From a virus, in IMG/VR virus record IMGVR_UViG_3300034062_005623, positions 1-45,579 of that record: DNA of 45,579 nt. One strand, given 5' to 3'. The notes beneath the pieces were generated by a model. It was not told the DNA's origin and searched no databases. It was given only the letters and a program-made list of their open reading frames with translations. Each line of letters starts with the position of its first letter. Positions within the stretch are counted from its first letter, which is position 1. Of this stretch, positions 1-45,579 are shown piece after piece. The position numbers and the translations under genes are program-made.

Positions 1-127
1 TAACCTTTTCGTATTGCACTCTTGCAAGTTGTGTCAGCATATAAAATGCCCTCGCTATGGAATTGTCTGTTGCTATAAGATAGGCAACAATTGCAAAGAG
101 TGCAAACCAGGCGTAGTAATAGGTCAT
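1..127 (-). CDS. Small membrane protein, partial (runs off the window start)
   Basis: The reading frame opens with ATG at 127 and stays open to the window edge, giving at least 42 residues starting MTYYYAWFALFAIVAYLIAT. Residues 5-20 form one hydrophobic helix, followed by a basic, amphipathic stretch. This suggests a single-pass inner-membrane protein with its C-terminus in the cytoplasm. It lies 14 nt downstream of another small gene and is probably co-transcribed with it. Similar short membrane proteins occur in cyanomyoviruses, but I know of no function. The 3' end is missing. Confidence 0.65.
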   Translation of the reverse strand, partial: MTYYYAWFALFAIVAYLIATDNSIARAFYMLTQLARVQYEKV

Positions 128-141
128 AGTGATTTCAGATT

Positions 142-354
142 TTATGCACCAAATCCTTTAGATTTGGATTTCTTCTTATCTATAACATTTATAAGATCCA
201 AAAAATCTGGAATCTGACAATGCTGCCACCAATACACCTGAGTATCCTCCCAGTTATCAAAAATTACCTTTGTATCATTTTTTAGAGTGATTTCATAGGT
301 ATGTCTATCATAAGGAGCATCAGATGTACAAGAAAAACTACTCAATACCATCAA
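142..354 (-). CDS. Small hypothetical protein, possibly exported
   Basis: This 70-residue protein starts MMVLSSFSCTSDAPYDR. The short hydrophobic N-terminus ending in a cysteine resembles a lipoprotein signal, but it is too short and lacks a good lipobox. The middle has a W/Q-rich segment (WEDTQVYWWQHCQ) and the end is lysine-rich. The start overlaps the 3' end of the upstream signal-peptide gene by 17 nt, so the two are probably translationally coupled. I recognise no family. Confidence 0.5.
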   Translation of the reverse strand: MMVLSSFSCTSDAPYDRHTYEITLKNDTKVIFDNWEDTQVYWWQHCQIPDFLDLINVIDKKKSKSKGFGA

Positions 355-541
355 ACTTCCTCATGAAACGAACACAATTCTTAAATTTCCTCCATTCATC
401 ATCTGAGAAATTATCAGATGCATAAGGAATACCAACAACTGTGGCACAAACACGATTGACATTTATACGAATCATCATGTCTTCTGCAAAAACAGGATTG
501 TTGCAAAGAACAATGAATGGAATAAGAAGTGCTTTTTTCAT
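338..541 (-). CDS. Small secreted protein with signal peptide
   Basis: This 67-residue protein begins MKKALLIPFIVLCNNPVFAED. It has a basic n-region, a hydrophobic core and an A-x-A-like site (VFA before ED), so it looks like a Sec signal peptide with cleavage near residue 19. The mature part is only about 48 residues and contains two cysteines (VCATV and KNCVRF) that could form a disulphide in the periplasm. It overlaps the upstream gene by 4 nt (ATGA). The role is unknown; an exported phage protein could act on the host envelope. Confidence 0.6.
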   Translation of the reverse strand: MKKALLIPFIVLCNNPVFAEDMMIRINVNRVCATVVGIPYASDNFSDDEWRKFKNCVRFMRKFDGIE

Positions 542-771
542 TTTAGGAAGTTTTCAAGACTAGATGTGGTTTTCTTTCTGGACATTTTAACTTGTTTTTC
601 AATATAAGTCTTTGCAGTCTTATAGTTGTTAGTAGTATGAACTTGCTGTCCCTTGTGAACAATAATAAACTTATTTCCACAAGGAACTGCTGCCCATTCC
701 ATATCCTTACTTACATATCCATTTGGATCTCCAGGTTTCGGATTCAGAATACCTTCGTTTTGAGTGTTCAT
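538..771 (-). CDS. Hypothetical protein, 77 aa
   Basis: This is a 77-residue soluble protein with no membrane segment. The N-terminal third is rich in P, G and N. The C-terminal third is basic (KTAKTYIEKQVKMSRKKT) and could bind nucleic acid. Start and stop overlap the neighbours by 1 nt (TGATG) and 4 nt (ATGA), the tight packing usual for a real phage operon. I recognise no family. Confidence 0.55.
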   Translation of the reverse strand: MNTQNEGILNPKPGDPNGYVSKDMEWAAVPCGNKFIIVHKGQQVHTTNNYKTAKTYIEKQVKMSRKKTTSSLENFLK

Positions 772-911
772 CAGTAGATAATTGTAGAGGACATTACCCG
801 TGCATTCGGATATTGTGCAAGAGCAACTTGAATTGCCTCTTGACGATTGCGGGCATAACAGTCAACATAGAAAGTTTGACCACTGACCATGCAAGTAACA
901 CGATGCTTCAT
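771..911 (-). CDS. Small hypothetical protein, 46 aa
   Basis: A 46-residue frame starts with ATG at 911 and ends in TGA at 771. It encodes MKHRVTCMVSGQTFYVDCYA followed by RNRQEAIQVALAQYP. This resembles a compact beta-beta-alpha fold, with a helix (RQEAIQVALAQ) typical of small phage proteins. A good Shine-Dalgarno sequence (GTGAGG, about 10 nt upstream) overlaps the helicase stop codon. The stop overlaps the next start by one base (TGATG). Function unknown. Confidence 0.6.
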   Translation of the reverse strand: MKHRVTCMVSGQTFYVDCYARNRQEAIQVALAQYPNARVMSSTIIY

Positions 912-921
912 AATTTAAACC

Positions 922-2151
922 TCACTTGTTAATTGTAGAAATTACAGGTTGCCCCTGAACAAATGCCATATCAGCAACAGATTGCAGTCGTCGTGCGGTT
1001 GCAATCCCAGTATTAGCATACACCGGAACATGAATAAAACCATAGGATTTCACATAATCTTCGGTTTTACCAGGAGTCAGAGACCCCTCTGAGAGACGCC
1101 TAGAATCCTCTGGATGAAGGCGCACCACACGCCCAATGGTTTGCACCATAGAAGTATAGTCCATGTTCCTCATGAGGATGCAGGAGGTCAATCCTGGGCA
1201 ATCAATACCCTCAGAAAGAATGGAGTAGTGAAGAAGAACAAACTTCTTGGTAGAATCTGCACCGTATTCCTTGAGAGTTTCAAAGAATACATCACGCTTG
1301 ACTTTTTGATTGTTAATGAATGCACCATGCTTAGCAGTAATCCACAGAATCTCATAACCATGAGACTGAATCTCAGTCATAAAATCAGTTTCGGCAAGCA
1401 TACGAATCATTACCTTAGTATTCGGTGCTGCAACCAGAACCTTTTCCATGTTCTCTTCATTCAGAATAGTATCCAGAAGAGTCATGCAATCATGTTCTGC
1501 ACCAAATTCTTTATTACGAACAACATTCCTTTCCTGAGTATTGATTTGTGGAGGAACAATGAATCCCTCCTTAACCATATCAGAAGCAGAAATATTCGTA
1601 ATCATTTGACCATACACATGACTCCAGTTCATACCAGGTTTGTTGTAAACATTAGAATACTTTGGAGTTGCAGTATAAGAATAGAATCGCTTGGACTTCT
1701 GAGACAATTGCTCCACATAAGGAAAGAAATCCTTACGAACGGAATTATGTGCCTCATCCATATGAACGGTATCAATTTCAATACCAGACTCAATCAGACG
1801 ATGAAGAGAATGATACGTTGTAAAGATCAGTTTATGACCTTCAACATTCTCATGCCATTCACGAATCATCTTAGGACTGGTAGTGCAGAAATGATCAGTA
1901 TCACCAGAATGCACATGAAGAATGTGAGCATTATTAATGTACTTGATGTAATCCGAACACAACTGAGAAGTCAACAGGATTCGTGGAGAAATCACAACAA
2001 CAGTTTGATGCTGAGACTTCTTATACTCACGAATAGTATCTCCGATACCAATCAGAGTCTTACCTGCACCAGTCACGGCACAGACAACACCTCTGGAATA
2101 TTTGGAGAGCATGTCAAGAGCACTTTGCTGATGAGGACGAAACTGAATCAT
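922..2151 (-). CDS. SF2 (DEAD/DEAH-type) helicase, UvsW/Res-like
   Basis: This is an ATP-dependent superfamily 2 helicase or translocase. Numbered from the GTG at 2172, the motifs are: FRPHQ (residues 11-15), Walker A GAGKT (35-39), DEAH (139-142), motif III TATP (167-170), and motif VI QTIGRVVR near residue 350. Both RecA-like lobes are present in about 410 residues. By family it could remodel recombination or replication intermediates like T4 UvsW, or act in repair. I place the start at the ATG at 2151 (M8 of the longer frame). A TATAAT box lies only 3 nt from the GTG, so a transcript from it would begin inside that codon region. The long frame on the opposite strand (1114-2166) looks like a shadow. 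Confidence 0.85.
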   Translation of the reverse strand: MIQFRPHQQSALDMLSKYSRGVVCAVTGAGKTLIGIGDTIREYKKSQHQTVVVISPRILLTSQLCSDYIKYINNAHILHVHSGDTDHFCTTSPKMIREWHENVEGHKLIFTTYHSLHRLIESGIEIDTVHMDEAHNSVRKDFFPYVEQLSQKSKRFYSYTATPKYSNVYNKPGMNWSHVYGQMITNISASDMVKEGFIVPPQINTQERNVVRNKEFGAEHDCMTLLDTILNEENMEKVLVAAPNTKVMIRMLAETDFMTEIQSHGYEILWITAKHGAFINNQKVKRDVFFETLKEYGADSTKKFVLLHYSILSEGIDCPGLTSCILMRNMDYTSMVQTIGRVVRLHPEDSRRLSEGSLTPGKTEDYVKSYGFIHVPVYANTGIATARRLQSVADMAFVQGQPVISTINK

Positions 2152-2174
2152 GGGGTGATTGGTTGACTTCACGT

Positions 2175-2180
2175 ATTATA
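2175..2180 (-). promoter_or_regulatory. Possible -10 box (TATAAT) for the helicase gene
   Basis: A perfect TATAAT lies on the minus strand just upstream of the helicase gene and directly after a terminator hairpin. No clear -35 is visible; the expected place falls inside the hairpin. It would give a leader of only a few nucleotides to the ATG at 2151. Confidence 0.35.
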
Positions 2181-2185
2181 GCAAT

Positions 2186-2207
2186 AAAAAATCCCCTTGT
2201 AGGGGAT
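2186..2207 (-). terminator. Rho-independent terminator
   Basis: On the minus strand ATCCCC, a 5-nt loop and GGGGAT form a 6-bp, mostly GC stem followed at once by a run of T. It would end transcription coming from the lectin side and forms the 3' end of the small RNA candidate. Confidence 0.85.
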
Positions 2208-2266
2208 GGTGTGGACGGTTCTTCAGGTGTCCTATAGAAGCTTAGATTCTCATCTTCAACGGAGAC
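2186..2266 (-). ncRNA. Candidate small RNA (about 80 nt), no recognised family
   Basis: The unit has its own sigma70-like promoter (2273-2301) and a strong terminator (2186-2207), and no frame of useful length lies between them. The predicted transcript starts near 2266. It contains AGAT-GAGA-ATCT, a 4-bp stem capped by a GNRA tetraloop and flanked by GAAG...CTTC. It also has a possible GGAC...GTCC hairpin, then an unpaired CACACC-rich linker and the terminator. It could instead be a leader with an attenuator for the helicase gene. It matches no tRNA or riboswitch I could recognise. Confidence 0.55.
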
Positions 2267-2272
2267 AAACCT

Positions 2273-2301
2273 AGTCTAGCAGTATTTTAGTAAAGTGTCA
2301 A
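2273..2301 (-). promoter_or_regulatory. Sigma70-type promoter, TTGACA-N17-TAGACT
   Basis: Minus strand: a perfect -35 TTGACA (2301-2296), exactly 17 nt of spacer, and -10 TAGACT (2278-2273, four of six matches). The predicted start is near 2266. It sits between the lectin gene stop and the terminator, where the only thing to transcribe is the small RNA candidate or a helicase leader. A short hairpin (TCCGC-TTT-GCGGA) lies just upstream. Confidence 0.65.
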
Positions 2302-2368
2302 TCGTCCGCAAAGCGGATGCGGTGGGGGAGGGGTGCAGGGGTGATGGCGTTGTGGGAGTAGAGCATGG

Positions 2369-3154
2369 TTAGACCATCGTGATGCCCCATTTGAAGGCCA
2401 ACCATGCCTGCAGTGAGTCTCGATCAGTGCTGTTCAACACAGAGGAGAAACATATAACCTCACCGATCAAGCCAAGCCAGCCACGACCGGCGTTTGTTCT
2501 ATCGTTACCTAATTGAACTCCTTGAGTCGCGTTAAATGAGGCCGAGCCATTATTTAAGATTCGGATGATCGAGGGATCGTCAACGCTTGGCGAAGTGAAA
2601 TGCGATGTGCTGAATCTGTCGGTTGTTCCGCCATTGATGTAAGCGCGATCAAAGCCGGTGCCGTCCTGATTGTAAGAAGTGCTGTTGCCGCTAATGCGCC
2701 ACCCGGGATCATTTGAGCTAGTAATCAATCCGCCAAAGCTAGTATAAGTTCCGCCAAATGCCCCATCCATGATAACGTAGATTTCAGCTATAGCCGTTGT
2801 CGTCGTGTCTGTATTTCGCAGATAATTGTTGTGATTGCTACTGCCCCAATCCAAGCATTTTTTGCTGTTGATGCCTGTCACGTACTGCGGACCTGTTGCG
2901 CTTTTTGATAGCGTCCATGCTCTGCTGCCCTTGCTGGTAACCGCAGTGATTTCCGTTCCCGATGTGGTGACGGTAGTCTCATCGGCAAAGTCGTACCAGA
3001 GAACTGGAGATAGCCCTGGCGTTGGATCACCAGCTGATGGCCAAATCGCCGCACGCCTTGCCACGCTCTGCTCATTCTGGAACCAGAGCCCGGTTGCTGC
3101 GCTGCCTGTTGGCACACGCCTGACACCAATCAATCCGCCGTTGAAGCCCAACAT
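2369..3154 (-). CDS. LamG/concanavalin-A-like lectin-domain virion protein
   Basis: This 261-residue protein has an N-terminal GLIGVRRVPTG...GLWFQNEQ segment of the type used in cyanophage tail-associated proteins. A beta-rich domain follows, ending DRDSLQAWLAFKWGI, a typical C-terminal strand of LamG/Con-A-like lectin folds. It probably binds sugar on the host surface or decorates a fibre. An AGGAGA ribosome-binding site lies about 8 nt before the ATG, and the start overlaps the upstream stop by one base (TGATG). Base composition is clearly more GC-rich, with different codon choice, than the AT-rich fibre genes next door, which points to recent acquisition. Confidence 0.7.
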   Translation of the reverse strand: MLGFNGGLIGVRRVPTGSAATGLWFQNEQSVARRAAIWPSAGDPTPGLSPVLWYDFADETTVTTSGTEITAVTSKGSRAWTLSKSATGPQYVTGINSKKCLDWGSSNHNNYLRNTDTTTTAIAEIYVIMDGAFGGTYTSFGGLITSSNDPGWRISGNSTSYNQDGTGFDRAYINGGTTDRFSTSHFTSPSVDDPSIIRILNNGSASFNATQGVQLGNDRTNAGRGWLGLIGEVICFSSVLNSTDRDSLQAWLAFKWGITMV

Positions 3155-3528
3155 CAGAGGATCTCCTGATAAATTATCTCACCGGAAACAGTAATATCAA
3201 TATCATTAGCAGAACTTGCCTGTGCTCTAAGTTCATCTCCTTCTTCCAAATAAAAATAAGTTTCTTTCGTACTAATTACCTGTGTGGCATCAGCAGGAAC
3301 AGCAATAGTTTTTGCAATATATCCATCAATACTATTTCTCAATATACTTACACTAATATCTACAGCACTTGAACCATCTACATTTGCGGCAAAAATACAA
3401 TTAATTTTATAAGAACTATTACTATCAGAAAGATTTGTTACAATTCCAACCATGTCTGTAGTACTAATACCGACAATAGTTGTAAATCCGACAATTGAAG
3501 TTGGATTTTTAAGATTTGGTGCAGTCAT
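3154..3528 (-). CDS. Virion-associated hypothetical protein, 124 aa
   Basis: This small beta-rich protein begins MTAPNLKNPTSIVGFTTIVG. It has a Ser/Asn-rich first half and a later segment (YFYLEEGDELRAQASS) that looks like an Ig-like or jelly-roll strand pair. Similar small proteins sit at the ends of cyanophage fibre clusters. The gene follows a perfect TATAAATA late promoter by about 22 nt, so it is a late gene. It is translationally coupled to the lectin gene. Confidence 0.6.
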   Translation of the reverse strand: MTAPNLKNPTSIVGFTTIVGISTTDMVGIVTNLSDSNSSYKINCIFAANVDGSSAVDISVSILRNSIDGYIAKTIAVPADATQVISTKETYFYLEEGDELRAQASSANDIDITVSGEIIYQEIL

Positions 3529-3550
3529 TATTATTCTATATGTGTATGGA

Positions 3551-3558
3551 TATTTATA
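3551..3558 (-). promoter_or_regulatory. T4-type late promoter TATAAATA
   Basis: A perfect match to the T4 late consensus TATAAATA on the minus strand lies directly after the stop of the 1382-residue fibre gene. It is about 22 nt upstream of the 124-aa gene start. The window encodes gp33, the late co-activator such promoters need. Confidence 0.7.
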
Positions 3559-6500
3559 CTAGAACATAAAGGAAGCAACAACAGCATTAATACCAGAACC
3601 AGAACCAGTGATACCAGTTAATTGAGATCCATCACCACTAAATGAAGTTGCAGTTACTACACCAGAAACTAAAACATCTCCAGTAACAGTTAATTTAGAT
3701 GTTGGACTTGTGGTTCCAATACCAACATTAAAGTTCTCATCTCCAATAATCCAAGTACTATTTCCTACACCAATTGCTAATTGATTATCACCAGATGAAT
3801 TGTAGAGTTGAACATTATGTCCAATCGCTATATTGCAAGATCCAGTGATATTATTAGATCCAGCGTCCTTTCCAAAGAAGTTATTATAACATCCAGTGGT
3901 ATTATTAGATCCAGCATTTTGTCCAAAAAAGTTATTACTAGATCCAGTGGTATTAAAATAACCAGAATACTTACCAAAGAAGTTATTATAATTTCCAGTG
4001 ATGTTGTTAAGTCCTACTCTATTACCAAAAAAGTTATTATTACATCCAGTGGTGTTAGAACATCCTGCACTAGCACCTAAGAAGTTATTACGTCTTCCAT
4101 CGGTGTTGTCTTTTCCTGCACCCTCACCAAAGAAATTATTATAAGATCCAGTGGTGTTATTAAGTCCCGCACATCTACCAAAGAAGTTATTATCAGATCC
4201 AGTGCTTCCTTCAACAGTATCAACGGTAATTGTAATATCATCAGTACCAGAAGAACCGCCAACAGCAGAACCATCAATCGTAAGTGTATTTCCTTGATTA
4301 TAATTTTGACCCTCTGTTATAATATTAACTATAGTAACATCACCATTACCATCTCTTTCAACATAGAAAGTTGCCCCAGATCCATCACCACCAGTTCCAG
4401 ATACATCAGGATAAGAGTTATTTGCTTCTCCTGCTAATGTGGTGGAACTTGTGATACCTATAGATGTTATTCTACCTTTTCTTCCTTGCCCTGCATAAAC
4501 ACCTAAGAAGTTATTAAAACATCCAGTGGTGTTACAATAACCAGAATACTTACCAAAGAAGTTATTATTAGATCCAGTGGTGTTGTGGAGTCCTGCACAA
4601 GCACCAAAGAAGTTATTAAAAGATCCTGTGCTAATCTCTGCTCCTGTAGACCTACCAAACAAGTTGTTATCAGATCCTTCATAGTCATATCCCAGTTCTG
4701 CTGCAAATCCAGCGTCCTTTCCAAAGAAGTTATTATAACATCCAGTGGTGTTATTTTGTCCTGCAGAACGACCAAAGGAGTTATTATAAGATCCAGTGGT
4801 GTTACCACCACCTGCACCAGCACCAAAGAAGTTATTATGATTTCCAGTAGTGTTCGCTGCTCCAGCAAAAGCACCAAAGAAGGTATTATCACTTCCAATG
4901 GTATTATAACTTCCTGCACAATAACCAAAGAAGTTATTATAATATCCAGTGGTGTTGTTACGTCCTGCGTTATTACCAAAGAAGTTATTATAAGATCCAG
5001 TGGTGTTTGCAAATCCTGCATAACGACCAAAGAAGTTATTATAAGATCCATCAATGTTGGAACATCCTGCTCTATTACCAAAGAAGTTATTATAAGATCC
5101 ATCAATGTTGGAACATCCTGCACCAGCACCTAAGAAGTTATTATAAGATCCATCAATGTTGGAATATCCTGCTCTATTACCAAAGAAGTTATTATTAAAA
5201 CCACCATTATAACCACCATTACAATTATTAAAATAACCAGATTCGCATCCAAGGAAAATATTATCACCACCTTTAATATTATAATATCCAGCAGAAAGAC
5301 CAATAAAAATATTCTGCCCATCACCTTCATTACTAGTGGTAGAACTTCCAGCGCCTATACCAGCAAAAAAGTTATGTTGGGATGATGAAACTGAACAACC
5401 AGTAGTGGAATCACCAATTCTTATATTACCACTACCAAATCCTAATACTCCACCATATATTTCAAGTTCAGTTACTGGATTTGTGGTTCCAATACCGACA
5501 TTAGAGGTTGTATGAATTCCAGCGGATGTTGTAACCCACTGAGATGAACCACCACCTCCACCCCCAGTTGCACTAATTGTTACCGTACCAGTATTCTGAT
5601 CTACCGAAATACCAGATCCTGCGGCAATATAAGTTACTCCTACTCCAGTAATTGTTTCACCATTGATAGAGATTGATGTTGCACTGATAATTCCAGTATT
5701 TCCATCAATAGTTATTCCAGATCCAACTACAATAGTATTAGTAGAACCATCAAGAGTGATTGATGATGTTCCTATCGTCAATATTCCAGTAATTCTTGCA
5801 TCTCCATTTACAATCAGAGAAGTTGTTGCTCCACCGACAGTAACATTATTAAAAGTAGAAACACCAACACTCATACCTTCTGATGAGGTATTTCCATATC
5901 CAAGTGTTTGATCTAATGTTTGTGATCCTCCTCCACCCGAAACAGTAACAGTTACAACACCAGAAGAAACTGGAGATACTATTAAATTATTACCAAAATT
6001 AATTGTTGTAGCAGTTCCAACTAAAACTTCATCATCCCGTATACCAATACCAATACCAGAACCCGAGGCAACAATACCAGTTAATTGAGAACCATCACCC
6101 CTGAAGGAATTGGCAGTAATAATACCAGTGCTGTTTATATTAGCAACTGTTGCATTTTGAGTGGTTAAAGTTTGAGTAGTTAGAGTTTGTGATTGAATTA
6201 ATCCAGAAGCTCTTATATCAGTTTTTGTAATTGCTACACCATCACCAAAAATAGGATCTCCACCTACAAAAAATTCATAAGAATTACTTAAAATTGTATC
6301 TGTGGCAATTCCTAATCTTGCTATAGTTGTAATTCCCAGATTACCTGTAATTGATCCATTAAATGTAATATTTCCATTTACATTTAAATTATTTGAAACA
6401 GTTAAGTTACTTGCAATTGTTGTTACACCAGTAAAATAAGAAGAACCTACAACATAAAGTTTTGTTGGTGGATTGGTTATACCTAAACCAAGTTTTCCAT

Positions 6501-7707
6501 CATAAGTAAGAGACATCAATGGATTTGATGGATTCTGACCATAAATCCAATGGAAAGCGCCAGTTCCTAATCCAGCAGAACCATAGTCAAGGTAATAGTT
6601 GACATTTCCAGTATTTGAGTTTATAATATCTAAAGAAGTTGGAGTACTATACAAATAAAATGTATTTGTGTTTCCAGTTCTTATCTCTGCACTTCTTCCA
6701 ATTCCAATCGTAGAAACATTATTATCACTTATTACACTGATAGATGAAATTCCTGACTTGCGAACTTCTATATCTGCTTGAGGTGCTGTATTAGTTCCTA
6801 CTCCAATTTTTGCAGGAAATCCGACAACATAAAGAGTATCAGTTACTGTAGCAACACCAGTTGAACTGAATTGACTATTTACAGAATTAACAGAAATACT
6901 TCCACCAGAAGAAAGACTATTAGCAGTTGATGCAGTTCCTGTTAAGTTACCAACAAAACCAGATGCAGTTACAATGCCAGATACTATAATGTTTGATGGT
7001 AGTCTGGATGTACTTAATGTTCCTGAAGTAATATTAGATGCATTCAAGGAAGTAAGAGAAGCACCAGATCCAACAAATGATGATGCGGTAATAATTCCCG
7101 ATAGAGTAATATTGGATGGAAATCTGGATGTACTTATTGTACCAGAAGTAATGTTGGATGCATTTAATGATGTTAGATTACTTCCATTTCCAGAAAAAGA
7201 TACTGCAGTTACGATTCCATTTGAATATACATCACCAGTAGAATTAATTCCAATACCAGTAGAATAAACAAGTGGATTTGCTCCAACTTGAAAGGTAAAT
7301 GATGGACTTGTAGTAGCTATTCCAACATTTCCTACTGCATAAATGCTACTGACACCTATTCCAGTATTTACATCAACCCATTGAGATGTTGGAAGATTAG
7401 AAAGTTTTGATCCATCCCCATAGTAAGTAACAACTCCAGAACTTGCAGTTACAATTCCAGAAGTAATTGAAGTGACACCAACATTTAGGGTTGTAAATGA
7501 AGAAATTCCTGATAGATTAAGATTTCCAGTGTTTATTTCTGAGACACTTAAAATTCCAACTATTCTAACATCCCCAAAAACATTCAAAATATAATCTTTC
7601 AGTATAGTTGTTCCAATTCCAACCAAACCATTTTGATTAACTATGAAATTATCAGTATCTACCTGAACACCATTTCTAAAATTAAATGATTTGTTATAAT
7701 TTGCCAT
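3559..7707 (-). CDS. Long tail-fibre-like protein with 17-residue repeat array (1382 aa)
   Basis: The first 750 residues are beta-rich modules of the VGIGTT-P / NLTVSGIVTASSFxGxGSxLT type found in phage fibres and endosialidase-chaperone proteins. After a GGGGGS linker comes an array of about 21 units of 17 residues, consensus NNFFGxxAGxxNTTGxY (roughly residues 838-1291). It is broken once by a foreign beta module of about 95 residues. The C-terminus returns to the GSQLTGI module and ends abruptly without a visible chaperone or peptidase. The array should form a repetitive fibre shaft or solenoid. The gene is late, with CATAAATAC upstream. Confidence 0.75.
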   Translation of the reverse strand: MANYNKSFNFRNGVQVDTDNFIVNQNGLVGIGTTILKDYILNVFGDVRIVGILSVSEINTGNLNLSGISSFTTLNVGVTSITSGIVTASSGVVTYYGDGSKLSNLPTSQWVDVNTGIGVSSIYAVGNVGIATTSPSFTFQVGANPLVYSTGIGINSTGDVYSNGIVTAVSFSGNGSNLTSLNASNITSGTISTSRFPSNITLSGIITASSFVGSGASLTSLNASNITSGTLSTSRLPSNIIVSGIVTASGFVGNLTGTASTANSLSSGGSISVNSVNSQFSSTGVATVTDTLYVVGFPAKIGVGTNTAPQADIEVRKSGISSISVISDNNVSTIGIGRSAEIRTGNTNTFYLYSTPTSLDIINSNTGNVNYYLDYGSAGLGTGAFHWIYGQNPSNPLMSLTYDGKLGLGITNPPTKLYVVGSSYFTGVTTIASNLTVSNNLNVNGNITFNGSITGNLGITTIARLGIATDTILSNSYEFFVGGDPIFGDGVAITKTDIRASGLIQSQTLTTQTLTTQNATVANINSTGIITANSFRGDGSQLTGIVASGSGIGIGIRDDEVLVGTATTINFGNNLIVSPVSSGVVTVTVSGGGGSQTLDQTLGYGNTSSEGMSVGVSTFNNVTVGGATTSLIVNGDARITGILTIGTSSITLDGSTNTIVVGSGITIDGNTGIISATSISINGETITGVGVTYIAAGSGISVDQNTGTVTISATGGGGGGSSQWVTTSAGIHTTSNVGIGTTNPVTELEIYGGVLGFGSGNIRIGDSTTGCSVSSSQHNFFAGIGAGSSTTSNEGDGQNIFIGLSAGYYNIKGGDNIFLGCESGYFNNCNGGYNGGFNNNFFGNRAGYSNIDGSYNNFLGAGAGCSNIDGSYNNFFGNRAGCSNIDGSYNNFFGRYAGFANTTGSYNNFFGNNAGRNNTTGYYNNFFGYCAGSYNTIGSDNTFFGAFAGAANTTGNHNNFFGAGAGGGNTTGSYNNSFGRSAGQNNTTGCYNNFFGKDAGFAAELGYDYEGSDNNLFGRSTGAEISTGSFNNFFGACAGLHNTTGSNNNFFGKYSGYCNTTGCFNNFLGVYAGQGRKGRITSIGITSSTTLAGEANNSYPDVSGTGGDGSGATFYVERDGNGDVTIVNIITEGQNYNQGNTLTIDGSAVGGSSGTDDITITVDTVEGSTGSDNNFFGRCAGLNNTTGSYNNFFGEGAGKDNTDGRRNNFLGASAGCSNTTGCNNNFFGNRVGLNNITGNYNNFFGKYSGYFNTTGSSNNFFGQNAGSNNTTGCYNNFFGKDAGSNNITGSCNIAIGHNVQLYNSSGDNQLAIGVGNSTWIIGDENFNVGIGTTSPTSKLTVTGDVLVSGVVTATSFSGDGSQLTGITGSGSGINAVVASFMF
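3834..5193 (-). repeat. 51-bp coding tandem repeat array, about 21 units, with one insertion
   Basis: CCAAAGAAGTTATTAT-like units (plus strand) recur every 51 bp, encoding NNFFG-x2-AG-x2-N-x2-G. Neighbouring units near 5030-5190 are almost identical (NIDGSY type), while others have drifted, suggesting recent local duplication. Unit 10 is longer (GYDYEGSD). The array is interrupted at about 4206-4487 by an unrelated beta module. Confidence 0.9.
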
Positions 7708-7723
7708 CTTGGAGACTTTTTAA

Positions 7724-7732
7724 GTATTTATG
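7724..7732 (-). promoter_or_regulatory. Late-promoter-like CATAAATAC
   Basis: The minus strand reads CATAAATAC (7 of 8 to TATAAATA), overlapping the stop of the 187-aa gene. It is about 17 nt upstream of the fibre gene start at 7707. Confidence 0.45.
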
Positions 7733-8291
7733 AAACTCTCATAATGAATGCCAGTGCATAGTATGGAGGAAGGTTTTTGTTTGTTCCAGATTCACCATAC
7801 GGATTAATTGTAACTGTGTGAGTATGATCTCCAGCAGCATTTATAATAGGACCATTAGATGGATTATCTCCAGCCCAAGTAGTAGTAACATTAGTTGAAC
7901 CCCCATCCCCATCACCATTTCTAAATGTTAAATCACTTACATAAGCTGTTCCAGTATCCTCTACCCGCTTTGTTTGATGATTAATAGAGTGAATGTGACC
8001 ACCCGGATCACTTGTTGTTCCAGTGTGAGAGTGAGAAACTACAACAGCATCAGCACTACCACCACTATCATCTGTTTGATAAGCACCACCAGAACATACA
8101 ATAAATTTATCTACTAAGTTTGGAGTAAATTGCCCAGCAAGTGAACCTGATGTAATTAATGAATTATTACACAATTGCCATCCTGTTGGAATCTCAGTTC
8201 CAGACCACATAATAATTCCACCAACTGGAATAGTTCCTGATGCTTTATTTCCTAATGTATCTCCCAATAAACTTGCTTTTGTAACTGACAT
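7728..8291 (-). CDS. Phage tail collar-domain protein
   Basis: This 187-residue protein has the tail-collar signature. GGIIMWSGTEIPTGWQLCNN at residues 24-43 is the conserved P-x-G-W-x-L-C turn, followed by histidine-rich SHSHTG and DHTHTV segments. The ending NLPPYYALAFIMRVS is the usual C-terminus of this family. In T4-like phages such domains sit in short fibres and collars, and the histidines can bind metal along a trimer axis. A strong ribosome-binding site (AAGGAG) lies upstream of the ATG at 8291. Confidence 0.8.
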   Translation of the reverse strand: MSVTKASLLGDTLGNKASGTIPVGGIIMWSGTEIPTGWQLCNNSLITSGSLAGQFTPNLVDKFIVCSGGAYQTDDSGGSADAVVVSHSHTGTTSDPGGHIHSINHQTKRVEDTGTAYVSDLTFRNGDGDGGSTNVTTTWAGDNPSNGPIINAAGDHTHTVTINPYGESGTNKNLPPYYALAFIMRVS

Positions 8292-8310
8292 AATCGTTTA
8301 TCTCCTTATA

Positions 8311-11300
8311 TTAGTATTTAATCACTGGAAGCATTCCAACATATGGTGGAAGGTTTGCGTTGGTTATGTTACCTGGAGTTCCTGCGTAATTTACTGTTGT
8401 TGAAACAGTAATCCCGGTAGTATTAGGATTCATTGTAATTTGGTTTCCGCCAAGACCTCCACCGCCGGAACCACTACCATATCCACCAGTATTTCTAGCA
8501 ATATCACTATTAACTGATGTGTGATCGTGTCCAGGATCGCCAACAGAGGAAGTTGCAGTATGATTATGATAAGGAATTATTGCATCAGCAGTACCACTAG
8601 CATCTCCAGGAATTGCGGAGTATCCTACAAAATTATTAATTAGATTTGGAAGAGTTCCAGTGGCACCATAAGTAGTTCCTAAGAAAGATCTTAGACTTTG
8701 TAATATTGAAGCATTTACTCCTTGGAAAGTTCCACTAGTTGGAATTACTCCACCATTACAAATCAAATAACCCTCTGGCGCATCATATTGTGTTGCTCCA
8801 ATAATTGCAGAACCACCTGTTGTAGTGTCTAAAGAAGATGCTGCCATATAAAATACTGAACCAACAGGAATTCCCGGTGCCCATTTAACTCCAGAAGATT
8901 GTGTGTTATCTGCAGTTAAAACATGTCCATTTGAACCAACTTGTAGTCTTGCAGCAGCATTATTTCCAGTTGCAACAAGAATTTCTCCTTTATTCTCCCA
9001 GTCAATATTTGAAATAAGAGAACCTTGACCACCCAGAGCAATAATAAAACATGAAACACCAGATGCAGGAGCAGTTGTGAATCTTATGGTACTAGTATTC
9101 TGACCACCAGATTGAACAACTATAAAGTCTGCACCAGGTCTTTGAATGACACCTCCAATGGATACAATTAGATTTGCTGAACTTCCCGCAGGAATAAATG
9201 CAGTTCCATTAATTCTAAGAGTAAAGTCAGTCGTTGATCCATTAAAGGATCCGGAAATATCATCACAAATTAATGAATTTCCAAGTGGAAAATCTCCAGA
9301 GATTGATGCACTATCTGCAGGAGTATATCCAAGAGCATTGGTAACTTCACGGAAACTAATGAAATCTTGGTTTCCATCAGCACGAAGCATCTTATAAGTG
9401 AGAATTCCATTTAAAACCGAAGATTGTGGAGTTGTTGCCTTAAACTTTGGTGATGTAACTCCTTCAGCACCTGTAACTGTAAGAATATCTCCAATTGTAG
9501 CGGAATTAACAATTCCTAAGGATGCTGCATTTAACTTTTTAGCAACTCCAATTCCACCAAGAACACGAAGAGCACCAATTGAAGTTGATGTAGATTCTGT
9601 GATGTTTGAAATTTGAACACTTCCAGTAAATGTGGAATTTCCTCCAACATTCAGATTTTCACCAACTCCAACTCCACCTTTAACAGTTAGAGCACCCTTT
9701 CCAATTGAATCTGATGATGTTGTATTAGTAACTCTAATTTGACCACTGAAGTTTGCAGTATTTTTAAATCTAGTTTGTTGGTTAAACGTAACTGGACCGT
9801 CAAACTGAGAAAGAACCGTTCCAGAATCACCACCCTCTACAAGAAGTCTTTCTTTTACTGTAACTTCATCATAAACAACACTTGATTTTGAAGCATCCTC
9901 TCCGGTAATTGTTGGAGTTGGAATATCATAAGAAGTGATCTCTCCAGAAGATGAAGATGTTTTAGTGTTTCCACTAAAGAAATCTCCATTATTATTCATA
10001 CCAGTATAAACAACTACACCACCAGATCTTTCTTGAGACTGAACTAAGAAATCTTCTCTTTCTGAAAGTGATTTAACCTGAACTTGAGGTAATCCAGTTG
10101 AATAGTTCCCTGGTCCATATCCAAGATATTCAAATGTATGACCCGAAGCACGAAGAATTGATGGTCTGCGGAATTCAATTGGAACTGGTTTGACTTTACG
10201 AATTAAAGAATCAGTAGCATGAGATTCTTGACGAGTTCCAAAAGCACCACGAATAACATTAAATTGAGAATCATTACCTGAAGAAGTAATTCTCATAATT
10301 TCATTATCAATCTGAATATAAGATCCTAATGAAAATCTTTTCGCAATGGCAATTCCTGAATTAATAGTTTCTACATTTATGGTAGATTCAGTTGTAATTG
10401 CATTTGAAAGTTTAACAACTTCATTATCATAAAGTATAGTATGGCGAGATCCAATATTTTCTTGCCCAATATCAGAAATTGCATCATTGGCAGAAAATCC
10501 ATGCTTCAGAATATGACCATTTGTAACACTTAAGGATTGTGAAGTAATGGCAGTAAATGAAGTTACATTTATTTTTTCTTCAACAACATAATCCCCAACG
10601 TTATTGTTACTTGAGTCAATGACTCTGAATTTATTACCTTTCAATAATCCATGAGGAGTTTGAGTTACGAAAGTAGTAATTTGTGAAGTAGAATTATAAG
10701 AACTTGAAGTAATTTTAAAGGATGGTCCAGTAATAAACACATACTGACCAGAGATTGGTGTTGGATCACTTCCTGTTTTTGCAATTGAAATTTGAGTATC
10801 AGATACAATATTACTAATTCTATAATACCCATCCGTTACTGTTCCAATACCAGTAATTTGAACTACATCCCCAATACTTGTAGAAATACCAGCAGTTGTA
10901 ACTGTATATCCTCTACCATTACCAGCAACTCTGGACGAATCTAGATAAAGAACTTCACCATTTGCATAACCAGATCCAGATGAAAGAATTGTAACTGAAT
11001 CTACAGAACCACCAGATACAACTACCTTTGTAGTTGCACCCTTCCATGTTCCAACTGATGGATTTGGATCTCCATTTAGAAGTTTTACATCATAATGAGT
11101 TCCTGAAATGTAAGCAGCATCACCAACAGTATCAAAAGTTCCTTCTATAATTCCACCTAATCCATGTCTCCTTCCAAATGATAATGTTGCACTTGTGGAA
11201 GATGATGTGACTGATGTTATTGGTTTTCCGATTCCTAGAGAAGTTACTAACTTATCAATTGTTTCTCTAGTAATACTTTTTTTCAAATCACTTGTATTTG

Positions 11301-14300
11301 TATCGCCAATTGGAGAACGAAGCGCAAAAGTTTTTGCTGAAGGTGGATTAAATTCAATATTGTCTCTATCTAATTGTGGATAAAGATCAACTGGACTTTG
11401 AGAATATTCAAGATTTGTAAATTCTTCAGTAATTGCATTACTTGCATTTAAAACATATAAATGATAGATTCCATCTTGAGATCCTTCAACATAAGGTGAA
11501 ATGACCTCGTTTCTATAAACATAAAGATTTGATTGACAATCATTTTTTTCAAAGCGAGGAAGATCTCTAACTTGTTCAGCAGTTGTTCTTAAGTTAATAT
11601 TGTTTGTGCTTGTTGCTGCAGGTGTATGTATTTTCTCATTTACGTCAGTAGTTTCATATGTAAATGACATATCATTTACAATTGTTTTAACTTCAAATTT
11701 ACCATTGTAACCACGATCATATAAACCACTAGGATTATTATCATCAGTTACATTTCGAATGATAACTAAATCACCAACATTCAAATCATGAGGAAGAGAT
11801 GTTAATACCGTAACTGTATTTGTTGCTAGAGTACAAGTAGTAATGAATCTTGGATTTTTATCATATTCATAATCTACCCCCGAAATGACGGTTTGAGTGA
11901 AATAATTTGTTCCTACACCAGTTGTACTAGATTCTTGAATAATAAATCCATCCTCTGGATTTTTTGATCCAGGAAGTTCCTTTGGAATTACAACTCGGAT
12001 TTTATAAATTTTTTCGTCTAAACTACGATCATCAACGATTCTCTTAATATAAGTTAAATCTGTAGTCTCACTTAATACAGAAACACCCAAGGCATTCAAT
12101 TGATTATAAATTGCATTTGATGAATTTACTTGAATATACCAGTTTCCTGCAGTTTCATCAAATTGAATTGGAGAACCAATTTCTCCCGCATTCTTATCAG
12201 AAACTCTACTGTAAATCTTGAGTTGTGCTCCTTTATAAATTTGAAGATCTTCTCCATTTAGAGCATTTGTATATGAAGTTGCTAATTTGATTTGATCGGC
12301 GTTGAGATCAATACCAGAAACAATTGCATAGAAAATAACATGTGGAGTTACGTTTTCTGGAAGATCTCCAGTTTCACTATTGATAATAATTTTTTCACCA
12401 TCTGAAAGATTGTGATTTGTGGTTAAAGTGAGAATAGAATTGGTAACACTTGCAACATCATACACTTTATACGAACTGGTGAATCCATCCTGCATGTAAA
12501 TGTTTGCAGAATATTCAGTATTGTTAATCGGAAGATATAATTTATCATTTACTCTTGCACCAATTCTATATCCTTGTGTTATATTAACTGGAAGACTATC
12601 TCTTGCCGCCAATCCATAAAGATATATCTTATCTCCTAATGGATTATAAGTTGAGTTAGTTGTTAATCCAACGTCAATTGACAACCATTCAATGTCCTCT
12701 TCCGCATTAACAATGTGCTTTGGTGGAATAATGGAAGTAATAAAGGCATTATTATCTTTATCAAATGCTTCTGCTTTAAATCCATCGGAGTTTAAAGATA
12801 TTTGTCCAAAGTTTGAATTTGAGTTTGTAATGGATGCATCTCCACCAGATTCAATATCAAAGTGTTTATTAAATCCAATCGCAAAAACAGAAACAATTTG
12901 AATAAACGAATCATTAGAAATTTTAATATGACTTGATTCCCAACCTTTTCTATAAATTGCGTTAGGATCTAGATGATATACCTTTTGCGTATTTGTTTGC
13001 GATGCTCCGGTAGGTAATGCTGAACCATAAACTGCATTATCTACAGGGGTAACACCATTATAAGACCTTGTTACTGGATCATATTTTACAAATGCACGAT
13101 CATCTTTCTGCAATGAAACCGCAGTAAATTGTGCAACAACCATTGAACGGAAACCTGATGCTTTAGCACCATCTGCGTGCATTCCATTCATTCCCCATAC
13201 CGATCTTAAAGAGCAGTTAAAGATATATGGAGAAGCACCAGATACTGTATCGGTTTCAACTGTTACAGTTGCTCCCGTAGCAACTGGAGCAGGATCCAAT
13301 GTAATTGGAAATGATTCCAATAAGTATGTGAATTGATTCTGATTTATAACATTTTGAACTTTTGTTGAAATATTATATTCAGGTACTGACACTCCTTTAA
13401 TTTTAATTGGAGTTCCAGCATTCAAATTATGATCACTATTTGTGGTAACTGTAACTTGAGTGCTTGCTGTAGTTCCATTACCAGAAATAATTGTTTGAAT
13501 TTCAATTGGATCGGTAGCAAATGCACCTACAATTTCCCATTCAGGATCTCTTTTCGCAAAGTTTTCTTCACCACTCGGAAACTTTGAACTTGCTGGAATT
13601 TGACGATATGTATTGAAAGCATTGGATAATTTGCTATAATACATATCAAGGTCGGTAAGACCATATGTTCCAACTTCATTTACACCATCAGCATACTCAA
13701 AGCAAGTGAGTTTGTGGTGAGAAAATCTTGGAACAGATTGGTAATTAGTATTAAAAAGAGATGGATGAGTATAAACTAATCCACTTTCATCACCATCAAA
13801 AAATGAAAACTGCCAGAAATAACAAGCACCAGTTACTCTGAAAATTGAAGACTTTTTAACTGCATTATCAGTTGGATTTGGAACATATTTTGGACGAACT
13901 TTTGTTTTTCTTAAATCTAATCCAACAATTGAAGTTCCTCTTGGAATTATAACTCCACCTCTGACACTATTAAACTTATAGAGAATATTATCTTCTTGTG
14001 TAAGATCAAAATTAGAATCTAGTTCTAAAGATAATGTTGTAAGTGCTGGTGCTCCTACTCCTCCAGTTGGTGGAACCGCAAAAGCAGTTCCTATATTATC
14101 ATAAATTGCATATCCAGGTCTATTATCAATTAAATGTTCTCCAGGAAAAACTAAGATTGTAGTCTTTTCTACAAGATCATTATCTCTTCCATTCACAAAA
14201 GAGAATCTTGCTGCTTCTAAGAGTGCCCTTTGAATGGTTTTAAAAGGTTGTGCAAGAGAATTTCCAGTATTTTCAATTGAATCTGTAGAATCAAGATCAT

Positions 14301-14367
14301 AAGGATTTACATATAGTGTGCGTCCATCAGTATTCTTGATGAAATTAGATAATTTGTTGAGTGGCAA
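8311..14367 (-). CDS. Giant virion/tail-fibre protein with N-terminal beta-helix and C-terminal collar domain (2018 aa)
   Basis: The N-terminus (RTLYVNPYDLDSTDSIENTG, then QPFKTIQRALLEAA and TILVFPGEH) is a pectate-lyase-like beta-helix opening. The middle has repeated hairpin modules of the type HNLNAGTPIKIKG, HDLNVGDLVIIRN and HGLLKGNKFRVID, plus a GSGY beta module. Near residue 1500 fibre modules of the GGVGVGENLNVGGNSTFTG type begin. The end is a tail-collar domain (APEGYLICNGG ... NLPPYVGMLPVIKY). The start is TTG at 14367, preceded by AGAGGA; no ATG fits. It is probably a main structural fibre or baseplate-attached protein. Confidence 0.75.
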   Translation of the reverse strand: MPLNKLSNFIKNTDGRTLYVNPYDLDSTDSIENTGNSLAQPFKTIQRALLEAARFSFVNGRDNDLVEKTTILVFPGEHLIDNRPGYAIYDNIGTAFAVPPTGGVGAPALTTLSLELDSNFDLTQEDNILYKFNSVRGGVIIPRGTSIVGLDLRKTKVRPKYVPNPTDNAVKKSSIFRVTGACYFWQFSFFDGDESGLVYTHPSLFNTNYQSVPRFSHHKLTCFEYADGVNEVGTYGLTDLDMYYSKLSNAFNTYRQIPASSKFPSGEENFAKRDPEWEIVGAFATDPIEIQTIISGNGTTASTQVTVTTNSDHNLNAGTPIKIKGVSVPEYNISTKVQNVINQNQFTYLLESFPITLDPAPVATGATVTVETDTVSGASPYIFNCSLRSVWGMNGMHADGAKASGFRSMVVAQFTAVSLQKDDRAFVKYDPVTRSYNGVTPVDNAVYGSALPTGASQTNTQKVYHLDPNAIYRKGWESSHIKISNDSFIQIVSVFAIGFNKHFDIESGGDASITNSNSNFGQISLNSDGFKAEAFDKDNNAFITSIIPPKHIVNAEEDIEWLSIDVGLTTNSTYNPLGDKIYLYGLAARDSLPVNITQGYRIGARVNDKLYLPINNTEYSANIYMQDGFTSSYKVYDVASVTNSILTLTTNHNLSDGEKIIINSETGDLPENVTPHVIFYAIVSGIDLNADQIKLATSYTNALNGEDLQIYKGAQLKIYSRVSDKNAGEIGSPIQFDETAGNWYIQVNSSNAIYNQLNALGVSVLSETTDLTYIKRIVDDRSLDEKIYKIRVVIPKELPGSKNPEDGFIIQESSTTGVGTNYFTQTVISGVDYEYDKNPRFITTCTLATNTVTVLTSLPHDLNVGDLVIIRNVTDDNNPSGLYDRGYNGKFEVKTIVNDMSFTYETTDVNEKIHTPAATSTNNINLRTTAEQVRDLPRFEKNDCQSNLYVYRNEVISPYVEGSQDGIYHLYVLNASNAITEEFTNLEYSQSPVDLYPQLDRDNIEFNPPSAKTFALRSPIGDTNTSDLKKSITRETIDKLVTSLGIGKPITSVTSSSTSATLSFGRRHGLGGIIEGTFDTVGDAAYISGTHYDVKLLNGDPNPSVGTWKGATTKVVVSGGSVDSVTILSSGSGYANGEVLYLDSSRVAGNGRGYTVTTAGISTSIGDVVQITGIGTVTDGYYRISNIVSDTQISIAKTGSDPTPISGQYVFITGPSFKITSSSYNSTSQITTFVTQTPHGLLKGNKFRVIDSSNNNVGDYVVEEKINVTSFTAITSQSLSVTNGHILKHGFSANDAISDIGQENIGSRHTILYDNEVVKLSNAITTESTINVETINSGIAIAKRFSLGSYIQIDNEIMRITSSGNDSQFNVIRGAFGTRQESHATDSLIRKVKPVPIEFRRPSILRASGHTFEYLGYGPGNYSTGLPQVQVKSLSEREDFLVQSQERSGGVVVYTGMNNNGDFFSGNTKTSSSSGEITSYDIPTPTITGEDASKSSVVYDEVTVKERLLVEGGDSGTVLSQFDGPVTFNQQTRFKNTANFSGQIRVTNTTSSDSIGKGALTVKGGVGVGENLNVGGNSTFTGSVQISNITESTSTSIGALRVLGGIGVAKKLNAASLGIVNSATIGDILTVTGAEGVTSPKFKATTPQSSVLNGILTYKMLRADGNQDFISFREVTNALGYTPADSASISGDFPLGNSLICDDISGSFNGSTTDFTLRINGTAFIPAGSSANLIVSIGGVIQRPGADFIVVQSGGQNTSTIRFTTAPASGVSCFIIALGGQGSLISNIDWENKGEILVATGNNAAARLQVGSNGHVLTADNTQSSGVKWAPGIPVGSVFYMAASSLDTTTGGSAIIGATQYDAPEGYLICNGGVIPTSGTFQGVNASILQSLRSFLGTTYGATGTLPNLINNFVGYSAIPGDASGTADAIIPYHNHTATSSVGDPGHDHTSVNSDIARNTGGYGSGSGGGGLGGNQITMNPNTTGITVSTTVNYAGTPGNITNANLPPYVGMLPVIKY

Positions 14368-14400
14368 AATTCTGTCCTCTTTTTACTCTCTTCTATCCTT

Positions 14401-14408
14401 TATTTATT
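14401..14408 (-). promoter_or_regulatory. Late-promoter-like AATAAATA
   Basis: The minus strand has AATAAATA (7 of 8 to the late consensus), about 33 nt upstream of the TTG start of the 2018-aa gene, leaving room for a leader with the AGAGGA ribosome-binding site. Confidence 0.45.
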
Positions 14409-14412
14409 AATC

Positions 14413-14721
14413 TTAAGCATAGAGTGGTTCTATATCATCAGGCATATCTTCAGGGTTTTCTAACTCAACTGGAAAGAAGCATGGATGGACTTCTTCATCT
14501 ATCAGATAGAAAGAGTTTTTATATAAGTCTTCTGGTTCAAATGCACGATACTTATCTGCCAATTTACAGAGTTCTTGGTCGTATAAGTGCCCATCTGGTA
14601 ATTCATCAAAGGTAAAAGGAATCTCGTTGATGAAGTACATTTTCACTATCATACTACCTTCATTATACCAGCAATATGCGTGAGTGATTTTATACTTTAA
14701 AGACATAGGAGTTGTTCCCAT
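14413..14721 (-). CDS. Hypothetical acidic protein, 102 aa
   Basis: This soluble, acidic protein begins MGTTPMSLKYKITHAYCWYN. The C-terminal half is very rich in E, D and P (VELENPEDMPDDIEPLYA). I recognise no domain. It lies between the HNH endonuclease gene (9 nt away) and the 2018-aa structural gene, so it may be part of the mobile cassette or an old resident. An alternative start is the ATG at 14706 (MSLKYK). Confidence 0.5.
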   Translation of the reverse strand: MGTTPMSLKYKITHAYCWYNEGSMIVKMYFINEIPFTFDELPDGHLYDQELCKLADKYRAFEPEDLYKNSFYLIDEEVHPCFFPVELENPEDMPDDIEPLYA

Positions 14722-14730
14722 ATCTTATAT

Positions 14731-15444
14731 TTATTTTAACCATTTGCGAATAGTATTGTCACTAACACCATATTTTTTCCCAACGGCAACATAAGAACTT
14801 TCTTGTAACTCTATAAGTAATTGTTCTATCGGTGGTCTTTCAACTCTTCTTTGAGATTTTGAATGACATAAAAAGCAAAGACCAGTTTTGGATTTTGTTT
14901 TTAACTCAACTTCACAAGAAGAGCAATTATAAACTTTTTTAATTTTTTCTATTTGATTTTTATTTTTTAATGTTTGTGAATTTTTACTTCTTTTATTTTT
15001 ACCACGATATGTTGGTGTTTTAGCGTGACAATTTGGGCATAAGATTTTTAAATTTTCTAATATATTGTTATAATGGTCTCCGTCAATATGATCTAGTTCT
15101 AATGGTATTGGTTCACCTAACCACTCACTTAGACCACAACATTCACATTTATATTCCTTTATTCCTTCACTTATTAATCTTTTTCTCAGTTTATTTGAAC
15201 TATACCCATAATCTTTAACCAATATCTCATCTAATGGAATAGTGTTAAAGTTATGTGTTTTTCCCTTTAAATGACCTTGACCAGTAAAGTGGGAAGTATC
15301 TATTGCATATAGTTTTTCAAATTTTTTAAATACTCTATAATTGCCTCCTCTTGGGGAGACGCCAAGTTTAGTAAGTGCCTGAGCAATAGAATAACTTCCT
15401 TGAACAGCGTTTTTAAATTCTTCTATTGTATATGAATGTTTCAT
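14731..15444 (-). CDS. Free-standing HNH homing endonuclease
   Basis: This 237-residue protein has an N-terminal helical DNA-binding part (residues 1-60, IEEFKNAVQGSYSIAQALTK). An HNH domain follows at about 98-150, with CECCG, then LELDHIDGDHYNNILENL and LCPNCHA: two zinc CxxC pairs and the catalytic His-Asn-His. Then come a second zinc ribbon (CSSC...CFLC, about 173-194) and a C-terminal helix-turn-helix (YGVSDNTIRKWLK). It would cut DNA site-specifically. It lies 47 nt downstream of the intron-split tRNA-Leu, so it could help spread that intron or the tRNA block. Expression appears controlled by a hairpin and an internal late promoter (15448-15484). Confidence 0.85.
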   Translation of the reverse strand: MKHSYTIEEFKNAVQGSYSIAQALTKLGVSPRGGNYRVFKKFEKLYAIDTSHFTGQGHLKGKTHNFNTIPLDEILVKDYGYSSNKLRKRLISEGIKEYKCECCGLSEWLGEPIPLELDHIDGDHYNNILENLKILCPNCHAKTPTYRGKNKRSKNSQTLKNKNQIEKIKKVYNCSSCEVELKTKSKTGLCFLCHSKSQRRVERPPIEQLLIELQESSYVAVGKKYGVSDNTIRKWLK

Positions 15445-15447
15445 ACT

Positions 15448-15484
15448 GATAAACGCATTATATAGTTATTTATATAAGTTTATC
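15448..15484 (-). promoter_or_regulatory. Hairpin covering the HNH gene translation start
   Basis: On the minus strand GATAAAC-TTATATA pairs with TATATAA-GTTTATC: 14 bp in two perfect 7-bp blocks with a 3-nt bulge and a 6-nt loop. The 3' arm ends 3 nt before the ATG. Read-through transcripts from the tRNA operon would therefore hide the initiation region. Confidence 0.7.
15467..15474 (-). promoter_or_regulatory. T4-type late promoter TATAAATA inside the hairpin
   Basis: A perfect TATAAATA lies in the 5' arm and loop of the hairpin. Its expected start (about 15460) would drop the 5' arm from the transcript and free the start codon at 15444. Confidence 0.65.
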
Positions 15485-15490
15485 GGTTCA

Positions 15491-15762
15491 TACCCGTGAG
15501 TGGATTCGAACCACCGCTTGAGAGATTTTCTTACCACTACAACTTTCGTTGCCTTTTCAGTTTGTGGTCTGGACTATACCTTCACCATACCTTTCGGTTT
15601 AGGTGTTCCCCGTCTAGTCTCTACACCTTCATCTTGCGATGCTTGGCTCGGTATTGCCATTTTACAGGTTTCACCGAATTTGAGGAATTACACTCATAAG
15701 GTTTCCCAAATGAGGCTCAATTTTACATAAGTCTCTTGCCTCTTCCGCTGGGCTACACGGGC
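15491..15762 (-). tRNA. trnL-UAA: tRNA-Leu(UAA), split by a group I intron
   Basis: Joined exons 15762-15729 (34 nt) and 15529-15491 (39 nt) give a 73-nt cloverleaf. The acceptor stem is GCCCGUG/CACGGGU (G1-U72 wobble) with A73 and no encoded CCA. The D stem is GCC/GGC and the anticodon stem is AGAGA/UCUCU. The anticodon loop CUUAAAA, the same loop as in T4 tRNA-Leu, gives anticodon UAA. The T arm is GGUGG-UUCGAAU-CCACU. The variable loop is only 5 nt (CAAGC), unusual for a leucine tRNA, which normally has a long arm. The intron splits U34 from A35. This is the last tRNA of a three-gene cluster. Confidence 0.88.
15530..15728 (-). ncRNA. Group I intron (199 nt) of the cyanobacterial tRNA-Leu IC3 type
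   Basis: The 5' splice site follows ...ACUU, and the internal guide GAGU (15695-15692) pairs with it to give the required U-G wobble. Visible core: P4 UUCGGU/ACCGAG with the intervening GAAACC...GGCAAU; a P6-like AUC-GCAA-GAU; P7 GACUA...UAGUC; P8 CACC...ACC-GAAA-GGU...GGUG; P9 CCAC...CAAC-GAAA-GUUG...GUGG. The last base is G. Segments such as AUUGAGCC, GAGCCAAGC, GUAGAGACUAGACGG and ACACCUAA match, in order, my memory of the Anabaena tRNA-Leu intron. No ORF inside. Confidence 0.88.
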
Positions 15763-15804
15763 GTGTATAAGACCATTATAACTCAGAAAGTCATAGTGGT
15801 CAAG

Positions 15805-15878
15805 TGCAGGTTGTGGGGATCGAACCCACCTTAGCCGAATTATGAGTTCGGTGCTTTCGACCAGAGAGCTAAACCTGC
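15805..15878 (-). tRNA. tRNA with anticodon CAU (Met or Ile2)
   Basis: A 74-nt cloverleaf: acceptor GCAGGUU/AACCUGC with A73, anticodon stem CCGAA/UUCGG, loop CUCAUAA (anticodon CAU), T arm GUGGG-UUCGAUC-CCCAC, 5-nt variable loop. CAU serves methionine, or AUA-isoleucine if C34 is changed to lysidine; T4 carries such an Ile tRNA. Sequence alone does not settle which. CCA is not encoded. Confidence 0.93.
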
Positions 15879-15880
15879 AT

Positions 15881-15907
15881 TTGCTATTCGCAAATAACGA
15901 ATAGCAA
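15881..15907 (-). repeat. Perfect 10-bp inverted repeat between two tRNAs
   Basis: TTGCTATTCG and CGAATAGCAA flank a 7-nt loop, filling the 29-nt spacer between the CAU tRNA and the upstream long-variable-arm tRNA. There is no T-run, so it is more likely a processing or stability hairpin than a terminator. Confidence 0.75.
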
Positions 15908-15995
15908 TACCAGCCGAGGGTATCGAACCCTCCCAAAGGCCCTAATCTGGGGCAAATCGCTTATAAGGCGACTCTGAACACCTGTTCTGACTGGC
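15908..15995 (-). tRNA. Type II tRNA with apparent anticodon UAU and reduced D arm
   Basis: An 88-nt molecule: acceptor GCCAGUC/GGCUGGU (two G-U pairs) with A73, T arm GAGGG-UUCGAUA-CCCUC, anticodon stem GUCGC/GCGAU, loop CUUAUAA giving anticodon UAU (AUA codon). A 23-nt variable region contains GCCC...GGGC. The D arm is short (GAAC-AGGU-GUUC). A long variable arm is typical of Leu, Ser or Tyr tRNAs, not Ile, so identity is uncertain. It is first in the cluster, about 9 nt after the predicted start site. Confidence 0.65.
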
Positions 15996-16010
15996 GTAAA
16001 ATCCAGATCA

Positions 16011-16039
16011 ATTATAGAGGATCTGGAACTCTCTGTCAA
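16011..16039 (-). promoter_or_regulatory. Perfect-consensus sigma70 promoter for the tRNA cluster
   Basis: TTGACA (16039-16034), 17-nt spacer, TATAAT (16016-16011): 12 of 12 consensus bases with ideal spacing. The predicted start, about 16004, is 9 nt before the first tRNA. The TGA inside TTGACA is the stop codon of the Phd-like gene. Confidence 0.88.
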
Positions 16040-16206
16040 CAACCTTCTTCGTGGTCTGTATATATTCGAACAAGGTCATCATCGGCAGGCATCATCACTG
16101 CTGCATTTCCATTTTCACCAACAATTCCGATGTGCTCTCCATTTTCGACTCGTTCGATAAGTTCGTCAAAGCGTTCTTGAAATTCTTCCACGGTAAAAAC
16201 TTCCAT
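16036..16206 (-). CDS. Phd/YefM-like antitoxin (orphan)
   Basis: This 56-residue protein begins MEVFTVEEFQERFDELIERV and continues ENGEHIGIVGENGNAAVMMP. This is the N-terminal beta-alpha-alpha-beta core of the Phd/YefM fold: a helix EFQERFDELIERVENG, then strands HIGIVGENG and AAVMMP. Full antitoxins usually add a toxin-binding C-terminal tail; here only an acidic tail (ADDDLVRIYTDHEEGC) follows. No toxin gene is next to it. It might neutralise a host toxin or act as a small repressor. No clear ribosome-binding site is seen. Its TGA stop is inside the -35 box of the tRNA promoter. Confidence 0.65.
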   Translation of the reverse strand: MEVFTVEEFQERFDELIERVENGEHIGIVGENGNAAVMMPADDDLVRIYTDHEEGC

Positions 16207-16227
16207 TTTTGTTTTTTATTTAGTTTG

Positions 16228-16419
16228 TCAGAATGGATTAGAATAAACTAGATTATCTTCATTTACTTGATCACGAACAACTTCAAGAACATTCATAAAC
16301 TGTTCAATATTTTCACATTCTACCACCTTTTCATTTCCTTCACTAGAGTAGAGATAAAACTTACGAGCAAGTGTATCAACTACACATTTAGTTAGGAACT
16401 CTTCCGTCTTATGGGACAT
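16228..16419 (-). CDS. Small hypothetical protein, 63 aa
   Basis: This 63-residue protein begins MSHKTEEFLTKCVVDTLARK. It looks like a short alpha-beta fold (helix, strand FYLYSSEG, strand KVVECEN, helix IEQFMNVLEVVRDQV). It is the first gene after a perfect sigma70 promoter, with a predicted leader of about 19 nt, so it is expected early in infection, before the Phd-like gene and tRNAs. I recognise no family. Confidence 0.55.
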   Translation of the reverse strand: MSHKTEEFLTKCVVDTLARKFYLYSSEGNEKVVECENIEQFMNVLEVVRDQVNEDNLVYSNPF

Positions 16420-16444
16420 TTGGGCATTTCTTCGTTACTCAAGC

Positions 16445-16473
16445 ATTATAGGGCATCTGGAGCAGGGTGTCAA
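16445..16473 (-). promoter_or_regulatory. Perfect-consensus sigma70 promoter
   Basis: TTGACA (16473-16468), 17-nt spacer, TATAAT (16450-16445). The predicted start is near 16438. As at 16034-16039, the TGA in the -35 box is the stop codon of the upstream gene, here the 179-aa oxygenase. Confidence 0.88.
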
Positions 16474-17009
16474 GCAATTCGATTATTTATATTTTTTGTG
16501 TACCAAGTTGCCATAGTATATCTTTTTCCACTCAATATTTCCGTTACACCATGAATATGTTTTGCTCCTGATGTAAAAATCACTAATTTTCCAGGTTTGG
16601 GAATGATACTATAATTATAATCTCGGAAATAAGTTTCTCCACCAGTAAAATCATCATTCAAATATAATACAGAAGAATAATCACGATTTGAAGAATAATG
16701 TGGTTTTTGTGGGTCATCAATCCAAAAATTGTCAGCATGTGCTTCTAGTTTCATTCCAACTCCCCAATAAACTAGATTTGTAAATTCGAGGTATATATTT
16801 TCTTCCTCATAAAATTTCATACAAATATTAATTATTCTTTGATGAATGATATTTGTTAAATCTTTGATACTTTCGCCGTAGGAAGTGACAATTCTACTAT
16901 CCCAAAATCCTTTAGATGCATCGTTAGGTGAATGACTTTCTTGATAGTTTATCAAGGTTTTACATTCATCAAGGGTTATAAAATTATCTTGTTCGAATAT
17001 TTGTTCCAT
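16470..17009 (-). CDS. 2OG-Fe(II) oxygenase, prolyl-4-hydroxylase-like (179 aa)
   Basis: The double-stranded beta-helix motifs are complete: H91-A-D93, then LNDDFTGGETYF (118-128), a distal histidine at 151 or 153 (AKHIHG), and R163 (SGKRYTMATWYT), which would bind 2-oxoglutarate. The enzyme would hydroxylate a protein or nucleic-acid substrate using Fe(II), O2 and 2-oxoglutarate. Two such genes are common in cyanomyoviruses, often near fibre genes; the substrate is not known. The ATG at 17009 lies 6 nt after the stop of a second oxygenase. The 3' end carries a TATAAATA and a sigma70 -35 box. Confidence 0.85.
   Translation of the reverse strand: MEQIFEQDNFITLDECKTLINYQESHSPNDASKGFWDSRIVTSYGESIKDLTNIIHQRIINICMKFYEEENIYLEFTNLVYWGVGMKLEAHADNFWIDDPQKPHYSSNRDYSSVLYLNDDFTGGETYFRDYNYSIIPKPGKLVIFTSGAKHIHGVTEILSGKRYTMATWYTKNINNRIA
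16484..16491 (-). promoter_or_regulatory. T4-type late promoter TATAAATA (tandem with sigma70 promoter)
   Basis: A perfect TATAAATA on the minus strand lies inside the 3' end of the oxygenase gene, about 11 bp upstream of the consensus sigma70 promoter. If both work, the small gene, Phd and tRNA block can be read both early and late. Confidence 0.5.
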
Positions 17010-17015
17010 AAAAAA

Positions 17016-17612
17016 TTAAGCACTAGTATCGTTCACATAATACCAAGTAACAGCGACTCGTTTTTTGCCAGATAAAACCTTTTGTCCTGAATGTGGGAAG
17101 CACCAATTAGATGGAAAAATTAATCCGTATCCTGGAGAAGGTTTATAAGTCTTATGTGGGAATTCTGTTCCACCACCTTCAAAATCATCATTTAAATATA
17201 AAACAATACTTATGATTCTATGATATTCCTTTGAATTTGGATCATTTGAAGTATCATGATGAAACTTATATTCTTGATTTGGAGAATATTCTAAGACTTG
17301 AATTGATTCTCTATAACAAGTAGTACTATATCCTATAGGGACAGGATAATACTGAAACATAGAATTAATTGGAATAACTCTTTCTTTATAAACTAAGAGA
17401 GATTCATTTATTCTACTGTGCAAAAGTTTAGTTGCTTGATGATCCTCATTCATGGAAGAACCAAAACTAGACCTTACTGAAGTATCTGTTCTTAATTTTC
17501 CATCAGAATTAAATACTGTATTTTGTTGAAATGGCAATTCATCAACATATGAGTTAACAATTTTCAGTTCATGTTCATCAAGAACTTTAATAACTTGAAT
17601 TAAATTATTCAT
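17016..17612 (-). CDS. 2OG-Fe(II) oxygenase, prolyl-4-hydroxylase-like (198 aa)
   Basis: Motifs: H118-x-D120 (YKFHHDTSND), LYLNDDFEGGGTEFP (138-152), distal H174 (CFPHSG) and R185 (SGKKRVAVTWYY). This matches the prolyl-4-hydroxylase alpha-subunit family. It is a paralogue of the next gene downstream, sharing the LYLNDDF-GG and SGK-R blocks, but the N-terminal halves differ, so the duplication is old or the two were acquired separately. It is tightly packed: 6 nt to the next gene and 4 nt from the zinc-ribbon gene upstream. Confidence 0.87.
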   Translation of the reverse strand: MNNLIQVIKVLDEHELKIVNSYVDELPFQQNTVFNSDGKLRTDTSVRSSFGSSMNEDHQATKLLHSRINESLLVYKERVIPINSMFQYYPVPIGYSTTCYRESIQVLEYSPNQEYKFHHDTSNDPNSKEYHRIISIVLYLNDDFEGGGTEFPHKTYKPSPGYGLIFPSNWCFPHSGQKVLSGKKRVAVTWYYVNDTSA

Positions 17613-17616
17613 TTAA

Positions 17617-17778
17617 TTACCATTTATCAACAGGGCATTTTTGATTAGGAATTCTTACTTTAGCAGGCATAAAACATCCACATTTTTTACATTGTCTGGT
17701 GGGTTTGAAAAAATGCTCACATTGTAGACAGATTTTCATTTTATCAATTGCTTGACGATTTTCAGGATTGTTCTGCAT
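17617..17778 (-). CDS. Small zinc-ribbon protein, 53 aa
   Basis: A 53-residue frame from ATG at 17778 to TAA at 17617. It contains CLQC (residues 17-20), then CKKCGC (30-35) and a later KCP, giving a C-x2-C...C-x2-C zinc-ribbon layout with basic surroundings. It likely binds one zinc and perhaps nucleic acid or a protein partner. It overlaps the upstream gene by 17 nt. Similar short cysteine-rich proteins are common in cyanomyoviruses near oxygenase genes; the function is unknown. Confidence 0.7.
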   Translation of the reverse strand: MQNNPENRQAIDKMKICLQCEHFFKPTRQCKKCGCFMPAKVRIPNQKCPVDKW

Positions 17779-18262
17779 TCAATTCTGCCTCCGCTTGTGC
17801 CATTATATCTTCTGGAGTATACATTTCAGACATATTAGATATGTTAGTTATTAATAGATCTGCTGAAATTTGCGAAGATGAAATATATTCTGAAATTTTT
17901 GTATCTAATAAATCTCTAAGTCTAGAATCTCCATGTCTATGAAAATATTCTGATAATGCTAGATTAATTGGTGATATAATATTTAATAATAAGGAATTAT
18001 CTTGAGTATTACTTTGTGGTGTAGACTGATTTTCTACTGGTTGAATATTATCTACTTTCTTAGATTCTCTTTGATCACCAATTGAAATATCTGGATTTAT
18101 AATACTTTCTGGTTTTAAGATAAAATCAGGATCATATTTAGATACTGCATCATCAATTTCATCCAATGTAGCATTAGGTTTAACTGGAACTATTGCCCAA
18201 GAGTTATCTTCAAACTCAACACGAATTTGTCCAGGAAGAATCTCTAAAATTGTATATTTCAT
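17762..18262 (-). CDS. Conserved-type hypothetical protein, 166 aa
   Basis: The N-terminal 50 residues (ILEILPGQIRVEFEDNSWAI, then VPVKPNATLDEIDDAVSKYD) look like a small beta-rich domain with a helix, of the kind seen in cyanophage fibre-assembly proteins. A Q/N/S-rich linker (about 70-92) leads to a helical acidic C-terminal half (EDIMAQAEAELNAEQS). Its position between the adhesin and the zinc ribbon suggests a chaperone or assembly factor for the fibre genes upstream; that is inference. Confidence 0.55.
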   Translation of the reverse strand: MKYTILEILPGQIRVEFEDNSWAIVPVKPNATLDEIDDAVSKYDPDFILKPESIINPDISIGDQRESKKVDNIQPVENQSTPQSNTQDNSLLLNIISPINLALSEYFHRHGDSRLRDLLDTKISEYISSSQISADLLITNISNMSEMYTPEDIMAQAEAELNAEQS

Positions 18263-18335
18263 AAAATTTTATAAAACTTAAATTGTATAGTATATATTAT
18301 ATCACCCTAACAGCATTTTCATTATATTATTTGTT

Positions 18336-19325
18336 CTAAATTGCAAATCCTGCTACTGCTCCTAGATTAGTCCAAGTTACAAGTCCACTATTTACAATAT
18401 AATAACCAGGAAGACCACCAGAACCACCACCACTACCTACAGTATAGTTTCCATTAGATCCGGGAAATCCATTACCACCAACTTCTCCCCAATTACCACC
18501 TGTTCCACCAGTTCCTCCAGTACCAGCATTAATACCACCACCACCTCCACCAGAACCACCTGTTAAATTTTGATTAAATCCTTGTCCTAGACCACCAGCA
18601 CCACCAGCACCTCCACCAGTGTAACATAATTGGGAAATAAACCTATAACAATTATTACATTTATAATACAGAAAGATGGGCTGGATAATGCACAAAGTAG
18701 TAGCATTTGGAAACCCAATTGTACAATAACTTCCAGAACCAAATTGTCTACTACAGGATAAATCTGCACTTCCTTGTGCGCCAGGCCAGACGTTTCCATT
18801 TTCGTCAAACAAAATATTAACACAAACATTAGATGCACCTAAATATGCTGTATAGGAGCAATCATAAACTCCCAGTCCTCCAGTTCCACCAAGCCCACCG
18901 GCACCACCACCAGCATAAATGGTTCCTTGATTATCGAAAGTGACTGGAGAACCGGCAAATATAGCATTTCCACCATTTCCACCATTTGGAAGACCTCCAG
19001 CACCTTGAATGGAACCATAATTCTCAACTCTTAAAGTCCCACCTAATCCAGTTGGTATAGTTAATGCATAATTAAAAGGAGAAGCACTTGATGATCCGAC
19101 AATAACTCCAGGATTAATGATAACTCTTTTTTTTATTGATGAAGTCCATGCAGTTATACCAAAGGCATTATTGAAGGCAGTTTGTAGATTTAGATCAACA
19201 GTTGTGATGGAGATAATTAATAAAAGTTCACTTGCATCTCTTATAAAATTAACATATTTCCATTGTCCACCTTCACGAATATAAGTATCTACATTAGCCC
19301 AAACACCACCTTGCCTTAGTTTCAT
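18336..19325 (-). CDS. Glycine-rich tail adhesin with cysteine-rich insert (329 aa)
   Basis: The N-terminus (MKLRQGGVWANVDTYIREGG) and the following 70 residues resemble an attachment domain. From residue 100 on, glycine-rich stretches (GGNGGNAIFAG, GGGAGGLGGTGG) alternate with short strands, as in polyglycine-helix adhesins such as T-even gp38. Between two glycine blocks lies a segment of about 85 residues with eight cysteines (C-x11-C ... YKCNNCYRF), probably disulphide-bonded and exposed. A final glycine block follows. It probably sits at a fibre tip and contacts the receptor. Confidence 0.7.
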   Translation of the reverse strand: MKLRQGGVWANVDTYIREGGQWKYVNFIRDASELLLIISITTVDLNLQTAFNNAFGITAWTSSIKKRVIINPGVIVGSSSASPFNYALTIPTGLGGTLRVENYGSIQGAGGLPNGGNGGNAIFAGSPVTFDNQGTIYAGGGAGGLGGTGGLGVYDCSYTAYLGASNVCVNILFDENGNVWPGAQGSADLSCSRQFGSGSYCTIGFPNATTLCIIQPIFLYYKCNNCYRFISQLCYTGGGAGGAGGLGQGFNQNLTGGSGGGGGGINAGTGGTGGTGGNWGEVGGNGFPGSNGNYTVGSGGGSGGLPGYYIVNSGLVTWTNLGAVAGFAI

Positions 19326-19345
19326 AATTTACACCATTTTTCCTA

Positions 19346-19660
19346 CTAAGGTTTTGGATATTTTATTTTTACATCATCACATTTTTCAAGATATTCATTC
19401 ATTTTAGTATTATCACCTCTCTGTGACCAATAATAAGCATCAATAAAATCTTCTTTTGGTGGATATTCTGGAGCCCTTAATCTTTGATATTCTTTTAAAT
19501 CATAATCCACCTTTAATCTTTCTAGTTCAGTAGAAATCTCTTTTTTGGTCGGTTTAGTTTGATTTTCATCTAACCATTGTATATCCTCATATGTATCTCC
19601 AAGTACACTCCAGATTGCACCCGGTCTTAGTGAATTTAATGCAGAAATTATAGTAATCAT
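19346..19660 (-). CDS. XkdW-like tail protein, about 104 aa
   Basis: The core (SVLGDTYEDIQWLDENQTKP, then TKKEISTELERLKVDYDLKEYQRLRAPEYP) matches the small XkdW-type proteins found after phage fibre genes, which are thought to help fibre assembly or attachment. The frame extends to an ATG at 19693, but I choose the ATG at 19660 (MITIISALNSLRPG) because it overlaps the upstream stop as TAATG, the coupling used repeatedly in this genome. Confidence 0.65.
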   Translation of the reverse strand: MITIISALNSLRPGAIWSVLGDTYEDIQWLDENQTKPTKKEISTELERLKVDYDLKEYQRLRAPEYPPKEDFIDAYYWSQRGDNTKMNEYLEKCDDVKIKYPKP

Positions 19661-22600
19661 TATAGAATCTCTATTAATTGAAAAGCTCCCCATCTAAGAT
19701 ATGCAGTACCAGTATTGTAGGTAGCATGATAATATGTATAAGTTATTGGAGAAGTTGTTCCAGGTGAATCCATATAATTAATAGATAAACCACATATATT
19801 ATTTCCCCCCGCACTAAATTGGTGTAATGTTGAACCAGGCCAGATTGAAACACCACCTCTAAAAATACTAGTAACGACACCACCATTAACGGCGTCATTT
19901 TGAATCCCTCCACTTAATAGAATTAATATTTTACTATTAGCATTAGTGGGAGTAATCGTGGCACTAAATCCACTAGAAACAAAATTAACCGAAGTAGTTC
20001 CTACTAGTGTCTGCGTCTGTGATTGAACAACTTGTACTAGTTTAGTAGTAATCTGAGTATCATACCAAATATCACCTTCGCAAGCACTTAATGGTGCAGT
20101 TGATTGTATATATCTTGCGCCATAAGCATTGCTATTTGAAGCAACCGTAATGGTTGATCCACTTGCAGATATTGGTGGTGGGCAAGAATATCCAGTTTGT
20201 GTTACAGTTATATTGGTAACACCAGGAGGACCAGGAGGACCAGGAACACTTGAAGGATCACCAGGAGGACCAGGAGGACCAGCAACACTTGAAGGATCAC
20301 CAGGAGGACCAGGAGGACCAGTAACACTAGGACCAGGAGGACCAGGAGGACCTGTTTGTTGGACAAAAGTTAGTGTTGCTTCATTACCAGAAGCTGTGGC
20401 AGTAACACCATCGCCAATAAAATTAATCGTATTGATTGCCCCTGCGGTTCCTTGAAGATTTCCCTCATCTCTAATAGTAATACCACCAATAGTTCCTGGA
20501 ACAGCAGATGTTCCTGCTGACAGTGTTCCACGATTTGGGAAATAATACTTTCCATCGTCACCATTACGAACGCAAATTAATACCCAATTGTAAGGAATAT
20601 CTACATTAGATGTAAAATCAGAAATTCTAAAATTATCTGCTAATGAAACATTTCCAGATCCAAGTGGAAGAATGTAATAAAGTGCCTGCCAGTTTGATAA
20701 TGGAATTCCATCAGTTGTTGCAGTTGCATTTGCAGCACCACCAACTCCAGTGATGGTTCCAGACAATGGGCAGGAAATATTAAAATGTCCTTCAGTTGAA
20801 AAATTATTTCCTCTACCATTTGAAATAACAATAAATCTAGTATCCCATTTAACAAATCCAGATGCGTTTACAGTAATATTTCCACCACCATTAATGTTTA
20901 CATTTGATCGCAGTGATTCTGATAAAGTAACAGAATTATCAGAAATATTTCCACTGGTTCCGGAACCATACCAAATACTCAATCTATTTGAAGCATTACC
21001 TTTGTAGAGATCTCCTCCGGGATTTAAGTATAAAGATGATGCTGGTTCCAGTGCCATATTATCACTATTTAAACCTTCACCATCATTTTGAGTTCCTATT
21101 CGGAGACATCCATTTTCAGTACTGCTGGGTGTTATTGCATAAGTATTATTATCATTATCCCAAGTAATATATCCATAATCTCCCCCACCAGTATCTGTAC
21201 CACCAAAAGATTCTTCACGACCAAAATACATAATTTTGGTCGCATCAAGTTCTATGTCTGCTTTGAATCTAACGGTATTTTCAAATGTTGCTATTCCAGT
21301 AACATTTAAATTTGAAGTAAAAGGTCCATTAAATGCTGCTGCATAAACAGTTCCTGGAAATCTTGTATCACCAGAACCATCAAGAAGAGATGCTGTTCTT
21401 TGTAGAGTTGAGAAAACACCGGTATATTGTCTTACATAAATTGGTTCATTTCCATTATCAGAAGTGGCAAGTTCAACATAACCAACATCATCTGCAGTTC
21501 CTCCAACAAGAATTCTAAAGTAATCATTATTTGCCATCTGACCACGAATCAATTCAGTGGTATTTGTTCCAGTCAGCATTGTATTGGTTAAACGACCAAT
21601 AAAATCACCAGTAGGAGTTACATTCCCAATAGCATCTACTCTAAGTGTTGTAGTAAGACCAACAGTTCCTCCATTAACGTTAGATGCACTTAATGTAGAA
21701 TCTGCAAAGTAAAATCCACCAGCACCAGCACCTCTTTGATTTATTAACCAAGTTGCTCCATCACCATTAGCCCTATTCCAATGAATATAAGAACCTTGTG
21801 TATCAATAGTGGTATATGGTGAAGTAGTTCTTGGACTCAATATAGTTGCCTTATCAGACTGAGCAACTGTGGCAGCACCAAAATTAATATCAATATTAGA
21901 AGCAGCAGTAATTCTACCTTTAGAATCTACAGTTACAATACCGACTTGAGTAGAAGATCCATAAGTTCCTGCTGTCACACCAGTGGTTGTTAAAATTCCT
22001 GCTGCAGTTACATTTGTACTTCCATCAAAGTTAACATTCCAAGATAAGTCTCCAGTAATTGCTATGTTTCTAGCATTTGCTAATTTGGTTGCCGTATCAG
22101 CATTTCCTATAAATTGTCCATTAAAAGTATTGGAATATACATCTTTCCACCTTAATGAAGGACTACCTAAATCAGTAACGCCATTAGTTGCTGGAGTGAT
22201 TCCACTACCAACTCTACCATTAAATGTTATAGTATCTGCTGAAGCATCACCTAAAATTACATTACTATTAAAAGTAGCAATATCTGTTACTACTAACCTA
22301 TCATCAATAGTAGTGGTTCCTCCAGCAGAATCAATTGTTAAATTGCCCGTTGTAGTATCAATTTCATTATCACCAGTAATTCCTATTTGAATATTATCAA
22401 TATAAGCACCACCATTAGCATCAATATAGTTAGTGAATGTACTAATACCAGTTACTAGAAGATTTCCTAATGATAATAAATTCGCTGATGGATTATAAGA
22501 AATTCCAGCATCAGTATAAACTGATTCATATGCTGCAGATCCATTATCACTATCAACGAATGTTGGATAGAATGTTGCATTAGTTGAATTCGTTACTGTT

Positions 22601-24972
22601 CTGACAGTATCTGAACTTGAAGCGGTTCCAACAAAAGATCCATTAAAAGTATTGGAATATACATCTTTCCACCTTAATGAAGGACTACCTAAATCATATG
22701 CATTATTAACAGAAGGTGTTACATTTCCTGCAACTTGTAATTTAGAAGTTGGATTTGTGGTTCCAATACCCAGATTTCCAGTGTTATTAGATACTCGTAT
22801 GAATTCAACATCATTAGATTGAATAGTAAGAGCACCATTACTTCCTGTAGGATTTCCTACTAAGCTCCACTTTATTCCAGTACTAGAAGATAAATCTAAT
22901 CTAGTTGTACTGCTAGAAAATCCAGAAATTCTTAATGTTGGGGAATTTCCAGAAACCTCCAAATTTGCAACTGGATTTGTGGTTCCAATACCAAGATTAC
23001 CAGAAACATAAGCACCACTTTGAACTTGAAGTTGCTGATTTGAAGTTCCTGTTGATGTTAGATAAACATTAATAGGTGCATTTCCAATTATAACTTCACC
23101 AACAGTAGTAATTCCAAGATATGTTGATCCATTAAGACCAGTCTGCTCATCTTCTCTAAAAATTCTAAACTGATTTTTAATACTACCCGAAATACTTGTA
23201 TGATTATCAATATTCCAACGACTACTAGTTCCAGGTTGCCCTCTCAATACTAAGTTACCACCTTCATTGGCACCATCATTAAGTGATTCTATCACACCAT
23301 ATACGGATAATTTTTGTGTTGGATTTGTGGTTCCAATACCAAGATTACCAGTAGAAGGATTATAAACTAGACCACCACTAGTATAAACTGACTCATAAGC
23401 GGCAGGGGAATTATTACTGTCAACGAATGTTGGATAATATAAAGCATTATTTGAAATCCCTAAGGTTCTGATGGTGTTTGAACTTGTAGCAGTTCCAACA
23501 ATAATTCCATTACCATATATGTCGCCACCAACGTATAGATTTTTCTCAATACCGACACCACCTTCTACTATAAGGGCTCCGGTATCTTTACTAGTAGAAT
23601 TTGTAGTATTATTTAAATAAATTGTGTCATTGATTTGAGTTGTTCCACCCAATGATTGAATAATTAAATTCCCACTGATAGCACTTATTGTATTTGAATC
23701 TAATTTAATATTATCAAAAGTTCCTACACCAGTAACATTCAAATTATTGATATTAACTTGAGAAGTATATGTTGAAACTCCAGAAACATTTAAACGATTT
23801 AATGTCGTAGATTGATAGACCTGAAGATCTCTTGTTGTTGTAAAACCAGTAACTCCAAGATCACTATCAATATTAACTTTCTGTTTAAAGGTTGATATTC
23901 CACTTACAAATAAATTAGTAACATCAATTGATCCAATAAATTTTGTTGCTGTTACAATTCCCGTAAAAAATGCACTAGTTCCTGTTAAAAATCCAAGTGT
24001 AGTAACTCCAGTAACTACAAGATTGCGCGTAGTGGAAGTTCCAGAAACTGCAAGAGTTGAGGTTGTTGTAATACCAGTTACTGTAAGATTATCAACAAAA
24101 GATCCGCCCCTAAAACTAGATATTCCCAAAACATCTAATGTTGTTTTTGGTGCTGTACTTCCAATACCAATTCTACCATTAACTTCATCATACACAAAAT
24201 TTGGAGATCCATCAACTAATCCAGAACTATTGTGAAACTGAACATTCTGATAGGTTCCGCCCGCACCCGCTCTTATTGTACTTTGATTAACCCAAAGAAC
24301 ACCACCTAAATTATTTTTGATTAAAACTTGTGTGTTTGTTCCAGGACTATTCGTATAATCGTAAATGGTTCCTCTTAATCTCAAATCTCCGTTCAAATCT
24401 AACTTTTGTGTTGGATTTGAAGTTCCAATTCCTACAGATCCAATTCCTGTCGTAGCAATTACAGTGCCACCAAAACCAACATTAATTCTATCTCCTGCAG
24501 TTAATAATCCATTAGATGTATCAAATTTTAACTTTGAAGATGTTGAAAATTCATTCGCGGTGTTGAATAAAATTTCTTGGTCATTTCCTGGAGAAAATAC
24601 AGTAATAGTAACTCCAACGCCATAAGGATTTGATGGACTTCCATTTCCAGATCCCGTTGCGGTTATTGCAGCACCTTTAAATATTAATTGAGTTGTACTA
24701 CTGGGTCCTCCAACAAGATTAGTAAAATTTTCATCATAAACACTAATAGAACCAGGAATTACTCCTCCACCAACAGGTCTCCAAAATCTTTGCCCAGGAA
24801 ATCCTTCTACAGAAACAATCTGATATTGTTGCCCAAAAGGTGGAGTATCTCCAGGTGCAATGGGATCTCTTAAGTTTGGTTCTGCATCACCAACTGACAA
24901 ATATCTGTCTATATCAGTTTTTAATGCAGATTGTGGTGTTCTTTTAGATCTTCCGCTTAAATACTTAGGCAT
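19660..24972 (-). CDS. Giant modular tail fibre with collagen-like region (1770 aa)
   Basis: Short N-terminal attachment part (KYLSGRSKRTPQSALKTDID). Most of the length is repeated fibre modules: GIGTTNPTQKL, TLAVSGTSTTRNLVVTGVTT and SLRWKDVYSNTFNG, the last present twice. Near residues 1540-1585 there are Gly-Pro-Pro triplets in three blocks separated by DPSSV linkers, a collagen-like stalk. A C-terminal globular beta domain of about 180 residues (QTQTLVGTTSVNFVSSGFSA ... WGAFQLIEIL) probably binds the receptor. Direct DNA repeats inside the gene would allow in-frame length changes. Confidence 0.75.
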   Translation of the reverse strand: MPKYLSGRSKRTPQSALKTDIDRYLSVGDAEPNLRDPIAPGDTPPFGQQYQIVSVEGFPGQRFWRPVGGGVIPGSISVYDENFTNLVGGPSSTTQLIFKGAAITATGSGNGSPSNPYGVGVTITVFSPGNDQEILFNTANEFSTSSKLKFDTSNGLLTAGDRINVGFGGTVIATTGIGSVGIGTSNPTQKLDLNGDLRLRGTIYDYTNSPGTNTQVLIKNNLGGVLWVNQSTIRAGAGGTYQNVQFHNSSGLVDGSPNFVYDEVNGRIGIGSTAPKTTLDVLGISSFRGGSFVDNLTVTGITTTSTLAVSGTSTTRNLVVTGVTTLGFLTGTSAFFTGIVTATKFIGSIDVTNLFVSGISTFKQKVNIDSDLGVTGFTTTRDLQVYQSTTLNRLNVSGVSTYTSQVNINNLNVTGVGTFDNIKLDSNTISAISGNLIIQSLGGTTQINDTIYLNNTTNSTSKDTGALIVEGGVGIEKNLYVGGDIYGNGIIVGTATSSNTIRTLGISNNALYYPTFVDSNNSPAAYESVYTSGGLVYNPSTGNLGIGTTNPTQKLSVYGVIESLNDGANEGGNLVLRGQPGTSSRWNIDNHTSISGSIKNQFRIFREDEQTGLNGSTYLGITTVGEVIIGNAPINVYLTSTGTSNQQLQVQSGAYVSGNLGIGTTNPVANLEVSGNSPTLRISGFSSSTTRLDLSSSTGIKWSLVGNPTGSNGALTIQSNDVEFIRVSNNTGNLGIGTTNPTSKLQVAGNVTPSVNNAYDLGSPSLRWKDVYSNTFNGSFVGTASSSDTVRTVTNSTNATFYPTFVDSDNGSAAYESVYTDAGISYNPSANLLSLGNLLVTGISTFTNYIDANGGAYIDNIQIGITGDNEIDTTTGNLTIDSAGGTTTIDDRLVVTDIATFNSNVILGDASADTITFNGRVGSGITPATNGVTDLGSPSLRWKDVYSNTFNGQFIGNADTATKLANARNIAITGDLSWNVNFDGSTNVTAAGILTTTGVTAGTYGSSTQVGIVTVDSKGRITAASNIDINFGAATVAQSDKATILSPRTTSPYTTIDTQGSYIHWNRANGDGATWLINQRGAGAGGFYFADSTLSASNVNGGTVGLTTTLRVDAIGNVTPTGDFIGRLTNTMLTGTNTTELIRGQMANNDYFRILVGGTADDVGYVELATSDNGNEPIYVRQYTGVFSTLQRTASLLDGSGDTRFPGTVYAAAFNGPFTSNLNVTGIATFENTVRFKADIELDATKIMYFGREESFGGTDTGGGDYGYITWDNDNNTYAITPSSTENGCLRIGTQNDGEGLNSDNMALEPASSLYLNPGGDLYKGNASNRLSIWYGSGTSGNISDNSVTLSESLRSNVNINGGGNITVNASGFVKWDTRFIVISNGRGNNFSTEGHFNISCPLSGTITGVGGAANATATTDGIPLSNWQALYYILPLGSGNVSLADNFRISDFTSNVDIPYNWVLICVRNGDDGKYYFPNRGTLSAGTSAVPGTIGGITIRDEGNLQGTAGAINTINFIGDGVTATASGNEATLTFVQQTGPPGPPGPSVTGPPGPPGDPSSVAGPPGPPGDPSSVPGPPGPPGVTNITVTQTGYSCPPPISASGSTITVASNSNAYGARYIQSTAPLSACEGDIWYDTQITTKLVQVVQSQTQTLVGTTSVNFVSSGFSATITPTNANSKILILLSGGIQNDAVNGGVVTSIFRGGVSIWPGSTLHQFSAGGNNICGLSINYMDSPGTTSPITYTYYHATYNTGTAYLRWGAFQLIEIL
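20219..20352 (-). repeat. Collagen-like GPP-coding repeats
   Basis: ACCAGGAGG units (plus strand) encode Gly-Pro-Pro triplets in three to four blocks separated by nearly identical DPSSV linkers. Repetitive DNA of this kind can change length by slippage or recombination without a frameshift. Confidence 0.85.
22117..22174 (-). repeat. 58-bp exact direct repeat, copy A (copy B at 22639-22696)
   Basis: The same 58 bases occur at 22117-22174 and 22639-22696, both encoding the SLRWKDVYSNTFNG module. The offset is 522 bp, a multiple of 3, so recombination between copies would remove 174 codons in frame. Confidence 0.9.
22639..22696 (-). repeat. 58-bp exact direct repeat, copy B (copy A at 22117-22174)
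   Basis: Second copy of the direct repeat inside the 1770-aa fibre gene. Sequence outside the 58 bp quickly diverges, so the identity is local and probably recent or kept by gene conversion. Confidence 0.9.
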
Positions 24973-24974
24973 AA

Positions 24975-25652
24975 TTACGCAATACCAGATACATTAGTTT
25001 CAAGAATGCTACAAATAAATTCCATATGAAGTGGTCCAACAAGACCTCCACTCATATAAGTATGAGCAATACCAGTAACTCTACCAGAATTAGTTATAAA
25101 AGTTTTTGAAGTTCCAACACTACCAATAATAGAATCAACTACAAAAGACTGTTGAGGTGATGGAAAAATTGAAGTGGTGATTGCAATATTACTTGGGCAA
25201 GTGAAGGCAAGTCCACTCATTGTAACTTCATCACCAGCAACAAAATTATGAGCACTAAAAGTTGTAACTGTGGTAATTCCAGTATTATTGTCATACTGAC
25301 AATCAGTTACAGAAATAATACCAGATTGTGTTCCGGTGAGAACAACTGAATCGGTAATAATTGCACTTTTTTCCAATACCAAACGACCATCAATTAAAAT
25401 AACTGCATCATTCGGAGGAATTTCTACATTCTTAGCAATTCTTATATTTCTTACATTTCCAGCAGTTCTTTGAGAACTACTTCTTCTTCTATGAGTTAAA
25501 GTAACAGTTGGATATGTATTAACTCCAACATTCGCAACTTGAGCATATAGTAAAATGGCAGATTGCCCTGTCGGAACAGTATAAACTGTCTGTTCTCCGG
25601 GAGCAACAGGAACTGCAATTGTCAAATATTTATTAAGTGGTGCGACTGCCAT
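24975..25652 (-). CDS. Virion structural protein, 225 aa (hypothetical)
   Basis: The first 110 residues (TIAVPVAPGEQTVYTVPTGQ, then SAILLYAQVANVG) form a beta-sandwich-like domain. Residues about 118-160 contain a hairpin module (FSAHNFVAGDEVTMSGL) also seen several times in the 2018-aa protein (HNLNAG, HDLNVGD). It lies 2 nt from the giant fibre gene and 4 nt from the 813-aa gene, so it is probably co-expressed late and assembled with them. The exact role is not known. Confidence 0.6.
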   Translation of the reverse strand: MAVAPLNKYLTIAVPVAPGEQTVYTVPTGQSAILLYAQVANVGVNTYPTVTLTHRRRSSSQRTAGNVRNIRIAKNVEIPPNDAVILIDGRLVLEKSAIITDSVVLTGTQSGIISVTDCQYDNNTGITTVTTFSAHNFVAGDEVTMSGLAFTCPSNIAITTSIFPSPQQSFVVDSIIGSVGTSKTFITNSGRVTGIAHTYMSGGLVGPLHMEFICSILETNVSGIA

Positions 25653-25656
25653 ATTC

Positions 25657-28098
25657 TTATCTTAATGCTAAAATTAATGGTGTAACTTCTGCCTGAATTG
25701 CTCTACTGAAATCTCTTCCTCTAATCGTTCTTGTTGGTTGATTAATTTGAAGACCCTCTCCAATATCAAAATTACCTTTTTGATCGGTACTTGTGAACGG
25801 AACTTGTGCCCCATCTAATGCAACAATTTCATTTTCTTTTATCGGAACTGCACCCTGAAAGGGTGTTGATGTATTTATACTTGTTCCCGTACCAATATAT
25901 TCAAACGAATGAGAACTGGTAAGAATTCTACTGATTCTCTTTAATGAAATTTGTTCATTCCCAAAAAGTTCATATGGAATTCTCTCATTAAATGTTACGG
26001 TTGTTAATCCAGATGTTGTTGGACTTGTCGCAACATCTACAGTATAATAAATTGGTTGAGTAACTACAGTTGCTGCTGCACCACCACTACCATCAATTTC
26101 AACTCTCAAATCTTGTGATGGAAGATAATTTCTTCCGCTACTTATAACATCAATTCCAATAATTGCTCCAGAATCATCAACTGTTGGACTTAATTCTGCA
26201 ACAATTCCTTGAGGACCTTTTGGTTCGCGTGTATTATCATTGTAATCGTAAATATACACATTTGGTGGAGATGCTGCACTATATCCAGATCCACCATTTG
26301 TTATCTTAATTTCTTGAACTCTAATCATAGGTTCAGTTAATGTTGAAAATGCTGGAACATCTGCATATCTTCCATCTAAATTACTAATTTCAAAAAATAA
26401 TGCTTGCCCATCATAAGGTCTTCTCACGTTACCATAAGCAACATCTCTTACATCCATAAGAGTAACTTTATCACTATCAGCATTTACTCCATTTTCAACT
26501 CTTGTAATGACTGGACCAAAATTCTGTGGAGAAGGATCCACATATCCAGTAAATTCGGTTGCACCCAATCCAACTGCATAAAGACCATAATTACCAAATG
26601 ATGAGTTTGAGTTTGTAAGGTCACAAGCACCACCAGTAGCAGCATAAACTCCAATATCGCAGTTAATTGTAAAAATAGAAACTAATTGTGCATATCCATT
26701 ATTTGTAATTGAAACTCCTATACCATTTTCATTATATTGAGTAAATGAATCACAAACCATACATTTAAGATCATTTCCAATATTATTTTCAGGATCTGAA
26801 ACACTTGCATGATTTCCATCAATTTTCATACCAATACTTTTAGTCATAAAATTGGTACAGTTTCTCACATATGGACTTCTCCATCTCCCAGATGGACCCT
26901 CTAGTGCTGGTCCTGCTGAAATATATCCAGTATTTGCATAATTTGTTGGATTTGTTGGAGGAAACGCAACTGCACCACAACCAGTATGAGCAACTCCAAT
27001 ACTTGAACCAGCAAAGTTTAAGTTTTCAATTAAGCAACCTCTTCTTACATGAAAAACATCCTTTGTTGGATTATTTGGTATAATTGTAACAAGTCTCAAA
27101 TCTTGCCCAGAGACAGTTACATCAGTACGAAGACCGATTGGATTGTTTTCATAATAAACACCAGGACGAACATAAATTGTATCCCCATCTTGTGCTATTG
27201 ATGCGGCGGCACCCACAGTTGCTTTTGCATCACCTTCAAGCAATCCGCTGTTCGTATCATCACCATCTTTTGTAACATAAATGATGTTTTGAGTTTGAAC
27301 GCCAGGAGGTCTCCAAGAAACTCCTGTTCCAACAGACGATAAGCGATAATCAAATTTTCCAGTTGCTGTACTATTATTAATATCAATTAGAGAAGAATTA
27401 AGTTCTACGGTATCATTAAGAGTCGTAGCACCATCAACATCTAAAGTATCATTAAGAGTCGTAGCACCATCAACATCTAGAGTAGCATTAAGAGTTGTAT
27501 CGCCATCAACATCTAGAGTAGCATTAAGAGTTGTATCGCCATCAACATCTAAAGTATCATTAAGAGTCGTAGCACCATCAACATCTAGAGTAGCATTAAG
27601 AGTTGTATCGCCATCAACATCTAGAGTAGCATTAAGAGTCGTAGCACCATCAACATCTAAAGTATCATTAAGAGTCGTAGCACCATCAACATCTAAAGTT
27701 GCATCAAATTCAACTCTTTGCGTAGCATGAAGATCTCCAGTAATATCTAATTTATACGCTGGATTTGTCAATCCAAGACCAGTCAATCCGACAGGTGTAA
27801 CAACTAAATCTTGTCCAGTAAGACCTACTTGAAATCTATTGAATAGATTTGTAGTTCCAATACCGACATTAGTGAGTCTATAAATTGGAGCAGATGATCC
27901 AAATCCAACATATCCCCATAAATCTTGTGTTTGAATATCTGCAATCCAGTTTGGATTACTTGGATTAACGACAGGAATTAAAGTATCCGTTCCTACGCCA
28001 AGACTATTGATTTGTTTAAAATTTAAAGCAGCAAACGCTTGTGCTAAGTCATCTGTTGGAATAAATACTCCCTGATCTTGAACGTAAAATCTTGTCAT
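25657..28098 (-). CDS. Beta-helix virion protein with 12-residue repeats (813 aa)
   Basis: An N-terminal attachment segment is followed by GVGTD/GIGTT fibre modules. Eight tandem 12-residue units (DVDGATTLNDTL and variants, residues 136-231) come next. A right-handed beta-helix of pectate-lyase type follows (IIYVTKDGDDTNSG, GDTIYVRPGVYYENNP, GCLIENLNFAGSS), probably cleaving or binding polysaccharide; no catalytic residues could be assigned. A GSGY module (NGGSGYSAASPP) and a C-terminal tail complete it. A perfect TATAAATA lies 21 nt upstream of the ATG. Confidence 0.7.
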   Translation of the reverse strand: MTRFYVQDQGVFIPTDDLAQAFAALNFKQINSLGVGTDTLIPVVNPSNPNWIADIQTQDLWGYVGFGSSAPIYRLTNVGIGTTNLFNRFQVGLTGQDLVVTPVGLTGLGLTNPAYKLDITGDLHATQRVEFDATLDVDGATTLNDTLDVDGATTLNATLDVDGDTTLNATLDVDGATTLNDTLDVDGDTTLNATLDVDGDTTLNATLDVDGATTLNDTLDVDGATTLNDTVELNSSLIDINNSTATGKFDYRLSSVGTGVSWRPPGVQTQNIIYVTKDGDDTNSGLLEGDAKATVGAAASIAQDGDTIYVRPGVYYENNPIGLRTDVTVSGQDLRLVTIIPNNPTKDVFHVRRGCLIENLNFAGSSIGVAHTGCGAVAFPPTNPTNYANTGYISAGPALEGPSGRWRSPYVRNCTNFMTKSIGMKIDGNHASVSDPENNIGNDLKCMVCDSFTQYNENGIGVSITNNGYAQLVSIFTINCDIGVYAATGGACDLTNSNSSFGNYGLYAVGLGATEFTGYVDPSPQNFGPVITRVENGVNADSDKVTLMDVRDVAYGNVRRPYDGQALFFEISNLDGRYADVPAFSTLTEPMIRVQEIKITNGGSGYSAASPPNVYIYDYNDNTREPKGPQGIVAELSPTVDDSGAIIGIDVISSGRNYLPSQDLRVEIDGSGGAAATVVTQPIYYTVDVATSPTTSGLTTVTFNERIPYELFGNEQISLKRISRILTSSHSFEYIGTGTSINTSTPFQGAVPIKENEIVALDGAQVPFTSTDQKGNFDIGEGLQINQPTRTIRGRDFSRAIQAEVTPLILALR
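27406..27693 (-). repeat. Eight tandem 36-bp repeats (12-residue DVDG units)
   Basis: Eight contiguous 36-bp units encode DVDG-A/D-TTLN-D/A-T-L/V. Two subtypes (GATTLND and GDTTLNA) alternate irregularly with nearly identical DNA, as expected from recent unequal exchange. Confidence 0.9.
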
Positions 28099-28118
28099 TC
28101 TACTTCTTTATAATGAAA

Positions 28119-28126
28119 TATTTATA
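28119..28126 (-). promoter_or_regulatory. T4-type late promoter TATAAATA
   Basis: Perfect TATAAATA on the minus strand, touching the stop codon of the 226-aa gene at 28127 and 21 nt upstream of the 813-aa gene start. Confidence 0.7.
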
Positions 28127-28807
28127 TTATGATGGGTAAAGAGGGACTCCTTCATCGAGAACAAAAATTCCATCTGTGGATATTCCAGGAACTCCAGGAA
28201 TAGCCTCCGCGATTAGAGGTATCCATCTAACTCCAGTATCATCTCTAACCAAATAATATCCATTTCTTCCTGGAGCATTCGCAGAATCATAGATTGTCTC
28301 ATCTATTTTTACGCTTCCCGCAATATCTAATCTCTGTTGTGGTTGAGTGCTTCCAATTCCAACTCTTTCACTAACAATTGTTGTTCCAATAACATCAAGT
28401 CTTTCTCTAGGAGTTGTTGTTCCAATTCCAACACGACTAGTTGATGCATCAGCTCTTAATGTTGTTCCACCACAACCAACATCTAGTCTTTTTCTTGCAG
28501 TAACAATTCCAGCATTTAAATTTTTATCAATATATACATCACCATAAAAATCAGAATCTTCTAGAACATTTATTTTTTTAAATGTTATTTTTTTCGATAA
28601 AAAATTAGCGTTATTAAACTTTAATTCACCATGAATTCTAACATTTTTATAAAAAACTACAGTTTCATTAAAATGTGATTCTAATCCATAAAACTTACTA
28701 TTCTCTGAGGGTTCTTCATAAAAAGATTGATTTTGTTCTTCTATACTACTTTCAATTTCTTCTTCAATAATCTTTCTTGGTTTTTCGCAATTATTTTGAT
28801 CTGCCAT
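28127..28807 (-). CDS. Fibre-module virion protein, 226 aa
   Basis: An acidic, helical N-terminus (KIIEEEIESSIEEQNQSFYE) precedes fibre modules: RVGIGTTTPRERLDVIG and VGIGSTQPQQRLDIAGSVKI, then ETIYDSANAPGRNGYYLVRD. The last segment is closely mirrored in the N-terminal part of the 1770-aa fibre (GTIYDYTNSPGTNTQVL), so the two share a module. It may be a linker or an attachment protein for a fibre. It lies 1 nt from the spike gene. Confidence 0.6.
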   Translation of the reverse strand: MADQNNCEKPRKIIEEEIESSIEEQNQSFYEEPSENSKFYGLESHFNETVVFYKNVRIHGELKFNNANFLSKKITFKKINVLEDSDFYGDVYIDKNLNAGIVTARKRLDVGCGGTTLRADASTSRVGIGTTTPRERLDVIGTTIVSERVGIGSTQPQQRLDIAGSVKIDETIYDSANAPGRNGYYLVRDDTGVRWIPLIAEAIPGVPGISTDGIFVLDEGVPLYPS

Positions 28808-28808
28808 A

Positions 28809-29384
28809 CTATATTACCGAGTCAATTACAGTATCTATAACCTTACTAACAATTCCACTAACTGCACCATTAATAAAATCAACTCCAACAAAACTACCCT
28901 CAAAAACTCTACTTGTAAAATCTATATTTAATAAGGATGGAATGTTTCCACTAGTTCCTTTTAAATCAACTCTTTGACCCTTAACCATGACTCGACCATC
29001 ACCACCCATCATTGTAATATTTCTTCCTGCTTTAAAATGAATGTCCTCTTCAGCCTCAATCATAATGTTCGTTGCATATAAGCGAATCATTCCATTTGCA
29101 GAAATAGAAACATTACCATTGTTTCCAATAATAACTATATCTTCTCTTCCTTCCTGATTTTTAGTGCCACCAGAAATTTGAATTGTGTGGTCGTTATAAA
29201 TCGAAAACAATCCGCTACTACTTAAACTAATCGAAGACTGATTATCGCCACTATCAGTTACTCCATAAATTTTATAAACATCGGTTCCAGATCCCCCCAT
29301 TTGGGGATTGGCAGTATCAATTCTAAAATTAGGGTTGAAACTGATTAGTTGTCTTTTAAATATATTTTTATTTCTTTCTGTCAT
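28809..29384 (-). CDS. Baseplate spike protein, gp5 C-terminal beta-helix-like (191 aa)
   Basis: The central region (NGNVSISANGMIRLYATNIM, then IEAEEDIHFKAGRNITMMGG) shows the short regular strands of the triple-stranded beta-helix needle found in T4 gp5C and VgrG spikes. Unlike T4, it is a separate gene, directly after an OB-fold hub gene. The C-terminus is hydrophobic (GIVSKVIDTVIDSVI). It would form the membrane-piercing tip under the tail tube. Spacing to both neighbours is 1 nt. Confidence 0.6.
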   Translation of the reverse strand: MTERNKNIFKRQLISFNPNFRIDTANPQMGGSGTDVYKIYGVTDSGDNQSSISLSSSGLFSIYNDHTIQISGGTKNQEGREDIVIIGNNGNVSISANGMIRLYATNIMIEAEEDIHFKAGRNITMMGGDGRVMVKGQRVDLKGTSGNIPSLLNIDFTSRVFEGSFVGVDFINGAVSGIVSKVIDTVIDSVI

Positions 29385-29385
29385 T

Positions 29386-31386
29386 TTATATTGGACAATC
29401 TATGGATGTTTGAACTTGTTGTGTGAATAGATTTGTAGAATTTGAATTTGCATCTGGAGAAGCAGGAACATTTCCAGAACCTTTTAGAGCACCAATTACG
29501 GGGCGTAAAATTGCACCAAATCCTTCATCAGATTCAATACTGAGAGTAGGCAAACTATCAACAATATTATTTAGAGGTGTGACTTGATAGATTCTTCCAT
29601 CAATAATTTGATAATTATATTCGTTTCCAAGATTATCAGTTATAACAGTTGTTAAATCATCATACCCACTTCCACCATTCTCAACCAACACTTTCAAGAC
29701 AGAGAATTCTGCAATATCTCCAACTGAATAATTTTCACCCTCAGAAACCATATAGACAGATTCAATTTCATTATTCTGATTGATAATCGCCCTTGCTACA
29801 GCACCATATCCCTGTTCATTATCATCTACAATTTCAATAAATGGTGGGAAAGCATATCCAGATCCTGGATTTGTTAATTGCACTCCAATTACACTTGCTG
29901 TTATATTTCCATCTGGATTTGTTACAAGATTGCCAAAAATTGGAATTGCTGTTGCACCAGATCCTCTTCCACCAAAAATATTAATAATTGGTGGACTTGC
30001 AAACTCCAAAGCTTTAGTAAAACATTCCTGCACAGAAGTAATATCTACACCAGAACTAATAATATTTGTTATGTCACGAACATTAGTATAAGTGTCAACC
30101 AGAGAATTTGTTAGTGCCGAAACAGATCCAGAAGGTCCAACACCTACCGTCCATTCATTTACAAGACCTTTGTAATTATCTAAACTCTGATCACATCCAA
30201 ATCCTGCTCCCATTTCTGACAGCATCCCAATTCCTTCGCGGAGTATATTACCAAGATTAAAATCGGAAAAGAATTGAAGAAGATTTGCCACTCCTGCTAA
30301 AGGTTTTTCGAATAAAGGTTCCACAACACCAATAATTGTATTGAGAAGTGTACCAGCAAATTGATCTGCAACACAACTTACAAAACGATCTACTTCCTCT
30401 ATTGCCGTATTTAAAATACCAAAAACTAAACCCTTCATCTTTTCAATTACTTTGCCAGCAATGCATGAAAATTCCTCTTCAAGTGCTTTTACAGGTATTA
30501 GCATTGCCTGTTGTGCAGCAACACCAGCAGCATGTGCTGCAACAGGAGATCCTGTTGCAGCAAGAACTAGTGCAAAAATTAATTTATAAAGTAACTTTAA
30601 CCCTTCATTTAAAAGTTTTATTAACTGTTTAATTAGAAAATCAAACATACCACCAATCAAATCATTACATAAAGTTACAATTTTATCTGCTGCTTGACGA
30701 ATTGTTTGTCCTATAGCCGCAATATTTCCCTGAAGAGTTTTTAATTTTCTTAAAAGATTTTTGACAATTGATCTTATCTTATCAATTCTTGTATTTTTAA
30801 CAGTATTTGCTAATGGAACCTGATATCCAATTGCAGAATTTTCAGAAAAAACTTGATACCCAACTTTTTGAGATATTGCATCTGCCTGTGCTGTAGTAAC
30901 ACTTGGCGGCGATGGATTTGAATTATCCTTTACTTCATTAGATTCTATTGATGAAGTTAATTTACTATTTTTTTTCACCGGATCAGAGAATCCTGTAAAT
31001 CCTTCAAATGGAGATCTATAATTTAATGATGGGACTGAATCAGTTCTACCGAAGGTTGCTAAAATTACAGGAATTTGAGCATTATCACCATCTAAGAAAA
31101 ATCCGAGAACTACATCACCTTGTTGTAATTGAACACCAGTAACAACATTTGCTGCTCCACTTCCTGCTGTGGTTGGAATCAAACACTGTGCCCAAGGAAG
31201 ATCTTCATTTGGCAATTCTTCTTCACTATAAGGATGATATCCAATAATTCTAACCTTAAAGCGATTTCCCCAACCACCTCCAGATATTTGTTTTCCCATA
31301 GAAGAAAGTGGAGGAATCTGACCGATCCACCAACGAAATCCATCTCTACCGATAAAATGACTCTGAAGTAATGATTGATCTAACAT
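29386..31386 (-). CDS. 5: Baseplate hub gp5-like protein with OB fold, no lysozyme (666 aa)
   Basis: The N-terminal part (GGGWGNRFKVRIIGYHPYSE; VVTGVQLQQGDVVLGFFLDG) is the gp5 OB-fold hub domain. The centre, about 200-400, is long, helical and hydrophobic (IKQLIKLLNEGLKLLYKLIF), unusual for gp5. The C-terminal third has two or three GSGY/GENY beta modules. I find no lysozyme catalytic motif; that activity appears to have moved to the 624-aa tail lysin. It forms the hub with the gp27-like protein encoded just upstream. Confidence 0.65.
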   Translation of the reverse strand: MLDQSLLQSHFIGRDGFRWWIGQIPPLSSMGKQISGGGWGNRFKVRIIGYHPYSEEELPNEDLPWAQCLIPTTAGSGAANVVTGVQLQQGDVVLGFFLDGDNAQIPVILATFGRTDSVPSLNYRSPFEGFTGFSDPVKKNSKLTSSIESNEVKDNSNPSPPSVTTAQADAISQKVGYQVFSENSAIGYQVPLANTVKNTRIDKIRSIVKNLLRKLKTLQGNIAAIGQTIRQAADKIVTLCNDLIGGMFDFLIKQLIKLLNEGLKLLYKLIFALVLAATGSPVAAHAAGVAAQQAMLIPVKALEEEFSCIAGKVIEKMKGLVFGILNTAIEEVDRFVSCVADQFAGTLLNTIIGVVEPLFEKPLAGVANLLQFFSDFNLGNILREGIGMLSEMGAGFGCDQSLDNYKGLVNEWTVGVGPSGSVSALTNSLVDTYTNVRDITNIISSGVDITSVQECFTKALEFASPPIINIFGGRGSGATAIPIFGNLVTNPDGNITASVIGVQLTNPGSGYAFPPFIEIVDDNEQGYGAVARAIINQNNEIESVYMVSEGENYSVGDIAEFSVLKVLVENGGSGYDDLTTVITDNLGNEYNYQIIDGRIYQVTPLNNIVDSLPTLSIESDEGFGAILRPVIGALKGSGNVPASPDANSNSTNLFTQQVQTSIDCPI

Positions 31387-32730
31387 TTATGTTTTTCTTG
31401 CCTCTACATTGACGCCAAAAGTATCACGGATGAGTTTCATAGAAGTATATGAATTTTCAACATCAAAGTGATGACATACTTCTTTAATCATATATAGTCC
31501 ACTTTGTTCCTTATCAAATTCTTTGGCATTTGAATTTGTAATTTTTGGAAAATTACACTCAATAATATCTCCCGCCTTTAAATTAGTATTTGATGGAACC
31601 ACAATATTCACAGACTGGGTAAACATAGTATTATATCTCATAAGAGATTGAGCTTGGTGCAAAGAAGGATCCGAATTTGCACTAGTAGATGCATCCTTTT
31701 CCATTGTTCCAATATCAAGAACAGCAGTTATAATTCTTGTGGGAACATCACCTAATGTTTTATCAGATCCTGGAGATAATGGTGGGAGTTTAAGACGATC
31801 ACCAAGATTTTTTGCCTTATCTACATAATCACTTTGCTTAAATATTCCTTCTTCAGGTTTTGAAAAAGAAAAATTTAGTGGATTGAAAAACATTCTATGA
31901 CTTGCATAAGTTCCTAAACGAAGTTTTTCAATTAAGTTTTGATTTTTATCAGTGTAATAATTTAGAATCTTAAAATCATTATTAACTTTTTTCTCATCTC
32001 CATCATAAGATTCTTGCGCTTCAGTATAAGTATAAATTGCTTTGGGTTTTTGTAATAATAAATCATCAAGAGATCTAAACTGAAATCCATCTTGCGTTTG
32101 ATAGAATAAAAATCCAGCAGTAGCATTTCCCGAACTTTCTGGAACTGCTTTTGATGCTAACCAAACTAATACTGTGAATGGTTTTCTTAAGTTACCAATA
32201 AAACCATACTTATTTGAAGATTTATCTATGGTTCCAATTTTAGTTGTCTTTAAATAATCTTTTAAGATATTTTGAACTGAATCACTTATTCTAAGAGATG
32301 TTGGAAATTTTTTAGATACTCTTGATGTTTCATTGGTAATTGCTTCTCTTGATGTTAAATGTAATGTAAAAGTTTCTCTATTAGTTTCGGAAATAACATC
32401 AGTAATACTAGAAACATAAAAATAATCTTCTGATCTTTTTGAAAAGTCAAGACCAGGATTTGTTGAAGAATTTCCTGCAATTTTTAAAGAAAGTCGTTCA
32501 CCACCTCTCAACGGCAATCCATTGTAAATTGATTGACGATCTCCATCTGGATTATCTGCTGGAGCAATTACATTACCATTATCAATTATTTTAATTTTTG
32601 CAGTAATTGTTGGGGAAAAAATATCTTCATAATATTCAAAAAGAATTGCACCTCCTATCAGATCAATCGTTCTAGATCCATCATTTGATTCTAAAATAAG
32701 TTCATTGTATAAAGACTTTTTAATTGACAT
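31387..32730 (-). CDS. 27: Baseplate hub subunit, gp27-like (447 aa)
   Basis: The start (LYNELILESNDGSRTIDLIG; FEYYEDIFSPTITAKIKIID) is the typical first beta barrel of gp27/GpD-type hub proteins. A C-terminal segment (NLKAGDIIECNFPKI ... GLYMIKEVCHHFD) is the second barrel. The length is close to T4 gp27 (391 aa). The order tail lysin, gp27, gp5, spike supports the call. Its start overlaps the tail-lysin stop by one base (TAATG). Confidence 0.65.
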   Translation of the reverse strand: MSIKKSLYNELILESNDGSRTIDLIGGAILFEYYEDIFSPTITAKIKIIDNGNVIAPADNPDGDRQSIYNGLPLRGGERLSLKIAGNSSTNPGLDFSKRSEDYFYVSSITDVISETNRETFTLHLTSREAITNETSRVSKKFPTSLRISDSVQNILKDYLKTTKIGTIDKSSNKYGFIGNLRKPFTVLVWLASKAVPESSGNATAGFLFYQTQDGFQFRSLDDLLLQKPKAIYTYTEAQESYDGDEKKVNNDFKILNYYTDKNQNLIEKLRLGTYASHRMFFNPLNFSFSKPEEGIFKQSDYVDKAKNLGDRLKLPPLSPGSDKTLGDVPTRIITAVLDIGTMEKDASTSANSDPSLHQAQSLMRYNTMFTQSVNIVVPSNTNLKAGDIIECNFPKITNSNAKEFDKEQSGLYMIKEVCHHFDVENSYTSMKLIRDTFGVNVEARKT

Positions 32731-34604
32731 TATAGGTACGCAAGATCGAGTAGAAGTTTATTCTTGATAAAATTATTTAACAATTTAGATTCACTGATTG
32801 TTGGTGTTTGTGATTGTTGTGGAGAAGAATAAGATACTTGAGGCATTTGTGGTTGAATATCTTCAATGATTAAAAGTTGAGGCCCTTTTCTTTCGGGAGT
32901 CATTGCATCAGGTTGTGTTACTCTTGAAGGTGGTGTTGTAATTTGTGCAGGTGTTTCTTTACTTGCTTGAGTATTAAATGGTGCAAATTTGCTATATTTT
33001 GTAAGTGCATCAAATCTTCCGGATAATTGATACTTATCCCATCCAGTTCCTGCTTCCCAATGAAGATGAGGTCCTGTTGCCCTTCCAGTCATACCAACTT
33101 TTCCTATTACCTCACCTTTCTTGACTGGACCTCCACGCTTATATCCAGATTGCATGTGCCCATATAAATGATAAATTCCAAGATTATCTTTCATTACTAA
33201 AAAGTTTCCCCATCCTTTTTCATAATCTGAATCGACAATTTGACCATCGGAAATTGCTCTTAATGGGGTTCCCGAAGGAACTAGCAAATCAACCCCACCA
33301 TGATTTCTTCCAGCACCAAGACGATCACCAACTTTTGGATTTATATTTCCCACAGGAACTTGTCGTATTTGTGGTTGTATTGAAGGAGTAGAAACTGTTT
33401 GTTGAGAAAATGTAGTAGGTGTTTTTCTTGCCTGTTGAATTATAGATTGTTCTCTTCCAGTAAATCTTGCCTTACTGGCAGCATCCCATCCCCAAGGTTG
33501 TATTCCTCTTGTTTTAATTAAATATAATCCAGCTTTATCTTGTGTTTGTTGATCAAACCTATCAGAGACTTTAATTATTTTATTATCAACAATACCCTTT
33601 AAGGTGTCTGGAATAATTTGATATCTTCCAGCAGCAAATATACCAACTTTATTTGGACCAGAATACTGATTATTTTTTCTTTGCCTTTCCATAACTTCAC
33701 CTACTGTCATATCAGTTAATTTTTTACTAAGTAATAGGGGTGATGTTGAACTTCCAGATCCATAAATTCCACTCATTCCATTACCACCTTGATTCATGGC
33801 ATTATATCCATCACCAGTTCTATCACTACTAACAGATTCATATTTTGCAATAATATCAAGTGCTTCTTTATGAATACCAGTTACTGTTCTCATTTCTCCT
33901 TGAGATGTAGGAGGAAACATCGTATCAGGTCTATCTTCATCAAGTGCTGGTGCTTCTTCACCAGTTTCTAAAGACTTATTCAGTGGTGTTGTAAACAATT
34001 TGAATGTTTCTGTAAGGTCATCACCTAATCCTTGAACTGCAAGATTTAATTCATTAAAAGATTTTGCCACACTTCCGTCACTAAACTCATTCAGATCAAG
34101 ATTAATAATCGCACTAAAAGAATTTTTCAAAACAGATCCAAAAGATTGTAGTATCAATTCCATATTACCAACCATATTATACATTGATTTTCCAAACATT
34201 TGAATTCTGGAAATAAATTCCTTTCCCATAAAAATCCATGTGGGTAAATTCTCTGCGATCCAACCAGCAAATGTAAATCCCAGAAATCCTAATAATCTAC
34301 CAAAAGGCCCCTTATCACTTCTTCCAGCAAAAGCAAGTCCTAATGATGGTTTAGTTGATACTTTTGCAGACTCAATTTGATCTTCGAGTTCTTGCCTTTT
34401 AGATGCCTCTCTTCTTCGAGAACTAATAATTTCAGAATTTGCAAATAATTCCTTTTTAATTCTTGTATTTGATGAAATAATTTTAGAAATATTGGATACA
34501 GAATCATTAACTGTAGAAACACTTCTTTTCGTCTCAGATAAAGACTTAGAAATATTGTTAATGTTAATAGTAGATTTTTTAAGAGAATCTGTTACTATTG
34601 TCAT
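32730..34604 (-). CDS. Bifunctional tail lysin: muramidase-like plus M23 peptidase (624 aa)
   Basis: Residues 1-85 are coiled-coil. Residues 85-170 are hydrophobic (GRLLGFLGFTFAGWIAENLP), tape-measure-like. Residues 245-375 are a glycan-cleaving domain (IIAKYESVSSDRTGDGYNAM; AAGRYQIIPDTLKGIV), with E256 the likely catalytic acid. Residues 425-520 are an M23/LytM metallopeptidase: H435-x3-D439, H483 and H513-x-H515, the full zinc set. It would cut both glycan strands and peptide cross-links of host peptidoglycan during DNA injection. A proline/glutamine-rich tail follows. Confidence 0.8.
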   Translation of the reverse strand: MTIVTDSLKKSTININNISKSLSETKRSVSTVNDSVSNISKIISSNTRIKKELFANSEIISSRRREASKRQELEDQIESAKVSTKPSLGLAFAGRSDKGPFGRLLGFLGFTFAGWIAENLPTWIFMGKEFISRIQMFGKSMYNMVGNMELILQSFGSVLKNSFSAIINLDLNEFSDGSVAKSFNELNLAVQGLGDDLTETFKLFTTPLNKSLETGEEAPALDEDRPDTMFPPTSQGEMRTVTGIHKEALDIIAKYESVSSDRTGDGYNAMNQGGNGMSGIYGSGSSTSPLLLSKKLTDMTVGEVMERQRKNNQYSGPNKVGIFAAGRYQIIPDTLKGIVDNKIIKVSDRFDQQTQDKAGLYLIKTRGIQPWGWDAASKARFTGREQSIIQQARKTPTTFSQQTVSTPSIQPQIRQVPVGNINPKVGDRLGAGRNHGGVDLLVPSGTPLRAISDGQIVDSDYEKGWGNFLVMKDNLGIYHLYGHMQSGYKRGGPVKKGEVIGKVGMTGRATGPHLHWEAGTGWDKYQLSGRFDALTKYSKFAPFNTQASKETPAQITTPPSRVTQPDAMTPERKGPQLLIIEDIQPQMPQVSYSSPQQSQTPTISESKLLNNFIKNKLLLDLAYL

Positions 34605-34605
34605 A

Positions 34606-36258
34606 TTACATCACCACATTATAACTTAACTGAGAATATAAAACATAAAAATTATCGGGGTTTGCAGAGTTGATTAAAGGAACATCAGATAATGCTCCAT
34701 TTGTTAATGGAGCAATTGGTGGTTGATTTGAATTATTTGATGTTTTGATCATTGTCAACGATGGTTTTGGTTCTGGCAATTGTCCAACTTGTTGAGGCAT
34801 TTTAAGTGGTATTGATACTTGTGCTGGTGATGGAGTTGTTTCTGAAGTTTGAGTGTTTGGTTGTGGAGAAACCACCGCAGGAGATGGATCTTTCAGTTTC
34901 ATTTCATTCCAATCATATCCTTTCGTTTTTGCCCAATCTTTTGCTTGTTGCTTTTCTTCCTGACTCATCTGATTCCATGCACTTTCAATTCTACCTCTTG
35001 CGAAAGAATTATTTCTATATTGCCATGCTTGCTCAAATTTTGAAACCATATCAGCACTCGGTTGTGCTGTTGCTGGAGCAGGAGCAGGAGCAGCAGAAGA
35101 TTCTGGGCTCCCCATCATTGGTGTTTGTGGTGTTGCTACTGGTGTTGGTGTTATTGGTGCCGATGGTGCCGTTTTTGGTGAAGCATCGGGTGATTTTTTT
35201 GAAGATGTTGGTAGTTTATTATTTTGATTACCACTTATAAAAATTTTTGCAATCTCATCAACCTTTTGATTTAATGCAGAATCAGTAAAAATGTTTTTAC
35301 CAAATGCTTCAGCAATTTCATCAGCAGTAAAGGCAATACCAGCTACTGTTCCAATTGCTCCAAGTGGACCAGGTGCTTTAGCAGCAAAAGATAGGGCAGA
35401 TAAAGTAGCATCAACAAATTCTTTATTGTTAAGATTCATTAATCCACTTAAAAAGGTAACAAATTTACCAACTCCCCCAAGCATCCCACCTGCTTTTGGG
35501 TTTCCTCCTGGTGAAGGAATTCTAGGTAATAATGCTGCAGCAATTGCTAGTGGTTTTGCAATTAGTAATCTTGTTAATCCAGAAGCAATTTTACCAATCG
35601 TATTCTTAACTAAAGAAAATCCAGTTCTAATCGCCAATAATCCACCACCAACTATTGCCAAATTCTTCAGAATATTAAACTTAATATCATTAAATAATTT
35701 TGTGTTATTTTCTTCAGATGCCCTCATGGCATCTACAACTTGCTTAGTTAACCAACCACCAAATAAAATTGCAAGAGCATTTTTAATATTTACAAAAACA
35801 TCATTTACTTTTGGAACTAATCTTTGAACTGGGGCAGCAATTGCATTTTGTATATTCTGTTCAATCTCACTTTCTTTACCAATTCTAATTTTCCTTTCAG
35901 TTAATCTTCTTTCTCTTTCTTGTTCTTCTTTCGTTTTTGATATTTCTTGAGTATTATCTTGTTGAAGAAGTAGTGCAATACTTGCAAGACCAGTTCCTAA
36001 TTTACCAATATCAGTTCTTAATGCCTGAATATTAGAACTAAATCCCAAAAGTGCTTGCTCTTGAGATTGAATAACTCTGGTATTTTGTGTGTCAACTTCT
36101 TTTTTTCTATTTTCAGATTCTAGTAATTCATTTCTGAAAACAGATCTATCAATTGTAGATTTTTTTAAAAGAGTATTCCTAACTTCCTGAGACAAAGGAG
36201 AACCAGTAACTGGATCAAATCCTGTAGTACTAACTTTTTCCGGATCTAACTCAGCCAT
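34606..36258 (-). CDS. Tail or baseplate structural protein, possible tape-measure analogue (550 aa)
   Basis: The N-terminal 130 residues are charged and helical (TKEEQERERRLTERKIRIGK). Residues 160-330 contain alternating hydrophobic segments (LAILFGGWLTKQVVDAM; LAIVGGGLLAIRTGF) like those of tape-measure proteins. The second half is rich in P, S, A and T. It occupies the place of T4 genes 28-29, between gp51/gp26 and gp27, but I see no direct sequence match to gp29. The GGWL/FAGWI segments are shared in style with the neighbouring tail lysin, so the two may form one internal tail complex. Confidence 0.55.
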   Translation of the reverse strand: MAELDPEKVSTTGFDPVTGSPLSQEVRNTLLKKSTIDRSVFRNELLESENRKKEVDTQNTRVIQSQEQALLGFSSNIQALRTDIGKLGTGLASIALLLQQDNTQEISKTKEEQERERRLTERKIRIGKESEIEQNIQNAIAAPVQRLVPKVNDVFVNIKNALAILFGGWLTKQVVDAMRASEENNTKLFNDIKFNILKNLAIVGGGLLAIRTGFSLVKNTIGKIASGLTRLLIAKPLAIAAALLPRIPSPGGNPKAGGMLGGVGKFVTFLSGLMNLNNKEFVDATLSALSFAAKAPGPLGAIGTVAGIAFTADEIAEAFGKNIFTDSALNQKVDEIAKIFISGNQNNKLPTSSKKSPDASPKTAPSAPITPTPVATPQTPMMGSPESSAAPAPAPATAQPSADMVSKFEQAWQYRNNSFARGRIESAWNQMSQEEKQQAKDWAKTKGYDWNEMKLKDPSPAVVSPQPNTQTSETTPSPAQVSIPLKMPQQVGQLPEPKPSLTMIKTSNNSNQPPIAPLTNGALSDVPLINSANPDNFYVLYSQLSYNVVM

Positions 36259-36424
36259 TTGTACTGTTTTTTAGGTTTTCTTCTTCAATATATTGTTTAA
36301 TAAGGGCAATATAAATCTCTCTCTCCCAAGGCATCATGTTTTCAAGTTCAGTCAATGAATATTTATGATGCTGCAAGAGGGAAAAATTAGTTCTATAGTA
36401 TGACTCAAGATTTTCATGAGCCAT
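36251..36424 (-). CDS. 51: gp51-like baseplate hub assembly protein (57 aa)
   Basis: A 57-residue frame from ATG at 36424 to TGA at 36251. The segment SLLQHHKYSLTELENMMPWE, followed by REIYIALIKQYIEEEN, is the compact helical signature of small T4-like gp51/tail-chaperone proteins. It follows gp26 by 2 nt, as in T4 (26-51-27), and overlaps the next gene by 8 nt. It would act during hub assembly and is probably not in the virion. Confidence 0.65.
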   Translation of the reverse strand: MAHENLESYYRTNFSLLQHHKYSLTELENMMPWEREIYIALIKQYIEEENLKNSTNG

Positions 36425-36426
36425 TC

Positions 36427-37146
36427 CTAGGCGAAAAAACTTGTTAATCCTTCCAGAATCACTTCACTTTCAACTTGTGTATTTGGATTTTTAATTTTAA
36501 GTATATGAGAAAGTTTAGGCATAGTTGAAAAAAATCTTTCAATTTCTTTAAACTGATTAGATGTTAATTGTTCAATAAATTCCGAAAGTTCTTTTTTTGT
36601 ACAATCAGATGCAGACCAAGATTCTTCTTCACTATAAACTTGCTCAATACAAGATAGGACTAGATCAAAGGTATCATCAACACTCATATTGAAATTGTTT
36701 CCAAAGTTTGTCTTAATAAATTCTTTCATTGATGGATATTTCATTCTAAGAGTTAGATTATCATCTAGTTTAATATCTTTAGAATGATTTTCATCAATCG
36801 TTACTTTAATCTCATCAAGATTAATGCTAACTGGAACTTGAGTTTTTTCATCATCAGGACAAGTGATCAAAACATCTACACTTTCTCCAACAGATTTTCC
36901 TCGAATATTTAAAAACAAATATTCAATATCAAAAGTTGCAAGTTGATCAACTTTAATTCCTTTTGTCAAAATACAATTACTAATTACAGTTTTAACCGCA
37001 TCAGCAATTTGCTTCGAATCTTCACTTTCCATTGCAATAATTAAAATCTTTTCTTCCTTTACCAGAAAGGGACGAAATTTAATTTCTTTTTTAATAGATG
37101 GAATTTCTAAAGTATACGAAGGAGTTGCAATTGTAGGTAATGGCAT
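36427..37146 (-). CDS. 26: Baseplate hub subunit gp26
   Basis: The N-terminus (PLPTIATPSYTLEIPSIKKE) and then KFRPFLVKEEKILIIAMESE is the family hallmark of T4-type baseplate gp26. The mid region with a strand pair (LRMKYPSMKEFI) and the C-terminal helical part (SEFIEQLTSNQFKEIERFF) also fit. The length, 239 aa, is near T4 gp26 (208 aa). It is followed at once by the gp51-like gene, as in T4. A GATAAATA box lies about 26 nt upstream of the ATG. Confidence 0.8.
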   Translation of the reverse strand: MPLPTIATPSYTLEIPSIKKEIKFRPFLVKEEKILIIAMESEDSKQIADAVKTVISNCILTKGIKVDQLATFDIEYLFLNIRGKSVGESVDVLITCPDDEKTQVPVSINLDEIKVTIDENHSKDIKLDDNLTLRMKYPSMKEFIKTNFGNNFNMSVDDTFDLVLSCIEQVYSEEESWSASDCTKKELSEFIEQLTSNQFKEIERFFSTMPKLSHILKIKNPNTQVESEVILEGLTSFFA

Positions 37147-37161
37147 AATAACCCATAAAAT

Positions 37162-37181
37162 CAGATAAAATTATTTATCTG
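37162..37181 (-). promoter_or_regulatory. Late-promoter-like GATAAATA inside an 8-bp inverted repeat
   Basis: The minus strand reads GATAAATA at 37179-37172 (7 of 8 to the late consensus), inside CAGATAAA-N4-TTTATCTG. It overlaps the gp54 stop and lies about 26 nt upstream of gp26. Confidence 0.45.
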
Positions 37182-37990
37182 TACTTTTGAAGTCCTTTAC
37201 CATAGAGAGATTCGTATAATGTTTCTCCAGCAGGATATAATTCAACTCCATTTGAAGGTATTGATCCTGGAGATCTTGGAACCAATCTTGGAGTAGGTTG
37301 CCTTGGTGCTTCCTGTTTTGGTTGCTTCGGATCATTATTATTATTTTCTCCTCTAAAAATATTTAAACTATAAGATTTTCCAATTACATAACGATCAATC
37401 TTAAATGTTGCTTGCATTTTCATTATATCAGACTGAGAGTATGAGACTGGAATTGATGCAATCGAATAAGGATATAGTCCTATAAAGGTATATTCAATTT
37501 CTTTATTATAATCACGATCAAATTTTATAATACTAGTTCTATTTGACTTGTAGTATTCTGGATATTGCATTCTTATAAAATATCCACTATCCACATTATC
37601 ACTAATTGGAGGATTTGTTCCATCTATTGGATATGTAGAACCACTCGCCACAAATTCCATCCAATGCTCCAAAAATTTCAAAGTATTATAATTTTTATCA
37701 ACATAAAATTCAAGACTTATATCTTGATATTGTCTACGATGAGCAAATGTTTCGGTAATTCCTATATAATTTCCAGCAACATCTACTGTAGCAATTTGAG
37801 TTGTTGGAAGAACAGCATTATTACATAATAAACCAGCATCTTCTGCAATAAATCTAGATGTAACTCCTCTCTGAAGAAGATATCCAGTTAGTTGACTAGG
37901 AAGACCTCCAAATTTAACTTGATAATGAGAAGTTTGAGCAAGATTAGTAAATAAAGGTCTTATATCTGATATTTTACGGGGCGTTGCCAC
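37175..37990 (-). CDS. 54: Baseplate tail-tube initiator gp54-like (271 aa)
   Basis: This soluble beta-rich protein contains the tube-fold segments HYQVKFGGLPSQLTGYLLQR, then NYIGITETFAHRRQYQDISL and EFYVDKNYNTLKFLEHWMEF, typical of T4-like tube and tube-initiator proteins (gp19/gp54 fold). A proline-rich tail (about 215-270) follows. The start is GTG at 37990, with AGG about 9 nt upstream. In T4, gp54 sits on the hub and starts tube growth; gp48 is encoded nearby on the other strand. Confidence 0.65.
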   Translation of the reverse strand: MATPRKISDIRPLFTNLAQTSHYQVKFGGLPSQLTGYLLQRGVTSRFIAEDAGLLCNNAVLPTTQIATVDVAGNYIGITETFAHRRQYQDISLEFYVDKNYNTLKFLEHWMEFVASGSTYPIDGTNPPISDNVDSGYFIRMQYPEYYKSNRTSIIKFDRDYNKEIEYTFIGLYPYSIASIPVSYSQSDIMKMQATFKIDRYVIGKSYSLNIFRGENNNNDPKQPKQEAPRQPTPRLVPRSPGSIPSNGVELYPAGETLYESLYGKGLQKYR

Positions 37991-38031
37991 TCTAAATACC
38001 TATTGTGAGTTTCTTATTGTAAGTATTTAGA
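37991..38031. promoter_or_regulatory. Symmetric divergent late promoter pair
   Basis: TCTAAATAC occurs at 37991-37999 on the plus strand and as an exact inverted copy at 38031-38023 on the minus strand, 23 bp apart. Each would serve as a TATAAATA-type element about 30 nt before the start of one divergent gene (gp4 plus, gp54 minus). The whole gap is 40 bp. Confidence 0.6.
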
Positions 38032-38468
38032 TGTCATATAAGGGAAAATATCAACCATCCTTTCCTGAAAAATATAATGGTGATCCAACAAATATCATCT
38101 ATAGGTCTTTATGGGAAAGAAAGTTTTGTGTCTATTGTGATACAAATCAAAACATCATATCTTGGGAATCTGAAGAAAAAGCAATTCCTTATCGCTCACC
38201 AATAGACGGAAAAATTCACAGATACTACCCCGACTTTCTCATAAAAGTAAAAGAACCTAATGGTTCAATCAAAAAATATATGATTGAGGTTAAACCTAAA
38301 AAGCAAACTGCACCCCCTCCTAAACCTCAAAGACAAACAAAAAGATATATTAGTGAAGTTTATGAATATGCTAAGAATCAGGCAAAATGGGAGGCAGCAA
38401 AAGAATGGTGTGCTGATCGTGGTTATGAATTTAAAATCATCACAGAAGATAACCTAAACATCCGTTAA
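38031..38468 (+). CDS. 4: Head completion protein gp4, PD-(D/E)XK nuclease fold
   Basis: This 145-residue protein has the layout of T4 gp4: W28-E29-R30, then RYYPDFLIKV with D68, and MIEVKPK with E86-x-K88, a PD-(D/E)XK active-site set. A basic, helical C-terminus follows (KWEAAKEWCADRGYEFKIIT). In T4, gp4 finishes heads after packaging, probably trimming DNA before tails join. It is the first of four plus-strand genes. Confidence 0.85.
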   Translation: MSYKGKYQPSFPEKYNGDPTNIIYRSLWERKFCVYCDTNQNIISWESEEKAIPYRSPIDGKIHRYYPDFLIKVKEPNGSIKKYMIEVKPKKQTAPPPKPQRQTKRYISEVYEYAKNQAKWEAAKEWCADRGYEFKIITEDNLNIR

Positions 38469-38472
38469 TTAA

Positions 38473-39054
38473 ATGGCACTCACAGGATACGAAAAACCAT
38501 TAAAGGATTATACAAAGAAACAGTTGGTTGAGATAGCAAAATCATATACAGTTTATTATCAAACAGCGAGTGGGATAGGAAAACTTAGTGGATATGATAG
38601 ATTAACTAAAGAAGTATTGATTAATATTATCAAAACTGATCTTGATTATGTTGAAGCAAATCCACAATTACCAAGAAGAGTTGGTTCGAAGAAAAAAACA
38701 AATCAGCTTAAAAATTTAAAAGAATCTTTATTAGGAGGTGAAAGACCAGAAGAACTTATGAATGAAATATTAACAAGATTGAGTGGAAGTGAAGTCTCTT
38801 TTCCAACTCCAGGAAAATATTATACTTACATCTATTATGCAAAAACACCAAGAATTCGTTATGATCGACATCCACTGATTCGTGCAGGTGATATTCTACC
38901 AAGAGGATTCAGAGGGTTTAATTTTCATCTTGGAAAAATCAGACAATATAATACACAAGATGGTGATCGATTAGTGAGTGGATTATATGAATTAAGTAGA
39001 GAAGAATTTAAAACTCTATTAACAATTCCTTACGGAAAATTAGTTCAGAACTAA
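38473..39054 (+). CDS. Hypothetical virion-assembly protein with SAP/HeH-like N-terminus (193 aa)
   Basis: Residues 10-55 (LKDYTKKQLVEIAKSYTVYY ... YDRLTKEVLINIIKTDLDYV) look like a SAP/HeH helix-extended-loop-helix, a DNA-binding motif. The C-terminal half contains PRIRYDRHPLIRAGDILPRG followed by FRGFNFHLGKIRQYN, a compact beta domain ending in a helical tail. The position between gp4 and gp48, 4 nt after gp4, suggests a role in head completion or protection of DNA ends (like T4 gp2), but I cannot show homology. Confidence 0.55.
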   Translation: MALTGYEKPLKDYTKKQLVEIAKSYTVYYQTASGIGKLSGYDRLTKEVLINIIKTDLDYVEANPQLPRRVGSKKKTNQLKNLKESLLGGERPEELMNEILTRLSGSEVSFPTPGKYYTYIYYAKTPRIRYDRHPLIRAGDILPRGFRGFNFHLGKIRQYNTQDGDRLVSGLYELSREEFKTLLTIPYGKLVQN

Positions 39055-39055
39055 T

Positions 39056-39063
39056 AATAAATA
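39056..39063 (+). promoter_or_regulatory. Late-promoter-like AATAAATA before gp48
   Basis: AATAAATA (7 of 8 to the late consensus) ends 13 nt before the gp48 ATG, in a 22-nt AT-only gap. The predicted leader would be very short, so this is weak. Confidence 0.25.
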
Positions 39064-39076
39064 GTTAAAAAAATAA

Positions 39077-39979
39077 ATGTCGGATCCAAAACCTTTTTTA
39101 AGATATCCAATAAAAAATATTGGCAATCAAGACGATTATTTTAAAATTCAAATTATTAAATATGAACCACCTGGTCTCGGTTTAACCGGAGGTTTTGCAT
39201 TACAGACAACAGAAAATGCACTAAAAGGTGTTAAAACTGCGATAGAAACTATTATACTTCCAATGCCAGCAAATATTCAAGATAATAATGCTGCGGATTG
39301 GACTTCTGGATCAATGAATCCTCTTCAAGGAGCAATTGTCAATGCTGCCTCTTCCGCTACTCTAAGTTCAAATCTATTTGGATCTCTTGCAGAGTCTTTT
39401 AAAAAATTTGGATCCAATCTTGACAGCGCAATACAAAGTGGAGAAGGGCAGCAAGCAATAGCAGCAGGAACTGCCGCTGCGGCATTGTCAGCAGCATTAG
39501 GTCAAGGAGATATAAATCAAATAATATCAAGAGCAAGAGGAAATGTATTTAACCAGAATGTTGAACTACTCTTCAATGGTGTAACACTGCGTCCAGCATT
39601 TAATTTCACTTTTGATATGGTTCCAAGATCTAAAAAAGAAAGTGACATGATTAAAAAGATAATTCGAAGTTTTAAGCAAAATATGACTCCAAGAAAAGGA
39701 ACTCCCGAAAATTCAGGTGGAGGTCTTTTCGTTAAAGCACCAAATGTCTTTAAATTGCAGTACATGAGTGGAGGAATTCAACATCCATTCTTACATCGTT
39801 TTAAACCATGTGCTCTAACACAAATGAATGTAAATTATAATGGTTCAGCACAATATTCAACATATCCTGATGCAACACCAGTACATATGCAACTGACATT
39901 ACAATTTCAAGAGTTATCTCCAATTTATGCGGAGGAATATGATAATACAGAAGAAGGTAGAACTGGAGTTGGTTACTAA
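39077..39979 (+). CDS. 48: Baseplate tail-tube cap gp48-like (300 aa)
   Basis: The N-terminus (LRYPIKNIGNQDDYFKIQII) is typical of gp48. The centre has an Ala/Ser-rich helical insert (residues 95-150). The C-terminal tube-fold block reads VELLFNGVTLRPAFNFTFDM, VFKLQYMSGGIQHPFLHRFK and PVHMQLTLQFQELSPIYAEE. It is expected to sit on the baseplate hub under the tail tube with gp54. Its stop overlaps the gp53 start by 1 nt. Confidence 0.7.
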   Translation: MSDPKPFLRYPIKNIGNQDDYFKIQIIKYEPPGLGLTGGFALQTTENALKGVKTAIETIILPMPANIQDNNAADWTSGSMNPLQGAIVNAASSATLSSNLFGSLAESFKKFGSNLDSAIQSGEGQQAIAAGTAAAALSAALGQGDINQIISRARGNVFNQNVELLFNGVTLRPAFNFTFDMVPRSKKESDMIKKIIRSFKQNMTPRKGTPENSGGGLFVKAPNVFKLQYMSGGIQHPFLHRFKPCALTQMNVNYNGSAQYSTYPDATPVHMQLTLQFQELSPIYAEEYDNTEEGRTGVGY

Positions 39980-40665
39980 TGTCTTACTTTAGAGAACTAC
40001 CAAATTTAGAATATCAATCTTTCCTCTCAGATAAACAGTCTGTTGATAATTATTTGCTTGTAAAGAATTTATTTCGTCGCGTAAAACTTCGTGATGATCT
40101 TCAAAATGTTTTTACTATCTTTAACAAATATCAAATTACAGATGGATCAAGACCAGATCTTGTGGCTGAAGAACTTTATGGAAGTAGTCAATATGATTGG
40201 GTAGTCTTAGTATGTGCGGAAATTACCAGAGTTAGAGATCAATGGCCACTTTCAAATTATCAACTTTACCAGTATGCTGAGGAACTTTATGGTAATGATT
40301 TAAATTCAATTCACCATTATGAAACAATTGAAGTTAGAGATTCTCAAGGTTGTTTGATTCTTCCTGCAGGAAAAATAGTTGATTCAAACTTCAAAATATC
40401 TTATTACGATAAAGGAAAAATTTATACAAATGATATTAGTTTAGGTGAAAACATTATAAGTATTCCAAATCCAATAGTAGGTATTAGCAATTATGAATAT
40501 GAAGTAAGAAAAAATGATGAGAAAAGAACAATCTATGTCCTAAAACCAACTTACTTGCAGCAAATAATTAATGATACAAGAAAAGCAATGACTTATGATA
40601 GGTCATCGCAATATATAAACAACAGATTGATTAAAACCGAAAATACCAGAATATTAAATTCATAA
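39979..40665 (+). CDS. 53: Baseplate wedge protein gp53
   Basis: MSYFRELPNLEYQSFLSDKQ, then KNLFRRVKLRDDLQNVFTIF, and the block RPDLVAEELYGSSQYDWVVL are clear gp53 features. T4 gp53 (196 aa) joins the wedges around the hub. The version here, 228 aa, has an extended C-terminus (RTIYVLKPTYLQQIINDTRK). It starts by TAATG overlap with gp48 and ends 42 nt before the convergent gp32 gene, from which a terminator separates it. Confidence 0.88.
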   Translation: MSYFRELPNLEYQSFLSDKQSVDNYLLVKNLFRRVKLRDDLQNVFTIFNKYQITDGSRPDLVAEELYGSSQYDWVVLVCAEITRVRDQWPLSNYQLYQYAEELYGNDLNSIHHYETIEVRDSQGCLILPAGKIVDSNFKISYYDKGKIYTNDISLGENIISIPNPIVGISNYEYEVRKNDEKRTIYVLKPTYLQQIINDTRKAMTYDRSSQYINNRLIKTENTRILNS

Positions 40666-40689
40666 AAAAAGGGAGTCCCTTGAACTCCC
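40664..40689 (-). terminator. Rho-independent terminator of gp32
   Basis: On the minus strand GGGAGT, a 7-nt loop and ACTCCC are followed by seven T residues, starting 17 nt after the gp32 stop. Its T-run reaches the gp53 stop region, so the convergent operons are tightly separated. On the plus strand it lacks a T-run. Confidence 0.88.
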
Positions 40690-40706
40690 CAGATTATAGC
40701 AACTAA

Positions 40707-41633
40707 TCAATCATCAGATGCTAATTTTGCAAAATATGAAAGAGCATCGTCATCATCATCCTCCACAGGTGCAGAAACTGCACGGGTTGGTTTCAGATTA
40801 TTCAGTTCGCTACGAAGATCATCATTGAGTTCCTTTGTGGAACCGCGATAATCATCTTCATCCTCAACTTCTTCATCAATACGATTCGAAGTTTTAGCAC
40901 CCAGAACAGAATCAAGACGCTTCTTCAGTTCATCATAAGTCTTGTATTCGCTAGGAGAAGTGAATTCTGCAAGAGAATACTGCTTCTTCCAGATTGCTTC
41001 CATAGCATCATCATCGTCCAGAAGAGCACCCTGAGCGGCAAATTCGCTGGAGTCATAGTTACGATAACCAGCAACGTTCTTTGCCTTCAGTTTGAAGTTA
41101 GCACCTTGCCAGAAATCAAATGGATCAATAGGAGACTCATCTTCAAATTCAGGTTGCATTGCCTCAGTAAGTTTGTCAAAGATTTTCTTACCATACTTGA
41201 ACAGGAAGACCTTACCTTCATTATCAGGATTTGCAGGATCCTTCACAACATAGATATTGCTTACATAAGTCAGTTTGCGCTTTTGCTTACGTGCAACTTC
41301 TTTACCAGCATCAGTGCCGTTGTTCCACAGACTAGAATTATACTCACAAACAGGACACTTTTGCCCATTCAGAGTGGTCAGGCAGTTATCAATCAACCAA
41401 CCACCAGGCCCCTGAAAGGCATGAGAATAAACCTTCACAAAGGGAAGATCTTCTCCATCGGGAGCAGGAAGAAAACGGATTACGGCATAACCATTACCGC
41501 TTTTATCAACGTCTAACTTCCAAAGACGGTCATCAGAAGAACCGCTAGTAGTATTCATTTTTTCGACTTCTTTCACCAGTTTGGCGGTGAGAGAACCAAG
41601 TTTGGATTGTTTCTTAAGATCGGCAAAGCCCAT
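40707..41633 (-). CDS. 32: Single-stranded DNA-binding protein gp32
   Basis: The zinc site H71-x12-C84-x8-C93-x2-C96 has exactly the spacing of T4 gp32. N-terminal basic residues (LKKQSKLGSLTAKLVKEV) serve cooperative binding. The C-terminus is very acidic (EVEDEDDYRG ... VEDDDDDALSYFAKLASDD), the tail that contacts replication partners. It coats ssDNA during replication, repair and recombination. A good ribosome-binding site (GAGGT) and a strong sigma70 promoter lie upstream; a terminator follows. Confidence 0.95.
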   Translation of the reverse strand: MGFADLKKQSKLGSLTAKLVKEVEKMNTTSGSSDDRLWKLDVDKSGNGYAVIRFLPAPDGEDLPFVKVYSHAFQGPGGWLIDNCLTTLNGQKCPVCEYNSSLWNNGTDAGKEVARKQKRKLTYVSNIYVVKDPANPDNEGKVFLFKYGKKIFDKLTEAMQPEFEDESPIDPFDFWQGANFKLKAKNVAGYRNYDSSEFAAQGALLDDDDAMEAIWKKQYSLAEFTSPSEYKTYDELKKRLDSVLGAKTSNRIDEEVEDEDDYRGSTKELNDDLRSELNNLKPTRAVSAPVEDDDDDALSYFAKLASDD

Positions 41634-41675
41634 TTAGATACCTCGGATAAATTGGATTCGTTGGATTACTTGTAT

Positions 41676-41704
41676 AGTATAGCAAAGATTGCTAGATTAG
41701 TCAA
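41676..41704 (-). promoter_or_regulatory. Sigma70-type promoter of gp32, TTGACT-N17-TATACT
   Basis: Minus strand: TTGACT (41704-41699), 17-nt spacer, TATACT (41681-41676); 10 of 12 consensus bases. It is about 40 nt upstream of gp32. The -35 box overlaps the TAA stop of the DUF1825-type gene. Confidence 0.8.
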
Positions 41705-42026
41705 GATACTTCTTGAGAGATTCAATCGTTTTGTTCATACTTGTGAACAAAACCTGAATATCAGTTTCAGGAGGAAATCCCATTATAGCAACTGATTTTC
41801 TCAAATTCTCTTTCATTTCTAATGCTGCTGGGTCATCAGAAAGAGATAATCTAGTATACATTATACGTTGTTTATCAAGCAAAATTGTAAGTTTTTCAAT
41901 ATGTTCTAATTTTTCTTCACGATCCATCATAGCAAAAGTAAGAATACTTCCGTAAAGTTCTTCTTGTAATTTGTTAATTTCTTTCAGTTCATCCTGAATA
42001 ATTTCAGAATCAAAAAATTTACTCAT
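41697..42026 (-). CDS. DUF1825-type protein (109 aa)
   Basis: FFDSEIIQDELKEINKLQEE, then MDREEKLEHIEKLTILLDKQ and RIMYTRLSLSDDPAA match the all-helical DUF1825 family, otherwise known from cyanobacteria. No biochemical function is established. It sits between gp59 and gp32, a pair adjacent in T4, so it was inserted into a replication operon and may act on replication or host DNA metabolism. It overlaps gp59 by 8 nt. Its 3' end carries the gp32 promoter. Confidence 0.75.
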   Translation of the reverse strand: MSKFFDSEIIQDELKEINKLQEELYGSILTFAMMDREEKLEHIEKLTILLDKQRIMYTRLSLSDDPAALEMKENLRKSVAIMGFPPETDIQVLFTSMNKTIESLKKYLD

Positions 42027-42609
42027 CTATAATTTCCCGTAAGATTTTTTTGTATGAGAACACGTCAATATTTAGAAAGGGTTTGTATTTTGATATTTTT
42101 AAACTTACGGTTTCCCATACAGGATCCAAAAGTTTCTTATCAAAATCTTTTGAAAAGTGAAATATTTTGTCGTAGATTACGAAGTTTTCGATAAATAATC
42201 TCCCGCTTAGAAACCTTTTGAGAATTGGTGGATGACCTTTGGTGCAATTGAAGACATCGTTCAATTCGGTTTCCGAGAACAATTCTGTCGATTGCTCCTT
42301 GAACAAGTAACTCAAACTCTGCTGTCTTCGCATCCACTCTGCATATGTTCTTTCTCCAGAATTGATAATTTGTCCAATCCATAAATTCTGCGGGTTGTCT
42401 GTTGATATGAAATTTGCTACTAAAAAGTCTACGACTTCTTTATCATTATACTTTCTTGAAGTTTTCTCAAAAAAATATTTATCGCGCCGTTTGTTAAAAG
42501 AAGTGACTGATGCTCTAGTTTTTGCACCATATTTGAAAAAATCATATTTAGAGTTAGTAAAGTGGTTTTTTAGTGAAAGATAATGTTGATAGCATTCAAA
42601 GGGACTCAT
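42019..42609 (-). CDS. 59: Loader of gp41 helicase, gp59
   Basis: The segments ECYQHYLSLKNHFTNSKYDF, NKRRDKYFFEKTSRKY, FLVANFISTDNPQNLWIGQI and the C-terminal KYKPFLNIDVFSYKKI align in order with T4 gp59 (KRRDKYFFQKLSEKY, FISNLVANQDAWIGDI, KAYRKILNID). It loads the replicative helicase on gp32-coated ssDNA. I choose the ATG at 42609 (MSPFECYQHY), which overlaps the gp33 stop as TAATG. The longer frame to 42669 would overlap gp33 by 60 nt. Confidence 0.88.
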   Translation of the reverse strand: MSPFECYQHYLSLKNHFTNSKYDFFKYGAKTRASVTSFNKRRDKYFFEKTSRKYNDKEVVDFLVANFISTDNPQNLWIGQIINSGERTYAEWMRRQQSLSYLFKEQSTELFSETELNDVFNCTKGHPPILKRFLSGRLFIENFVIYDKIFHFSKDFDKKLLDPVWETVSLKISKYKPFLNIDVFSYKKILREIIDE

Positions 42610-42869
42610 TAGATAGGCAAACAAGCACGGGAGGTCTTTTTCATAAAATTGAGACGAATTGCATCCCACTTCAGTCGTTCTTTAAGAGGTTTTGAAATAA
42701 GTTTCGTAACTGATTCTATTTCAAGATTATTAATTTCACAATAATGGCATATTGCATCAATATAATTCATTTTTTCAAGTGCCACAATGCTTTCGATTTC
42801 CAGAGCAAATTTAGAAGGAGTTAAAAACTTATTTTCTATTGCTTTTTCTAGTTCTTTATTTTGTTCCAT
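42609..42869 (-). CDS. 33: Late transcription co-activator gp33
   Basis: The 86-residue helical protein (KFLTPSKFALEIESIVALEK, then MNYIDAICHYCEINNLEIES and a basic tail) matches the gp33 family. It binds the host RNA polymerase flap and links it to the sliding clamp at TATAAATA late promoters, many of which lie in this window. I choose the ATG at 42869 (MEQNKELE), 14 nt inside the upstream exonuclease gene, instead of the frame start at 42968, which would overlap by 113 nt. Confidence 0.82.
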   Translation of the reverse strand: MEQNKELEKAIENKFLTPSKFALEIESIVALEKMNYIDAICHYCEINNLEIESVTKLISKPLKERLKWDAIRLNFMKKTSRACLPI

Positions 42870-43581
42870 ACTGTTCCAGTTTATCTCTAACAAACTCTCT
42901 AATGTATTCGGTGAGTAGTTTGATGTACTTTGATTTGTCATATTCTTCATAGACGACGCATTCTCCATTTTCGCAAGCCATAATGATTACCAGTTTTTTA
43001 ACAGAAATACCTGTTAGTTCATACAGCATACAACCATATGCCATACATTGAACAAAATAATGTTCAATCCACTCGCGTGGTTTTGGTTTTTTAGAAGTTT
43101 TAAAGTCAATTATTGCCAGTTCGCCATCAAACTCCCCTATACAGTCAACAGTACCTGCAATTCCAAGAACTTTGCTGTATAAAGACCCTTCAAGAGCATG
43201 AATATTATTTATACGATTCAGATCTTTCTTAGCAATATCAAATAAAAACTGAGATAAAGGTTGAACTTCTGGAAGATCATCATTCTTCAAATGATGCTCA
43301 ACTAGCGTGTGCATATCTGTTCCACGACTAGTTGCTTGTTGCGTGATCTTGTCTGCTTCTTTGTCGCCAACCTTTTTGCGCCATTTAACAAATACCTGGC
43401 GATTTTTATGACTGGTAACAGAAGTAATCGAAACTAATCTTAAAAGTTGATCTAAATCTGGAACCTTATAATATCGAATGCCATCTATAGTCTCCCTTTC
43501 TAACTTAGGGAGTTCAATATCAACATGATTAAATTTTTGACCATGAATTTCATTATATTTTTCAATCAAAGAGTTTGTCAT
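42856..43581 (-). CDS. RecB-like PD-(D/E)XK exonuclease (241 aa)
   Basis: The family motifs are visible: H91 (RGTDMHTLVEHHL), D146 (GIAGTVDCIGEF), D159-x-K161 (LAIIDFKTSK) and Q178-x3-Y182 (VQCMAYG), the RecB/MGME1 pattern for a metal-dependent ssDNA or dsDNA exonuclease. It probably processes DNA ends for recombination or degrades host DNA. It starts by one-base overlap with the phoH stop. In T4 this upstream position of gp33 holds rnh and dsbA. Confidence 0.82.
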   Translation of the reverse strand: MTNSLIEKYNEIHGQKFNHVDIELPKLERETIDGIRYYKVPDLDQLLRLVSITSVTSHKNRQVFVKWRKKVGDKEADKITQQATSRGTDMHTLVEHHLKNDDLPEVQPLSQFLFDIAKKDLNRINNIHALEGSLYSKVLGIAGTVDCIGEFDGELAIIDFKTSKKPKPREWIEHYFVQCMAYGCMLYELTGISVKKLVIIMACENGECVVYEEYDKSKYIKLLTEYIREFVRDKLEQYGTK

Positions 43582-44333
43582 TAAAATCCAGCATCTATTT
43601 TTGCAATAATGTATTCTTTAACAAGTCCAGAACGAACAATGTCTTCTACACCAAATTCAATTATATCAAAAGAAGGCATTTTACGCAAGACTGTCATAAA
43701 ATCTACAATACCATTACGCTCATTTGTTTTTACAAGATCTGATTGAGTTCCGTCTCCACAAAAACAAATTTTTGTATTTTCACCAACACGAGTGATAATA
43801 GAATCCAATTCATGGAAATTAAGATTTTGAAACTCATCTACAATAATAATAGCATTGTCAAGAGTTGTTCCACGAAGAAATGAAGTGCTCCAGAACTTAA
43901 TCGTTTCTTGTGATTTTAGATTGCCATAGAGCATTTCAAAGTCAACATCGGAAGGCATCTGAAACATATACTTCACCATATTCTTATAAGGAATTTGGTA
44001 GATATCTGCCTTATCATCATGTGTTCCTGGAAGAAACCCGATCTCACGGGTTGCAACTAATGAACGAACAAGATAAATTTTTTCATAAGGAGTTCTTTCA
44101 TCAAGAACATCTTTCAAAGCATTGAATAGAGTAATAAAAGTTTTACCAGTTCCGGCACATCCATAAGCAACAACATGTTTACCTTCGGCATAAGAATCAA
44201 AAAGTCTTCTTTGATTATTAGTAAGAGGATCAATATCAATTAAATATTCACTACTTAATGGTTTTTTACGCTTTGATTGACGAGTGGTAAGACCAACACC
44301 GATTGGTTGATCTGCTCTTTTTCTTCTTGCCAT
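43581..44333 (-). CDS. phoH: PhoH-like ATPase
   Basis: Walker A GCAGTGKT (58-65), then VRSLVATREIGFLPG (89-103), and Walker B VDEFQN (165-170), followed by CFCGDGTQSDL (sensor region). These are the PhoH/RNA-helicase-like motifs. The N-terminus is basic (MARRKRADQP). PhoH genes are frequent in marine phages; the role in infection is uncertain, with links to phosphate stress and RNA metabolism proposed. Start and stop overlap both neighbours by 1 nt. Confidence 0.92.
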   Translation of the reverse strand: MARRKRADQPIGVGLTTRQSKRKKPLSSEYLIDIDPLTNNQRRLFDSYAEGKHVVAYGCAGTGKTFITLFNALKDVLDERTPYEKIYLVRSLVATREIGFLPGTHDDKADIYQIPYKNMVKYMFQMPSDVDFEMLYGNLKSQETIKFWSTSFLRGTTLDNAIIIVDEFQNLNFHELDSIITRVGENTKICFCGDGTQSDLVKTNERNGIVDFMTVLRKMPSFDIIEFGVEDIVRSGLVKEYIIAKIDAGF

Positions 44334-44581
44334 TAGATTTTCTTTACAGTTGATTTTGGTGCTTTGCTTGCACGATCTAAAACTTCATTCCATCCTGGAT
44401 TTCTTGCGATGAGTTTATCTTTCCATTCACCGACTTCTCCGGGAGAAGGGCAAGTAGAAGGATCAGACCAGTCACGAGTCCAGTCTGAATTATCTATTTT
44501 CCACTGATCCCAGGCGTGGACACTCATTTCCACTTCTTTCTGTTCACCAGTTTTTGTATTCACTACAGGATATGTTGCCAT
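44333..44581 (-). CDS. Conserved-type hypothetical protein, 82 aa
   Basis: This 82-residue protein, MATYPVVNTKTGEQKEVEMS followed by a tryptophan-rich segment (HAWDQWKIDNSDWTRDWSDP, then GEWKDKLIARNPGWNEVLDR), is shared in style with small cyanophage proteins next to phoH. The first 20 residues resemble a zinc-ribbon-like strand pair without cysteines. It overlaps phoH by one base and lies after a late-type box. Function unknown. Confidence 0.6.
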   Translation of the reverse strand: MATYPVVNTKTGEQKEVEMSVHAWDQWKIDNSDWTRDWSDPSTCPSPGEVGEWKDKLIARNPGWNEVLDRASKAPKSTVKKI

Positions 44582-44603
44582 AAGTTACAAATTCAAGATA
44601 ATT

Positions 44604-44611
44604 TATTTATT
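44604..44611 (-). promoter_or_regulatory. Late-promoter-like AATAAATA
   Basis: AATAAATA on the minus strand, overlapping the thyX stop and about 23 nt upstream of the 82-aa gene. It could give late expression of the phoH-exonuclease-gp33 block. Confidence 0.35.
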
Positions 44612-45362
44612 ATGGACTCAACCGTGCTTTATGAAGACGCTTTTCTTCATAATAACCCCAAACATTTGGTGCCCATTTTTGAATTTCGGGAGCAATTTGT
44701 TCACTTAATGCCTGAATTTCAAGTTGAGCATCCAACTTAGCACGAAGATCAAGAATATGAAGAATAGAACGAAGATTGCAAGAAACTACAAAGTTTTGAC
44801 GAATTCCTTGTGCTAGACCATCACGAATATGTTCTTCACACATTCCCTTTTCATACTTCACAGCATAACGCTTACATCCTTCTACATACCATTTCATCTC
44901 ATCATCATAATCTTCTTGAGTCCATTCATACTTCTTACCCTTACGATTGGTATAGAAACCAGGAGGACGAGAATAGAAAACTTCATCAGGTTTCAATTCT
45001 CCTTGTGCCACCTTCACAACTCTCTTACCAGTGTATCGTTGAGATTGAACATCAAACGTCACACCTACCCTGTGAGTCCTTGCTTGCACCATAACGTTGT
45101 GGACATACCCAGACACCGAGAATGTAATACCGGGGTGTTCTACAGGTCCCCAGTGCCCTCTCTCGTTGCTTAGAAGTTGCTCCACAATCCACTCACCACA
45201 CTTCTGCGGTGTAGGAATTTGTTGATGATGAATAGGAATTTCCGAATAGTCACACTTTCCTGCTTGGTAAATTACCTGCTCTGGAATTGGATATCCTTGA
45301 AGTTTTACTACTTCAAGTCTCTTATCAAGTTCAAGAAGATCTTTTGCTTTAATAGGTCTCAT
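44610..45362 (-). CDS. thyX: Flavin-dependent thymidylate synthase ThyX
   Basis: The ThyX signature region ARTHRVGVTFDVQSQRYT (residues 94-111) is present. Other typical parts are HWGPVEHPGITFSVSGYVHN (70-89) and the C-terminal LRSILHILDLRAKLDAQLEI, which carries the dUMP-binding arginine area. It makes dTMP from dUMP with FAD and methylenetetrahydrofolate, supporting phage DNA synthesis. The start overlaps the upstream small gene by 4 nt (ATGA). Confidence 0.93.
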   Translation of the reverse strand: MRPIKAKDLLELDKRLEVVKLQGYPIPEQVIYQAGKCDYSEIPIHHQQIPTPQKCGEWIVEQLLSNERGHWGPVEHPGITFSVSGYVHNVMVQARTHRVGVTFDVQSQRYTGKRVVKVAQGELKPDEVFYSRPPGFYTNRKGKKYEWTQEDYDDEMKWYVEGCKRYAVKYEKGMCEEHIRDGLAQGIRQNFVVSCNLRSILHILDLRAKLDAQLEIQALSEQIAPEIQKWAPNVWGYYEEKRLHKARLSP

Positions 45363-45526
45363 TTCTTTCCAAATCCTTTTGATGTTTTTGCTTCAAGTTC
45401 TGCAAGTTCTTGTTTTACAACTCGCAATTGTTGTTTCATTTCTACCAGTTGCTCATCAGAATAAAGATGATCTTGTTTACTCAATCTTTCAAGCAACTTT
45501 ACCAGTTCTTTTGCTCTATTCGTCAT
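45359..45526 (-). CDS. Small coiled-coil protein, 55 aa
   Basis: A 55-residue frame, MTNRAKELVKLLERLSKQDH then QLVEMKQQLRVVKQELAELE, with heptad-like leucines, so probably a short coiled coil. The basic C-terminus reads KTSKGFGKK. It overlaps thyX by 4 nt (ATGA) and the upstream partial gene by 11 nt. No family recognised; tight coupling supports it being real. Confidence 0.55.
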   Translation of the reverse strand: MTNRAKELVKLLERLSKQDHLYSDEQLVEMKQQLRVVKQELAELEAKTSKGFGKK

Positions 45527-45578
45527 CTAAATCACTATCCTCAAAAATTTCATCATAGTCTAAAATTGCCTTTTTTCT
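45516..45578 (-). CDS. 3' end of a gene entering from the window edge
   Basis: The frame is open from the window edge to TAG at 45516 and encodes the acidic ending KKAILDYDEIFEDSDLDDE. It overlaps the next start by 11 nt. Too little is present to identify; an acidic C-terminal tail would fit a replication or nucleotide-metabolism protein, but that is a guess. Confidence 0.45.
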   Translation of the reverse strand, partial: RKKAILDYDEIFEDSDLDDE

Positions 45579-45579
45579 C

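Follow-up and report, generated by a model that had tools for sequence, protein, structure and literature searches.

In this work, a short control region was analysed in a 45,579-nt stretch of viral DNA (the window; positions 1 to 45,579 of IMG/VR record IMGVR_UViG_3300034062_005623), whose source is a T4-like cyanophage (Kyanoviridae), a virus of freshwater cyanobacteria. The region lies on the minus strand in the gap that separates a tail-type gene (2369-3154) from a helicase gene (922-2151), where the tail-fibre genes give way to the helicase gene and a series of small genes. On the minus strand, the helicase frame is open from a GTG at 2172; because this codon lies upstream of the predicted +1 (2168), the start codon is most likely the ATG at 2151. 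The tail-type gene beside the cassette and the gap behind it (window positions 2302-3154) have GC contents of 51% and 66%, and the contig has 35%. Farther on, the minus strand encodes a 1382-aa tail-type protein (3559-7707) that contains a long array of repeats with the pattern GSYNNFFGxxAG. A tRNA gene at 15805-15878 (minus strand) is the sole Rfam match in the window. The elements of the region, which form two promoter-like modules (A and B), are as follows.

922-2151, minus strand: helicase gene (ResIII/DEAD and Helicase_C, PHROG 16)
2175-2180, minus strand: -10 hexamer TATAAT of module B, predicted +1 at A2168
2185-2190, minus strand: T-rich tract after the hairpin (five T and the last T of the stem)
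2191-2207, minus strand: terminator-like hairpin ATCCCCT-ACA-AGGGGAT, within the spacer of module B
2211-2231, minus strand: upstream box of module B, GACACCTGAAGAACCGTCCAC, proposed activator site at predicted positions of about -63 to -43
2244-2255, minus strand: hairpin AGAT-GAGA-ATCT, weakly supported
2249-2272, minus strand: discriminator and initially transcribed region of module A, AGGTTTGTCTCCGTTGAAGATGAG (from per-column conservation over 181 sites)
2273-2278, minus strand: -10 hexamer TAGACT of module A, preceded by TGC (extended -10-like)
2296-2301, minus strand: -35 hexamer TTGACA of module A

The preliminary description had read a promoter TTGACA-N17-TAGACT in this gap, which is borne out on the minus strand (TTGACA at 2301-2296, a 17-bp spacer and TAGACT at 2278-2273). 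The letters of the AGAT-GAGA-ATCT stem (2255-2244), of the hairpin (2207-2191) and of the T run behind it are likewise all there on this strand. The further claim of an otherwise empty interval between promoter and terminator is wrong, because the second half of this interval (2231-2211) is the box of module B, whose TATAAT (2180-2175) lies just past the terminator.

By consensus alone, 19 promoter-like sites were counted in 8 kb compared with 28.5 ± 5.7 in shuffled sequences, and 4 terminator-like sites compared with 4.3. Since these counts are within chance and the stability of the RNA is ordinary, the reality of the elements rests on their recurrence in relatives. The exact 22-mer TAGACTAGGTTTGTCTCCGTTG, which covers the -10 and the start region of module A, was found in at least 119 viral contig stretches. 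Scanning with the variant TAGACTACCTTTGTC, a query from which TTGACA is absent, gave 99 non-redundant contexts that were not selected for a -35, and in 86 of them a perfect TTGACA stood exactly 17 bp upstream. Across 181 non-redundant phage sites, the spacer of module A is free, and the hexamers and TTTGTC-N2-(CC/GG)GTTGAAGAT are conserved; the start-region motif can be written as A[GG/CC]TTTGTC-N2-[CC/GG]GTTGAAGATRA, with the predicted +1 at G2266. At these sites, conservation fades about 17 nt past the predicted start, and this first part of the predicted transcript (GUCNNNGUUGAAGAURA) is conserved in all A contexts. With TTGACA-N17-TAGACT and a G at the predicted +1, module A resembles the sigma-70 (SigA-type) early promoters of phages. 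Unlike an ordinary SigA promoter, it keeps its conservation over roughly the first 17 nt of the transcript and comes in two exchanged variants (AGG..CC and ACC..GG). Such a long conserved start region exceeds the needs of RNA polymerase, and a plain promoter leaves it unexplained. The GG just after the -10 (2270-2271) and the CC about 8 nt later (2261-2262), both on the minus strand, swap jointly between the variants, which looks as if a dyad were kept; a few copies depart from this rule.

Module A is present in 1-4 copies per genome, and the full motif was found in only two of the nine named phage genomes searched (S-SRM01 and S-SKS1). Among relatives, it occupies at least four gene contexts, several of which, other than the helicase leader, have no conserved terminator behind A.

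before module B and the helicase gene
directly upstream of a SegE-like gene
antisense to a second SegE-like gene
directed away from gp55, the gene of the late sigma factor, and reaching into an Sm-like gene at its end

Module B consists of a 21-bp box (consensus like GACACTTGAAGAACTGGCACA), 29-30 bp of spacer, TATAAT and a purine at +1. The box of the window itself has 6 mismatches to the consensus GACACTTGAAGAACTGGCACA, and the box family precedes many unrelated genes at the fixed distance of 29-30 bp before TATAAT. The complete genome of S-SRM01 contains 14 boxes at ≤4 mismatches, and the same genome reversed as a control contains none at this threshold. Thirteen of the 14 are followed by a TATAAT-like hexamer at 28-32 bp, and these sites share one strand and are confined to 49-90 kb, a region of small hypothetical genes. 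In a test of the offset on 129 boxes from loci that were not chosen for a -10, TATAAT (≥5/6 matches) occurred about 101 times at offsets of 28-32, compared with 0-1 at most other offsets. A small peak at 40-41 bp was considered as a second helical-phase spacing and rejected, as it reflects a conserved CTATA after the -10. In 150 degenerate B sites, the spacing was 29 or 30 in 136, and 148 of 149 sites had a purine at the expected +1, position 7 after TATAAT. In 117 of the 150 sites, an open frame on the upstream side terminates close to the box, the box usually beginning at that stop codon, and an open frame starts ≤90 nt after the -10 in 140 (54 on the opposite strand), at a median of 22 nt past it. 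Many of the small genes in the hyperplastic region have module B in front of them, and the module was found in eight of nine named Kyanoviridae genomes (none in the reversed control). Its -10 is good and its -35 is weak or absent, at best CTTGNA-like; the fixed upstream box suggests an activator site. In the marine phages S-SSM7 and S-T4, box, hairpin and -10 stand before the same helicase gene and module A is missing.

The spacer of module B contains the terminator-like hairpin, and over the 150 B sites it folds 4.7 kcal/mol better than shuffled sequences (p = 3e-22). Across 52 leaders of the helicase gene, the mean z of the hairpin beside the -10 is about -2.5 to -2.8. One hairpin subtype has 94.5% of its cells paired and 18 double changes, compared with 7.1 in shuffles and 0-3 in slid versions. 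No clear T tract accompanies the hairpin in 15 of the 52 leaders, and therefore termination is perhaps neither its sole nor its general function.

The RNA between the modules gives a different picture. The preliminary description had seen about 80 nt of structured sequence, and the predicted 82-nt RNA turned out not to be unusually stable (z -0.86, and +0.24 for the part before the terminator). From A to the B box, the segment varies in both length and sequence (about 76 to 119 nt to the -10), and its first 40 nt fold like shuffles in the 52 helicase leaders (mean z -0.36). The conservation of stems in relatives, which had been put forward as a test, is largely wanting for the GNRA-capped stem and is found for the hairpin beside the -10, with its compensatory changes. 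All four pairs of the GNRA stem can form in 21 of the 52 leaders, and stem and GNRA loop together are present in 15. The AGAU/NNNU stem has a slight excess of compensatory cells, its covariation is weak, and the GNRA-capped stem was rejected as a conserved element. RNAalifold found no consensus structure on the full alignment, where hairpins at shifting positions would be missed, and the fold of the window contains no antiterminator pairing alternative to the hairpin. The preliminary description could place the RNA in no family, and no Rfam covariance model matched the region at the gathering threshold or even at E = 1. In the helicase leaders of L171, L230 and others, columns 12-23 after the A core hold an ATG in 44 of 66 and a stop triplet in 59 of 66. 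A minigene (Met-Arg-X-stop) after GTTGAAG was judged improbable, since there is no Shine-Dalgarno sequence at a usable distance, the ATG is often lost and the absence of TGG is not significant; the Met codon, two codons and stop triplet probably arise as a side effect of the DNA motif.

A search of 84,980 prokaryote genomes gave no match to A or B with patterns that a more degenerate host site would escape; on this result, a host regulon was rejected for both.

By its architecture, the closest known kind of element appears to be the PeSLs (promoter early stem-loop cassettes) of T4-like phages. These were reportedly treated by Arbiol et al. in 2010 and Comeau et al. in 2014. As with PeSLs, promoter and terminator-like stem-loop share one short intergenic unit, to judge from the sequence, and many copies are present among the small variable genes of hyperplastic regions (49-90 kb in S-SRM01). 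One paper cites PeSLs as cassettes of promoter and stem-loop that serve T4-like phages as shuffling points; for the surroundings of the S-PM2 ORFanage it notes a single early promoter and two stem-loops, one of the latter at 11369-11391 (PMC4503421). This stem-loop falls inside a B site found here (11350-11405). Module shuffling has one clear counterpart: in the related contig L005, the sequence downstream of A matches the window, the upstream tail gene is wholly different, and the switch is at TTGACA, the -35 of A, which suggests a module exchange at the cassette. The region is filed with PeSLs because of the S-PM2 stem-loop and this exchange. The canonical strong sigma-70 promoter of PeSLs is matched by A; in B, the -10 is good, the -35 is at best weakly CTTGNA-like, and an upstream box stands in its place. 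Compared with PeSLs as they are cited, B differs by a 21-bp box placed at a fixed distance of about 30 bp before a -10-dominated promoter, with the stem-loop in between. The new element would thus be the fixed upstream box. It is not mentioned in the literature examined on PeSLs and cyanophages, and a literature search for promoter motifs by sequence string gave nothing on cyanophages, although an earlier description is possible in both cases. The promoter searches of Sullivan 2010 used BPROM and T4-late, Pho and NtcA patterns only. The known RNA elements of cyanophages, the non-coding antisense transcript CfrI of S-PM2 (PMC2984593) and the motifs PhotoRC-II, wcaG and manA (PMC2864571), differ from the present region, which has no Rfam match and is unrelated to them in location and architecture.

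Taken as a whole, this is a real and strongly conserved control region, read here as two predicted promoters in tandem with a putative stop signal between them. We consider it quite probable that 2186-2301 with the adjoining -10 forms a promoter-terminator-promoter junction of A, hairpin and B, in which B is the helicase's own promoter. We hypothesize that host RNA polymerase would start early in infection at A (G2266), a predicted strong promoter of the sigma-70 (cyanobacterial SigA) type, and transcribe towards the helicase gene. Most of these transcripts would end near 2185 at the intrinsic terminator (about 80 nt), and some would read into the helicase gene, so that read-through from A would provide an attenuated early helicase supply. 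Module B, with its start at A2168, would be the main helicase promoter and would probably need an activator protein bound to the DNA of the box. The hairpin would block transcription from the upstream tail genes and from A and insulate the helicase gene, and it would therefore leave B alone to set the helicase level. In such a scheme, an attenuated transcript of about 80 nt from A is possible, and a dedicated sRNA is unlikely.

Of the two readings in the preliminary description, the attenuated helicase leader, which contains a terminator, comes close to the mark. The other, an independent sRNA gene, would here mean that A makes a discrete structured RNA of about 80 nt, which ends at the hairpin and acts in trans on host or phage mRNAs. 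Promoter and terminator are indeed both real in the clade, a terminator-like hairpin stands 60-100 nt past A in the helicase leaders, and the AGAU/NNNU stem contributes its slight compensatory excess. The body of such an RNA, however, is not conserved, with its variable length, shuffle-like first 40 nt and no consensus structure or Rfam match within the limits given above, and the T tract is unclear in the 15 leaders already mentioned. Furthermore, A and the terminator each occur without the other: since the marine phages keep box, hairpin and -10 without A, the terminator does not form one half of an sRNA gene, and A elsewhere has no conserved terminator behind it. The independent gene is unsupported, and we regard it as very improbable. 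It is also rather unlikely that the region is a regulated attenuator, with A as the main early helicase promoter and the conserved 5' RNA and the hairpin deciding whether transcripts terminate or read through, for instance together with a phage antiterminator or an RNA-binding protein. This reading would account for the conservation of the first ~17 nt across all contexts and for the covarying hairpins between A and the helicase gene, and a different A copy has an Sm-like gene beside it. Yet the start region is equally conserved where no terminator follows, the hairpin has no alternative antiterminator pairing in the window fold, and B is a complete promoter after the hairpin.

The modules might instead be mainly recombination or homing sites, promoter-like only incidentally. 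The switch between the window and L005 at TTGACA, the two A contexts adjoining SegE-type GIY-YIG genes and the naming of the related PeSL cassettes as shuffling points all point in this direction. A homology block would not, however, give conservation at promoter positions and at +1, fixed spacings and variable spacers, and we attach only a slight probability to this explanation.

Cyanomyoviruses are without motA and asiA (PMC2984593; PMC5780444), T4-like cyanophages are stated to lack T4-like middle promoters (PMC5780444), and the ordering of their early and middle transcription was called unclear in a review (PMC2984593). Module B resembles in outline the T4 middle promoters (MotA box and sigma-70 -10, with AsiA) in that a proposed activator box would replace or assist a poor -35 before a good -10; it differs in that its box is longer and lies farther upstream than the -35 position, at about -63 to -43, where the MotA box lies at -30. 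Tentatively, and with rather less than even confidence, B may be the missing second-stage (delayed-early/middle) class with a putative, probably phage-encoded activator, and A a separate class with its own phage regulator. It would mean that the activator, in place of MotA/AsiA, binds GACA(C/G)TT-N4-AACTG(G/T)CACA some 53 bp before the start, and that B switches on small host-takeover genes. Both modules recur many times in related viruses and may belong to a poorly understood early gene control. As two explicit motifs of fixed spacing, they can be checked against existing infection RNA-seq and used as bait for DNA-binding proteins.

The other copies of module A have some features of their own. 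A role as the promoter of a replication origin was rejected, as the cumulative GC skew of S-SRM01 rises nearly genome-wide with no turn at the A copies. The copy upstream of gp55 and pointing away from it is at 141673-141721 (minus strand) in S-SRM01 (L187) and at about 1501-1552 in S-CREM1 (L423). It runs antisense into the Sm-like gene (PF16243), a neighbour of UvsW, and in several contigs its -35 (TTGACAA) overlaps a promoter of the opposite direction, TTGTCA-N18-TATAAT, into gp55. Two related genes of the SegE-type GIY-YIG family (PF19835; annotated as 'NAD synthetase' in S-SRM01) directly follow A, in sense orientation in L010, L015 and L018 and in antisense orientation in L009 and L020.
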